64,000 nucleotides of DNA, taken from contig MU004235.1 in NCBI GenBank assembly GCA_010405405.1, forward strand, positions 1,626,538 to 1,690,537, given 5' to 3'. The first letter of the stretch is position 1. Each line of letters starts with the position of its first letter. The notes under the pieces were generated by a model that made no database searches, had not been told where the DNA came from, and worked only from the letters and a program-made list of their open reading frames with translations. This DNA is from Microthyrium microscopicum. Lineage: Eukaryota > Ascomycota > Dothideomycetes > Microthyriales > Microthyriaceae. This document shows positions 1-64,000 of the stretch, in pieces. The position numbers and the translations under genes are program-made.

Positions 1-31
1 AGTAATTCTTGACTCGCTGGAATCGACTTAC

Positions 32-58
32 CTTCTCTAGTTGCTCAGCTCGTGACAT
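32..58 (-). CDS. First coding exon of a gene leaving the window at its left edge (partial)
   Basis: On the minus strand an ATG at 58 opens a nine-codon exon reading MSRAEQLEK. It is followed at once by a consensus GTAAGT donor, and the rest of the gene lies outside the window. The exon ends in phase 0. Nine residues are too few to name the product. The support is the ATG, the short charged reading frame and the good donor. A chance ATG before a GTAAGT cannot be excluded. Confidence 0.45.
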
Positions 59-675
59 TTTTGGGACAGAGAATGAGGTGCTAAGAGGTACGGCTTTGCG
101 TAGTGGCCGTGGGGAATAGCTTGGCTCAATTGAGATTCTTGCTTCTTGTTTGTAGCTGTGCTAATTTGTGGCTACGGCTTAGTGGTGAGTGGTATTCCTG
201 AGGAAGTTTGGTCATATGGATATCCAATGGATTTGACCGAGAGCATACAAAAGTCTTATTTACAATCGACCTACCAGAACAAATGCTCCTCTAGTGGGTT
301 ACAAGGATGTCATAACAAAGCGATTGCAGAATAGGTCTTTGTTGGCTGTATACATATCCATTGTTCTATCGTGATATTCTTTGTCCGTAATTACTTCATC
401 CTTAGATTTCCAGTAGACAATGGCATTGTGCAGCATGGCTGTGCCATCATCGAGGTTTGGTCTGATGGGTGATCAGCTATGTTGCATTAGCCATCGACGA
501 CTCGAGACACTGTAAGAGTCCTTTGGTGAGGTACCTTTAAACGATATTTAGCAGCGAGCATTCATATCCGACACCTTCTTGATTTCTTGATTATTGTACA
601 CGAATAGTGATATCCAATATTTTCATGAACGCTGATGCTCTCGCTATGCAAATACACTACTCTCCCTAATCAGAT
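59..675. other. Intergenic, no gene seen
   Basis: This is the likely promoter of the left-edge gene plus the 3' flank of the nucleoporin gene. A 62-codon frame at 146-334 has no recognisable motif or splice context. Confidence 0.5.
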
Positions 676-1930
676 TCAGTCGCTTTTCAGGCCCAGGAAG
701 TCAAAGAACATGTAGTAATCCAGACATGCCCAGAACTTCCAGTACATGCTTGCCCTATCCCAATCGAAGCTGCCATCGTCTTTTCGGGGAAGTTCACTGC
801 CTATCATGTCTTGACTTGGTCCACCTAGGAAGAAGCCGATGATCGGCCATGAACCGAATGTTTGTTGCCAGCGGGAGTTGGTTGGGAGGAGAGCCAGTTC
901 GGCGGGCTGGAGAACGGCGCGTGACGCACCACGGAGAAGAACTGCACGAGGACGTTCGGTAGCGGGCGTCGAAGTTGAAGGCGCCTGGAAACTAGTGCTC
1001 TGACCTAGCGGACTTGGATTTGTAGGTTGATTCCCCGGTGTGAGCCCTTGAGCCGTCGCTGAAGAGGAGAATGTCGCGGTCGCAGAGGAATTGCTGGAAT
1101 TACCAGGCTGTATGGTTGAGCTTGTGCTCTGCGAGGGTGAAGCAGTGAGACTTGCTATCCGATCTGCAGTTGCAGGTATCGCTTCGTCCCGATTAGGGCC
1201 TTCGCCTCGATACCGCTCAGCATAAATGATATGGCCGTGGAGTTGATGTGGTGAACGGTAGCACGCACGGTCTGCAGATTCCGTTGAGTTAAACGTAACC
1301 TTGATCCAGTGCTCGCCGCCGTGATATGCATTGACTTTTGGAAGAGCGGCAGGCGGTATGGGTCCGCGCCGGCTTGTTGTGTTGCGGCTGAGGGTCATGT
1401 CGAATTTGGTGTTGGAGGGATACCGTTCGTAGTCTTCGTATATTACACCAGCAGAAACTCGCTCGTAGAACTCGATGGCTGCGAATTGGTAGATTTCTGG
1501 AAAGCCGTATAGAATGACTTCGGTTGGTACTCCTGCGGGTATATCGGTAACATTTTGCGAGGATTGGTCTTGGTTTATTCTAGTACTCGGTGTATTCTTT
1601 TTTGCGCGCGAAAATATGTCGTCGATGGCTTTCCAGTTTTCTACATTGTCTTGGTCTTGTCTTGCGGGAGTTTGTGTTCTCGTTGTTCTTGATGCGCCAC
1701 GGCGGGTTGTAGGACGGCCGAAAGGGCCTCGTTCTTCGGGAGCGCGTCGACTGTTTTTGTCCGCACTAATAGAATTGTTAGTGGTTGACAATGAATATTA
1801 AGTAGGCTACATACTCTGCATATTCGTAGCCCCAGGGAAGCTTTTGATTTGGGTTTGCTGGATCGGTTGCTCGTTCGCTTTCTGGCACGGCGTGGACTTG
1901 CATGCCCCCTCCGCGACGCGGTATATTCAT
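676..1930 (-). CDS. Nup53/Nup35-like nucleoporin (RRM_Nup35/MPPN fold)
   Basis: Two exons: 1930-1815 and 1765-676. The 49-nt intron (1814-1766) has a GTATGT donor, a CTAAC branch site and a TAG acceptor. The join is in phase and gives 401 residues. The N-terminus is basic and low in complexity. Residues about 119-225 resemble the atypical RRM of the Nup53/Nup35 (MPPN) family: EVILYGFPE opens the fold and GGEHWIKVTF follows late in it. A Ser/Thr/Pro-rich linker and a C-terminal hydrophobic/aromatic segment with YWKFWACLDYYMFFDF follow. In that family the tail is an amphipathic membrane-binding helix. Known members sit in the inner ring of the nuclear pore and bind Nup170/Nup155 and the pore membrane. 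The 5' neighbour is a divergent F-box gene. The family call rests on fold-pattern recall, not alignment. An in-frame ATG lies 19 codons upstream. Confidence 0.6.
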
Positions 1931-2788
1931 GATGAAGTGATGACGGGAGTTTAGAAGCTGCCGATGGTGAGATGAGAGAAAGCTCAAGTGTTGAAAGTAC
2001 TGGATTTAGATGAGCTGCGTAGAAATTGGTGTTGGGAATTCGCGTGTAGACAGTAGTAGTGCTGACTTTTTGGAGTTGAGTTGGGAAACAATAGAGACGG
2101 GGATAGCTGGACAGTGCCTGGACTTTAGACTTGGGCAACCAGCCTAGCCCGATAGAGCTTAGCGCACCCTGCGGCTGCTCAGCGAATGCATCCAGACGCG
2201 CGGGTAAATTGTCTGACTAGCGCCCTCTGATACAACAACATTGATTGACAATCTCCAACCTCCTTTCCTCTTCCTCCATCTGACTCTTGTCATTGCCTGC
2301 TATTCATCTTTTCCTGCCTTGCCTATCCAAAGCTTTGTCTACTATCATCCAGCCAAAAGAATCCTCCGTCAACGGTCGATACTTCAATCCATCAATATGA
2401 CGATATCCAAAGTTCAAGACACTCGCGTGTCATCAATGACCATCACTCATTTTACACCAAATGTACCAACACTTTTTTCGTATAGCCCCAAAGGAGGGGT
2501 TGTCGTTTTATAAACCCATCGACAACCCTCAGTACGGACCCTACCGAGCTGTAGATCCGTACTGTATTGTTCCATACATTTGATCTTGAAGATCACTAGT
2601 GAAGGAGAAGAGGGTCAGAAGGACCCTGTTGGGCATTATCCCAAATTGAAAAAAAGAGTCTATTCATTTTCCAGTCGTCAAACCAGTAAACCAAGTACCA
2701 ACAATTCATTTTCGCAAAAGCCAATTCAACCTCGTCCTTAATCCAAAATTACAATTCCCAGCAATTCTCAGTACAATATCCAGTCACC
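1931..2788. promoter_or_regulatory. Divergent promoter region between the Nup53-like and F-box genes
   Basis: There is no gene here. The region is pyrimidine-rich on the + strand close to the F-box gene. It holds a 9-bp inverted repeat, CAGTACGGA (2530-2538) and TCCGTACTG (2556-2564), with a 17-nt spacer. That is a candidate regulator-binding or hairpin site. Confidence 0.4.
2530..2564. repeat. 9-bp inverted repeat in the divergent promoter
   Basis: CAGTACGGA and its exact reverse complement TCCGTACTG flank a 17-nt spacer. It lies about 225 bp upstream of the F-box start. Function unknown. Confidence 0.6.
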
Positions 2789-3880
2789 ATGCCTCACATT
2801 GAGTATCTCGCGTCAGAGCTCTTGATCCAGATCTTCGACCATGTTGGCCAAGTCCAAGATGTCCTCAACCTCGGCGCTACCTGCCACCGTCTCCACGATG
2901 TTCAAACATCCAGTCGTCAACTGTACTTCCTCCAAGATGCCGCTGAACGCCAATATGGGCCTCTCGACGACGCCTTTCAACTGCTCACCCAAAACGACAG
3001 CCAAGAAGCACACATTCAGAGGCCCATCAAAGTGTCTCTCGCCCTCCTCAAACAAGTTGTGCACGTCGGCCGCGTAGCCGAAACCTGGGCAGACACTTAC
3101 CCCTTCAAAAAGTGGAAAGACGACTACACCAACCGCCGTCTCCTCTCTCTCGACGAGCGCTTCAAAGTACGCCGCGCAATATACCGTCTGTGGCTGTACA
3201 CCCGCGCCTTCCACACGCCGTCCCACCCACGCGAATCACGCCTCTATCCATCCGCCATGCGTGCCCGTTCCGCCCTCCTGCATATCTGGCCAACCGACGA
3301 ACTAGCCGAGATCGCCGACGTCCGCGGCGTCATTCGTGATATACTAGCATCCAACGTCTGCCCCTCCAACGGGGCCGTGACTCGTAAATTCGTGAACCGC
3401 CACGGCGACGATGCTGCGCGCCAGCTCGTCTTCAACTTGACGAATATCCATCTCACTTTTCCACCACCTGCACCGCCATGTCCACCAAACACAGGCCACT
3501 TTGCGCAGCCTCCCAAATCCGAGCTGTTCGAGCACTCGCCTACTTTCCGGGCGAGTACGACACGCACCAAGGCGTTGCATCTCGGACGCTATGGCGGACT
3601 CGATGCAGGTAATGAGGGCTGGGGCGACAGTATGGGGCACTACTATGTGGTCGAGGATATGCTCAAGCTGGATCCAGAGCGGATATTGTGGCTGAAAGAA
3701 AGAAAGATGGGTCGGGCACAGGTTGTGGAATATATCAGGGGCTTGGGGGATTGGTTTGAGAACTATGGGGATACTTGGGGCGAGACTTTGGAGTATGTGC
3801 TTGCAGAGAGAGGAGAATTTGTGGAAGATGTGATGGATGAGGGTGGGATTGTTGGGTATACTGGAGAGGATGAGGACTGA
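2789..3880 (+). CDS. F-box domain protein, 363 aa
   Basis: Single-exon frame starting at an ATG with a good fungal context (CACCATGCC). Residues 1-45 read as an F-box: LASELLIQIFDHVGQVQDVL, then a second helix with Cys and His. F-box proteins link Skp1 of SCF ubiquitin ligases to a substrate. The remainder is helical and rich in Arg and Trp, with a Pro-rich stretch near residue 230 (FPPPAPPCPP). It shows no WD40 or regular leucine-rich repeats, so the substrate-binding part is unassigned. The C-terminus is acidic (GEDED). It is not close to the tandem F-box family at 7.5-16.9 kb because it lacks their YPW tail. Confidence 0.75.
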   Translation: MPHIEYLASELLIQIFDHVGQVQDVLNLGATCHRLHDVQTSSRQLYFLQDAAERQYGPLDDAFQLLTQNDSQEAHIQRPIKVSLALLKQVVHVGRVAETWADTYPFKKWKDDYTNRRLLSLDERFKVRRAIYRLWLYTRAFHTPSHPRESRLYPSAMRARSALLHIWPTDELAEIADVRGVIRDILASNVCPSNGAVTRKFVNRHGDDAARQLVFNLTNIHLTFPPPAPPCPPNTGHFAQPPKSELFEHSPTFRASTTRTKALHLGRYGGLDAGNEGWGDSMGHYYVVEDMLKLDPERILWLKERKMGRAQVVEYIRGLGDWFENYGDTWGETLEYVLAERGEFVEDVMDEGGIVGYTGEDED

Positions 3881-4219
3881 GTGGAAATTGCGAGTTACCC
3901 AAGCTGAAGACGAGGATCAAGAGAGCTCGCTGCGTTTTTCGGCTTCTTCGCGTTACACTTCTATATTGACACTGGTTTTTGACATTTCGATTGAATGGAA
4001 TTCATGTTTAGATCGCCTACAAATGAATAGACACTTGGTCTTCTGCACACATACACCTTTTACCATTCGCTTCATTTGATTTGATTGGTTTTTTGGATTA
4101 TATTATGTGTTCATTCTATTAATCATCCATATTCGCCATCACTGCCGTAGCAGCTGGCCATCACACGCCCATATATAACATATCTCATTAGAAATCTTTT
4201 TCCCCCTGTCTCATACATA
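3881..4219. other. Convergent 3' intergenic region
   Basis: AT-rich stretch between two tail-to-tail genes, holding their 3' untranslated ends. No coding signal seen. Confidence 0.5.
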
Positions 4220-5578
4220 TCATAACAATCCCAAACACGCATCAACCGCGCTCTCGAGCTCCACCACCCTTTGCCGTAATAGTATATTTTCTCTAGCCAC
4301 ATCACCATTCACCGGCGCTCGATTCGTTCCCCACGGCCCAACAGCCTTCCGTTCTTGACTTGTCGGTATGACCGGACTGGACTCCACACTACTATTCAAG
4401 CTATGCAGTGTGCTTTCCTCGTCACTTTCGAAACCAGAATCACTGTCCGAGATCCTCGTCCGCGAATCTCGTTTTCGTTCGCGCCGTAGCTGTGCTAGTT
4501 CTCGCTCTGCTTCTTCTCGTCGCTGTCGTTCTTCCACTAGTTGGCCTCGTAATGCTGATTCGGTATCCGCTAGACGGGCACTCATGTCAGATAGTTGCAT
4601 TCGTAGATGACGGGCTCGGGTTTCTGCTTCGTCGAGTTCATCTGCTTGCGCTGCGTTCTCTGCGGTACTCTCTGTGAGAGCGCGCGTGCGGGATGTATAT
4701 GCTGAAGAAAGGTCTGAGAGCAGGGCGGTTGCGGTTGTGAGGAGGGAAGTAAATGCTGGAGTTGGCTCATCGGGTGGGCCATTTGGGAGTAGGACAGATG
4801 GGATGTCGAGATTTGAGTAGGGATCTAATGGTGACTTGGGGTTGTTGGAGGCTGGTACGAAGGAGGGAGAGGTCGACGTGACGCGTGACTTTAGCCATGC
4901 GAACGTCGAGTTCGTAGTCGTACTCGCAGAGCTCTGTTGCCTTGCACGAGTGCGCGTGGTATAGCTGCGAGACTGGTGATCCATGTCGAAGTCTTCGGGG
5001 GCGGGATATTCGTCTGGTCCTGGGGAGGCGTAGGGACTGAAGAATTCGAGGAAGGATTTTGACCCGCTTCGAGTATGGGTTCGCTGATGCTGGTGTTGGC
5101 GGGCACCAACTGAGACTGAGCTTGCGGTACTTGCAGTCGAGAAAGTTGAAGATATTGCGCTCTGGGGAGTTGATGGGCGTGAATGCGTTCGCGTTGGCGA
5201 AGCAGAGCGCGAGGACACCGTTGAAGCTCTAGTCAGGATAGGTGGAAGTTTGAAAAGTGAGTCTGCGATGCTGAAGTGGTGCGCATGGGCTGGTCGGATA
5301 GGATAAGTGACGGATGAGTCCTCGGGAATGCTGCTAGCTGTGAGGGCGGGCGAAGGGGGTTGGACAGCTTTGAATGTTGGGGATGATGCTGTAGTAGGAT
5401 ACTGGTATGCGGAAGTCTGTTTGTGGGGGAATGCTGGGGGAGTAGGATATTGAGAAGTATATCTGTTGGCGGTGGTCAAAATGTCGGTTTGAGATGATGT
5501 TGTGGTAGGTATAGTGTTGGAGTAGGCTGCTGTACCACCCATGGTTGAGCTTCGGGAAGAGAGCGGGACCGAAGTCAT
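4220..5578 (-). CDS. Ser/Thr-rich protein with C-terminal coiled coil, 452 aa, function unknown
   Basis: Uninterrupted frame with a start near MTSVPLSSRSSTMGG. The first 270 residues are low in complexity (Ser, Thr, Pro, Ala). They carry many possible proline-directed phosphorylation sites, for example SASPTRTHSRPSTPQSA, so disorder and kinase control are likely. Residues about 320-390 form a strong heptad-like coiled coil rich in Glu, Arg and Leu (VEERQRREEAERELAQLRRE). Next is an acidic SDSDSGFESDEES patch, then a short terminal helix ending ELESAVDACLGLL. I do not recognise the family. It may be a scaffold or polarity-type protein, but that is inference. Confidence 0.65.
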   Translation of the reverse strand: MTSVPLSSRSSTMGGTAAYSNTIPTTTSSQTDILTTANRYTSQYPTPPAFPHKQTSAYQYPTTASSPTFKAVQPPSPALTASSIPEDSSVTYPIRPAHAHHFSIADSLFKLPPILTRASTVSSRSASPTRTHSRPSTPQSAISSTFSTASTASSVSVGARQHQHQRTHTRSGSKSFLEFFSPYASPGPDEYPAPEDFDMDHQSRSYTTRTRARQQSSASTTTNSTFAWLKSRVTSTSPSFVPASNNPKSPLDPYSNLDIPSVLLPNGPPDEPTPAFTSLLTTATALLSDLSSAYTSRTRALTESTAENAAQADELDEAETRARHLRMQLSDMSARLADTESALRGQLVEERQRREEAERELAQLRRERKRDSRTRISDSDSGFESDEESTLHSLNSSVESSPVIPTSQERKAVGPWGTNRAPVNGDVARENILLRQRVVELESAVDACLGLL

Positions 5579-7493
5579 GCTGGCTCGGAAAGTGCTAGGT
5601 AGCTACGGCTAATGCTCGAAACGAAAGGCTATTCTGTTATGTTTGAGATTCCTTAAGGATCTTGGGGTGTTCCTATAATTCAAGCTGGAATGCCCTTGCT
5701 GTTGACTGGGTTGAGTGGGATGTTCAGGGTTGAAACACTGGGCTAACGGGTTCCTGCTGCCAAATTGTCCCAAAGCTCCTTCTAAAGACTACTAATTTTT
5801 GCAGTGTTCAGATTTTGAGATCTGAGGAGTTGATAGGAACAAGGTTGTGATGAGACACAGTCCTGTGATGTTGAGGCAGGGACAGGAAGCAGTCCTACTG
5901 GTTGATGGTACAAACGTCTGAGATGAAGTGCACAGGGATCTTGACTGATGCGAATCTGGAGGTTCAATGTTGTCGGCTGCAAACAGTTAATGGATGTGGT
6001 TGACTAGAGACACGAGATGGAGAAAATGGTGGGACAACGACAATTGAGATCGGAAGATTTGAGATGGGAAGAACATGGGTAACATGTGGTACAACGTGTA
6101 TTATATTGGCTTGTGATTATGGGAAGGCTGAGAAAGGCTGAAAATCAAAGAGGCTGAAATAGCGTGGATGCCCGCAGGTGTGGAGCCAAAAGCGTTGTGA
6201 GCACCGCTAAACTTGAAAGTTGGTGGTTGGGAGAATCCACCACCCAGCCCCAAAATTACCCCTGGAATCAAGCGCACTTTAGTCGTACCATACTCCCAAC
6301 GGAGTACATGTACATCGTTCCAGGTCTTCCACGTATCAAATCACTCGTCATGATATTTATTTATTTAGCAAAATGGTTTAATTCTACTGGTCGTAGGATC
6401 AAGCCATCAAATTCAGGAAACAGATACTGAATAGCAGAATAAGACCTTAGACCTAAGTCGCCCCAGCCACAAGACAACATTCTATCGAGTATTACACCAA
6501 GTCTCATACGCCATTACGGCGGGATCATTTCCGAGCAGAGCATCAAAGATGCTCTGCCAAGCTGCGTATCATCATAGTTAAATATCAAAGTTGTTGACCT
6601 ATGGCTTTAGAGATTGCAGCTTCAACTTGATAATTCGACACGCATGCTGGCAACTGCTTACACTTTCATAGACCAAAATTTGCTCTTCTATTCTCCGCAG
6701 CATGAAATTCACAGCGTATCTTGCATCGTCTCATTACCTGTTCACCTGAGCCTTTCTCATCGGCCAGAGTTATTAAAAAAATCACGGAAATCGCGCCTGC
6801 CAAAATGTATATCTGAGATCCAATAAGGACTAGCGTGGTAGGGATACTGCATATCATTGCCGGGGTTGGCCGTACTCATTCTCAACTTCATCCTTTCTGA
6901 AGCATCAGTTCTCCAAGCTGTGAACTCACAGCTTACGGAACTCGCGACAATATATGGTTACATAGTTTCTGACAAGAGGAAGCAGATCTTTGATCCAATT
7001 TTGCGCAAGCACCTTCTAGATCGCTTCTTTCATCGCCGCAGCTGACAGCCCTACATGCGCAAAGCGAAATAAGGCTGGCGACCAAGGCGACATCCGAGCC
7101 TTGTCGCCTTTCTCCCATTATGTCTGTAAGACATGACGAACAATCTATCCGGACTAAGACTGTTTATTAGATTCTTTCTTCCATCTGATGCTCATCACGG
7201 AATCATGATTGGCAATGTTTGAGTTGATGTTCTGTATGGTTTGCGTTTGAGCAATCGTCCGAGGTGTTTGGTCTATGCTTGGTCTTAATTCAAGCAAGCT
7301 ATTCGACGTTCTTCGCATCTAGACACATTGTGCTTGCGAGTCGAACAACAACAGGCAGGCCTTCATATATAGGCTGAACGTGACGGCTGTCAGAAGACCA
7401 GAACTTGAGGACAGTTTCTTCAGTCTGTCCTCAATCACTGGAGTTTTCCAGCTCGGCTTGGATCGAATTATCAATCTGAGTATAACTCGCACC
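5579..7493. other. 1.9-kb intergenic region with a perfect hairpin
   Basis: No supported gene; the frames here are short and lack start or splice logic. It contains a perfect 10-bp inverted repeat with a 3-nt loop at 6535-6557, and the promoters of the coiled-coil gene (-) and the first array F-box gene (+). Confidence 0.45.
6535..6557. repeat. Perfect 10-bp hairpin, AAA loop
   Basis: GCAGAGCATC, loop AAA, GATGCTCTGC. The stem is exact. It stands alone in a gene-free stretch, and no oligo-T tract follows it. Confidence 0.7.
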
Positions 7494-8906
7494 ATGGCCG
7501 GCTTCCAAAAGCTACCACGGGAACTGCTTGACATGATTTTCCCTATGGCTGGTAACTGTTATCATGCGGAGGAACCGCCGCCAGTGGATAATCATAAGCT
7601 GCAATTGGAAGTGGCAAGAAGGACTCCACGGTTCTGCAGCTGTCAAAGCAATCCCAAGCGCTCTTTCAAATCAATGTCTCATGTTTCAAGGTGGTTTTTG
7701 GCGACTACTGACTTCTACTGGTTCTATGACTTCACCTTCACGATACCTTATCGCACCGATGTAGAATTTACCAGCACGGGACCTTGTCGCACCGATTTAA
7801 AAGATTATTGGAGGTTAATAACCAACAGAGTCCAGCCAAATTGCCACATGCTTCGTCTGCACCGAGCCTTGCCTGTTGCAGGAAGACCTTCCCTCGGCCT
7901 CCCGGCGGAAGTAGTGCAAGGCTTCAAGCATGTCAAGTGTCTGATCATTCAAGGACCTCTCGGTTCTGTGACCGATCCGGAGTGCAGGTACAATTGCCAA
8001 CATTGGAAAAGTCATTACTCTATTGCTCAGGCCGAATACGACGATATTTTATCTTTGTTCAAGCATCTTCCCAAAATTCGCCATTTGGATGTTGTCCATA
8101 TGCAAAGCAGCGACGGTGAAGCATTACTGAACGCACTAGGAGATGCTCTTCCAAAGGACCAACTCCAGATCTATACTTTCGGTGCCTACGAGAGTGCGTA
8201 TCATGGCAGGCAAGATTGCTACTCATCAAGAATTCCTTTCTTAAACCAAGCCAAATCGCTTGAAAAGATTAGCATATTAGGGAACTTCCAGCACCGTCTC
8301 ATCAGCTCTGTGACCGACTACGCAAATCTCACCAGTCTTCGACTTTCATGGCAATCTATCACTCATCGACTTGGCCAGTCCGGGCAGGTGCAGTTCATTA
8401 ACTATGAATTCGAACGGTTCTATCTTGGACCCAAACTTCACACTCTCATTCTAGACTTCACCCAACCCCGACTAGAACCTATGGATGCCATCGAACCATC
8501 AGATATCCAGCTAATTCAGAGACTAATTCTTGCAGCGCACACATTACAAGCAACGCTAAAGCATATCAAAATCGTTTACTCTCCTAATGTCAGAGTGCCA
8601 TCATTCATCAGCATCTCGCAGTTGCCCGCAGTTCCCAACTCGACATCTGTACAGGGTCTTCCACCACACATACGTCGCGATTATCCTTGGGCCCGACTCC
8701 GTAACCTGGCAACCGACATGGCGAACCGTGCTCCACAGGTTTCTCTTACGTGGAACACACCTTCGATGTCTGAACACGCGTTCGTGACTATATGCATGGG
8801 CCAATTACTTCAGAGGCATATTTGGTGGAGGTATAACAGGAGAGTAGATTGCTGGGACTATGACTTTTGGAAGTTTTTTCGAACGCATTTAGGACTACCG
8901 ACATGA
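7494..8906 (+). CDS. F-box/leucine-rich protein of the tandem YPW-tail family, copy 1 (470 aa)
   Basis: Single-exon copy. The start is the ATG in CACCATGGCC at 7494; the frame runs further upstream only through a non-ATG stretch. The F-box-like N-terminus reads FQKLPRELLDMIFPMAG. A Cys-x-Cys site (FCSCQ) follows, then a second helical segment. The middle holds irregular leucine-rich strands such as IRHLDVVHM, LEKISILGNF and LTSLRLSWQ. YLGPKLHTLILDF marks the start of the C-terminal module, and DYPWARL plus VSLTWNTP form the shared tail. The paralogue at 10277 carries an intron just before the LGPK motif; here the same point is continuous coding sequence. Likely an SCF substrate receptor. The target is unknown. 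Confidence 0.75.
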   Translation: MAGFQKLPRELLDMIFPMAGNCYHAEEPPPVDNHKLQLEVARRTPRFCSCQSNPKRSFKSMSHVSRWFLATTDFYWFYDFTFTIPYRTDVEFTSTGPCRTDLKDYWRLITNRVQPNCHMLRLHRALPVAGRPSLGLPAEVVQGFKHVKCLIIQGPLGSVTDPECRYNCQHWKSHYSIAQAEYDDILSLFKHLPKIRHLDVVHMQSSDGEALLNALGDALPKDQLQIYTFGAYESAYHGRQDCYSSRIPFLNQAKSLEKISILGNFQHRLISSVTDYANLTSLRLSWQSITHRLGQSGQVQFINYEFERFYLGPKLHTLILDFTQPRLEPMDAIEPSDIQLIQRLILAAHTLQATLKHIKIVYSPNVRVPSFISISQLPAVPNSTSVQGLPPHIRRDYPWARLRNLATDMANRAPQVSLTWNTPSMSEHAFVTICMGQLLQRHIWWRYNRRVDCWDYDFWKFFRTHLGLPT

Positions 8907-9142
8907 AATTATTCGAGATGATGAAGATGAACAAAGCATCTGCTTTCGGTACTTGATAGACCCGCTCAGATTGACTATGATGAGGGCGGTATCTTACGAG
9001 GAGTTGGTAGTTGGCCGCACGTCGCATTGTAGTGACTTCAATTTTACATGTTCCAGGATGTACAGTACTCAATAAGAAGTCATAGACGATAGCTCGATCA
9101 ATGACTAAGAGTCTTAAGACTTGCGTCTCGCCGGACTACATC
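8907..9142. other. Short spacer, no gene
   Basis: 3' flank of copy 1 and promoter of the miniature copy. Nothing further recognised. Confidence 0.4.
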
Positions 9143-9651
9143 ATGGCACAAGCCCACCACCATGGTCCTGTTTTCACGGAAATCGTCAAAGGTAAGACTT
9201 TACTGTCCTGAATTCTATCGCAAGTCGACTTTCATGATCGATCCCGAGGATACAAATTATTTATGAGTACTATCGTTAACGGATGCTAGGTTTCCTTGGC
9301 CCAAAGGTTCACACCATCACCCTTGATCTTTCCGGGAAATCAGATGCACACATATTCCAGACTTATCACAACCAGTGGGTACAAGACATGGGCGATATTG
9401 CAGTCAAGGAAGAGAAGTCACTTCGTGAACTGAAGATCATCTTCTCTCCATTGGAAGATCAAGCAATAGGGCTTCACTTCCATCCTACTTTTCAGGTCAA
9501 TGCTGCGCAGAATCTTTGGAATCTGCTGTATCCGTGGGATTTGATGGCTAAGCTTGTTGAGCGCTGGAGAAACCAGATACTTGTTCTATGGACCGAACCT
9601 ACAATACCAAGAGACCGGTTTAACTTGATGAGAGAGTGGACTTCTGACTGA
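9143..9651 (+). CDS. Miniature F-box-family gene or pseudogene: last-exon module with a short new 5' exon (136 aa)
   Basis: The second exon (9290-9651) matches the terminal exon of the gene at 10277. LGPKVHTITLDL matches LGPKLQTLILDF, and LLYPWDLMAKLV matches NMPYPWDMIKEL. It starts after an intact TAG acceptor at the same position and in the same phase as the paralogue's intron. Upstream there is no F-box. Instead a 49-nt open exon (9143-9191, MAQAHHHGPVFTEIVK) ends in a GTAAGA donor of the compatible phase. Joined, they give 137 codons including the stop. So this is either a working truncated gene that makes only the tail module, or a remnant whose 5' part is lost and whose short exon is fortuitous. 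Confidence 0.5.
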
Positions 9652-10276
9652 GTTCAAGGAGATTTTGGTGTTGACCGCTACCCTGTGCCGTGGTAAATCG
9701 ACCGGGTGTTGCTTGTGGATGCTGAAGAGACAGACAATGATGATTACGAGTAGTAATTTGAAGGAGGTAGACTGGACGCTGAGGTCGTTCTTGCTTGTTT
9801 GCATCCGCGAATATTGCGTTGTACCTTCCATGTGGCTCATCGGCCAATAAAACCACCTCAGAAAGACTTTCACTGCAAATTTCGAGGTTGATTCGGTTTG
9901 TCACTGCCTAGGTATTTTGCCATGCCGTCAATGAATTCATCACTATATAAGGTTTTACAAAAATTCTAATTCCTCTTCACCGCCCTTATTTCTCCAACTT
10001 TGCATTCACCATTCTAATCATCAATTTCCTTCCGCTTCACCGAAAGGACTACCGTTCAGTTCAGCTTCAAAAAAACCAACAACCTCTTCGCCTCGTCAAT
10101 GGCCACGCTTTGATAACTTCGCTAGAGTCTCAAGTGTCGCCATCTCTCGTTGCCTCTTCCAAAAGATTCGGGCAGCTGTAGATTTCTCATTGCACGGCGC
10201 AAACCATCGCATCTACCGCTTTTCATCCAGAAGACTGCGCGAGCGCTATCACCAGGCTTTCAGTCAAACTTCAAAG
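9652..10276. other. Spacer and likely promoter/5' leader of array copy 2
   Basis: No gene supported. The last 300 bases are rich in C and T, typical of fungal promoters and leaders. A TATA-like ACTATATAAGG lies near 9943. Confidence 0.4.
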
Positions 10277-11930
10277 ATGTCTCAAGAGATGTTACCAAAC
10301 TCGTCCACTCAAGCTGGCCCTTCCAGCGGAGATCAATTCTTCTTTGATCACGATCTCCCAATCCAACAAGCTCTGGAAGCGCTCACCACTCGCGAGGACT
10401 ACGTTGCCCCAAGCATTGCGCGAGCACCTCAACCACAAGAAGCACTAATTCTTCGAATGCTACCAAATGAAATTCTCAGCGACATCTTGGAACTGGCTGT
10501 TGCAAAAGAGCCATGGCGACCATACGTTCCCACTCGTCGACCTCGCTATCCATCGGAGATTTTCATCCATCGACCGCAGCCAAAAGCTTGCGATTGTTCA
10601 CAGCCAACAAACGACTCTCTTTCAACCATTGCTCTGGTCTGTTCTCAATTTTGCAACCTCGCACAACGAATCCTGTTCCATCAATTGACTCTGAAACTGC
10701 CTTTCGAATCGATCCCAACCTCTCGACTAGATTATCCCGCCTTCGTGCATGATAAGCTCAAACCACAATGTCAGACGGTGCGACTTATACTACAAGATCG
10801 CCCCTGGAACTGGGAGCATCCAGAGGTTGGTGTCGATGCTTTAGCGCAATTCGCGAGCAGCATCCTAGCCTCATTGACGAACGTACGCTGCCTTCACATC
10901 GAGAACGAGATCTGTAAACTTTGGGAGGATGGCTCGAGTCGCCTGGTCCAAGATCAACCGGATGTCATATTACTCAAAGCACTGATGCCTGTTCTACGTC
11001 AGTTTTGTCACATTAATCATTTCAGCATCCATTTCAGGAGAAATAGAGAGTGTGATGCTTTCCTAGAGATCATCAACGAATGGATCTCAGCTTGTCGAGT
11101 AACGCACTTTTCGAGCTCAACTGGTGGCTACACTGCCGGTTGGACCACACGCGGAGATTTTTCTGTTCCCATTCTTACCTCTATTCCGCTCGCCTGCGAC
11201 AAAAACTCCATTAGGTTCATGTCCTTGAAGGCCTACTTTCCTATCGATGCTTTTGATGCAAATGATTTTCCTAATCTCGAGCGACTTCTCATTTCATGGG
11301 AGTTTATGCAAACCCAAGAGCGGTCCGATAGCACAAGTTGGCGAACGCCGCCGACCTTAGAGCAGTTGCGCGACGTAGACAGTAAGTTCTCATGGCCACG
11401 AAAGTCTCTAGACTATCAAAACCCAATTCAAGGCGTCCATCAACTGGCAGAATATTGACTAACTTGTTCCAGCTCTCCTCGGCCCAAAACTACAGACTCT
11501 CATACTCGACTTCGATACCCAAGGGCACATGTACAACTGGCAACGCGACAACCACGTCTGGGTAAAGCTCCTCGGAGACACAGCCATCGAACAGAACAAA
11601 CCACTCCGCGACCTCAAAATCCTTTGGTCACCACATCGGAGCGAAGGTCCAGAATTCCACTTCAATCGGGATTTGCAGCTCGAGATTGAAAACTATACTC
11701 TGAAGTCCTGTAACATGCCTTATCCATGGGATATGATTAAAGAGCTCGCGATTTTTTGGGAGCACCATATCACTGTCCGTTGGAACAAGCCCACTATCTC
11801 GAGAAGATCGTTCGAATTTGAGAGAGATTATTTCCTTAAGAATTACAACGAGAGGTCGGGAACGAATGCTTGGATGATATATATCAAGGATGAGACGAAT
11901 GATGGTCCTATTTGGGAAGGACTGGATTAG
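10277..11930 (+). CDS. F-box/leucine-rich protein of the YPW-tail family, copy 2 (520 aa)
   Basis: Two exons: 10277-11381 and 11473-11930. The 91-nt intron has GTAAGT, a TTGACTAAC branch and a CAG acceptor. The exons total 1563 nt, an exact multiple of three. The start is the ATG of MSQEML. An F-box-like segment (LRMLPNEILSDILELAVAK) begins near residue 57. A Cys-x-Cys site (KACDCSQ) and a helix with ALVCSQFCNLAQR follow, then leucine-rich strands (LASLTNVRCLHIE, FPNLERLLISWEF). The terminal exon opens TLLGPKLQTLILDF and carries the shared tail MPYPWDMIKEL...ITVRWNKPTISRRSF. This is the best-preserved intron-bearing member of the array and the reference for the fragments at 9290 and 16581. 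Confidence 0.75.
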
Positions 11931-12147
11931 CTGTTCAGGCCGTGATTGCTAGTTTAGTCAAAATTTCATTCCATATTTGGTCTAGATAACTCGTTCTCTC
12001 CTTCCATTTTGGTCTGCACGTGGTATTCGCGTGTTGGTCTAGTCGCTCTTGCCTCCTGATATTTCTTGTGGTATATTTAGGTTTATCTTGCCCACCACGC
12101 ACGAAATGATTTTGCTTCATAATTCTCTCAGCAACATTCCCCAGACC

Positions 12148-12654
12148 ATGTCTCAGTACGCGGAAGCATCTTTCGCCACGTTCTTCGCCAGCTTGTTCAG
12201 ACGACGAGAGTCGACCGATCAGATCGGGGACAACACTGTGAGCACACCCAATGAAACTCCAAACACAGAGCCCATAGTAGAGCCCAAAAAGAAGAGAAAG
12301 GCGCATCGTGGACAGCGAGGCGGAAACAGACGTCGTAAGGCGGTCCAGCAGGTAAATTTTCCCTCGATCAAATCAAGCCATTCATTTATCGCTGATACGT
12401 TTCAGGCCACAAACGAAGTCCAGTCACCGAAAAACAAAGCCCACTCCGGTGAGGAAGGCAAGACCAACCTAGACGAGGAAGACAAAACCAACTCAGAGAA
12501 GGAGGACGAGCAAGTGGAGAAGGAGTTTGAGGAAGTCAGCAAGAAAGTCGCAGAACTTGAACGATCGCTTCACGAGAACAAGCAGCGACTAGAGCGGCTG
12601 GCTGTAAACCGTGTCCATCGTGCAGCTCGCCGGATTGTGCCACAAGATACCTAG
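12148..12654 (+). CDS. Small basic coiled-coil protein, function unknown, with an optional in-frame intron
   Basis: The frame from the ATG at 12148 (MSQYAEASFATFF) gives 168 residues if unspliced. A very basic patch (PKKKRKAHRGQRGGNRRRK) looks like a nuclear or RNA-binding signal. It is followed by an acidic Lys/Glu segment and a C-terminal coiled coil (EEVSKKVAELERSLHENKQR). Bases 12352-12405 have a GTAAAT donor, a CTGAT-like branch and a TTCAG acceptor. They are exactly 54 nt without a stop, so spliced and unspliced forms both stay in frame (150 or 168 aa). It lies inside the F-box array but shares no sequence with it. Family unknown. Confidence 0.5.
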   Translation: MSQYAEASFATFFASLFRRRESTDQIGDNTVSTPNETPNTEPIVEPKKKRKAHRGQRGGNRRRKAVQQVNFPSIKSSHSFIADTFQATNEVQSPKNKAHSGEEGKTNLDEEDKTNSEKEDEQVEKEFEEVSKKVAELERSLHENKQRLERLAVNRVHRAARRIVPQDT

Positions 12655-13470
12655 CCGGATTCCAATTTGAAAGAATGGAGAGTTCCAATTCAAGAGCTCT
12701 CCTTTGTTAATCAGACCATTTGCTGCTATCAGTCATTCCGCCTGTGTCCGCGTTCTAGACAATCAGTATACTTAGCCCATCCTTGCCCACCTAGATGTTT
12801 GATAACATTGAAACTTTCCAGGTGTAATATCAGTACTGATGGCAGCACTTTCCTGCCACATGTCAACAAGTCACAGTAGAGGTTCGAGTAAGTTTCTCGA
12901 TTGAGCTTCCTGTTGTATACAGTTTATATATCGTTCTCTATTTCGCAAATAGTAGATACTGCCACATCTACTTGGCCAGGTCCTGGGCCCTACTGGCAAG
13001 CTTGAACCTCGAAGTAACATTTAGCGATCTTTAAGGCTCATCCAAAGAGGGTCACTGTCTGGTCCTATACTTGAATGGGATACCGCTAACGTTGGTTTGG
13101 TTAAATCTGCTTACAACGGGTGGAAATTGATTACTCCCCCTGCAAATACCGGCTTACCACCTCCGTACTTTTAAGCTATTAGGTGACTCTAGCCTTTGAA
13201 GCGTGGGCTTGTGGGATTGCCGGATGGGAAAGAATGCTCTGTCACCTCACTAATACTATTTCTAAAGTGAAATGTGACGCGAAGGCAGTTGCTTCTGTTA
13301 CCGATGGCCCACCAGCTTCTCTTGGTTCAGTATAAATTCGTTCCCGCTCGTAGATTTTTCAACAACGTTACCCAACCTCTTACCTTACGCAAGATTCTAT
13401 AATTTTTCCAATTGGCCGCGTACTATCAATATATCTGCGCACTCAATAACACTCGCTCGCATCGCTAATC
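12655..13470. other. Spacer before array copy 3
   Basis: No gene supported. A TATA-like CAGTATAAATTC sits near 13330, about 140 bp upstream of the next ATG. Confidence 0.4.
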
Positions 13471-15597
13471 ATGAACTTTTCGCGCCATGAACCGCAAGGA
13501 CTGGAAGCCATACAACCTCCAGAAAATCATATCTTCAATCTACCCAACGAGGTTCTCGAACTGATCCTGGGCTTTGCCGCAACACGGGCATCCACACATA
13601 TCTCACGGTGAGTTCTTTCTTCTGTACCCTCACACGATGACGACTATCATTTTTGGGCCCTAGAGCACTCCACTATCACCATAAAGAACACTTTACTAAC
13701 AAGTACAGGGTGGACTCTATTCAAGTCTGCGATTGCGAGTGGGGCATACATGTTTCTGATATTGCGTTGGTCTGTTGGCGATTCTCTTGCATCGTCGAGC
13801 CATTACGCTTTCGCCAACTCCGACTTAGTATGCCATTAAGAACTCTTCCTTGGGATAATCTAGATGATTGCCTTGAATTCGCTGAGACAAAATTACGGAA
13901 ATACTGCTCGGTCTTACACATTGATCTAACTCGAAACCCGTTGGCCATCTACAAAGCGCAACGGGAGGCGCACAAAGCAGACCTGCTAGATTCCATGCCA
14001 GAACCCAAGAATATCGTGCTTTGGAAGCCAGTAGAAGCAAAACTCAAGATGTCAAAACTTATCCTTAGTGCTTTGACTAATGTCACTTGCTTGGTTCTAC
14101 ACTGGAGCGACATCAGCTCTGACTTTGACAAAGGCTTTGAGTTCTACTTCCAAGAGGCAATGCGCTTTGGGGAATCTAGGTCGTTCGTGAAGCACAATCC
14201 CAACAGCCTGGTCTTCGGTCTCCTCATCAAAAAGTGGTTGAAAAACCTTCGACACATTGACATAAGAGACAATACGACCGGTGAGCAGCATGGCAGTACC
14301 AATCTGAACAAGTAAGATCTTCCTAAAATTCCGGACGACTTTGTCACTAATAACACACTCTAGGATCCAGTCAGCTATATTAACTGGACTCCCGGCCAAC
14401 CATTTAGAGTCCATTTCTTTTCGTCAATGCGAGAAATACCCCGAGGGTAAGTCTTAATGCGCCATAAATCTCCTGATACTAGCAACCATCTTCATTTGAC
14501 GTTCTATGGAGAGAAAGCAACGCTCTAACCAGCGGATCAAAGTGGCTGCTATGGTTTTCTTATTGTCAAAACCTCAGCTTATCTCAAGGCGAAACCTGGG
14601 AGTGGAAACCCCAGCAAGGCGCAGAATATTCTCCTAACCTCTATATTGCACCTATTAGTCATTTACTTTGACCTTATGCTAATAACTGCCAGGGATCGAC
14701 CTGATACACTCGCAAATCCTCCATCATCGAAAGTCTCTCAAACGACTTTGCCTAGTCGGCACTGGTAAGTACCTTTCCATCCCACAAAACTTGACCAAAA
14801 AAGATGGTTTCTCCTAGATGAACACGGTGCCTACTTAGGGAGGTATTCACCAGAAGCAGCTTGCATGAGCTGAGTTCATCACAAACTCTGACCATAGCGG
14901 TTGGTGCCGATCTCATCTGGCACATCCTACTTCCACATTACCAGCAAACTTCAATTCAGATTCTTCCACTGACCGATCCTCTCAGGCGCCGAATGGGATC
15001 CAGCAGGAAATCTCATATTGCCGACAGGGTTGACCAATTTGACTCATCTTGAGCTGGCTTTCCGACCAAGGGCAAGCACAATGCCGCAGCACGCCATCCG
15101 GCCAACAGCCCACGCTGTGTTTGGGTGGAAGACAGTAAATCGTGCAATCTTGATTCCAACACTAACGACCTTCACCTGGAACTTGCTCTATAGTCGCACC
15201 CTACAAACCTTCGATACCCCCGAAGAAGCCTGGCTATTTATTTTCATCGGTACGAATCCCCAACATGTATCTTCTGCTCATCACTCTGTCTTTAGTTGGG
15301 ATGAAAAACTGCTAACAAATTGCAGAGACGGTTCTTGAAGACAAACACAAACTTCAGCACATCCACGTAAAGTACAGACCAAATTATGAAATCAAGCCGG
15401 TCTTGAGCTTCCACTATTCCAGATATCCTGGACGCCTTCGAAAGGATTTTGTCTGTCCTTGGGAGAGACTCGTGCGGATTGGTAAATACGCGAGAGCTCA
15501 TGTTATTGACATTTCATGGTCAAAAACACGTTGGACGAGAATTCTTTATGACAAGATGATATCACAGGGATTAGAAGAGCCTCAGCCTTCCTCATAA
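13471..15597 (+). CDS. F-box/leucine-rich protein of the YPW-tail family, copy 3 (six exons, 491 aa)
   Basis: Proposed exons: 13471-13607, 13664-14311, 14364-14446, 14693-14764, 14986-15249 and 15326-15597. Every junction is GT-AG and in phase, and the total is 1476 nt. The F-box reads NLPNEVLELILGFAA. A Cys-x-Cys site (VCDCEWG) and ALVCWRFSCIVEPLRF follow, as in copy 2. Leucine-rich strands include LKNLRHIDIRD, SLKRLCLVG and LTNLTHLELAF. The tail reads FVCPWERLVRI...IDISWSKTRW, where Cys replaces the Tyr before Pro-Trp. The third and fourth introns (246 and 221 nt) are unusually long for this window and hold coding-like stretches, so alternative exons or a decaying model are possible. Confidence 0.6.
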
Positions 15598-16580
15598 TGG
15601 GGATGGGTAGCAAGGACTGGGGATTGGAAAGGCAGTTCTTATTGTTTTCAAAGTCTTTCACTCGATGGATCTGCGAGTGTGGCTGTTAGTTAGCATACAT
15701 TGGTCAGAGTTTTCATAGTTACAAACTATTTTCATCACTATATCTACACGTAGGTTTTGTTGTCTAGCACGTCAAACCAGAACACATGTCGACAGTCACT
15801 TTCCCGGTCTGATATTTTGAGTATAAGCAAGCCTCCATCGTTTGCTAGAGACATGACATTGCTTTATAGCCGCCAGACTCTTGAGTTATATATGCTTCCT
15901 AGCACTTTGAAGGGTTAGATAGAGTTTGAAGACGACAGCGTTCTATCAAGAGTCTCTTCTTTTCTGCTGAGCGATGGGGACAAAACTGAATGGTATCACT
16001 CCACCCACAATTGGTTTTGAGCGTCTCACTGCGACTTGGACTTCCACTCAAAATCTTGTTGGATCTCCTATCTACCTACTTCTCAATGCATGTGAACAAA
16101 TTTCATGATCAATGAGAACATGAAGCCGGTATATAACTCAATAAAGTGGCAGGCTCCTCTTGAGGCTCTTCTCTCGCTGTTGTATCTTTGAGCGCGTGCT
16201 ACTTGATCTTTCTTTCTGCGATCTCTAACTCTCGCTTAGAGCCTCAGAAACATGTACATATACCTCTATTTGATATGTATCGACCGGCGTAGCCGCTGGA
16301 TAGGTGGTATTTGATTAGCGCTGATGATTTGCGCCCGATCTTTTACTACAATGGTCACCGACATACCGATTTACCGATTTATAACCGTAATTTCTGAGCA
16401 CGGTTGTAGTTATTTCGATATAGAAAGGAGCTAATCATGAATTATGAGAAGGTACGCTCCTTCATATAGTCTAGCGTTACTTGTTAAGCTGCCACCTTGC
16501 CTGGCTACAACTTCTACTTTGTACTATACCCTCAATGCACCGCTCAAGCTTATTGGACATTCCATGCTAACTTTTTCTAG
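15598..16580. other. 1-kb spacer between array copy 3 and the orphan exon
   Basis: I see no F-box or leucine-rich coding sequence, although a fourth full copy would be expected here from the orphan exon that follows. If it existed it is deleted or decayed past recognition. Confidence 0.4.
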
Positions 16581-16882
16581 ACACAGCCGTGGGTAAGAAG
16601 CACAACCTTCGACATATTCGAGTGGAGTTCGCGCCGGAACGATCCGAGGAGCCATCCAGCACAGGCCAGCATATTGGTTACATGTCGCTTGGTGTGCAGC
16701 TGAGTTACCATTATTTCGGGTATCTCGGACGAACCGGGAACGAGTTCGTGTATCCTTGGGATAGACTTAGGCGGCTGGCAGACAATGCCGCAATGCATGG
16801 CATCAAAGTTTCGTGGGCCAAAGAGACTTGGTCGAGGGTTGACTATGATAGACTGGTAGCGACAGCACCCAGTATGGCTTGA
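16581..16882 (+). pseudogene. Orphan terminal exon of an F-box/YPW-tail gene
   Basis: The frame GKKHNLRHIRVEF ... FVYPWDRLRRLADNAA ... IKVSWAKETWSRVDYDRL aligns along its length with the last exon of copy 3 (DKHKLQHIHVKY ... FVCPWERLVRIGKYAR ... IDISWSKTRWTRILYD). It is preceded by GCTAACTTTTTCTAG, a perfect branch-plus-acceptor, at the same exon boundary and phase. No upstream exon in matching phase or F-box segment is visible within 1 kb. Most likely the surviving 3' end of a deleted gene copy. The reading frame is still open to a TGA at 16880-16882, so loss is recent or the piece is under some constraint. Confidence 0.6.
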
Positions 16883-17392
16883 CAAGCTGGACGGACGCGG
16901 TAGAGCAGGGCAGACGGCGGAAGAGGAGCTGATTTGTCTTCTTGTGTTGGTTACGATGTCCATCATGCACAACATGGGTATAGCATGTGCCAGGAAAGGT
17001 ATCGAACGCTTTCTTTCCTAGGATATATACAACAGCGTCAAATTACAGCCCAACACTTTTCGATATCTGCTAAGCACCGTCGACTAAATCAAGCTAGGAC
17101 ACGTATTAACCATCATACTAACATCTAACATTGTACACTACGAACTATTTTCATTGATTAGCTCAATAGTGCTGTTTTTCTCATCCACTTAACAAAAAAT
17201 ATGGAGTACCGTTGCACTAATATATTACACCCCGTCATCTCTGATTTATATGCGCAGTCTCCTCCAGCTCAAAAACAAACATCCCCACAAGCGAGCCCAC
17301 TCACTGCTCAAAGAACCGCTTCTCGGCGTCCGACGTTTACCAGAGCTGCTTGGGGAATGCCATATAATCTCATCTCCACAGAATTGAAGAAT
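16883..17392. other. 3' flank of the laccase gene
   Basis: No gene supported; a 121-codon + frame at 17201-17566 is the antisense shadow of the laccase C-terminal exon. Confidence 0.5.
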
Positions 17393-19889
17393 CTAAACAC
17401 CAGAGTCAATCTGGTCTGGAACATTGTCAGCGACGTATCCGGCCCACTTGGTGCAAGTGTCAGTGACGGCGCTGGGGATTGTGATGTTGCGGATGTCGTC
17501 TGGACGCTCGACGAGAGCGACGTAGAGACCAGCAGATACGTGCCATGCCCTATTGATTTCAATTAGTATCTTAATCATCAAGCACGATGTGTAGTTTGAC
17601 TTACAAATGACAATGCAGGATGTTGATGCTGGGGTTATCAAGCTCAATCTGGATAACAGTGTACGAGCGTGTGCCATCAGCCTGAGCCTTCTGCAAGAAC
17701 TGCACATCACGACGCTGTGGGTTGCTTGGATTGGTGATAGAGCCGTCCCAGGTGCCGAATCCTTCGGCGAGAACTTGGAAGTTGTGGCCGTGCATGTGCA
17801 TGGGATGGGCGGTAAAGGGGAAGGAGTTATACATGACGAAGCGGACTGTGCCGGAGTTGGGCAGGGTGTATACGTTCCTGTTTTGTATTAGCATATTGGT
17901 AGATTGTATGGGAGAGTGGTGGAGGACTCACCATTCAGGTTTGGGGTTCAATTGGCCTTGGGCGGCGAGCGCGAGCTGAGACACATCATAGTCTACACGG
18001 GCGGAGATGTTGTTGACAGTCCAGAGATAGTTGGTTCCGTTGTTGGTGAAGTCGATGTTGAAAACTTGAGTGTAGAGATCACCGACGGGGTCAGAGCTGA
18101 TCTCGAACTGTGGAACGGTCTGGGTGAGGGGATCGTTGCTGCAGGTATAGATCTGGTCGGATGTGATGTCGGTCTCAGTGGTCGGGACAGCATCCGGATC
18201 CGCATCCTCGTAGTATATGACAGCTGTGGCATTGGGTGCAATGCCGTCGGGAAGAGAGCAGCTGGCTTGACCAACACCAAGTTGGGAACGGAACCAGTAG
18301 CTGCCAGTAGAATCACCAGTGGCTTCAACAATGACATCAGTACGCTGGCCGATTCCGAGGGTAATGAGCTCAGTCTCATATGGAACAATGGGAACGAAAT
18401 CGTTAGCGATGACAGTGAACTTGTGGCCGTCAATCGAGATCTTTTGGAAAGCGTCGGAGGATGGGTTGATAAGACGCATGCGGAATTTCTTTCCAGACTC
18501 GAAGGCGAACTTGGCAAGACCAGCGTTAGGAGTGCAAGGAGCGGTGGTGTTGGCGCAAGGGTAGTTGGCCTTTCCGTTGATAAGATTGTTGTTGGATGGA
18601 TCTGGGAGACCGGTGGTGCTGTTCATGACATCGGCGACTAACTTGTAGTATGGGTCGTGATACCAATCGCCAACCATGACTGGACCAATATCCTCATCGT
18701 AGCCAGAGCACTGGGGAGTGTCGTTAGGACCGTGGATGATGATAGCACCGTAGACTCCACCAGAGTATTGGGCAGAGTAATGCGAGTGCCACCAAGAAGT
18801 ACCATATTGATCAGCGCGGAAAAGATAGGTGAAGCTGTCGCCTGGAATGATTGGGCACTGCGCAACAGATGGAACACCGTCCATGAATGGAGTCTCCTTC
18901 TGGAGCAGACCGTGCCAATGGATGGTGGTACCTTCAGAGTTTCCAAGATTTCCATCAAGATTGTTGGTGACCTCAACCTCAATCCAATCACCCCAGTTGG
19001 CCTCGATGGTTGGTCCAGGGAATCCACCGTTGACGACAAGACCTTGCTTGGTGACACCATCTGGTGCGATTGTCTTGTAGGAGACGTCGAATTTATATTT
19101 GCGGGTGACGTTGGTCTCTGGGACAATTCGGGGATCGATGACAACGCAGTCAGTGCTGTTACCACCAGTTGTTCCGTTGATTCCTGATGAAGGTGTGCTG
19201 CTTGGGATGGAGTAGGTGTTGGTTGGACCTCCAGATAATGAGCCACTGGCTGGGACAGAGCCAGTTGGTTTGCCAGAGAAAGTTGGCTTACCAGATCCTG
19301 TGCGCGAAAAAACCGAGCCAGTGGGTTTAGAAGTTCCAGTTGTCTTTGATCCAGAACCGCTGGATCCACCACCGTGACCACCCTTTGGTGGGGGATTTCC
19401 TTTCCATGGTGGGTTGCTTCCCCAAGGAGATCCAGGTCCCTTACCAGGGAGAGGGCCACCATATCTTGGTGCATTAGGGAGACCAAGATTGCTGTCACCG
19501 TTTTGCTGTTGTGGAGACAATGATGGCTTGAGGTTGGATCCACTTGGGAGCCATGCTGGTCCAGAGTATTGTCCAGCAGCAGGTCCACCTTTTCAAATTA
19601 GATATATCAAAACCAAGGAGGGCATATATTTACCAGGTGGGTATTGACTGGGCACTGGTCTTGTGGTTACAATCTCTGTAGTTCCAGTTTCCACAGCCTT
19701 GCCACCGCCCTGGCCAGCCTCAACTGTGATAGTCGTGTAGACCGTCGTTGTTCCACGAGGTCCACATTTCGATTGTGTTGGGAAAGCATAACTTGTGGCA
19801 TTAGAAGAGTGTTTAGGAGCAGAGCCAGAGGAATGCGCAGCAACGAGGCCGCCGAGGGCCAAGCCGCTCAAAAGGGAGCGGGCAACCAT
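17393..19889 (-). CDS. Secreted ascomycete laccase (multicopper oxidase) with a very long N-terminal extension, 780 aa
   Basis: Four exons: 19889-19634, 19588-17932, 17877-17605 and 17549-17393. The introns are 45-56 nt and all junctions are in phase (2343 nt). A signal peptide is followed by about 230 residues rich in Gly, Pro, Ser and Thr (GPLPGKGPGSPWG; repeated SGKPTGSV). The first cupredoxin domain begins near residue 250. All four copper signatures are present: HWHG, HSHYSAQ, HPMHMHGHNF and HCHLAWHVSAGL. The axial type-1 copper position is Leu, the high-potential class. The protein ends DSGV, matching the Asp-Ser-Gly plug of ascomycete laccases. Such enzymes oxidise phenols with reduction of O2 to water, in lignin or melanin chemistry. 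Ordinary members are about 560-620 residues, so the extension is exceptional. It may anchor the enzyme in the wall or matrix. Confidence 0.93.
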
Positions 19890-20894
19890 AAGTATTAAAT
19901 ATCAAGTACAAGAAACGAAAGTGTTAACGATTGACTGAAAAAACGAGTGTATTGTCAACGAATGACGAGCAGATTGAAAAGAACGACTGTACTTGAAAGA
20001 GTGAATTTGAGAGATTAATTAGTAGCGCAAACTTGGGGAAAGGAGCGATATCTATTTGAAGGATATCACCCAAGACGCCTCCTCGGGAGGATAGGAAAGG
20101 ATCATCTTGCTGTAAGCCACATTTACAGTCCGCGCTTTGAGTGGTGGAGCTTGGGACCATTGGGCCAACCGCTAAATACAGGAACTGCATTCTGCAGGAA
20201 CCCGTAGAAACAGAGGCGTTAAGAGTTCTAGGATTTCGAGTCGAGTTGAGGCTTCCGGAACCGCGGTGGTTGTTTCTCGCAACAAATGAAGCTCAACGGA
20301 AAGTGGGGATGAGCCACGCTAATTCTCCGCATTTATCGTTTTTGACAGCTTTATGGATGAATCCTACACGCGTTGTAGACAATGGCTTGTAAGCTCTAGG
20401 CCTGTCGCATAAACAATGATTATCTCAATGGTTTGACCTAGTTGGTTTATCGTCAAATCGTTGAAACTTGGGAGCCTGAGGAGAAGTTCTAGTCAGCTTA
20501 TGGCGCACAAGATCCATTTTGGGAAGTTCGGGATATTCAGTGCCAAGTGGATGTCTTTTATTCTCGTGCCGGAACGAAATAAATAACCAATGAGCACAGA
20601 GTTTGAGGATTAGAATACACTGACGACTCGTATTATCGTGTTGTAATCATGCCACAGGCGCCCAAGGTACAGTCAACGTATGCCTACGCAGGCACAGTGC
20701 AAATCTCCTCACAATACGGTACCGCTAGCTGCTAGGCGAAAGACCAGAAATTTGAAAGCAGCTCTTCTGTGAGACTGTGAGGCACTGACGACTCGATTGG
20801 AGCTTATCGGTACAATCATGATTAGTGCGATATAGAATTCGACGCGCCACCTGGATGTGATGTTTAGGAACGGAAGCTTGCGGTCAGTCTTGAG

Positions 20895-20921
20895 CATTGT
20901 ATTCATTGTATTCATTGTATT
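20895..20921. repeat. Tandem repeat, 9 bp x 3
   Basis: CATTGTATT occurs three times head to tail without a mismatch. Simple minisatellite. Confidence 0.8.
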
Positions 20922-21584
20922 TATTTTCAATGGAATTTATCTCTGAAAATTGATTTCTCTCCGATCCCTTTTCAGCAGACTTATAGATGCATAATGGATT
21001 GTACGATTTGATTTGCATTGATGCTGTTGAGATAAGGAAGCCACACCCGTCATTAGTAGCAAAAGTAATTATTGAACTTGTAGTTGCAACTACTCGTGGG
21101 TGAATTTTCTACACGCGGCACTTTAAGGGACTTGCTCAGGGGTAATTTCCATTTTGCTTGGGCTCAGACGTTCCCTAGAAGGCTGAACCGTTACGGCTCC
21201 TCCCCAACCCGAGTCTAAAACATTGAACCAGCCACAACCACAACCAACATTGAACAAGGTACAAATCAATACTAAAGTTTAAACCCCAGCATGTCTTTTG
21301 CCGCTTGTGCGCTTGTCAAGCTTTTCAGGCGCCCAATGATTACTGCTATCAAGCCATATCTCACTGTTTCGGCACTTACCATAACTTATCCCCCTTTTTG
21401 GTCGTTGTTTGCAGAACTTGCAGCTTACAGTCTCCAAGAGTCCAAGGTTAAGGATCAAGTTGAACCCGAGTTGGCTCTTTTGATCCTCCACTTAATTTCC
21501 GGGGATGCACAAACATTGGCTTGATGGTGCGATGAGGCTTAAAGGGCGTTGACGCCGTCGCAACTAGCTTTGAGCTTGATTTTC

Positions 21585-21680
21585 TTGCAAGGCTTTGATT
21601 TGACTGCTTCAAAGCCTTCAAGCACGCGACAAGATTTCGTGCCTGTCACCGTCACCCACCTTGGCCCACTTGGTGACAGG
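21585..21680. repeat. Two neighbouring inverted repeats
   Basis: First: AAGGCTTTGA (21589-21598) and TCAAAGCCTT (21609-21618) with a 10-nt loop. It extends to CTTG/CAAG across one bulged base. Second: CCTGTCACC (21642-21650) and GGTGACAGG (21672-21680) with a 21-nt loop. Both stems are exact over the stated bases. Confidence 0.6.
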
Positions 21681-24553
21681 TCGCAGGAATATTCCCAATT
21701 AGGCCTGTAACCAAGCTATCTTTCGTTAGCCAAGACTAAGAATGGGATGAAGCACTTGGTGTTGTCGATCTCACTCTTGCCTGCCGTCAGTAGTCAGCAC
21801 TCAGCACCATGCGCGTTTGTTTAGAATCCTCAATTCGCTTCTCCTGAAATACAAATATTATCTCTACACGACTTGTACCGAATACGTAAAAGTGAAGCAT
21901 ACCCCCTGGAGAGTAGATCAGTCATTATCGTTTCGTAAGTTGTCCACTTTGTTAGTTCGGTTCTTCTCGTGGCTTGACTTTGCCTGCTTTGCTCCTTCCG
22001 AGGAAGAACTTCTTTCATTTCGGGACAATTGTTCTAGCGCCGACGGCTCAGTAGTTCAAATCTCACAGATGTTTCAGCTTTGACCGATTCTTGCTTCCTC
22101 ACGAAAACGCGTCGCGGCGACGCGGTACAGACTCGCGCCTGGCAAGGCTAGCCTTAAGGAGATGTTCATGATTTTATCAATCGGATCACTATGTTATGCT
22201 ACACGCAGACGCGCCATGGGTGCACAACTCCAGATGTGTATATTCCGGGCCTAAGGTCCGCTCCATGGACATGTTTTCTGGTAGAATGATGATGCTTTGT
22301 TACGACCATTTTGCAGTTTTATGCAAGAGGCCGAATCCCGTTCCTGAGAGCTGGAATTGAGGGAAATGGATAATTTCATTATGGCATGGCGGCATGATGA
22401 TGACAATACCGGCCACTTGGGAGTCAAAGCGAGTCTCCAAATCCAGACTCTTTGTCTTGACTTTTGGCCTTGGCTCAACGAGTCTTCGAATTCGGCCGTC
22501 TGTAATCAAGTTGCACAGCCTTGTGGAGGTGGCGCGGGAGGACTCTTGATTGATTGAACTCATTATCATCTCTTTTTTGGTACCAATTGATAAATCAGGT
22601 CCAGAAGCATCTTAAAATACCTTGTCTCTATGAGAAGTGCCTGTCCGATCAGACATCACATATGTTGGACGCAGTCCGACAGAACACCACCGGCTTGATA
22701 CAGTTACTGAAAAATGTCCTGCTCACGTTATTGCTCAACGAGTTTTTTGATTTGCGATGTCTAGCAGCCTGTCGAAGTTCCTCGTTATCAAGTTTGTTGG
22801 AGCAATGTTCAGTACACATGTACAGAGCTCACAGACATTCTAGAGAGCAGACACATAGCTGTGTACTTTATTTAGTGCTGGTATCGTGCCGTCAGGAAAT
22901 ACAGTAACTCAAAATCTCAATTCGACAACTTTCTTGATACGTTTATGAATTGCCCTGACATTGACTTGAGCATCGTGCCAGCTCATGTCGTTATGTAAGT
23001 CGGAGACTGAATACTCAGTACTCCCAGCGAAGTCGACTGTAATCAATAATAATAGTATCTCTATCGTTTACAGCACTGGCCGCTGTTCTCGGCGTCGTTT
23101 CACTGGCATGTGTTGGATAGTCTGTGTCAATAGGTAATGGCAAGTTATGTTATTGATGTTGGTCTGAATCTGAGCTAGTAACATACCGACAACACGGTAA
23201 ACCAATCAGAATAAAATGAATGTTATGCTGGCGCCCATATATGACATTTACCATGCGCTGCCCTTGATCACAATATGCTGTATCTTACATTGAATCTGGA
23301 TCAGAGCTTAACTCTTCTTTGAAGTGCAACACTGTCAACGTGCTTGATGGCAGTTCCTTTGTCTTGGTCGATGGTCTGTATATAGAGACAAAGAGACTTG
23401 AGACTGTGCAGAATATGTTCCAGCAAATACAATTATGCCAACAGACAGGAAAAACAGCTAGACATACCAGAAGATACAAGTGGATGTCATGTAATGGTAT
23501 CATCCCTGTATGTTCACCCAATATTGCAAAATTAAACACCGAGTATTTCAGCAAGCACAACCTGTTTCTTGTATAAAAGTACCCTGAATTGATCCAATTT
23601 CCAGTTATCATTCTAGTAGTCTTAACTTTATGCCATATTTCCAAAAGTTCACCAGATCAAAATTTCGATGGATGTAGCACCTCTCTCATGCATTTTTTCA
23701 TGGGGTTTCTCCAAAGTTTCGTTATTGGAATTAAAAATTGCCCAGCACTATCTAAGAGCTATTTTATACAGCTTTGACCCTTCGTCAAGTGGTAATAATA
23801 TGTTGTCGTTGAGATATATTGCAGTGACGAGGAGGATAACGCTCATAGTTCACTACAGACTTTAAGCTGAGTCGAAATTTAAAGATTTTATCTTCTAAAA
23901 GCTGCTAGCGCTCGTCAAGGCTTTTTGATATCTTTTTTTAAGATTAATGGTTGGAAAGATCATATATGTGCAGATATCTTGCAGTGATATGATGCACTAC
24001 TCGATAGGCTGGCCTGTTGGCCGGCCCAAGCCAGAACTATTCAACGCTGGGGGTCCTCAAAAATTCTGGGATGGAGAATATTCTTATATCTGGATATGAT
24101 GATATTGGCAATTATCATCGCGACTTAAACCTAGCAACCGAAAAGTGAGCATAATACATGACAAACGTTTATGAAGGCGATGGATACTATGACCTAGAAT
24201 ATGTGAATGACACTATTACTCCTATGACACTGTATTTGTTTCTACGTTACCTTGTATTTGAGATACATTTCGAGATCGCATAGATACTAGAGGACAGACA
24301 TTTTGGTGGAAGGCAGTTTACAGATCGTAATTAAGGCAGATATCGTACTCGATAGTAGATAAGCACTTACTCAGGGGAAGCATGCTCCTCAACTTGACAT
24401 AGCCATTTGAACTTATCATCAAACGGCTATTGCTTACCTTTGAAGCCGAGCTTCTTTGTCTTGACTTACCACCTACCTTGATCTTTGGCTGTGCTTTCAT
24501 TAGCTGCTCACCTCATCCACATGGAAATATTCGCAAACCCATCCAGCTCCCGT

Positions 24554-25774
24554 CTACATCATCGCACATGGATCATCACCCGTATGTGTCCACAGCTCCC
24601 ACTGATCCGTCTCCAAAACTCTTCCATAAAACATCCCCCAATCAATACTATGCTTTGGCGGAAACCCAGCCTCGCCCTCGCACTCCGCCACACAAGGATC
24701 CTCTACAAACGGACACAAACACTCATCGCAATACATATTCCGTGGCGCAGGCTCATTGGACATACTATGGAACCAACGATCCAACTGTTCCTGGCCGACA
24801 ATCAAATAGCACTCTTTGCAAATACTATGCCCCACTGGACACCGTTTGTCAGCAACCGGTTTCTTGTGACTATGAAAGCGTCTTCGCTCAGCCAATTCAC
24901 CGCAGCGCACACAGTACGTTATCTCGTGAGGATCTAGGCTAAATAGGAGGCGTTCATTCGGCCAATGATCGAATTCTCCGCCAAACATGACTTCTTGCTC
25001 GAGGACATTCGTGTTCAAACTCAGCACATGATTCAACGCGAGCGAGGCGTGTACGATTATGGCAGTGCGGACATCTGTGGGCACTTCGTGCTGGTCTAAG
25101 GGCTCCATGGTGACGGTGCCCCAGAACCTGGCGCCCAGTATACCAGCGGGCAGGTTATCTGCGCGGTTGGGGGAGAGGATGAAGCTACGCGGGTGTTGCG
25201 TGGCAGGGCCGTCGGATTCCTCGAAACGTTGCCAATCTAGCCAGTTCTCTGACTCTGGGTCATCGTCCAGCTCGGTCGCATCCATAATTCCAGTTCTCAG
25301 TCTTCCCAACGGAATACCATACCGTCGTGCCCGTTCGATTTGAGCGGTTTGGACTTGTGCTGCCTCATACTCGAACCAGTCTATGAGTTGGCGCTTGAAT
25401 TTCTGGTAGTAGGCCCAGTGTGCCGTCAATTCATCAGTGATCCAGTCCCATTCAAGGAGCCAGTCTTCGTCTTCAGAATTGCCGTTGCCCAGATAGCAGG
25501 GCTGCTTGCTTTCATGGAGGATTGTGCCCCATAGAATGGCTTTAGTGATTTTTCGCTTGTGGATTATATGGTAAGCGAGCTCACAGAAGGCTTGACGCGC
25601 AGCATCACAGTCGTCACAGGGCATTTCATTTCGGTCTAGGCCATGCTTGGGCCATGGTGGTGGATTTCTAGGGGTTATGGCGGGATACACGGGGGCCTTG
25701 ATGGGTGTTGCGGGACGTGCGGGACGTGCGGGACGTCTATATGGGTGATTTCTGCCTTCAGCTCGTCGAGACAT
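24554..25774 (-). CDS. Cys-rich orphan protein with RING-like C-terminal zinc region, 406 aa
   Basis: Uninterrupted frame from the ATG at 25774. The N-terminus is basic and carries a three-copy Arg-Pro-Ala run (YRRPARPARPATPI) encoded by a 9-bp DNA repeat. CDDCDAARQAFCELAYHII near residue 53 adds a Cys pair. The middle is Trp- and acid-rich. The C-terminal third holds paired Cys/His: YCVRCGELAERRRFHSH, CPVGHSICKEC and MYCDECLCPF. The spacing resembles a RING or zinc-ribbon fold, although the pairs do not match a canonical C3HC4 order that I can assign. Possible E3 ligase or nucleic-acid binder. I do not recognise the family. It is flanked by large gene-poor stretches. Confidence 0.6.
   Translation of the reverse strand: MSRRAEGRNHPYRRPARPARPATPIKAPVYPAITPRNPPPWPKHGLDRNEMPCDDCDAARQAFCELAYHIIHKRKITKAILWGTILHESKQPCYLGNGNSEDEDWLLEWDWITDELTAHWAYYQKFKRQLIDWFEYEAAQVQTAQIERARRYGIPLGRLRTGIMDATELDDDPESENWLDWQRFEESDGPATQHPRSFILSPNRADNLPAGILGARFWGTVTMEPLDQHEVPTDVRTAIIVHASLALNHVLSLNTNVLEQEVMFGGEFDHWPNERLLFSLDPHEITYCVRCGELAERRRFHSHKKPVADKRCPVGHSICKECYLIVGQEQLDRWFHSMSNEPAPRNMYCDECLCPFVEDPCVAECEGEAGFPPKHSIDWGMFYGRVLETDQWELWTHTGDDPCAMM
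25711..25737. repeat. In-gene 9-bp tandem repeat (x3)
   Basis: CGGGACGTG, CGGGACGTG, CGGGACGTC: encodes the Arg-Pro-Ala triplicate of the Cys-rich protein on the minus strand. Length variation here would keep the frame. Confidence 0.8.
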
Positions 25775-28700
25775 GATTATTTCACAGGACTTGCCTAGAT
25801 TGGTTTCTTTGTTTGTTAACTTACTCTGCAGCTGATATTGCGATCTTGTTTTCGAAAATGCTATGGGAAATTTCTCGAGATTCTCGAGGCATGGAATAGG
25901 TTAAATACTGCAAGGACAGTACTCTTTGTCATCGGCTAATGACAATGAGGATGGTATTCTAGAAAGTCTTTGTAAACTCGGCTCGCTTCAATGGAAGAAG
26001 CCAAAGTTGAAAGAGACTGCATTATTGAAACAAAAGGTATAAAGCATTCTCGCGACGCTTTCTTTGTTCTGGCCCCAAAGTTTCTGTTCGTCGCTCTGAT
26101 TTGCAGTCTTCGAAATCGAAAGTAGTTCGTCATTTCAAGGCACTTTGAGATTCGGGTCCAGTAAGCAACGCTGGATCTCGAAGGGGTAGAGCTTTTGATT
26201 CTCTAGTGCAAGAAAGCGTTAAGGTAATCCGGCGCAAGTTTCTACTTCCGAGCTCTTTCCATGGGGTCTAATTCAGTAGCAAGAAAATGCCGCGTGGTTC
26301 ATTGTCGATCGAGATAGCATCGGGTCAATTCCACTAGACTCAGCGTGCTCGAGAGCATAGCTCAAAGTACCAATCAAGATATCAGTCAATGGCGTCTGCG
26401 GATCGGAGAATGATTGAAAGCATAGCAAAACAACCAGGGCATTGAAAAATGTTTGTTTGTAACCATTTCCGCTTCGTTTACCCATTCGAACAGAACCTGT
26501 TGATGAAAATGCAGGAGAAACGAACAAGACACGAAAGCCCTAAAAGATCAAGAAACGAAAAGTGAAGAGACCAGGGACGATATTTCACTTGAGGGTGGGA
26601 AAGCAAAGAGTTTTGTTTGAAAGGATGAACAAACGGTGGCTAAACGGAACTCTGACTGGGAGCGTTGGTTGTTCGAAACAACAAGCATAGGTAGCGATCA
26701 GAGAATGGACTTGTAGATTCCCGGGGCTCCTTGTACGGCTCCACTGTGTTTGGTAGCATTCTAGAACAAGGCGGGGAAGCACCAGTCAAGGAATAGAGGG
26801 TTGGTTGGATGTTCAGGGAGATCAGGGTAGATATTCTCGACCTGGCTGGTCTTTCGCTTGTTTGGAGCAAGCGCCAACCGCTCTGTAGGAGATGATAATT
26901 TGGATGCAATAATAGTCGGCGCTTCTGCTAGCCATACATCGGGAAGAGACGCGTCCGTATTACCAACAGCAGATGGAAGAAGGTTGCCTTGTTGGATTGC
27001 GAATACATACGCAGCTACGTGGTCGGAATATAGACAGCCGTCGATGGATGGGTTCTAGTTGGTATGATACGGTAATCAGACACTTTAAAGAGTCAGAAAA
27101 GATGCAGGCAGGCAGCAGGTGCATAAAGAAGAGTATGTACAGGTAGATGGTGGAGTTGCTCCGAGATGGAGCTGGGGGTCGTAAGGGTCAAGGGAGCCCT
27201 GGATTGGATCGACATGGCGCTGTTTGGCTGCCACGCGCCACTAGTCTCCAGCCAATCAGAGCTCTTTGGCCAACCTCACTTGAATCGTCTCGAATTTTCT
27301 GTACCTCCCCACCAACCACATCTCCATCTCGACTCTTCTGAAACGCTGCATGTCCGGCTCTGTTGGCTTGGTTCTTGTCGCCCGTCTGCGCGGTTCTCAT
27401 TGTTCCTGGCCCGTCGCACTACCGGCCCACCTTCTTTGCGGTCCGCGGATATCGTTTACGGCTCCGTCCTCAACAAAGAACAAAGAACCTTACCAACACG
27501 CCCAACACTCCCAACACGGAGTAACTATCAAGGATCGCAGCTGGATCAGGCAGATCATACAGTGATTGCGCAGAGAATTAACTCGACTACTCTGCCATGT
27601 ACGCGACAGCGCATGATGGGCCTTCTGATGCATCTCATGACCTTGAAGAATCCGACATTCGCAATGTGCCGTACCTACAAATTCACAACTCTCTAGAGGC
27701 ATACGAATCCAAAGTAGTCGTAATTAACCATGTTTTGTGAGAAAAATAGACCACCAACCCCATGTCGTCTTCCCAAAAAAGCGGCTATGGCTTGCTCCAT
27801 CCTGCGGCTCGACTGTCACTCTCCATCCAGTCGGAAGATAATCGTGGTCTTTGCGCAAGACAAGCTTTCTCATCTTGCTGCACTTGAGCCCGTTGGCACC
27901 CCTGCTCCCTACGTTTCGCACGCATTAGCGCTGTAGTTACTGATTGGCTCTATGCTATTTCCATCCTCCGCCTTCTTTTGACACAATGTTGGGTATCATG
28001 TCTGTGCAAACGCTATGCTCTTGTCGTTTCGTTAGTGTTCTGCTGTTTTCAACTTCCGTTTTGCAGCGTTTACTGTCAAGTGAGTAGGCCAGGACATGAA
28101 ATGGCCAGGCCAGAGATAAAGACCTGGTGGTCTACCACCTTTTCGGCTTAGCAACCGTTCCACCAAGACTGTTCATCGACTGTCTATCACCAGTATACTG
28201 GATCTTCAATAATTTTCCCTTTATTCTAACTTCAATTCTCAAATCTGGCAGAGCCAGCTGGCACTTCACACTACCATCGCCAGGCGCGTGATTGATACTC
28301 ACTTTTCCAAAAACCAACACCAAACCAACACAACAACTATTTTCAGAACAAGACACTGCATAACCAAACCGTGGACAACAATCCTCCAACAGGCTATCAA
28401 GAGTCATTCAATTGACTTTGTATCCTACGGCTTCAACCTTAAGACCCTTTCCAATCCTGGCATGTCACACCGATAAAGAACAAGTACTCCCAACTACATC
28501 TTGTTCCCTGACTCCAACATCACTCCCAGGATTCTTACTCCCAGGATTTATCACTCCCAGTCAATACCACACCCGTGGTCTCATTGTCCATTGTTCACTC
28601 AGTCTCGCTCAGCTGGACTGACCTTTTGATTTTCTTCTTTGTTATTCTTTGTCATTGGGGAACAACACATTGTTCTGGTAACACTCAAAGTCATTGTCAC

Positions 28701-28925
28701 TCCTTAAACACCATACACCAATACACTTATAACACCCAGGATTTTTATCCGGATTGCTCTACTATTTCAGCCTTCAAACCTATTCGCATTCCCTGCTTCG
28801 TCTAACACTCTATCACGAATCAAGCAGCGCACGATCTTCAAGTCTGATCTAAGGACCAGTTTGCGAATATCATCACTTTGTATTTCTACAAAACAATCAT
28901 CTTGCTGGCCAAGTTCTTTGTTACG
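25775..28925. other. 3.1-kb intergenic region with a repeat-bearing leader
   Basis: No gene supported from 25.8 to 28.1 kb. The final 600 bases before the secreted protein gene are rich in CA and CT and purine-poor, as in a long fungal promoter or 5' leader. They hold three copies of ACTCCCAG(GATT) at 28522, 28537 and 28553. Confidence 0.4.
28522..28560 (+). repeat. ACTCCCAGGATT direct repeats
   Basis: Two full copies (28522-28533, 28537-28548) and a truncated third (28553-28560), spaced 15-16 bp. A related CACCCAGGATT lies near 28735. Possible regulatory site cluster for the gene starting at 28926. Confidence 0.55.
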
Positions 28926-30386
28926 ATGAGTCCAATCGCTGTACTCCTCAGCGCTTTTCTTGGCCTTGCATCTTCGGTTTCTGCTCATACTTGGGCCGAA
29001 CAACTCTACGTCATTGGTGACGATGGCAACTATACTGGAGCTCCAGGCTATTCAAGATTTTTCCAACCTCGCAGTGCAGATACTTCCCTGATGACAACCA
29101 AACTGGTTCCCAATCCTCTAATTGTGGATCAAAGCAAGGCTCCACCTTTAGTTCAAAACAACATTGCCGTTTGCTCATCCGGCCAGTCGACACCTGGACA
29201 AGTATCTCCCCAGTGGCCCTCACTCATCGCCCAGCCAGGAGACTATGTTGCGATGCGATACACAGAGAATGGACATGTTACCGCCCCTCTCCCTGCTGAT
29301 AGGCCGCCGGGCGCTGGTCTCGTCTTCGTTTACGCAACAACAAACAACACCAACAACCCGCTATTCTACGACATTGTCCTCTGGACGGCTAACAACACTC
29401 TCGAACAAGGTCGCCTTTTGGCTATCAATAACTATGATGATCTACGTTGCTATCAACTACCTGCTCGCGGCCTTGCAGCAGGGCGTGACAAAATCACACC
29501 AGCCTCGGGCGTATCCGATGTTGCCTGCGAAACCAATTTCCAGGTCCCCAAGGATGCAACGGCAGGTACCAACCTTACCCTCTTCTGGGTCTGGCAATGG
29601 CCACAAATCGTAAGCCCAACCGCAGGGCAGGATGAAATTTATACTACCTGCCTGGACATGACTGTTGGCTCCAGCAGCCAAGTCACAGCCAATAAGGCAG
29701 CCACTGCAAGTCTAGATGGTAGTAAATACATTATGGGCGTTCCAGGTTTCATGAAGGCCGTCAGCAATTACAAGGAGCGTGCCGCCAACCTGACACTTCC
29801 TCCACAAGCTAACTACTACTCACCTCTGAATCCTCATGGCCTCAACAAAAACCCTAGCCCAGCACCTCTAGGAACTCCTTTGGTACCACACCCAGGGGCA
29901 ATACTGCCACAGAATCCAAAGGCAGCAGCACCAGCAGGAATACCATTTCCAGGATCATCAGCACCAGCGGTTCCAGCCGGCGCCTCATCTGCCGTGGCCT
30001 CTATTCCCACCTCCGCCGTCGTCCCTGTCCCATCTGTGCCCGTACCATCTGTACCCGTTTCATCTGCTCCAGCAGCAGCTCCAGCAGCAGGATCTGCCGC
30101 CGCTCCCCAATATGTCACCGTCACAGTCACACTCACCGCAACACCCTCCCAATGCATCGGCAAGAACCCCATCGCGAGTTTCGCAAGCCAAGGCTTCGGA
30201 GGCTCTGTCTACCCATCCAACATCCCCACCAACTTTCCCACCAATTTCCCATCCAGCGCTCCCAAAGGTCTTCCCGGTTCCGGCGCCCACGGCTTCACCC
30301 AGGCGATCCCAGCAGCAGTGGCAACGCACGCCGCAGGACAAAAAGAGAAGCGCCGGCATGTCAGGTTCTTTGGACGCCATGTGTAG
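28926..30386 (+). CDS. Secreted protein with N-terminal His and second conserved His: LPMO-like candidate (DUF7492-like), 486 aa
   Basis: Start at ATG 28926. The signal peptide MSPIAVLLSAFLGLASSVSA is followed directly by HTWAEQLYVI, so cleavage would expose His21 as residue 1 of the mature protein. A second His (H117) lies in RYTENGHVTAPL. A late aromatic strand, LTLFWVWQWP, could supply an axial residue. This pattern resembles the copper histidine brace of lytic polysaccharide monooxygenases. From memory, HTW.EQ and ENGHVT also mark a secreted fungal family annotated DUF7492, whose activity I do not know to be established. After residue about 310 comes a Pro/Ala/Ser-rich region with repeated VPSVP units, then a QYVTVTVTLTATPSQC strand typical of wall proteins, and a very basic end (KRRHVRFFGRHV). 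No GPI signal. Secretion is well supported; activity is inference. Confidence 0.75.
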   Translation: MSPIAVLLSAFLGLASSVSAHTWAEQLYVIGDDGNYTGAPGYSRFFQPRSADTSLMTTKLVPNPLIVDQSKAPPLVQNNIAVCSSGQSTPGQVSPQWPSLIAQPGDYVAMRYTENGHVTAPLPADRPPGAGLVFVYATTNNTNNPLFYDIVLWTANNTLEQGRLLAINNYDDLRCYQLPARGLAAGRDKITPASGVSDVACETNFQVPKDATAGTNLTLFWVWQWPQIVSPTAGQDEIYTTCLDMTVGSSSQVTANKAATASLDGSKYIMGVPGFMKAVSNYKERAANLTLPPQANYYSPLNPHGLNKNPSPAPLGTPLVPHPGAILPQNPKAAAPAGIPFPGSSAPAVPAGASSAVASIPTSAVVPVPSVPVPSVPVSSAPAAAPAAGSAAAPQYVTVTVTLTATPSQCIGKNPIASFASQGFGGSVYPSNIPTNFPTNFPSSAPKGLPGSGAHGFTQAIPAAVATHAAGQKEKRRHVRFFGRHV

Positions 30387-30719
30387 ATGGTGAGCTTGGG
30401 TGAGTGATGAAGGCTCTACCGCATTGTACACTATTCGATGAAGCGATGGGTTTGATAATGTACGGATGGCTTGTATGTCAGCACTGAGGGTTTAGCGTCG
30501 GAGTGTGGATGTTGAGGCGATGTGGTGGACGATTTCTTATCTGTTTCTTGTCTGTTCAGAATTTGCTCGTAATTCAATACCCCCATAGACCAGGATGGCG
30601 TTTGTGTTTGGTTTGGGATGGGATGGTACGTTGATTTTTTGTTAATAATATATGATTTTCTTTGATACTGATCCATTTCTGCGCCTTATTGTGTGTGATA
30701 TGTGCGAGAAAATGTCTTT

Positions 30720-30812
30720 ATTGCCTAAAATGCCTCTATTCCCTAAAGTGCATTGTTTCCCGTCAAGTGATTTGTCTCCCATCGAATGCGCTCTTTCCCA
30801 TCAAGTGCTTTC
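30720..30812 (+). repeat. 19-bp-period repeat, cluster A (about 5 units)
   Basis: Degenerate units of the form TTTCCCATCAAGTGC: CCTAAAATGC, CCTAAAGTGC, CCCGTCAAGTGA, CCCATCGAATGC and CCCATCAAGTGC. The AGTG-like core recurs at steps of 18, 19, 19 and 19 bp. Confidence 0.7.
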
Positions 30813-31634
30813 GCGCCCATCGTGACTGTCGTGCTATCGCAGTGAGCTCGTTGGGAACTCAGTGATTACGGTCTCACTTCTACCTCCTTTCACTTCATTT
30901 CCTCAATTGCGGTCATGATATTTGTCGCTGACTGTTCCATTTTCACTGTTTTTGGCTGGGGAGTAGGCACTTAGTGTTCGTCATTGGGTTCCACTGGTAA
31001 ACAGTCGTTGTCGTGGTTTGCACGATTTCGGTAAATAATTTCAGTCATTGTTTAACAAAGTTTACAAAGATTTAGGGAGTAAGATAGAGTCTGCGAAAGT
31101 TTGGCTGAAAGTCATCTTTTCTTTCCAAAAAATAGCCCCCGACTTGGTGATAGAATCCTAAGGTTTTCAAATATATATACTCCCATATCTCTATACATGA
31201 AATCTCGTAGCCGCTCAACATGCACCAGATAGTCCTGGGGCCAAGCCGAGCTCAGAAAAAGGCTCAGATTTTGTTGGACAGAAAAATCTACTATACAATT
31301 CAGGATATTCGATGGCGGGAAATCTTCTCGAACCATAAAATCCGGCGAGCTTTTAATTCAACTGATACCTCTTTGGGCAAGATAGGCCTCCTAGTACTAG
31401 CCGTAGAATTCGATGCTGGAGACATTGGTTTGGGAAATCGCCTGGTGAAAGTTGTCGCGAGAGATACCATGTCATGGCTGAGATGGGGTATCATTTAGAG
31501 TAAGAATGTTCAGCTTTTGATATCCGGACTTGAAAATTTGTTCAGTTTTCAGGCCATATTCAGGCTACCTTCCTCGGATCCCAACGGGCGACCGAAAGTT
31601 GCACAAAGAATTGGATTTCGTTCGGTAAGTGGGT

Positions 31635-31710
31635 TTTCCTAATCGAGTGCGTTGTCTCCCATCGAGTGCGCTCTTTCCCAACGAGTGCTTTATGTACCAT
31701 TAGATGCGGT
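31635..31710 (+). repeat. 19-bp-period repeat, cluster B (4 units)
   Basis: Units CCTAATCGAGTGC, CCCATCGAGTGC, CCCAACGAGTGC and ACCATTAGATGC, with cores exactly 19 bp apart. This cluster gives the cleanest consensus, TCTCCCATCGAGTGCG. Confidence 0.75.
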
Positions 31711-32475
31711 CAAATTTTGGCGTATACTGCTTGGCCTAACTTTAGGGCAGAATGATGGGGCCAATATGCCGAAGATATGCGCTTTTCTTCACTCATTGAC
31801 CAGATAGTGTAAAAAAATGGTGAGGCGTTGCGCTATATGTACTGAAAATATTGAATGGTTTGAAAGGAGCAAGCAATATTAACAGTCCCTATGATATATA
31901 AAGATACCTCAATTGTGAAATCAGGTTAGAATGACTTGTTAACCAACATGGACTGTTAGCAATCAATACATGGACGCTCCAAGAATATATATTAATAGCC
32001 ATTGTATCAATCTCTCAAGTCTTCCCCGCCAGTCTTCTGTGAGCAATATTGCTACTATGTCTCTTGTTGCTACAGCTCGGATGTTCGTCTTCAGGCATTG
32101 GGCTTCGCAAAGTTTTGGAGAATCTGCGAATGCTCTAGGTGTTGGTTCACCGGTAGATAGCTCTACGGGGATTAGATCAATGAGCTCGGCGGCCATCTGA
32201 GGAGTGAGCCAATGGTCCGGATGGGCAGAAACGAGAGGTTTAAAATCGTGAAGGATACCTTAATAGCCCATTTGCAGGATATCGTGACCTTGTCAAGTCG
32301 TGGCGTGATGAACCTGGAATTCCTCAGTGCATGTACCGGTACTTGAGGCGGCGACCTCTGTTATTTTGCACTCAAACCATTTGACGCTTTAACATGCCCC
32401 ATTACCTCTATCATTTTCTAGACCAAAATTTCGAATATCTTTCAACAACCTTGTTCAAAGACGCACAAATTCACA

Positions 32476-33379
32476 ATGACAGTAACACTAGGGAAGCGGA
32501 AGCGCACACAGCCGAAAAGTACAATTAAATCTACCAAAAGCACCGATTCTGACGACGAATCGCAACACGTCCAAGACGTCTTTCGCAAACACTTCGAAGC
32601 GCAATTCAAACCACTCCCCACCGAAGAAAACACCGCCCAGTCTCAAGAAGATCTAAGATCCGATGCCTCTAGCGACTCCGACTCATGGTCCGGATTCTCC
32701 GAGGACGAAAACACCATCGAAGTAGTCGAGCACACGAACGATCGTCCAGCGCGATCGGACGTTCTCGACAAGCATGAGTTGAAAGCCTTCCTAGTATTTC
32801 TCCCACCACCCCCATTTCTTCCACTGTACAAACTAATTCCCCAACTAGTCCTCCAAACCGCCTCCCTCCAGCACAACCAATACCACGAAACCCTTCAAGT
32901 CCATAGCACCAACACCACCTGCAGACGACGAAGACTCCACTGCCAACCTAAAAAACGACCTCGCCCTCCAACGCCTCCTCTCAGAATCACACCTCCTAAC
33001 CAACACATCCTCCACCCCCTTACAAGCTTCCGGAAAAGCGCGCCTAAAAGCCCTAGATCTGCGCTTCCAATCCCTCGGATCCAAGGAATCTCTTTACAAA
33101 CAGAAGATGCCGATGGTGGCGCGCAAGGGCATGGTGAAGAAAGCTGCTGAGCGGGAATATAAGAGAAGGAGTGAGGCGAAGGAGGCGGGGATTGTGTTGG
33201 AGAGGGTTGTGAAGAAGAAGCCACTGGGTGGTATGTTGGGTGGTAAGAAGAAGGATAAGGGTGTCGGTGGGCCAGGCGTTGGCAAGTTCAGAGGGGGCAC
33301 ATTGAGCTTGAGTAGGCAAGATGTGGCGGATATACAGGGGATGAAGGGACATGGGCCTTTTCAGAAGAAGAGGCGGTGA
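32476..33379 (+). CDS. FAF1: Faf1-like 40S ribosome biogenesis protein, 282 aa
   Basis: Two exons: 32476-32793 and 32849-33379. The 55-nt intron has a GTATTT donor and a CAACTAG acceptor and keeps phase (849 nt). The N-terminus is basic (LGKRKRTQPK) and is followed by DVFRKHFEAQFKPL, a motif I associate with fungal Faf1. An acidic Ser/Asp patch follows. The C-terminal half carries the conserved basic helix MPMVARKGMVKKAAEREYKR and ends in a Lys/Gly-rich tail (GMLGGKKKDKG). Yeast Faf1 acts in the nucleolus in early pre-rRNA cleavage for the small subunit. The length is in the family range. It is convergent with GET4, with stop codons about 100 bp apart, so the 3' ends probably overlap. Confidence 0.8.
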
Positions 33380-33483
33380 TGGCTATGAATGGTTGAATGA
33401 TGAAACGATGAATGAGACGAATGATACGATAATCGAATTGTGGGTATGATATTGCGCTATATCAGTTATGTACGTGAGGGTCA

Positions 33484-34570
33484 TCAGTCTACACCGGGAG
33501 CACCTAGAGCTGGAGTTCCCGGTCCCTTTCCGCCCTTCTTTGCTGCTCCTCCACCACCTCGGCCACCCATGAGCATGCTTCCCATCATGTCGAAGAGCGG
33601 GTTTGATTGCGATGGTACCTTGATACCAAAGTACATCTGTCCAATTTCATTCAAGGCTTCATTCCAAGCCGGTACATCTTTCAAGTGGACCTGGAAATGG
33701 CTCCTCAATTGCCGGTATAGGTCCGCGCTTCCTCGCTGAACAGCTAGGAGAAGCAGGCCCAGAAAGTTTAGTAGTGGTATGCTGGGATAGACGCGCAAAT
33801 CTGAGAGTTTGCTGCTGACTTCCTGTACACCCAAGTTTTGACTACTTTGGCCCAATTTGCTGGTGAAGAGGAGGAGGGATTTATTGGCGGCGCGTAGATT
33901 GCCGGTCAGTAGGTATGGGAGTATGGCGCGGGCGGCGTAAAGCGGTGCGGTGTGGGAATCGTCTTCGAGGTACCAGTCGTATTCGAGTTTGACTAGGATT
34001 TCAGGTGAATCTTGCGTGCCGAGAATTAAGTGCTTTTCTGCCTCGTATGGCTCATCCTCTACAACTTCATATTAGCGCATTATGTCAAGACTCGAGAACT
34101 CAACGTACCAGAAGCATAAAGTGATCCTGCGACGTGATGAAGTTCCGGGTCCCCTGCTGGAAACTCGCCGTGCTTTGCAGACCATGCAATCATCTCATTA
34201 ACAAATCTCTTTCGCGTTACTTCGCCACTTGGAAACGCTCTGACTAACGACAAGAGTCGCGCTTTGCTTTGCGCGTCTGGTGTGGTTTCTGCCTTTCCGT
34301 ATGTATCGAGCAGCAGAAGACAGAGGTCACCTCCCGATCCGCCTTGACCTGCTTCTAGGAGAGCCTTGGCCCCGGACGAGAGAATGTCAATGGCAGCATC
34401 GAAATTATCTTGTTTTATGTAGCGCGCGGAGATGACGCGGAGTTGCTGGTGGGCTTCGTAAAAGTCGCCGTCTTTTATTCTGTGTTAAGTTAGCAGTAGT
34501 TGGAGTATCTAAGAGGCTTATTTTGGTACCGTTGTTGCTGGCGGGCGATGGTCTTTTCGATTTTAGACAT
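33484..34570 (-). CDS. GET4: Get4-like component of the tail-anchored protein targeting pathway, 328 aa
   Basis: Three exons: 34570-34530, 34479-34109 and 34058-33484. The introns are 50 nt each and all junctions are in phase (987 nt). The N-terminus MSKIEKTIARQQQR is followed by a helical alpha-solenoid (DGDFYEAHQQLRVISARYIK; DAAIDILSSGAKALLEAGQ; GGDLCLLLLDTYGK). The C-terminal part LLNFLGLLLLAVQRG...VPAWNEALNEIGQMYFGI is the strongest family match. The tail is Gly/Lys-rich. In yeast and animals Get4 with Get5 hands tail-anchored proteins from Sgt2 to the Get3 ATPase in the cytosol. It lies tail-to-tail with FAF1. A 19-bp repeat cluster (C) sits about 150 bp upstream of its start, in its promoter. 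Confidence 0.88.
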
Positions 34571-34716
34571 GGTAACTTAGCACGTCTTGAAAGGGGGAAA
34601 TGCGGAAGTGGAAAACAACTGAGAACTTGATACGGTTGGGTTGAAGGCGGAACACAGCTTGCATGACGTTGGGAGGTTCGATGTGGTGGGCAACCAGGTG
34701 ACAAAATAAATGGCGC

Positions 34717-34750
34717 GTTCCCATCGAGTTTGATGTCTCCCATCGCACCT
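34717..34750 (+). repeat. 19-bp-period repeat, cluster C (2 units)
   Basis: TTCCCATCGAGTTTGATG and TCTCCCATCGCACCTC; the CCCATCG core repeats at exactly 19 bp. Confidence 0.6.
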
Positions 34751-35104
34751 CTTAAACAAAAGCTACTTTAATTCCCACCGCATTCGATGGGGAATCGAGT
34801 ATTTATTACACGCATTGAATAGGAATAAAATACCTCGGATTCTCATACTTGGTAGGAGCGTGCCACTTATTTCGTAGCCCAGTTGGTGGGGATTCTGGGA
34901 AATGGAAGTCCCTCCAACATGGATTTCAAGTCCAACTTCATCTCTTACGGAGTCTTCACTGCTGCTCTCCTCTCCCCTACTCTCCATCCTCACTTCGACA
35001 TACTCGTCTGCATTTAAAAGGACTAAATATTTGGAAAATTGGCGTGTTCCCAACAGCTTTAATGGCTACTCGCTGCTAGTTACCCATTGACTCGGCATTA
35101 TCCT

Positions 35105-35175
35105 TGCAATCGAGTCGATTTCCCCATCGAGTGCTTTTCTTCCCACCAAGTGCATTCTTTCTTATCAAGTACTCA
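35105..35175 (+). repeat. 19-bp-period repeat, cluster D (4 units)
   Basis: Units AATCGAGTCG, CCCATCGAGTGC, CCCACCAAGTGC and CTTATCAAGTAC. Core steps are 17, 19 and 19 bp. It ends about 450 bp upstream of the zinc-cluster regulator. Confidence 0.65.
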
Positions 35176-35620
35176 TTGAATACTCAAAATATAGACCAAA
35201 TAATCGAAAACAATGGGGAACGCAATGGAATCTCTTACATACGGACACCCATATCGCCAATGAGCTCCACGCGTGTTCGGCAGGAAGCCTTGATGCTGCA
35301 GTGTTATATTGCCAATCTGAAGTGAAGCAAACACATAAGTACTGAATAAAGATTCCCGCGCTGGCCCTCGAGCTCATGCACAAGCTAACCTACTAATATA
35401 ATACAATGTAATAACTGATGTGGAGTAGTTTTGTCGTTGTGCCAACGCTTTCTTAACCCCGAACACGACGGCCTCGGAGCAGAACCCTACAAAAGATCGA
35501 GCTCCCTGTAGTTTCAATTATTCTGTTCCAAACTCCGAAGACTCTCATAGCACCAATTTTCTTTCAAGGTTCCCAAGATGTCTCTACATCGCCACCCATC
35601 TCGTCGGTGATAGTGGCATA

Positions 35621-37480
35621 ATGGCATCTGCTACCAAGAAAGCGCCTCGTGCCGAGCGGCGACGACGCAATCGCCGGCCGAAAGCTTGCCGTCTGTGTCG
35701 GACAAGAAAAGTGCGTTGCGACTATCAGCAGCCTTGCGGTACATGTGTACTGCGTGATCATCCACAGCTCTGCGGTTATGACGGGATATCTATCGCTTTC
35801 CAAGAACTATCGCATTTTGCCGTCAAATCTCCAACCATCCAAAGTACATCTAAGGCTCCTTGCTCTTCGCAAAGTCCTTGCTTGGAAACTCCACGGCAGG
35901 ACGGTGTTGATGGCGCAACAAGTCGGTCTGGAACTTTGCCTAATGAAGTGCTCGACATCCTCGACCATGTGGCCACCAACGCAACCGCGAGCCGCGAGAC
36001 TGACGCCGATACTGGCCAAGTGACATTTGTTGGCCGCCGCGCTCACGCTACTCTCTTCCGCACGCTTCTTGAATATCTCCCTAAGAAAACACTTCCTCTT
36101 CCCAACTCAGTCGAGGCGATCTTCGGCGTAACAAACCGTACGATATCACAACCATTTGTATCCCTCTGGAACACCACCGCACGCGTTACTATTGGAGACA
36201 TCATGCGCTCCCTACCTTCGGCTGAGACTTGTTTGCGGTATTACAGCTCCTACCAACAAGTCAGCCATCCATTCTTTCCCGTAATACATGACCTCGGAGC
36301 GTTCGAGCGCAATCTTTGCGCGGTCCTCGAGCGGCTCGTTGCACAAACAGAGGAATCTTCATCATCTTCGACGCAGCTGGCTGGCGACTTGCCACGTGCT
36401 GAGCTGGCAGGATATGCCTTACTCTTTGCAGTCCTCGCATCGGGGTGTCAATGTTGTCTTGTTGCCGAAGACGATAATCAGCTCGCTCTCTCCTCCCGCG
36501 TGTTCGTAGCGTGCTCATTCGAATGCCTGAGTATAGCCAACATGTTTGTCAGTCCTTCTCCATCGACAATCCAGGCAAACTTGATTCTCGCCAGTGTTAT
36601 TTGCAACGATGGCAATCCCGGAGTTACCATGAGTATGCTCGGCATGGCCGCACAGCAAGCCCAAGGTTTGGGTATGCATACCAGGTGCGAGTGTTTGTGC
36701 AGCTCACCCACCTGCGAATGTCTAGAAACCGTTCAGCCCATTTGGAGAGCTATAATGATACTGGATAGTAGATTGTCTCTGACTTATGATCGAGTTCCAG
36801 TCACTACCCTCTCAGAAAGCTATGACCATATACAGTCTCTCAATTGCGCCTCACGTTTGGAGTTCTGGAATTGCTCGTTCAGCTTGCACCGCCTGCAACT
36901 TCAATGGCAGTCACTTGGAAGTAAAACCACTCATACATCAATTCCAGTAAAAATCATAGAGTCGTATTTGAAGCATACGGATCAACTGGGTCGATTTGCA
37001 TTATCCGACAAGTCAGCGCTATGTAATCCCAGCTCCGTGCAAGCAACTCTCGAGCAACTTCTATTCACGCTGCACCTCAATTTCTTCGAAGGCACACTAC
37101 ACCTCCATGCCGCTATATCCCCTCTCCATTCTACAACAAAGCGAGTCCGCCACTTCCACGCCGCAACTTCAAATTTTTGTTTAGTGATCAAGTCATATCT
37201 CAAGCTTTGGCGGCTTTCACCAATTGCAAAGCTTTCCTGGGACGTGATCCGCGCTTTCAAGTCATCCGCAATTATGCTCGCCGCGTTTGAGGTCATTCTT
37301 CGTGATAACTTGTCGGGCGGTGTACTGAAGCAGTTGGCGAAACTGATGGAGAACGGTGAGAGCTTAAGGACTTGGAGAGATGATCCGGTGCCATCGTCTT
37401 GTCAGGCAGGTGTTGAGACACTGAGGAGATTGCTCGCATTGCGGTACCCTTCGCCTGTTGCGGACCCTGATGACGGTTGA
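35621..37480 (+). CDS. Zn(II)2Cys6 transcription factor, 619 aa
   Basis: Intronless frame from the ATG at 35621. A basic N-terminus (AERRRRNRRPKA) leads into the binuclear zinc cluster, with Cys at 23, 26, 33, 39, 42 and 51 (spacing C-x2-C-x6-C-x5-C-x2-C-x8-C) and the basic recognition loop RTRKVRCDYQQP. A Ser-rich linker follows. The middle homology region shows YYSSYQQVSHPFFPVIHDL, typical of the fungal-specific regulatory domain, with LGMAAQQAQGLGMH later. Such proteins are nuclear, bind CGG-containing sites and often control adjacent metabolic genes. Here that would be the convergent CoA-transferase and the GH32 gene, which is only proximity. Repeat clusters D and E bracket this gene. Confidence 0.9.
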   Translation: MASATKKAPRAERRRRNRRPKACRLCRTRKVRCDYQQPCGTCVLRDHPQLCGYDGISIAFQELSHFAVKSPTIQSTSKAPCSSQSPCLETPRQDGVDGATSRSGTLPNEVLDILDHVATNATASRETDADTGQVTFVGRRAHATLFRTLLEYLPKKTLPLPNSVEAIFGVTNRTISQPFVSLWNTTARVTIGDIMRSLPSAETCLRYYSSYQQVSHPFFPVIHDLGAFERNLCAVLERLVAQTEESSSSSTQLAGDLPRAELAGYALLFAVLASGCQCCLVAEDDNQLALSSRVFVACSFECLSIANMFVSPSPSTIQANLILASVICNDGNPGVTMSMLGMAAQQAQGLGMHTRCECLCSSPTCECLETVQPIWRAIMILDSRLSLTYDRVPVTTLSESYDHIQSLNCASRLEFWNCSFSLHRLQLQWQSLGSKTTHTSIPVKIIESYLKHTDQLGRFALSDKSALCNPSSVQATLEQLLFTLHLNFFEGTLHLHAAISPLHSTTKRVRHFHAATSNFCLVIKSYLKLWRLSPIAKLSWDVIRAFKSSAIMLAAFEVILRDNLSGGVLKQLAKLMENGESLRTWRDDPVPSSCQAGVETLRRLLALRYPSPVADPDDG

Positions 37481-37567
37481 AACAACGGGATTGAAATACA
37501 ATACGGGCCAGCTCCATGTGACCCACTGAGACTGGACGCAGAAAGTGAAATTTTCCTGTACCGCGTC

Positions 37568-37645
37568 ACATTTCCCATAGCACTCCATGGCTTCCATCAG
37601 ATGCGTTTCAGATCAAGTGCTATGGGGCTCATCGAATGCGATGGA
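37568..37645 (+). repeat. 19-bp-period repeat, cluster E (about 4 units)
   Basis: CCCATAGCACTCC, TCCATCAGATGC, AGATCAAGTGC and CTCATCGAATGC. Steps are 19, 16 and 19 bp. It is the most decayed cluster and partly rearranged. Confidence 0.55.
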
Positions 37646-37723
37646 GTTTCATGGTCTCAGCTCGCAAACTCAGTGCTACATGGCCATTCCAACGACATCT
37701 TTTGATTGGACTAAAAAGATCAC

Positions 37724-37776
37724 ATTTCCCATCACACTCGATACGTCACAAGTATTCTACATTTCTGATGGGAAAT
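37724..37776. repeat. 11-bp inverted repeat containing the CCCATC core
   Basis: ATTTCCCATCA (37724-37734) and TGATGGGAAAT (37766-37776) are exact reverse complements across a 31-nt loop. This is the only place where the 19-bp core appears in both orientations as a perfect stem. Confidence 0.65.
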
Positions 37777-37955
37777 TGACTAGTCGATAATAGCACAAAG
37801 CGCATTGGAGCCAACGAACCTGATGGAAGCGGCGCGCATTTGGTTTCTGACCAGTTGGCAAGCCTACCTACCCAGAGCTTGAACCGGTAATTGAAGTGGC
37901 AGTTCTTTCTATTCGTCTCTAGCAAGAATCCGTATAGAACACCTTGAACGAAAGA

Positions 37956-39855
37956 TCAAAGCCACTTCGCCTCATCTGACCCCGGCATACACGACCCACT
38001 TTCAAAATCAAACACAACTTCTGGTTTCCCATCTTGACTCTCTACAGAAACGATTCGCCTCCAGTCAAGATACGTTGCTTCCTCACCCTCTAAACCCCAT
38101 CGCATGATACCTTTCGTGAATCTTGCGCGGTCCCAAAGTTGACCTGGCCCGGTACCGTTGGATTTCATGGTGGTTTGCAAAAGCATTGGAACCATCTCAA
38201 AGAATCCAGTATGGTGCCTTGGGAGAAACCCTGGGTGCAAAGCGCGCAGACTGGCCTTCGTCTGGGAGGCGTGCAGTCCGACTTCTCGGATAAGCCAATT
38301 ATTATATGTGTTCAAAGCAATGTCAACGTTGTAACAGCCGCCTTCTGATGCTCGACGGAGAAGAGCTTGCATGATTGCAATTCCGCCAGCTAGTCCAGTC
38401 CTGTAAAAGCTCAGTATCAGATCTCTGGCGCATACATTTATCTCGTTTGCAACTTACTGGGAGTCAGAGTTGGGGAATAGCGGCATGACTGGTTCCTCCA
38501 ACCCTAGAAACTTTCCTTGCTCCCACGACGCGCCGGTGACCTAGGAGTCAGTCAGCTTTCGAAATTCCAACCAACGACCAGGCTTGAGACTTACGGCATC
38601 ACTGACTGGTTGATACCCGGGTCGACCACTCCATTCGCCAGTCCAGCCATAGCAGTTCACCCGACAGTAAACGATCCCCTTGCCCCGACGCCTAGCAAGC
38701 TCGTGGGCCCAGTTGCGTCCGAGACCCAATTTTTCAAACACACCAGGCCTGTAACTGTTGACGACCACGTCCGCTTCTTTGAGTAGCTCATCTAGTTGGC
38801 GCTTACCTTCCGCAGACTTGAGATCGATATTAGCATCTCGCTTGCCAAGCTGTCCATCGGCAATGAACGGTAGAGCGTCCGGCTGGGTGTCTGTAGAAAC
38901 TCGCAAGACATCTGCACCCATCAAAGCCAAAACTCGCGTCACTGTTGGCCCAGCAATCACTTTCGTCAGATCAAGCACTTTAATACCTGCCAATGGCTGA
39001 CCTCTCATCTGACTTTGTTGTGGCCAGGGAGATGGTGGAAGCTGCTCGTGAGATGTGTAGATCTTATAAAGCGATTCTTGGATGTTCGATTTGCCGTGGC
39101 TTGTAGCCGCATACTCATCGATCGTTCGACAAGTCGCACCTGGTTGCAGCCATCTCTCGTTGGCCTCGGCTTCCAGGGCCATACTCTCTCTTTCCGCCAT
39201 GACGCCTCGATAGATATCTTTGATGGCTCCGATGTGCTCAACGCCTTGCAGATCAGGACGATGTGCCGGTAGATCTAGCATTTGAAGTGTCGGCGTCGCG
39301 TTGAGACTTCCGTGTAGCTGGAAGTATCGCTCATCGCTCGTCTTGTAGCTGAACACTTATCAGCGACAACTCTTTTGCTTCCTTCGCTACTCACATATTT
39401 GATGCCTGATTTCTATACATCTCCACATTCCGTCCCTTGTCAAGATGAGCGGCTCTAGGCGCAACTTTACTCTCTATGAAGTTCTTCCCGTCGATCTGGA
39501 ACAGGAAGACGGAGCAGAGCATTAGAGTCGCCGAGTACACGTCTACTACAATTTTCTTTGGCTCGCCAGCATTGTATCGCTCGCGGCAGATGGCGTTGGC
39601 GAATAGGCCGATGACAGCCCAGAGGGCTGAAGCGGACTCTGACATCTTCAGTGGTGTAGGTAGAAATGAGCCAACTTCTGGCGTGAAGACGACGGATGAT
39701 GCGTAGTTGGTCACTTCCCATGGCATCTTCAAGTCGGCGTTATTGATCAGGAAGGTTGCCAGAATTTCTTGAGCGGAGGATGGGATTGAAGAAGGTAAGG
39801 TATCAGGAGGGATCGTGTGAGTGCCATCGAGAGGGATGGGAGACTTGTTATCCAT
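37956..39855 (-). CDS. CaiB/BaiF family (family III) CoA-transferase, 580 aa
   Basis: Four exons: 39855-39395, 39348-38596 (38595 by the best phase count), 38540-38458 and 38400-37956. With the 38595 boundary the exons sum to 1743 nt in phase. The central part has the family III core: GIKVLDLTKVIAGPTVTRVL, then LMGADVLRV, LKSAEGKRQLDELLKEADVV and GVFEKLGLG. The distal exons give a Gly-rich TGLAGGIAIMQALLRRASEG segment. Relatives move CoA between carboxylic acids (for example carnitine, formyl- or succinyl-CoA) or racemise methylacyl-CoA. The N-terminal 300 residues look like a diverged second copy of the fold, as in long fungal members. The substrate is not deducible. It is convergent with the zinc-cluster regulator. 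Confidence 0.85.
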
Positions 39856-40747
39856 TTCTGATTAAGGGTATGGACTTGAAAGTCGAATCGATACTGGTAG
39901 TATGTCACAGTAAAGGCTGTAGGATGTGGATATTCCGATTCAGTTCAAACAAAGGACCTTTGCTGGTTTATATATCTCAACGTTTTACAGGATCATACTA
40001 GAAAGGTAAGATCGATAATTCACGTTCCGTTAAGTACCTTGTCACTTAACCCCGAATACTTTCGAGCTTGTGATATTATGACATGGCGCCTGTCCCAAGC
40101 ACTCCAGGATACATAAGATAGCTTCAGAGCCTCACAAAAGCATGACTTTGACGCAAAACCCAGCTTAGGATGGCGACCAGGAGGTATTGATGACCTGGCC
40201 GTCCATTCGGAGGCATCGATACGAGCATCTCGCTGCGATGCTCTCAGCAATAAATCATGTTGATCAGATAGCTGTACCATTACTGAGGGATTGTCGCAGT
40301 TCGGGCTCAAGCAGACGTTATAGCTATCTTGCTTTGCTTAGACTACCGTGTAGTTAGGTTTGAAGTGTCGTGGATCATTTGTGTCAGCTTTCAAGGGTTA
40401 CTAGAAGTGTTTCGGGCCGAATATAATGGCTACTACTAACATGTATGTACTTTCATTATTTCGGCGTTATGCAAGCGCTACAGAGGCAGATGACAGCTCC
40501 CAATTCTAATCTCCGAGCGGTCAGCAGTTCATCAAGTTATCTTCTATCTTGAAGACATGCTCGGCACATGTGCTTCTTCGAGTGACATTTGTGTCTTTGC
40601 AATTCAGCGTTTGATACTTGAAAATGCAACGAAACATGATTCGTGTGTCTGTCGTGAAAGAATTCGGGGACCAATATGTTGTTCAACGCAAAATGAAAGA
40701 CTGCCAATTTGTTTACTTGACCTTCCTACTATCCACCGAAGAAGCTG
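39856..40747. other. Intergenic, promoter of the CoA-transferase and 3' flank of the GH32 gene
   Basis: No coding evidence; a 76-codon + frame at 40557 has no recognisable feature. Confidence 0.45.
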
Positions 40748-42580
40748 TCAACGCAATAATTCATTGTTTCTAGCCCTCAATCTCTGAACCGTCACCGTCA
40801 AATTGGCCCATCCGGGAATCTCCTTGCTCCTTAAATGAACGATATCGAGAGGCGTACTCGGAAACATCGTTATCGTCCCAGCCTTCACTCCCCCATTGAG
40901 ATAAACCTCAAGAATCGAACGATCCATGATAGCTTGAAACTCCCACCTTCGTGAAGCAGGATTGTGGAAAGGCAGAAGAGGCGGGACCTGTCTGGCCATC
41001 ATCTGATTCATCGAGGGATCACTCAATGTCCAATTTTTACTCGCCTGGCTACGATCACAAACAAAATCTGCCATCCATGTCCCAAAGATGACACTACAGA
41101 GCAATTGCTCTTCGCCTGATGAAGACTTGAATACAAGGTCGAGATTAATCTCCACCGGGTCAGCATTGTCTGGCATCATCACGTACTTAGCTTCGATAAG
41201 TATAGCTTCTGAGTTCGTGTATGCTACGCTTTGATCTAGCGCTTGGCGTACAGTGATATTAGCGTGCACTTCATCTTTCAGCCCCTCTAGGCCAACTGGA
41301 CGACCGAAATAGGACAGATCACTTTCATCGGCACCATGCGGTGAAGGATTGTGGATGAGATAGCCCTCTCTTGGACCAGTAAGTATGCCCCTCCAGCCTT
41401 CTCTGGATCCCGTTCGCACTGAGCCAGCATACTGGAGGTTTGAAGCCCACCCAAGACTAATCACAGGAGCTCCGTCCGCAAGACCAAAGAAAAACTGGCT
41501 TGCATGGTTGTCAGGTCCGAAGTCAATAAAGCGGTCCGTACGATCATCAACGGGACTGAAATGTGTGCCATTGAACTTTCCTGGGAAGTAGCGTGTGATG
41601 GAACCTCCATTGAGAGGCGATCCCCTGGCTGATGAGACAAGAAGAATATAATCTCCAAAGTCGAGGACTTCACCGCCAGGAATTGTAGGAAGATTTGTCC
41701 AGTTCTTTGCACCAGTCGTTTCGACTCGTGGGATGGGCACAAGATTTGGGCCATTAAATTCGTTTCTGGAGCCAACGAGGTTCTGATTCTTGTATACAGA
41801 AGCAAAGGTCCAATCCAAAAGGTTTGAGGACGTATATATCTCGACAATGACCTTCTTCGCAATCACCATGATCCATTTCTGAGTCTTTGAATGCCAAATC
41901 ACCTTGGGGTCATGCATGCTTTCAGTGTCCATCGAGGTAGCCAGAGGGAGATTGTTGGCGTACTTGGTAAAGCTGAAGCCCCCGTCTGTAGAGTAGGCAA
42001 GTGCTTGCTCCTTTGTCTTCTTGGTCAGATGATATTGTGTATAGATCGCAACAACACCGTCTTTTTGCTTCGGGAAAAAGCCAGACGTATTGTTCTCGTC
42101 GATTACAACTGAGCCACTCAAGCTTTCATATTCATCGCACTGTATTGCAATGGGCTGCATCTTCCAATCATATAAATCTGTCGATATCGCGTGCCCCCAA
42201 TTTCTACATGGCTCAGGGTCAGGAGCGGTGGACTCAACTGTCGTCAGGTTAGACTTGCCACGTCTCTTGCTTTGGTACTAACACTCAAAATAGACGTGCC
42301 ATATCTTATTGGCATCAATGAACAAGCCATTTGGAGCACCGAGCCAATCCACTGGCAATGTAAAGTGTAAATTTGGGTGGTTATCATGATCCTGCGCATA
42401 TTTGTACACAAATGGGAATATCAAGTAGCCTCCAAAATAAAGGTACTGAAGTATTAGCACAGCCAACAAGGAAATCCACGGACGCTTGATGTGTGCGGCA
42501 AAGCTCCTGAGCTGTGGTACTTGATGATGCGTGATATGTGGTGTTCTTAGCTTCTCCCAGCTCTTTTCAGCAGAATCCAT
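40748..42580 (-). CDS. Membrane-anchored GH32-family protein lacking the catalytic nucleophile, 595 aa
   Basis: Two exons, 42580-42283 and 42237-40748, in phase (1788 nt; donor GTTAGT, intron 45 nt). Residues 34-58 form one hydrophobic helix after a basic, Pro-containing cytosolic segment: a type II anchor instead of a cleavable signal. The beta-propeller matches GH32: LHFTLPVDWLGAPNG, NWGHAISTDL, LSGSVVIDENNTSGF, MHDPKVIWHS and NEFNGPNLVPIP. GH32 enzymes split sucrose or fructans using the Asp of WMNDPNG. Here the block reads WLGAPNG, with Ala82 in place of that Asp, and RDP is HDP. The Glu of the acid/base block seems kept. The C-terminal beta-sandwich (DRSILEVYLNGG) is intact. So a sugar-binding or sensing pseudoenzyme is more likely than an invertase. 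Confidence 0.85.
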
Positions 42581-43261
42581 TTTGGCTGAATTTCTGATAG
42601 ATCAGCGTCTGAAGAAGACACTTGGTCAGACTTCATAAAACGGTTCTGGCCATTATTGCTGCCTGCTTATCTCGTATCAACAGCCAAGAACATAACGTTT
42701 TGTCGCCGGACCACTTCGTGAAGACAGACCAATCAAGTCATGATCTCCCTTGCTGCATCATCAGGGCGCAAACATGCGGGGTCGAAGAGTGGCATGTGTC
42801 ACCTCCACCAGGTTACTGGAGGATATTACAGTACTGGCAGATGAATTGTTAAAGACCAGAGTGGTTAGGTATCGGGTGGAAGTTGGGAGTATGAAGGAAG
42901 GAACAATGGAAGTAGTAAACAAAGCCCCTGAACCAAAATGGCTAGTACCAAGCAAGACAACAACAATTAAATAACATCGCGCTAGCTGCTCACCAGTACA
43001 AATTCAATTATTTATTTAAAGCTTTCAAGAGTTTTGTGACACAGTAGTTGAAGCACAGCACAGAACTGGCACGAATCAGGCATAGTTGAAGCCTAATAAG
43101 CACCAGTTAAGGTATATCCCTACTGGACCAAGGTACATTGTACAATCCTGCAGCACATCATCTTTAGTGGCTACATACTATGATTGCAGATCTTTGCGGG
43201 ACCACAGATAAGCTCTCAACCTCATAGCTAAACCTCACAGCAATTTGGCGTATTTACTCGC
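42581..43261. promoter_or_regulatory. Divergent promoter between the GH32-like and aminopeptidase genes
   Basis: About 680 bp without coding signal. AT-rich with TATTTATTTAAAG near 43010. Shared control of the two genes is possible but not shown. Confidence 0.4.
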
Positions 43262-44870
43262 ATGTCCGACTTTAAAACGATGAAATACCTATCAATTCTG
43301 CTGTTGCTCTTCAGGGTAGTTCTCTCCTCTCGATTACTAGACACACAGGAGGTTCTTAAGTCGTCTGCAGCACCGGAGAAGATTGCCAACGATATTGACA
43401 CTGATGCTATTTCATTAGCCCTCAAGAATTATGCAGATCCTGTAGATGCTTTGGTCTCGTTGCAGCCTGGACTGGAAATCGAGCTTCAGCAACCGCGCTT
43501 GTTGCAAGTGTTTGGCGAGCAGAAATCACAATGGATGACTGAAGGAGACAAATTACGTCTTCACAGACTTGGAAAGCAATTCATGGATCTTACGGATCAC
43601 CAAGAATTCTACGAGCAGAATGTTGACACCTTGGCTGGTAAAGCTAGTGAGTTTGATTTTCAAAAGAAATCCCAACATATTATCAATTACTAACTTTCAA
43701 GCTCTTCCAAATATGACGCATCAGAATCTCATAAGGCCTCTCTTTTCTGGAATTTCGACTGAAAGAATGCACGATGTCCTTCAACATATGACCAGCTACT
43801 ACAACCGGTATTATGGAGGCGTTATTGGCGAATATAGTGCTGTGTGGTTGCATGACTACATTGCAAAGGTAAATCATTTCTAGCAGTCATACTTTCCATC
43901 AACATTGAACAACATGGACTGAATTTTCAACTGTCCAGATCATTCGTGAATCTCCATTCCACACACACATCTCCCTCGAATATCACACCCATCCCTTTCC
44001 CCAACCATCAGTCATTGCAAGATTCGAGCCGAAAGTGCGTAACTTCTCCTTGCCACTGACCATCCTCGGCGCCCACCAAGACTCGGCGAACTATAACTTT
44101 CCTCTGCTACCTGCTCCAGGTGCCGACGATGATTGCTCCGGCACAGTCAGCATCCTTGAAGCCTTTCGGGTATTAGCCCACGCCGGATATGTACCCAAGA
44201 ACGGGCCCGTCGAATTTCACTGGTACGCAGCTGAAGAAGGAGGTTTATTAGGCAGCCAAGCGATAGCACGTTTCAAGAAGGAACAACACGCTACCATTGG
44301 AGCAATGATACAGTTTGTTAGTAAACGCAACCCTCCTTGGTGAAGGATAAAATAGTACTCATCATCTGAACAGGACATGACAGCGTATATTGCACGCAAT
44401 TCAACAGAAAAGATGAGCTTTCTGAAGACAGAAGCCGACAAATCACTCACTGACTGGGTTCTGGACCTCAGCAAAGAATACATTGATCTTCCTAGTGGCA
44501 TATACGAACTTCCAATGTAGGTTTACACAATTGGAATGGAGAAAAGCACTTTCGCTAATCTTGTGGACTTCAATAGGGGCGGATCTGATCACATGTCGTT
44601 CACTAAGATGAAGTATCCAGCAGCTTTTGCGACCGAGGGTAACCCTATGGGAAACAGTGGAAAGATGCCGGGTGACTTTGATCCACATATACATGGCAGT
44701 GAAGATACGATGGACATTGATGATGCTGCTGGCATATTCTCTATCGATGTGAGTTGAATACACGGACAACTTGCGCCCTTGCTGATAATGAGTAGCACAT
44801 GGCGAGATTTTCGGAGCTGGCGATTGCTTTTGCCGTGGAGCAGGCTGGATGGGACAACGCCTGGAGATAA
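43262..44870 (+). CDS. Secreted M28 family aminopeptidase (Lap1/M28E-like), 439 aa
   Basis: Six exons: 43262-43646, 43702-43868, 43939-44316, 44374-44516, 44577-44748 and 44796-44870. All junctions are in phase (1320 nt). The signal segment is MKYLSILLLLFRVVLSS; translation may start at that Met (43280). A propeptide-like helical region follows. Zinc ligands of the co-catalytic M28 site are all visible: His and Asp in LGAHQDSANY, Asp in GADDDCSG, the Glu pair in YAAEEGGLLGS, Asp in FDMTAYI and His in GGSDHMSF. Such enzymes release N-terminal residues from peptides outside the cell. The usual Cys of the YGCSDH block is Gly, so the family disulphide seems absent. The fourth donor (AAT|GTAGGT) overlaps a TAG, so an unspliced message would terminate there. 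Confidence 0.88.
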
Positions 44871-46955
44871 TATCCATGGTGCTGAGAGCCTTTGTAGAGA
44901 GCGCAAACTACACACTTGCAACCTGTAGCTGCCGGCGATTCAGGTGGGAGGCATGGTAGCCAATTCGGATGTCGAGACACGATGATTTTCTCAGGTGACA
45001 TCCAGAGCTAAAGGAATGATATATGAAGCACTACTGCATTTTCCTTTCAGTCTCAGGTCTTGTCCGGTCCTATTGCTCCCACGTGTAAATCGCCATCCGA
45101 GCGTGCTGAGTTGTTCTAGTGTCAGAATAGGAAAACCGTTAGGGTGGCTAGAGCTAAGAGTACCCTCATGGAGTACGATGTCTGCCACAACACTTCTTAA
45201 GCAAGACAGGTTCTACCTCTCATCACAATCAAAGATTATATTTTCAGTTTCCAAAGCCACTTGCATCAGTCTAAAGTTTTTTGGTCCCGGGCTCCTAGGC
45301 GGGCTAAAAATAAATTTAGCATCAAGGACCTCACACCAAGGTATTGCCAAGTGAATGAGGTTGCTAAATCGTTGACGATCACAATGGTGTAGGATTTGCC
45401 AAGCAATGAGGTTGTTGAAGCGTTGACAATTTTTGTGCGATGATTCTTGACAGGCTTGATCGTCCCAAGGACCAAGTGGCGTAACTTCCAGACTTAAACT
45501 CGGCTTGTGTCTTCCCTTCTTTTCGATTTTCAGTGCTACAGCAGCTTTTGTTGTCTGAGAATAGACGCGTTGATATCTTTGAATGTGAGGGAATAGGTCG
45601 CCAGCAAATATCGGATATAACTCATAGAGGAAGATGGGAATTTCGGACTCACCGACGACATTAGTCAAAAGCGTAGAGACGCGTCAGTGTGGGTGAATAC
45701 TATGGAAATGGCGTTTTCTAAGGTCAACGGCTAGGGAAATCGTGGGAGACCGGTGAGTCTCGCTAGAATCAGCCCTGAACGGAAGAGGAACGCTTTTTCT
45801 CATGTTTAATTGTCAAATTGCTTCTTAAACACACACTTGGTATATCCCGCTGTAAGTAGTTCGGAGTTCGAAGCAGTCATTGACCTTCAAGTTGCATATG
45901 AACGAAAATTCTCGAAATCCCCAGAGAGATTCAAGGTGCGAACTCAACAACAATTACTGTGATTGTAGTTATTATTTGCTGCTCTTGTTTTCTTGAAAGA
46001 GTCCACTTTTTGTTCTCCACTACTGGCTGGCACTACTCTAGTACTCGGGTGGGAGAACGTGTCTCGTACATCGAGCTAGCCAAAAGGAGGATAATTATCC
46101 TTCTTGTTTGGTCTTTGTTGTGGTTGGATTCTGGAAACTGTCTGGCTCAGACTCAGTGGTTCCTGCAGCTCGCGTTTTCTGCCTAAGGTTTTGGCACCTG
46201 TCCCCTGTGCCCCTTTTCCCAACTTCAAGCTTCCATTTCAGTGCTCTGCGCGGCTATTGCCCAATGATATCTTAACATTTGGTTCATCGTATTTCCTGTT
46301 CTCCTTTCAGAGCTAGGCATCGAACCGAGAGTTCTGCTTCAATTGGTCAATTGTAATGTCCAATCTTCGTTTCTGCTCGTTACTTGTTCATGGGGTTTGC
46401 TTCAATGAACTGTTCTCTCCCCGAGTCCTCGTGCAAATTGTATTCACTTCCCCTCCTCAAGAACATCAACATAAGTATTGAAACAGGCTGACGAATTTAC
46501 AGTTACTTACAAACATGCGAAATTAGCGCAGTGCTTAAGCCGTTTGATCCGTAAAAGAGCCGACTTAAACACGACAAGCCTTTGCTAGCCAGCCTAGTCA
46601 CTTCTTACAAGCGCCATGGCGTTGTCCACCACCCAATAAGGGACAGTTATCCCAATATGTCTCTTTTCTTGACAGCTCGTTAACGCAATTATGTGGGATG
46701 CCCGGGTACCTGGAAGTAGTGGCTGCACAGCTCATGCTGCTCCACAGAATCAGGCACGAGATGGGAAAGGGGATCGAAAATCCTGCTTTAAGGTTGCGGA
46801 TGTCCCCTTGTGTTCATAGATCTTCATTGCCTCTTTTTTTTTGACATCAATCTTTAATTGTCGATCAGGTCTTTTTGACCGTGTCACTCGTTACTTGTGT
46901 GTGTGGTACATTCTTTTTGGACATCTTGTCCTAGTCACTCGTTATTATAATAATT
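44871..46955. other. 2.1-kb intergenic region
   Basis: No gene supported. A 151-codon minus frame (45213-45668) lies over a local duplication and has no known motif. The last kilobase is the chitin deacetylase promoter, with a T9-10 tract near 46835. Confidence 0.4.
45343..45431. repeat. Imperfect direct duplication, period 52 bp
   Basis: TTGCCAAGTGAATGAGGTTG followed by CTAAATCGTTGACGATC (from 45344) recurs as TTGCCAAGCAATGAGGTTGT followed by TGAAGCGTTGACAAT (from 45396). One single-base gap and scattered mismatches: an old tandem duplication. Confidence 0.65.
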
Positions 46956-49900
46956 ATGCTTTCCTCTCGCTCGTTTGTTAGTGTTTTGCTTGGTTTGGGG
47001 TCTTTGGTTTCTGCGCATCCTGGACATGGTGGATTGGATTTGTTCAAAGTCGTCAAAAGACAGGCGTCAATCACACAGCCTGATAATGGACCTACCAATG
47101 GACAAATGTGTGGTCCTGCTTATGGAGATGCCGTGTGTGATGAAGGATGGTGCTGTGGTTTAGCTGGTGTTTGTGGACAAGGCGGTTATTACTGTACAGG
47201 ACCGGATTGTAAGAACTTGATTATCATGCTGCAAGTCAAAGCTAATCAGACGATCTTCAGGTCAGTTCCAATACGGACCTGCTTGCGATGCCAATATAGT
47301 ACCAGTTGTTGGTCCTGATACAACCAACATCCCTCGACCACTTCTAGGAGAAGTCCCATACGGTACCGCGATTACTCAATGCAACGAAAACGGTGTCTTC
47401 GCTATCACCTTTGATGATGGCCCTTATACATTCACCGAGTCATTGTTGAACTATCTCAAGTCCGAGAACATCAATGCTACCTTCTTCCTCACAGCGGCCA
47501 ACGGTGGCAAGGGCAATATCGGAGCTACAGACAATGAGTACCATGCTCTAGTTCAAAGAATGTTTGCTGATGGACATCAAATCGCCGGTCATACCTGGAC
47601 ACATCAGAACTTGACTGCCATCGGCCACGACTATCGCATGGATCAAATGATCAAGAATGAAAGAGCGATTGCCAACACCATTGGATTAGTCCCAACATAT
47701 ATGCGACCACCATATCTCGAATGCGACACGGGATGTGAAGCAGACATGCTTGCTCTTGGATACCATCTGATAGATATTGATCTGGACACTCTTGACTGGA
47801 CGGGCGACTATGTCAATGCCGAAGCCGCGCTAACTGCTGCGCTTAACATGCCACCCTCCGAAAACAGCTGGATTCCTCTGGAACACGATATCTTGAATGA
47901 AACTGTCAGCACCATGATTCCCTTCCTGGTCAACTTGATCAAAGAAAAAGGATACAAGACTGCCACTATTGGGGAATGTCTTGGAGATGATCCCAAGAAC
48001 TGGTATCGTGATCCCGTTACAGGAGCAGCTGCTGGCCCTGCGCGCGATTATGCGTTCAACTTCACAGGCCAGATTGCTTGCCAGCCTCCAGGAGTCACGT
48101 CCACTGACGGCCAGTGCGGTGCCAGCGGTGGAGGAACCATTTGCCCTCTTGGTCTTTGGTAAGTTTTGCATTATGCTTGCAATAACTTTGACTGACAACG
48201 AAACTCAGCTGTTCACAATACGGATACTGTTCCACTGGTTCTGATTTCTGTGACGTTGGATCCGGATGTCAATTCGACTTCGGTAAGCTCAACATCAAGC
48301 ATTATTCTGTCGCGAAACTAATAATATCGTCAATTAGGTGAATGCACTGGTATGGTTCATGCCTGCGGAGCCAACGCTACTTCCACTGCATCGGCCTCTT
48401 CTACAACAGCCACTGCTTCTGCGACCCCATCAGCAAGCTATTGTGGTCCCACTGGTTCTCTCAGCGCCACTGGTGCCTGCGGTGTGGTAAGCGGCGTTAC
48501 ATATGTCTGTGCGACCGGCAGCTGCTGCTCGCAATACGGATATTGTTCGACTGGAGATGATTTCTGTGGAACTGGTTGCCAGAGTGCCTTTGGTAAGTCT
48601 ACGCAATGTCGAGCTATGAGACAACGTCGCAATATGGCGCTTCTTGATCTGAGAACCATCTAACTTTAGTCTTCAGGTATCTGCAATGGTGTAACTCATG
48701 CCTGCAACACAACCTCGTCTGCCTCCTCCAGTGCCTCGTCAACAAAGTCGTCGTCAACTTCATCCATTCTGTCCTCGACTAAATCTTCCTCGGCTAGCTC
48801 CTCAACTTCAGTCTCATCTACTAAATCTTCCTCCGCGTCGAGTTCCTCGCTTGTTTCCTCAACCAAGTCCTCGTCCTCAAGCGCAGTGTCCTCATCATCA
48901 GCTAGCGCATCCAAGAGCTCATCTGTTTCATCGTCTGCCTCAAGCGCCTCCTCGTCAAGCGTCTCATCTTCAAAGGCAAGCTCTGCTTCTAGCACTTCTG
49001 GATCTTCTTCAGCATCCGTGTCATCGTCTGGCTCATCTACTAAGTCAACTGGCACTGCATCATCTTCTGCTTCTGGGTCGTCTTCTGCCTCCGTGTCATC
49101 TTCCAAGGCATCCTCCGCTCAATCCGCATCCGGATCCAGCTCGTCTAGCGCCTCTTCGGTGGCATCAACTGCCAGCTCTTCAGCAGCGTCATCGTCCGTT
49201 GCTAGCTCCTCCTCACCTGCGAAATCTAGTACTGCATCATCCAGTGCAGCTTCCTCAGCCTCAGCCTCTGCTTCCGTCTCTTCTTCAGCCTCTTCAGCGG
49301 CAAGTTCCTCAGTAGCACCATCAAGCTCCAGCAAGGCTTCTTCTTCCTCGGCCTCTTCTTCCGCAGTTTCATCCTCTGTTGCTGCATCGAGCTCTGCTGT
49401 CGTCTCTTCATCAGCAGGTTCATCCTCTGTTGCTGCATCGAGCTCTGCTGTCGTCTCTTCATCAGCAATTTCTTCTTCTGTTGCCGCTTCGAGCTCTGCT
49501 GCAGTCTCTTCATCATCAATCCCATCTTCCGTTGGTACTTCAAGTGCCGCAGTTCCATCTGCATCAGGAAGTTGTGGAAGCAAGGGTTATGATGCTCAAA
49601 ATCCTGCCGCATTCTACTACAACGGAAACGTTGCGAACACTGCTGCCTGTGCTGCTATTTGCTCTTCCCAAAGTACATGTAAAGCATTTGCTTTCGGAAA
49701 TACTGAATGTCTTACGTACGAAGCTGTTGTCGCTGGTAACTTCAATGCCAATTCAGCCAGTCCATATGCCTTCTACGATATTACATGCTTTGCTTCGGTA
49801 TCAGCATCATCCTCAGCTGCCCCAAGCTCAGTAGTTTCTTCACCTGCGAAATCATCCAGCGCTCCAGCAGTGTCATCTCCAGCCAAGTCCTCCAGTGCTC

Positions 49901-50727
49901 CAGCTACTTCCTCGCCAGCCAAATCCTCAAGTGCTCCAGCAGCCTCCTCGCCTGTCAAGTCCTCCAGCGCTCCAGCATCATCCCCATCTGCAATTAAGAC
50001 CGTGGCATCTTCCTCCGCCGCAGCCAGCCCATCCGGCGTCATCAGCCCCGACGACACATGCGGTGGTACCAACAAGTACGTCTGCGGCTCTAACCAATGC
50101 TGCAGTCAGGTAAGCTTCCCCATATTCCGTTCCCATCTTTTACATCCTAACCAGTGAATAGTATGGCTACTGTGGAACCACAAGTGCCTACTGCGGCACC
50201 GGCTGCAACCCACTGTACGGCAAATGCACATCCACCGCCGCCGCAAGCTCACCAGCCGCTGTTGTTGGAGCCAAGTCATCCAGCGCCCCAGCAGCAAGCC
50301 CATCCGCTGTGTCAAGCGCCGGAACTAGCCCTGATGGAACTTGCGGTGGAACCAAGGGTTATACATGCGCATCAGGTCAATGTAAGTACTCCCATTACTC
50401 TCAAAGCACCGGAACAGATAGCTAATTATTTTCTCAGGTTGCTCCGAATACGGCTACTGCGGCACTGGCTCTAGCTACTGCGGAACAGGCTGCCAATCCA
50501 GCTTCAGCACTTCGTGCTCCGCATCATCCGGCAGTGGAGCAGCTGTAGTAGACAGCAGCACCAGCAGCTCAACCACCACCACTGGGGTGGTTTCCTCCAA
50601 CGGACTCTGCGGCGGAACGAATGGATCATGTCCAGGATCTCAATGCTGTAGCAAGTATGGATACTGCGGTACATCCTCCTCATACTGTGGAACAGGATGC
50701 CAGGCCTCATTCGGCACCTGTACCTAA
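46956..50727 (+). CDS. Secreted chitin deacetylase (CE4) with six CBM18 modules and a PAN/apple-like domain, 1140 aa
   Basis: Seven exons: 46956-47208, 47261-48158, 48209-48282, 48338-48592, 48677-50109, 50162-50381 and 50438-50727. All junctions are in phase (3423 nt). A signal peptide precedes CBM18-1 (CGPAYGDAVC ... WCCGLAGVCG). The CE4 domain (about 125-330) keeps its metal and catalytic motifs: TFDDGP, HTWTH, RPPY, DIDLDTLDW and LEHDI. Then come CBM18-2 and -3 (CCSQYGYCSTG...). A Ser/Ala-rich stalk of about 300 residues includes a 17-residue repeat. A Cys-containing GNVANTAACAAICSSQSTC domain resembles PAN/apple or WSC modules. A second stalk repeats SSPAKSSSAPA, and CBM18-4 to -6 follow (CCSQYGYCG, CCSEYGYCG, CCSKYGYCG). 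Predicted role: deacetylate wall chitin to chitosan, in morphogenesis or to hide chitin from hosts. No GPI signal. Confidence 0.93.
49372..49524 (+). repeat. 51-bp coding tandem repeat (x3) in the Ser-rich stalk
   Basis: Encodes three near-identical 17-residue units SSVAASSSAVVSSSAxS. The first two DNA copies are almost identical and the third has diverged. Length change by whole units keeps the frame, so copy number may vary between strains. Confidence 0.8.
49837..49980 (+). repeat. 36-bp coding tandem repeat (x4) in the second stalk
   Basis: Encodes four units SSPAKSSSAPAx, where x is Val, Thr or Ala; the fourth unit has Val for Ala. Lies just upstream of CBM18-4. Confidence 0.8.
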
Positions 50728-50882
50728 AGTTAGCGATGCGTTCAATCTGGAGCGGACATAGCGTGTATTTTATTTTGTACAGTTGTAGGATGTAATGATG
50801 GTAACTAAGTAGTTAGGTACCCTTTATGTAATAGCTATGTTCAAAATCCACAAGTTTATACTTTAGCATATTATCTCATTTC

Positions 50883-51930
50883 CTACACGGTAGGCCACCC
50901 TCCGTCAAACCTCACCCTATTCCACCCAAACTTCTTCTGCCCATCAGCATACCCAATCCGTGTATCAACGTAATGGTAGTAGATGATCGGACCCATACTC
51001 GGATCATCATACACGCCTTGCCCACCTGGCGCATACACCCAGTCATGGCTCGGCAACACCGCGGTTCCGCCTCCGCTCTTGCAGTTCTTACCATCGCGAT
51101 CGACATACGGGCCAGTCGGTCCCCCATTCGACACACACGCTAGAATCTTATACTCCTGTCCTCGCGCTGGCCGATTCTTGTCCAGCGCACAGCATTTGCC
51201 TGCCGAGAAGAACAGCCACCATTTCCCACCGTTCTTGAAAATGTACGGCGCTTCAACGGCATGTTCGCCAGAGGGCTGGAATGCGATTTGCACGTCAGAA
51301 CCTGTTTTGCGGATGCGGCCTTCGGTGATGGAGACGGGTGCGATGTAGAGATCGGTCCAGAAAGAGCCGAACGTTATGTAGGCTGCGTCAGGCGCGAGGA
51401 CGAGATTTCCGTCAATGGCGTTGTATTTTGCGTTTTTGGAGGAGCGGATGCCAGTTTCGCCCCTATCGGTCCAGGACCCGACGTCCATGGTGGAAGAGGT
51501 TGCGTAGCCGATGGCAGAGTCTTGAGAGCCAAAGGCAGAGACGGCGTAGAGCATGTAGTATAGGGAACCGATTTTAGTTACGTCGGGGGCCTATGCGAAC
51601 GACGGGAGCGTTAGACATATCTCATAACTGGGAACAAGGTAAATTGAATGGGGGAAGAAAACGTACCCAGAGATCCTCGCGGCCCTTGAGATTGATGCTA
51701 GAGCCACGCGGTATGGCGGCGCCTTTGTAGACCCAGGGACCAGTGATGTTTGGCGCAGTGTGTATTGCGATCTTGCCGTTCGTCGAGAATCGGAAGTATG
51801 TGCCATCATTGCGTTTTATTATAGCTGGATCGTGAGCGTTGCCGCATGTGCCGGTACATGCTAGAGGCGTAGAGTATGCTGATACCAGGGCAGCGAAAAT
51901 GTTAAGCCATATTAGAATGGTGGTCGCCAT
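50883..51930 (-). CDS. Secreted GH43 endo-1,5-alpha-L-arabinanase, 323 aa
   Basis: Two exons: 51930-51667 and 51590-50883. The 76-nt intron has a GTACGT donor and an ATAG acceptor (972 nt, in phase). The start MATTILIWLNIFAALVSAYS gives a signal peptide. The five-bladed propeller hallmarks are present: the catalytic Asp in NAHDPAIIKRNDGTYFRFST, LWAPDVTKIG at the splice junction, the pKa-tuning Asp in NAIDGNLV and the acid Glu in VEAPYIFKNGGKWWLFFS. These enzymes cut arabinan side chains of pectin. The length matches single-domain fungal members. Tail-to-tail with the chitin deacetylase, about 155 bp between stops. Confidence 0.9.
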
Positions 51931-52274
51931 GATGTCTGGTATGATATAACTGTGGCATGAAGTATCGTCTAGTATGTTACGGACTGCATTTACCCTGAGA
52001 TGAATGAATGGACTATTTTTTGAGAACCGACATTCGGGGTTATAGTAGTATGGAGTAATATATCGATCTAAAAAATAGTGCAAGATTATCTAGATGCAGC
52101 TGTATAAATAACCCTATATTTCTCTATACTACTTTCTCCACATTCTATATTCACCAGTCAGCAGATGTACGTTTGTTTGCAGCATGAACAATACCTTCAT
52201 AATTGCATCATTTACTTGCTCACCAAGTCGAAAGCCTAAATGTTGCATACATGTCATACTTTGAAACGTTGTCC
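51931..52274. other. Intergenic spacer
   Basis: Promoter of the arabinanase and 3' flank of the CDF transporter. No gene seen. Confidence 0.45.
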
Positions 52275-53803
52275 TCATACCAGCGCAGTACTGTGTCCCG
52301 TAGGTCCATACGAAGTATCTGATCACAATTAGCACATCAATATTCAACTCCCCGGAAGTCCGAAAACTCACAATCGATAGTAACAAAAGCTCTATCAACC
52401 TCAACCAGCCCCTCCAAACAATACTGCAATGTCTCCGCAACATCATGCGCTCGTACCAGCACCTCATTCGCATCCAGCAAAATATCCACCTCACACCATA
52501 CCCCATCGCCTGCATGATACGCTCTTATGCTCTTGAAGCCTTGCACTAAGCTCGAGAAGCGATATGCCACAAACGTGATCTTCTGCACCACGCGCTCGTC
52601 CGCCGCACTGCCTGAGAGCCGGACGACGTTCTCAACGCACGTGTGACTCCAGTCAATTATGATGAAAATACTCAACAGACCAGCGCCCAATGGGTCCAGC
52701 CACCAAATGTCCCAGTGGTGACCAATTGCTGGGAAAAGCAGCGAGAGCGTGTTGAAAATGACATCTGTTTTGCAGTCCTGGGCTAGTGCTTGCACTTGTG
52801 TGGTGGGTATGCGTATGCATATTATCCAGATGGCGCCTTTAACAGCGATGGTTGCGGCCATGGCGAAGATGGCGATTGGCGCTAGAGCTGCGACGGTGTG
52901 ATGGCCCGAGGGTAGCAGTTTGCTGAAAGACTCTTGCAGGATTTGCAGGAATGATATGACCATTATTATGGAGAAGACCAATATACCGAGGGGCTCGAGA
53001 CGACGCCGGCCGACTGGAAAACGTGCGTGGAGGGAGGAGAGTCGCCAGGAAACGAGTTTGTTGGTAGACCAGATTATGATAGTGCAAAGAAGGTCGAGGG
53101 CGGAGTCGACGAGGGAGGCTATGAGGGATAGGGAGGAGGAGAAGAAGACGGCGCCAATTTTGGCGGCGAGGAGGAAGATGTTTGCAAGGACGTTGATCTA
53201 TGATTGTCAGAAGGGGCATTTTTCGAAAAGAAAGGATGGGGAAATCTTGCGTTGATGGCCCATTTTGCTTTGCGGCCAGCTGTTTGCCTCTTCATGATCT
53301 CGTTTTCGGGAAGAAAAGCTTCCATGTCTTCACCAACATTTTGCAGAGCGCCGGCGTTTTCCAAGATGCCATCATAATCCGGGTCTGGATTGAAGCTTTC
53401 CAATACATCATCAGCTAGAGCGATCACCAGAGCGTCGACTTCAAGCCAGTCATTCAGCCGTTGGTTTTGCTCTTCATAGAATCGTTTGACCTTGGGGTTG
53501 TTGATTTTCTTGATCTGGAAACAGGCATAAGTATCAGTTGTATGATGTGGTGAAGGTACCCACATCTTCATCCGACATGCGATACTTCTCCCAATCTTGA
53601 CCGTCGGCAGACTTGAGGAGCTTGTTTTTCATCTCCTCTCTATTATGCTCCTCCAGTGCTCTGTCGGTAAACTTGAAAAGACGCGGTCTGTCTGCTCTTG
53701 GGACATCATCGTTATTTCCAGTATGTCGTCGGATAGGCTTCTTTGGCTTTTGAGCACCATTGACATGGTGGTCGGTGTTTGCCCATGTTCGCTTTCCTAC
53801 CAT
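52275..53803 (-). CDS. Cation diffusion facilitator, Mn-type (DxxxD), 457 aa
   Basis: Four exons: 53803-53564, 53514-53251, 53197-52372 and 52318-52275. All are in phase (1374 nt). The hydrophilic N-terminus leads to INNPKVKRFYEEQNQRL and NVLANIFLLAAKIG, both typical of fungal CDF proteins. The TM2 metal site reads SLVDSALDLL and the TM5 site DCKTDVIFN. Both are Asp-x3-Asp, the signature of the manganese branch, where zinc transporters have His-x3-Asp. Six hydrophobic segments and a cytosolic domain with SIRAYHAGDGVWCEVDILLD follow. Such proteins exchange Mn2+ (or Fe2+) for protons, out of the cytosol. The second intron appears to be GC-AG (AAC|GCAAGA). The start at 53803 is the first ATG in frame; an upstream exon is possible. 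Confidence 0.87.
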
Positions 53804-54531
53804 CTTGACGCAATCCAACGAAAATGGAGAATTCCAACCATCTATCAATCAGATTGCGAGGGCCGGGATATGTATACTTGGTCGAGATGTTGACTCCGGT
53901 TCGTGGTGGATGTCGCGTGGAGAAACGGCTGCAATGGCGCGTCATGCTGGGCCTTTTGCTTAAAATCCCTGCTCTCATCACCACCTCCACTCCGTTGAAT
54001 TGAAATACCAGTTTTGATGGTGACCATTTCAGCCCATCAGAATTATTCCCGTCAAAGCCGTTGAACGCCTCCTGGTTAGTAAGGTATGAAGCTGCGAATG
54101 CTTGGCTTCAACTCCCAGCCCCGCCGTGATATTCTTGGAAAGCTTAAACTTTTCTGACACTGAGCTCTAGGTACCCTACTCTCTGAAGCATAGAGTACCC
54201 CTTAGTCCCACCAAACATCTTAACTACTACACAATAACAGACAAAACATATTAGGACTTCGCGCCATCACCACTATGCAGTTGGTACCAGTAACACATTG
54301 AACAACAACACTACTACTCAAGTCAAGCTGCGTATAGGCACACTCGCTAAACCGAGATTGAATCATAGCATACTAGTACATTATGCTATCGAATTCGTAT
54401 ACAGAGAAATCGTTATACGAAGCTCAATCCCAAGTACCTTTCCAGGAAACACTGCCAAAGCCAGATTGGATAAGTATTGAATTCTGTGACATTTGGTTAT
54501 GATATCTACCTATATCAGTGCGCGATACAAG
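53804..54531. promoter_or_regulatory. Divergent promoter between the CDF and DUF6594 genes
   Basis: No coding signal beyond short frames. ACTACTAC- and ACAACA-rich near 54220-54320. Confidence 0.4.
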
Positions 54532-55599
54532 ATGGAAAAGGAAAACGGTTACCAGTCTTTGGCCAAGTTCAAGGCATCTGCTCCAGGAGCAGCGATATTT
54601 AAAAACCCCAACGAACTTAACTTACGCGACCTTCTAGATATGCAAGAAAATATTTTTAACCCCAGAACGAGTATACGTGCCCATCGACAAGCATTGAACC
54701 ACTTATCAAGTGATGCTGCAGCCAAACAAGATTCAATAAACTACAAAGCGCACTCCAGCTAAAATCGACTAACATGAAGCAACTTCTTCATGATTACAGT
54801 GGGTTATTACATCCAGCCTATCAAGTCTATAGAACGCCTGCGAGCTCACAATGGACGAATGAATACAGATGAAGCACTGATTCATCAATCTACAATCTTC
54901 TCGATGCCTGTACCCCGGCAAGCCTGGGCAAGTGGTCGCAACGTTTTGCGTCACTGGATTGTCCACCCAGAAGGTGAAAATGCAATCTGGAATGGAGTTG
55001 AGGATCAGTCATTTCAGCGCAGTGTTTTAAGCAAAGAGCTCGTTGCATTATCTCGTCGGCCCGACTTCGATCTATTTTCAAATTTCCTGGCTAAGACAAT
55101 TGCTCGTAAGTTGTTTAGGAGAATGTACAAAGTATATCAGGTAAGAGTGATTCATCCGCCTAACCGTAGAGTGAGCATCTGAAAAACGTGTGTACTAACA
55201 CCAACACAACAGATAACTACGGGCAAAAACGCCCAGGAGCTAGTAGTGGACGTCGACGGCAAGTACTTCGAACTGATTGCAAAAATATCTAGAGTAATGT
55301 TAGCTACAATCTTTTCATCCATCGCAGTTATGATACTATATCTGATACCGAGCTGGATAACGCGCCTGGGATTGATCATTCTCTTCTCATTCGTCTTTGC
55401 AACTGTTGCTGCGTGCTTCACCACGGCTAGACCTATCGACATCTTTGCTGTCACTGCCGCGTAAGTCTTCCACCAAAAATATATAAACAATGATGCTAAT
55501 GTATTTCGAAGGTGTGCTTCGGTCCAAGTTGTTTTCGTTGGTAGTACAAGTACAACTCTTGGGACGCCAAGCAATAATACCAATTGTACCTGTGGATGA
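54532..55599 (+). CDS. DUF6594 membrane protein, 284 aa
   Basis: Four exons: 54532-54709, 54800-55140, 55213-55460 and 55512-55599. They are in phase (855 nt), although the first donor (CAA|GTGATG) is weak and that junction is uncertain. The N-terminal GYQSLAKFKASAPGAAIFKN and NELNLRDLLDMQENI fit the DUF6594 opening block. A helical segment (SIERLRAHNGRMNTDEALIHQS) follows. The C-terminus has two or three membrane helices: MLATIFSSIAVMILYLIPSW, LGLIILFSFVFATVAACFTT and the end FAVTAACASVQVVFVG, the usual last helix of the family. DUF6594 proteins are abundant in filamentous ascomycetes and their function is not established to my knowledge. An alternative start lies at 54499 (MISTYIS). Confidence 0.75.
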
Positions 55600-56217
55600 G
55601 TTTCGAGGCTCCTATAGGCTATGCCAAATGAGGTGACGAGTTATACTTTGAGTACCTTCTATTGGAGTAACAGCACAACGAGAGAATTGATTCCCCATTT
55701 AATACTCCAACTTGCTCATGACTGAGGAATATTTATATCATGAACGCTATGTTATTCAATATAGTACTAAGTGTATGCTTGTTCAATGAATGATCCAAAA
55801 GACATAACATGAACTAGTAGAGATACAAAGTCGATTTTAGGGTCCAAGAACCCTGTTGATCTTAGAATCCTCTTCATACACCTCTCTAGTGAGTGAAGAA
55901 TACATGTCTTTGCAAACATTGCCCTCAAGTAATTGTCCATATATTTCAGGAAGAGTTGTTGACCTCGGAACGCCAAATGTCAGAGCTTGATCAGGCCGCA
56001 GTATTCTGAGCTTTGCTACTCGTTGTTGGAACATTACTACTGCACGAATACGCGGTCTCTAGGCAGCTATATCCCTGACTCTTTCTGTACTTCAGGTATT
56101 GAAGTTAACCTCACTTTAAGACTTCTGTGACTTCATCTCATCAACTACGGTTACCAGAGTTCCCAACTCTAATCATACATTTTAGCTTCGGAGTCTCTCA
56201 TGCAACTGCTGATTAAC
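55600..56217. other. Intergenic, no gene seen
   Basis: AT-rich; short frames on the minus strand near 55.8-56.0 kb overlap each other without motifs. Confidence 0.45.
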
Positions 56218-57086
56218 ATGGATATAACTCCTGCAGTACAGCCTGTTTTTCTCATCCAGGAACTCTTTGAGGAGGTATGATTCAATTCCGTCATCATCTA
56301 TCGTCATTGGGTCCATTCCACTATGGCCTAGCAACTGCATATTCAATAATCCTATCTGATGTCTCCTGAATCCGATATCAATCTCGGTTTCTCACAAATC
56401 TTATCCCCCCATATCAAAAGCTAACAACCTTCCAGATCTTTCAATATCTGGACTTGAAAGACCTCTACCGCCTCCTCGGCGTCTGCCATCTATTCAACCA
56501 CCATATCAGCACATCCACTCCCCTGCGCCGCCTCATGTTCATCACACCCTCCTCCACCGGCACCATCGTTCCCCTGCGCATAACAAATTACATATCGCCA
56601 CGCATCCCCCGCCGCCCAGAAACAATCTGGTCCACCAATCCCTCCAAAACCTCCAATACCACCCTCAACTCTACTAGTATGGAGATCCCCCGCCCAACAC
56701 TAAACCCCGAAATATCCTACCTCTGCATAAACAAATTTCTCCACACCCAACGCCTCAAACGCACCGCTCCCCCCTTCTCCACCAACTGGAACCAAAACCA
56801 ATACAACACCCACCACTCCCTTCTCCCACCCGCCCACGCAGATTTCGCCCTCCGACTGGTACCCCGTAGTATCCAGAGTATGGAGAAGCATGATTCTCGC
56901 CGGCGCATGTTAGTGACGCAGCCGCCAGTGGCAGATGTGGTGGTGGGGAGAAGTGATGCGTTGTGGGGGTTATATGAGGCGCATAATGAGAAGGGGGTTA
57001 CGGTGGGGGATGTGTTGGATGCGGAGGCACGGGTTAGTGGGACGAATGATCGGGTTTATGGGGCGAGATTTGAGGGATGGCGGTGA
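56218..57086 (+). CDS. Small F-box protein, 235 aa
   Basis: Two exons: 56218-56274 and 56436-57086. The 161-nt intron has a GTATGA donor, GCTAAC branch and TTCCAG acceptor and is in phase (708 nt). Splicing assembles one F-box across the junction, LIQELFEEIFQYLDLKDLYR, followed by LLGVCHLFNHHISTSTPLRR. After the F-box the protein is Pro/Arg/Asn-rich with a terminal TVGDVLDAEARVSGTNDRVY segment and no recognised repeat domain. This short layout, an F-box plus a variable C-terminus, is common for fungal F-box orphans. It is not a member of the YPW-tail array. Probable Skp1-binding adaptor. Target unknown. Confidence 0.7.
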
Positions 57087-59105
57087 TATGGAGGAATGAT
57101 TTGGAGTTGGAGTTAGTATGGCTCGGGTTGAACGTTTTGTATTTTTTAGGTGGGGAGTTGTCAATGAATTCGAGATGGGTTCTCCAGTGCTTCATGAGAT
57201 CGAAAGTGAGGATGGTCGTTGAGCCGTTTTAGCATGCTACTTACTGCCTTGTAAATTTCTCAGAGTGATGGCGTTATATGCGGTTCTTTTCTCAATATAA
57301 ACCAGTGACTATCTTATACGTACTACGGGTGAGACGAATATGTTAACCCCTCAGTGGGTGAAGTGATAGATAGTTTGTTTTTTTCCGTAGAGAACTTTAG
57401 AAAGAACATGTAGCTTCATGATATCTTCCTCGACTAGACGAAAAGAATCATGGAACTATATGTAATCACTTGGAGCATATTTTGTGGAACCAGAATTGAT
57501 TATGGAGCACCAGATGGGGGTATATTTGATGGAGAACTAGCTAAAACTTAATTTGAGTATCGTGAATATGCAGAAAAGCCAAAGGGAACATATGGACGTA
57601 GTTGATAAGAGTATAGTGGATGGGCCTATTTCACTAGAGGAATAATCAATCGAGAGACAGAGTACCAGTTAATTTGTTGCCAGTCGTCATCGACAAGGCT
57701 GAAAGTCAGCCCGATAGACAAGATCAAGATCAAAATACAGAATTGCCCCCAATCAGCGTCATAAGCGATCAACGAACGCAACTAGTGACACAATTACAAC
57801 CGACTGTGTGGTTAATCGTCTGTGCTCTTGAGACAATCTGTCAATCATTCACAATTTTACAATATCAAGGTCAATCATTTACCTGTTCCCGGTCTTGGCA
57901 GCTATGCATAAGCTAGTGGGTGACGTCAAAATGGCTTTTGCGGGGCTCAAGGGCTTGACCTGGTTTCTTGGATGTCGCAGGTACAGATGTACAATCGCAA
58001 CTAGTTGTAATTATTGTTAATAGAGAAGTTGTTAATTGTTGTAACTTTAGACACTAGTACGTGTGGACAAGGTGACGATAGAATTCGAGGCTGACAATTG
58101 GACGGAAGAATCATGACGAATGGGTAGAAATAGTGGAGTTTTCTGCTCGGAGTAAAGTCCGCTGTCTATTCCCGCATCATAAAACTGGAGAAGATACTGG
58201 ACCAGTGGACATAACGGCATGGGCGCTCGAGGTTTACGCAAGCTGGGTATATCTGGCAGATGGCTTTGACGATTGATTTCTTAGACGTGAATATTCTTCT
58301 GTAGTAAACAATGGTTGTTGGCGACGCAGAGAGGCGTTGTAAAAGAAGTCAAGTTGGTAGTTCCTTACGTCATCAGGTGTAAGCAGAAGAGCAAAAATGA
58401 GGGGCACCAAATTGATTTGATCTTGTTTTGAAGAAGAGAGTTTGTAGTGCTTCCGAATCCAAGCCGTCACTCTGTAGTCTGTATGCATAATCTACTTTCT
58501 CCTACTTTCAACCCTGTATCTTCCTACCTGCAGCCATAGTACTGCTCTACCTAGCCAAGCAATCTCTCGTTGGTTTTACAGTCATCCTTCCCGTCTTGGG
58601 CAGTAACACTCGGGAGTAGTACAGTCGCATCAAGTCTCGATCAAGTACCCTTCCTTCCCCAACAACCCTTCACTCCTTCCTTTCACTCATCAGGCTAGAT
58701 CATCCGCCCCTGCCGGATCAAGAATCTGTTATTACAAAGTAGTCAGTCGCCAGTCACACACAGAGCAAGTAGCCAATCGCCCCTACCATACCAAGCAAGT
58801 ACCGCCAAAGGAAGGAACGTTGGGTCAACTTGGGCCCACACTGCACAGCAACTACCTGTTCCTGTTACAGTTACCACTTTGAATAGCATCATCCCGCCAT
58901 TCCGTCATCCACCGCAACGTCTAACCACTTTTCTCCACTACTACCTATTCTACCTCCCAGCCGACTTCTCTTTTCTTCTACTCTCATCTGCACCCTCACT
59001 CTCTTCACCTACTTCCCCCTTCTTGGTCTTGAGCCCGTACATCTACTTTGCCTTTTATTGTCCTCCACAACGCAACACATTCTTGACTTCCGCCCATTCG
59101 ACATC
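57087..59105. promoter_or_regulatory. 2-kb promoter and leader region of the kinase gene
   Basis: No gene supported. The last 600 bases are strikingly pyrimidine-rich on the + strand, typical of a strongly used fungal promoter or long 5' leader. A minus frame at 58234-58488 lacks motifs. Confidence 0.45.
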
Positions 59106-61281
59106 ATGAGTGCCATTCAGAATATCAAAAATTTCATACGTCATGGCAAACAGGCCAAATTCACCAATGCCGAGCCTACCACCGATATATCCCCCGTACA
59201 CGCCCAGAAACACGGCGCCATAAGCGACCCAAACATCCTCCAACATCAGCCCATTCAAGGAGGTCCCGACGCTGGAAACCACTTCTCTGCTGCTGCTGTC
59301 GATAATAAGAATGTTGCTGCTCGTGCTGCCGACGCTGCTGCCCATGCCCAAGGAGAACACCAAAAGAAGCACAATACTCGAGATGCAAAGGATATTGATC
59401 CAGCCGTCCTCGAGAGAATCGTTGCCGAAGAGCGAGAGAGCAAGGGAAAGCTCCCCAAATATCCCGGTCTGGAACGATGGACTCTTCTTGAGAAGATGGG
59501 CGATGGCGCTTTCAGCAACGTCTACCGAGCATCCGACAATCAACGAGAATATCAAGAAGTTGCCATCAAGGTTGTTCGCAAGTTCGAAATGAACTCCAGC
59601 CAGGTAAGAACATTTGATTCTCGCTTGCTTGTTCAATTCTGCTTTTTCCCATTTGCTTGCCCAAGGAGCACCCTCCTTCGACCGCCCGTTTCCAACACTT
59701 GCAATTTTCCTAACCTAAGAATTATAACCGTATAGGGCGATAACGTATTACACCCAAATGTCAAGAAAGGCCCAAAGCTTGTGGAGGTGCGCCATCTCCG
59801 AATCTTCCTTCATCCTGATATTTTACCACAGCTTTGCCTTTACACGCACACGACCACGACAGAATACTAGCTAACTTTAGGCGTAGCGATCAAATATCCT
59901 CAAAGAAGTCCAAATTATGCGCCAATTGGACCATCCCAATATTGTGAAGCTGGTGGATTTCCACGAGTCTCGTCAATACTACTTTATAATTCTGGAATTG
60001 TGCCCAGGCGGTGAACTTTTCCATCAAATTGTTCGACTCACATATTTCAGTGAAGACCTTTCGCGACATGTAATTCTACAAGTTGCCAAAGCTTTGGAAT
60101 ATTTGCACGAAACTGCAGGTGTCGTACATCGGTTAGTATGCCCCGAAAGGTACATCGTGAAGCCGTCATACTGACGTCATGTTTACAGCGACATCAAGCC
60201 CGAAAACCTCCTTTTCTACCCTGCACCGCTCATTCCATCAAAGAGTCGAAAGCTAAAGCCCACCGATGAAGAAGACAAGGCTGATGAAGGAGAGTTCGTT
60301 CCTGGTGTTGGAGCTGGTGGTATCGGAGTCATCAAGATCGCCGATTTTGGTCTCTCCAAGGTAATATGGGACAGCCAAACCATGACGCCATGTGGCACTG
60401 TAGGGTATACTGCACCCGAGATTGTCAAGGATGAGCGGTACTCCAAGAGTGTCGACATGTGGGCAATGGGATGCGTTCTCTACACATTGCTCTGTGGATT
60501 CCCTCCTTTCTATGACGAGAGTATCCAAACGCTCACCGAGAAAGTGGCACGAGGGCAATACACTTTCTTGTCACCATGGTGGGACGAAATCTCTCAGAGC
60601 GCCAAAGATCTCATCTCTCATCTCCTCACCGTCGACCCAGACAAGAGATATGATATCCATCAGTTCCTCGACCATCCATGGATTCGGGAGTCTCAAGAAC
60701 CAACAACAAGTGCCGCAGATGCCCCACCATCAGTAAGCGCAATGAACAATCCGGCATTGCAATATCTTGAGGAAACACCAGGTGCTTCCCGCGGTAGAGA
60801 TTTCCGCTCACCTGGCGCAGTAAACCTTCGTGAGGTTTTCGACGTCAGTTACGCTGTTCACCGACAGGAAGAAGAAGGCAAGCGCCGAAAAAACTTCAAA
60901 CAAGGCTTCCGTGGCGCCATGAACCCTCTCAATGAGGATGACGATGAAGAGCAAGAGTTTGAAGCTGAGAGCGCTCCATATGATCCCAATCAACAGCACA
61001 TTCCAGCCAAACTTCCACGATCAAGTAACGCAGATGTCGCTGGTGTGGAGACACAAATGCGCAATACCAGTTTATCAGCGGCTGCTCAAGCTCGGCAATC
61101 AAACCAACCTCGCGCACAGGAGCGTGGTTACGGGCAACATTCGGCTGCGGTTGCTGCTGCTGCACGTCGTCAAGTTCGTCAAAAAGGACCCTTCGAGTTG
61201 AGTTTAGAGAATTCAACTCTCCTCGGCCGACGAGGCAAGAAGGATCCTGCACCGAGTGGGTTACGAGAGCAAGTGGTATAG
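59106..61281 (+). CDS. srk1: Srk1/Rck2-type MAPK-activated (CaMK-group) Ser/Thr kinase, 628 aa
   Basis: Four exons: 59106-59603, 59736-59786 (51-nt exon), 59887-60131 and 60189-61281. All are in phase (1887 nt). The kinase domain begins at WTLLEKMGDGAFSNVYRA. Lys155 lies in VAIKVV, HRDIKPENLL spans the exon 3/4 junction, and ADFGLS and GTVGYTAPE are intact. The family-typical insert between the catalytic loop and DFG (FYPAPLIPSKSRKLKP...) is present. Of about 45 residues, it is characteristic of fission-yeast Srk1 and budding-yeast Rck1/2. These are activated by the stress MAPK Sty1/Hog1 and slow cell-cycle entry or translation. The tail contains KRRKNFKQGFRGAMNPL, an acidic EDDDEEQEFE patch and an Ala/Gln-rich region, ending REQVV. 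The 51-nt exon adds GDNVLHPNVKKGPKLVE next to helix C. Confidence 0.93.
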
Positions 61282-64000
61282 GATAACATTGCTTAGTAGT
61301 TCGCCGCATGCGGAACTATTTGACGAGCGATGAAGATGACTTTTGCCTATCTCTTATGTACGAACGCCGCTGCACGACCTTGGGCGTGATGCACGCGTCA
61401 CTGGACTCTGGCATGATAGGGTGTTGGAGTTTCTTGGGATCGATTCAATGAACGGCTCTTTATCATGTTGATACTGGTACTCTTCTCTTTTCTCGGTGAT
61501 TGGCATTGGTCTTGTTGGTAGACATTTCATGTAAAGCGTGGCATATTTGTTGATATGTAATGTAGACTTGTGCTCTCATCAGCATGAGAAAGGTTATGAA
61601 TGTTACAATCTACTTCATTCTGGCCCCCGTGCCTGAGTTGGAGCGGTGGGCTTGCTGACCTCCATTTAGACCTCCAATGCGCAGCTGCTTGAATCTCACG
61701 ATAGCTTCATTCTGTATTACAAGTACATGACTGCTGTTGCCAATGGGTCACGTCGTGACTGTACCTTCCTACTGAACAATAGTGTCAGACGTGGCGATGA
61801 AGTGGCAGGGGGGAAGCAATTTTCTGCGGCTGTCCGTACCGGATTAATCGACGCTGACGGGGAGAATTGTCGAATGTTCTTAGGACCTGGAATGGCAAGG
61901 AGAATGGTCTCCTGCGCCTGGCCACTCAGTGTTCCTCCCACTGGACTTGCAACGAATTGAGAGCTCTTTTGGTCGCATCTCTTCTCAGGTTGCGTTTCAT
62001 TTCCACTTCAGCCACTCAACGGAGAGCTCTTGCTATCCTCCCAGCAACGCTGCTGTCGATAGTAGGTGTGTATTATCATATCTGCTTGGTCGTCAAAGTG
62101 GAGATTTTCCGATCATGACAATCCCCTTGAAAGTGTTCGTCCGCATTCAGTCTGCTGTAGAACCATCTGCTCGACTATCGACTTCTGATCCCGAGAAGTA
62201 ATGCGATAGCAATTGAGTTGGCAGCGTCTATCCGCAATCTCGCAGATAGCCGTCGTCAGAACTTCCGGAGCACTGATGATGGCAATCGTTCTGGAGGTGG
62301 CAGGCTGTAGATCATGTACCATAGTCGTCAGATCTGCTCAGGCCGTCAACCTTTACTCCGGATAGTACCGCGTGGCAATCAATATGTCAGTGTTTATCCG
62401 CGATCTCACGGGCTGTCGTCGTCGAAGCTTCTTGGATATCAATCTTTGACCTGGACATCATCCGTCTCAGACATGTAGCACTGCCGTCGATGGCTTTTAT
62501 ATCAAGCGTATATATCTGTCCTCGGGGTGAGCGCCATGACGACGTCTTTGCCAGGTTTTCTTAACTGCCTTGGAAGCGAAATGCCCTCGATGCAGCTATC
62601 GCTCGACAAGAATGGTGTATCTCCATCGAAGAATTTCCAGCCATGTTATTCTTTACTTCAAGTTACCTATTCCAAGCAGCGAAGAGACGCATACTATGAC
62701 AATGCTCCATGGTCTCGCGGCGATTGTCGAAGCCCACATTGATACAAAAGATGTATTACGTCTTCATCCATCTTATCAACGGGTTCATACTCTTATGAAC
62801 GAAAGCGTAGCTCCAGGCAAGGACAGAACAGCGCGTCCAGATGAAAACAGTTCTTGCTACGTGTCCTGATGCTCAGCATAGGCCGGAGAAGTGATGGAAG
62901 AAGCTGGATCGTGGTATAAAGCAGTGGTCTTGGTCAGCCCAAACTTAACTTTCCATCCACCACTCCATCCATCACTTCATTCTCCAACATCCTCGGACCA
63001 CATCTCCCGTCTCTGGTCTTCTTTTCCTCTCCAATATATAGGTGTCGCTGATACACTGTGCTTCTCAACTCCAGCCCGCATGGTTCCTCCGTCTCTCGCT
63101 CTGAAGCCGCTTCACTCTTCCCTTCACTCTGGTAGACCATCCTTGTGCATGTAGTCTCGTCTTTGCTTCCTCTCTCATATGTACCAATCACACATACACC
63201 ACGAGCCTCAAGGCCGTTCCAATGACAGTCGTATCCTTCCATATTTGTCATATCACTCTTTACTTCATCCCAAGCGACAATACCGCTGCATGTAGCCTTG
63301 TCTTTGTCTCTTCTCTTGTATATGCAACTTACTCATACACTAAAGACACCAAAAATCCATTCTTTCCGATGGCTTTTCTGTCCCCTTCGTTCATATACAT
63401 GGCCGACTTTGTACTAAGACTCAATGTATGCTCCGCTTGTTCGAGCAGAGCACAAGATGTCTGTCCAATTACAGCCCACAAGCCCAATTCCAGGCAATTC
63501 TTGACCAATGGCATCCCCAGGGTGATTGTAATCGGCTCCATTCTAATGGACGATAACGACCAGGGCGACAAGAAGAACTTGAGTCTGAGAGCGACAGTCA
63601 AAAAGTCTTTCGCACCCGTGGAATCAAGTCCCAAGATTATCCCATTGTGCTGTCATGAAGTTGCATGACTAAATCGGGACTGTGAGCCATCATAAGTCGG
63701 CTGACTGAGCTCCTTTCTCGTGCTCTGCTGGTGCCCATATGCTCAATAAGTTCGAGCAGCACCTACCTCTGCTTCCAATTGTCATAGTTCGAGGTTACTT
63801 CGTCTCTCCCGGCTATATGTACAATCACTCAACACGCAGGCTCATTTCACCCGCCGGGGCTCATGGATTCTTTCGTCTCCGCCGTTCTTTCTCGTCATTT
63901 TGCCTCTCAGGGTAATGACGATATTCTTGAATCTGACGATCTATGTCCGTAATTTCAGCAAGCATCGCATCCTTCAAAGCGCATCTCTGCAGCATTTCTT
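61282..64000. other. 2.7-kb gene-poor right end
   Basis: No supported gene. It includes a degenerate tandem duplication at 62.15-62.47 kb and CT-rich sequence around 62.9-63.3 kb that could be a promoter for a gene beyond the window. Short + frames here lack start context, introns and motifs. Confidence 0.4.
62145..62475. repeat. Degenerate tandem duplication, period about 165 bp
   Basis: GCAATTGAGTTGGCAGCGTC, then TATCCGCAATCTCGC, then CGTCGTCAGAACTTC (from about 62208) recurs as GCAATCAATATGTCAGTGTT, then TATCCGCGATCTCAC, then CGTCGTCGAAGCTTC (from about 62374). Similarity extends into the flanking CTGTAGA segments. No family recognised. Confidence 0.5.

Follow-up and report, generated by a model that had tools for sequence, protein, structure and literature searches.

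The closest described systems to the gene family considered here are the FBXL adaptors, among them Skp2, FBXL2, FBXL17, and the plant proteins TIR1, COI1, and D3, in which an N-terminal F-box is joined to a leucine-rich solenoid, a layout that the present family would share; yeast Rad7, a leucine-rich repeat (LRR) relative, is also among the closest known systems. The plant F-box/LRR/FBD family has an F-box, a diverged LRR body, and a conserved C-terminal module of unclear role, and occurs as clustered duplicates. The fungal family is alike in layout. The FBD domain, which we take to be PF08387, had no Pfam match in the window copies (E up to 10) or in eight relatives (E up to 1), and whereas the plant family numbers hundreds, about 22 places were found for the fungal one.

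Growth of F-box families has been described in Trichoderma (PMC3218866) and, as orthogroup OG0007673, in Dothideomycetes (PMC11412873), and the present family would be a further case of such growth in filamentous ascomycetes. As far as the available text of these two accounts extends, they give counts and no tail module, and their families may or may not be the one with the YPW tail. A review (PMC8631298) counts 26 F-box proteins in one Aspergillus species and 30 in another that were detected together with SkpA; F-box genes appear in an expression table from a nematode-trapping fungus (PMC3828140), PMC5029927 treats F-box function in SCF, and plant F-box gene drift is the subject of, for example, PMC3030570. 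No account of the YPW tail in fungal F-box proteins was found in a literature search of partly available sources, which does not imply its absence from print.

The window, the whole stretch of DNA analysed, covers 64,000 nt of contig C6 (positions 1626538–1690537) in a genome of 36.9 Mb in 20 contigs. Five loci of the family lie within 7494–16882, all on the + strand (Table 1). Three of them (copies 1, 3, and 4) have an F-box region, and their architecture is an insert-split F-box, a leucine-rich-like body, and then the tail; copies 2 and 5 consist of the tail only. Copies 1 and 3 are full-length, the latter spanning 10277–11930 with one intron and a product of 520 aa, and copy 4 is either full-length or broken in the middle. 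Short introns, together with genes of the Zn2Cys6, Fungal_trans, DUF7492, multicopper oxidase, and GH32 families, identify the source as a filamentous fungus.

Table 1. Features of the five family loci, in window positions.
Feature	Position	Strand	Description
Copy 1	7494..8906	+	One exon encoding 470 aa; Cys-bearing insert (CSC) within a degenerate F-box, then body and tail (YPWARL)
Copy 1 tail, from YLGPKLHTLILDF on	8421..8903	+	Predicted strand-helix-strand-helix-strand-helix
Copy 2 candidate short first exon (MAQAHHHGPVFTEIVK)	9143..9191	+	Putative, from sequence; donor GTAAGA at 9192, phase matches
Copy 2 tail exon	9290..9651	+	Tail only; YPWDLM, open frame
Copy 3 exon 1	10277..11381	+	F-box split by 37-aa insert (CDC), then leucine-rich body
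Copy 3 intron	11382..11472	+	91 nt, phase 1, GTAAGT ... CTAAC ... CAG
Copy 3 exon 2	11473..11930	+	Whole tail: LLGPKLQTLILDF ... YPWDMI ... VRW
Copy 4 exons 1–3	13471..14446	+	F-box with CDC insert, body start; introns 13608–13708 and 14312–14363
Copy 4 middle	14447..14972	+	Convincing intron-exon path not found
Copy 4 LRR-like segment and tail start (ILIPTLTTFTWNLL)	14973..15249	+	
Copy 4 last exon	15326..15597	+	Remaining tail (CPWERL, ISW); intron 15250–15325 before it, phase 1
Copy 5 tail exon only	16581..16882	+	Motifs YPWDRL and VSW; preceded by an intact branch site and acceptor (GCTAAC...TAG)

The motifs by which the original prediction linked the five loci are all in place: YPWARL with the strand VSLTW in copy 1, YPWDLM with LVLW in copy 2, YPWDMI with TVRW in copy 3, CPWERL with DISW in copy 4, and YPWDRL with KVSW in copy 5. 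Its consensus, [Y/C]PW(D/E/A)xL, holds in the YPW or CPW part, but the closing 'xL' ends in L, M, or I. The common unit, about 110 residues in length, is longer than first described and runs from an LGPKxxTxxLDF start through LxxIxIxYSP and YPW to the aromatic strand. When profile HMMs built from four tails were used to find the fifth, the E-values were 9e-10 (copy 1), 2.5e-17 (copy 2), 1e-23 (copy 3), 3e-13 (copy 4), and 5e-16 (copy 5), searched against 423 ORFs from the window and 18 tails from the family, each accompanied by 20 shuffled versions; over the five tests the top shuffle reached E 0.031 and the top unrelated window ORF 0.05. The five-tail profile also matched 14 out of 16 tails from outside the cluster at E < 1e-4, the remaining two being C2a (E 0.007) and C5 (no match), against a background of E 0.46 for the top of 800 shuffles and 0.17 for the top unrelated window ORF. 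As these 16 tails were collected by likeness to the YPW-tail family (C2b, in which no tail was seen, is absent from the count), the 14 out of 16 measures coherence and not how common such tails are. A common tail profile well above noise, the absence of which was to have counted against the prediction, is found both in the leave-one-out comparisons and among the outside tails, and the tails are homologous across the loci and belong to one paralogous family in the genome. YPW as written is present in 12 of the 16 outside tails; in the last strand, where the window copies have Trp, 10 of the 16 have Tyr or Phe, one (C2c) perhaps has Trp, and five have no aromatic residue. A Pfam scan of the tail found no model, only matches to RabGGT_insert and Peptidase_C107, which were rejected as sub-threshold and unrelated. 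No convincing sequence relative of the tail or of copy 1 was found in the PDB, the top tail match (E 0.005) being a fimbrial fusion protein.

Single-protein searches of the same genome found the family at at least 17 places outside the cluster, with the tail seen at 16, and it is therefore not a novelty of the cluster; counts of large families in such searches are lower bounds. Three places are on C12 (two in tandem), three on C2 (two of them neighbours), two on C4, one each on C3, C5, C9, C10, and C13, and four on C6 outside the window, including a tandem pair about 37–39 kb before the window start. C2b was seen without the tail, and C5 and C2a were recognised mostly by the N-terminal part. 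Two further search matches, L026 (C1, E 1.09) and L033 (C7, E 1.22, two stops), were dropped by eye as unrelated.

Full-length members begin with an LPxExL helix, an insert of 13–37 residues, often with one or two Cys, and a second helix mostly with VC, a combination that resembles an F-box with an insertion in it. In this insert, in F-box scores under the Pfam cut-offs, in the absence of an LRR model from the Pfam matches listed, and in a family-wide YPW tail for which the scans found no Pfam model, the family is unlike the FBXL adaptors. The Cys-x-Cys that had been placed after the F-box of the full copies is present in copies 1 (CSC), 3 (CDC), and 4 (CDC), and is explained by its location in the F-box insert. 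The F-box itself, predicted for all three, is supported in copy 3 and weak in copy 4, but Pfam detects none in copy 1. Against the curated Pfam F-box cut-off of 24.3 bits, copy 3 scores 20.4 bits intact and 30.2 with the insert removed, which is above the cut-off, and copy 4 scores 14.5 and 20.2, below it either way; in copy 1 the Pfam F-box was not found even with the insert removed, and its F-box was located by alignment to copy 3 (E 4e-12, copy 3 as query). At E ≤ 1, the intact N-termini of 15 family members match PF12937 (F-box-like) in 10 cases, with a best E of 1.6e-4, and PF00646 (F-box) in seven; with the insert removed 10 match PF12937, with a best E of 3.9e-7, eight match PF00646, and five match PF15966 (F-box_4). 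No clear F-box chain was found when the N-terminal profile was compared with the PDB. Genome-wide, the F-box-like model lists 113 hits at E ≤ 1, of which 56 exceed the cut-off; by coordinate comparison, no F-box of the family coincides with any of these hits. At the Pfam cut-offs this F-box/LRR family is missed because its F-box is split by the insert and its repeats are irregular.

The structure model of copy 1 is a predicted strand-helix repeat, of low mean confidence but better in the tail, and its best solved structural matches include the plant F-box/LRR adaptors D3 and COI1; the body would fold as a solenoid if this model holds. The modelled tail consists of strand 317–321, helix 335–350, strand 357–361, helix 398–412, strand 417–420, and helix 427–449, with pLDDT of 84–92 in the best ten-residue blocks and only 37–40 in the loop 371–390. 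Unrelated folds among the tails were to have counted against the prediction; the models of the copy 1 and copy 3 tails, made from overlapping alignments, agree in strand and helix order except for an extra low-confidence helix in copy 3. A PDB fold search with the tail alone gave nothing above noise; a strand-helix piece this short may not be distinctive enough for such a search. As the tail would supply the last strand-helix units, its best reading is that of an end cap to the solenoid of an SCF substrate adaptor, and the partner-binding or folding unit first proposed is now best understood as the closing units of a leucine-rich solenoid.

As predicted, the evidence supports a single gene family of the F-box and leucine-rich type in which the tail is better conserved than the body. 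In 28 pairs of eight full-length copies (10 were aligned, C2a and C5 being left out), the median z score of alignment against shuffles was highest in the tail (9.0), intermediate in the F-box (4.6), and lowest in the body (1.3), with z > 3 in 89 %, 71 %, and 21 % of pairs, respectively; the corresponding mean pairwise identities over all 10 aligned copies are 0.21, 0.26, and 0.18. Rates were compared in five pairs outside the window, C6c–C6d, C12a–C12b, and three pairs among C4a, C4b, and C9, the last three not being independent. Body and tail pN are 0.34/0.26, 0.41/0.31, 0.42/0.35, 0.44/0.37, and 0.49/0.45, with bootstrap intervals overlapping in all five pairs, and the body is only modestly faster. 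Body pS is 0.64–0.78 in the four pairs with body pN of 0.41–0.49, and 0.77 in the fifth (pN 0.34), which covers part of the body; over bodies and tails, pS is 0.64–0.88. In these pairs, as between copies 2 and 3 (pN 0.38, pS 0.81) and copies 4 and 5 (pN 0.36, pS 0.74), synonymous change has reached or nearly reached saturation; therefore the duplicates are old and dN/dS values are unreliable. Since pN is well below pS in body and tail, both are on average under purifying selection. The diversifying selection proposed for the leucine-rich part is therefore not supported by these paralogues from one genome, and fast birth and death is doubtful; recent origin with positive selection was likewise set aside as unsupported. 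The data are better explained by old copies held under purifying selection than by diversifying selection and fast turnover, although positive selection at single sites may lie beneath the average purifying signal within one genome.

In the tail tree, which leaves out C5 and C2b, copies 2 and 3 pair with support of 97/91 and copies 4 and 5 with 99/98, and six rows, copy 1 among them, sit on long branches. For a single clade of the five copies, the best tree needs two changes; among the 200 bootstrap trees, 25 % contain this clade.

Copy 4 (13471–15597) has several introns, and its exon structure is clear as far as 14446 and again from 14973 on. A strict scan found no splice path joining 14446 to 14973 and hence no intact gene model; a looser scan gave 36 open paths, the best eight of which all lose the LRR segment 14973–15249. 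The copy may be broken, or may have an intron missed by the scan.

Taken together, the five loci are probably old members of an FBXL-type family in which the F-box joins SCF, the body binds substrate, and the tail closes the solenoid. By analogy with the known adaptors, the N-terminal F-box of the intact copies would bind Skp1 and so join an SCF ubiquitin ligase, and the body would be the substrate-binding arm, freer to vary. The conserved tail would form the last strand-helix units, with Pro-Trp opening one of its last helices and an aromatic residue ending the strand after it; these residues would make a hydrophobic end plug, retained for folding, with the YPW element as a putative cap. That the tails are alike by chance or convergence has next to no probability, being contradicted by the leave-one-out E-values and the shuffles, which rule out a chance motif, and by the identical intron place and phase in copies 2 and 3 and likewise in copies 4 and 5. 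It is unlikely that the tail is instead a docking or dimerisation module for one common partner, with the body selecting varying substrates: the tail changes at a rate close to that of the F-box, which is a docking site, and below that of the body in each of the five pairs, and two loci retain it without a body and with intact acceptors, but the strand-helix pattern of the solenoid continues into the tail, YPW as written is present in 12 of the 16 outside tails, and the variable Trp of the last strand fits packing residues rather than a strict binding motif. A loss of the SCF role in some copies (copy 1, copy 4, which is perhaps broken, and copies 2 and 5, which have no F-box), leaving F-box-like proteins outside the ligases, is doubtful but a little less so. 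The F-box of copy 1 that Pfam fails to detect, the middle of copy 4, and the missing bodies of copies 2 and 5 would all suit such a loss; against it, 10 of the 15 family N-termini, copy 3 included, match an F-box model, and amino-acid change is well below synonymous change in every measured pair.

In copies 2 and 5 the frames are open, the splice acceptors are intact, and the rates of change are ordinary. The copy 2 acceptor ends at 9289 and equals that of copy 3 exon 2 in place and phase, and the copy 5 acceptor, with a clear branch site, equals that of the copy 4 last exon. Their stop-to-stop frames of 123 and 103 residues retain the motif residues, and in the tail tree their terminal branches do not exceed those of the sister copies in length (0.98 against 1.29 for copies 2 and 3; 0.32 against 1.08 for copies 5 and 4). 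These features, together with pN below pS, speak against an origin as defunct 3′ remnants of a partial duplication or deletion, yet this origin is rated somewhat better than even. Searches upstream of both by tblastn (E < 2) found no body, save one tail match crossing two stops, and 18 tests of 300 shuffles each found none above chance; both copies also lie near their closest relatives. In the best test, of the copy 3 pre-tail stretch against the region upstream of copy 2, eight out of 300 shuffles were as good; in the second-best, of the copy 1 pre-tail stretch against the supposed copy 2 intron, 20 out of 300 were, and this likeness, which includes stops, was also seen by tblastn. The 98 nt after 9143–9191 could therefore be decayed coding sequence instead of an intron, as expected of a gene in decay, although the likeness is weak. 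The rates are still compatible with a recent truncation because the pN and pS values cover a past held in common with the sister copies. Relics of truncation are accordingly likelier than live tail-only genes, and it is very improbable that copies 2 and 5 encode small decoys of SCF adaptors that pair with or block the tails of the full-length proteins. For a live copy 2, the phase-matched short first exon has a good donor and acceptor.

The family is of a familiar kind that is poorly recognised by the standard domain library: it is probably a divergent FBXL-type family with a conserved solenoid end, for which the scans made found no Pfam model of its own, and it constitutes a fungal F-box/LRR type that Pfam does not recognise at its cut-offs. 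Whether the tail serves as an end cap or as a common docking site is a clean and testable question. The tail profile finds family genes where the F-box model fails, and could therefore reveal under-counted SCF adaptors in fungal genomes.

Two further F-box genes lie in the window outside the family that shares the C-terminal YPW tail. The body of the upstream gene is unlike that of the tail family, and it lacks the YPW tail. In the downstream gene, the F-box is followed on its C-terminal side by a sub-threshold DUF6699 match in the Pfam scan. The charged open frame within the cluster reads KKKRKAHRGQRGGNRRRK, followed by an acidic and coiled-coil-like end, and had no Pfam match at E 0.01. The neighbouring laccase-type gene carries a Gly/Pro/Ser-rich stretch on the N-terminal side.

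Features of the window and family relatives elsewhere in the same genome (G000; C6 and C10 are contigs, L-numbers search matches)
Feature	Position	Strand	Evidence
Additional F-box gene	2690-3877	+	PF12937, 22.3 bits in one Pfam scan, 25.4 in another
Charged open frame	12043-12654	+	Between copies 3 and 4
Laccase-type multicopper oxidase	17393-19592	-	Cu-oxidase_3 + Cu-oxidase (Pfam); adjoins cluster
Third F-box gene	56370-57083	+	PF12937, 25.2 bits
Tandem pair L013/L028, tail family	G000:C6 ~1587.8-1589.2 kb	-	Genome search
Family relative L057	G000:C10 ~1008.9-1009.5 kb		Genome search

On contig C10, the relative L057 is divided between two open frames, with one stop within the match of the joined query, which points to either an intron or a broken copy. 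On contig C6, the tandem pair lies ~37-39 kb ahead of the window start, and its two tails are the closest among the tail pairs compared (57% identical). There is therefore a second cluster of the tail family in that region of C6.
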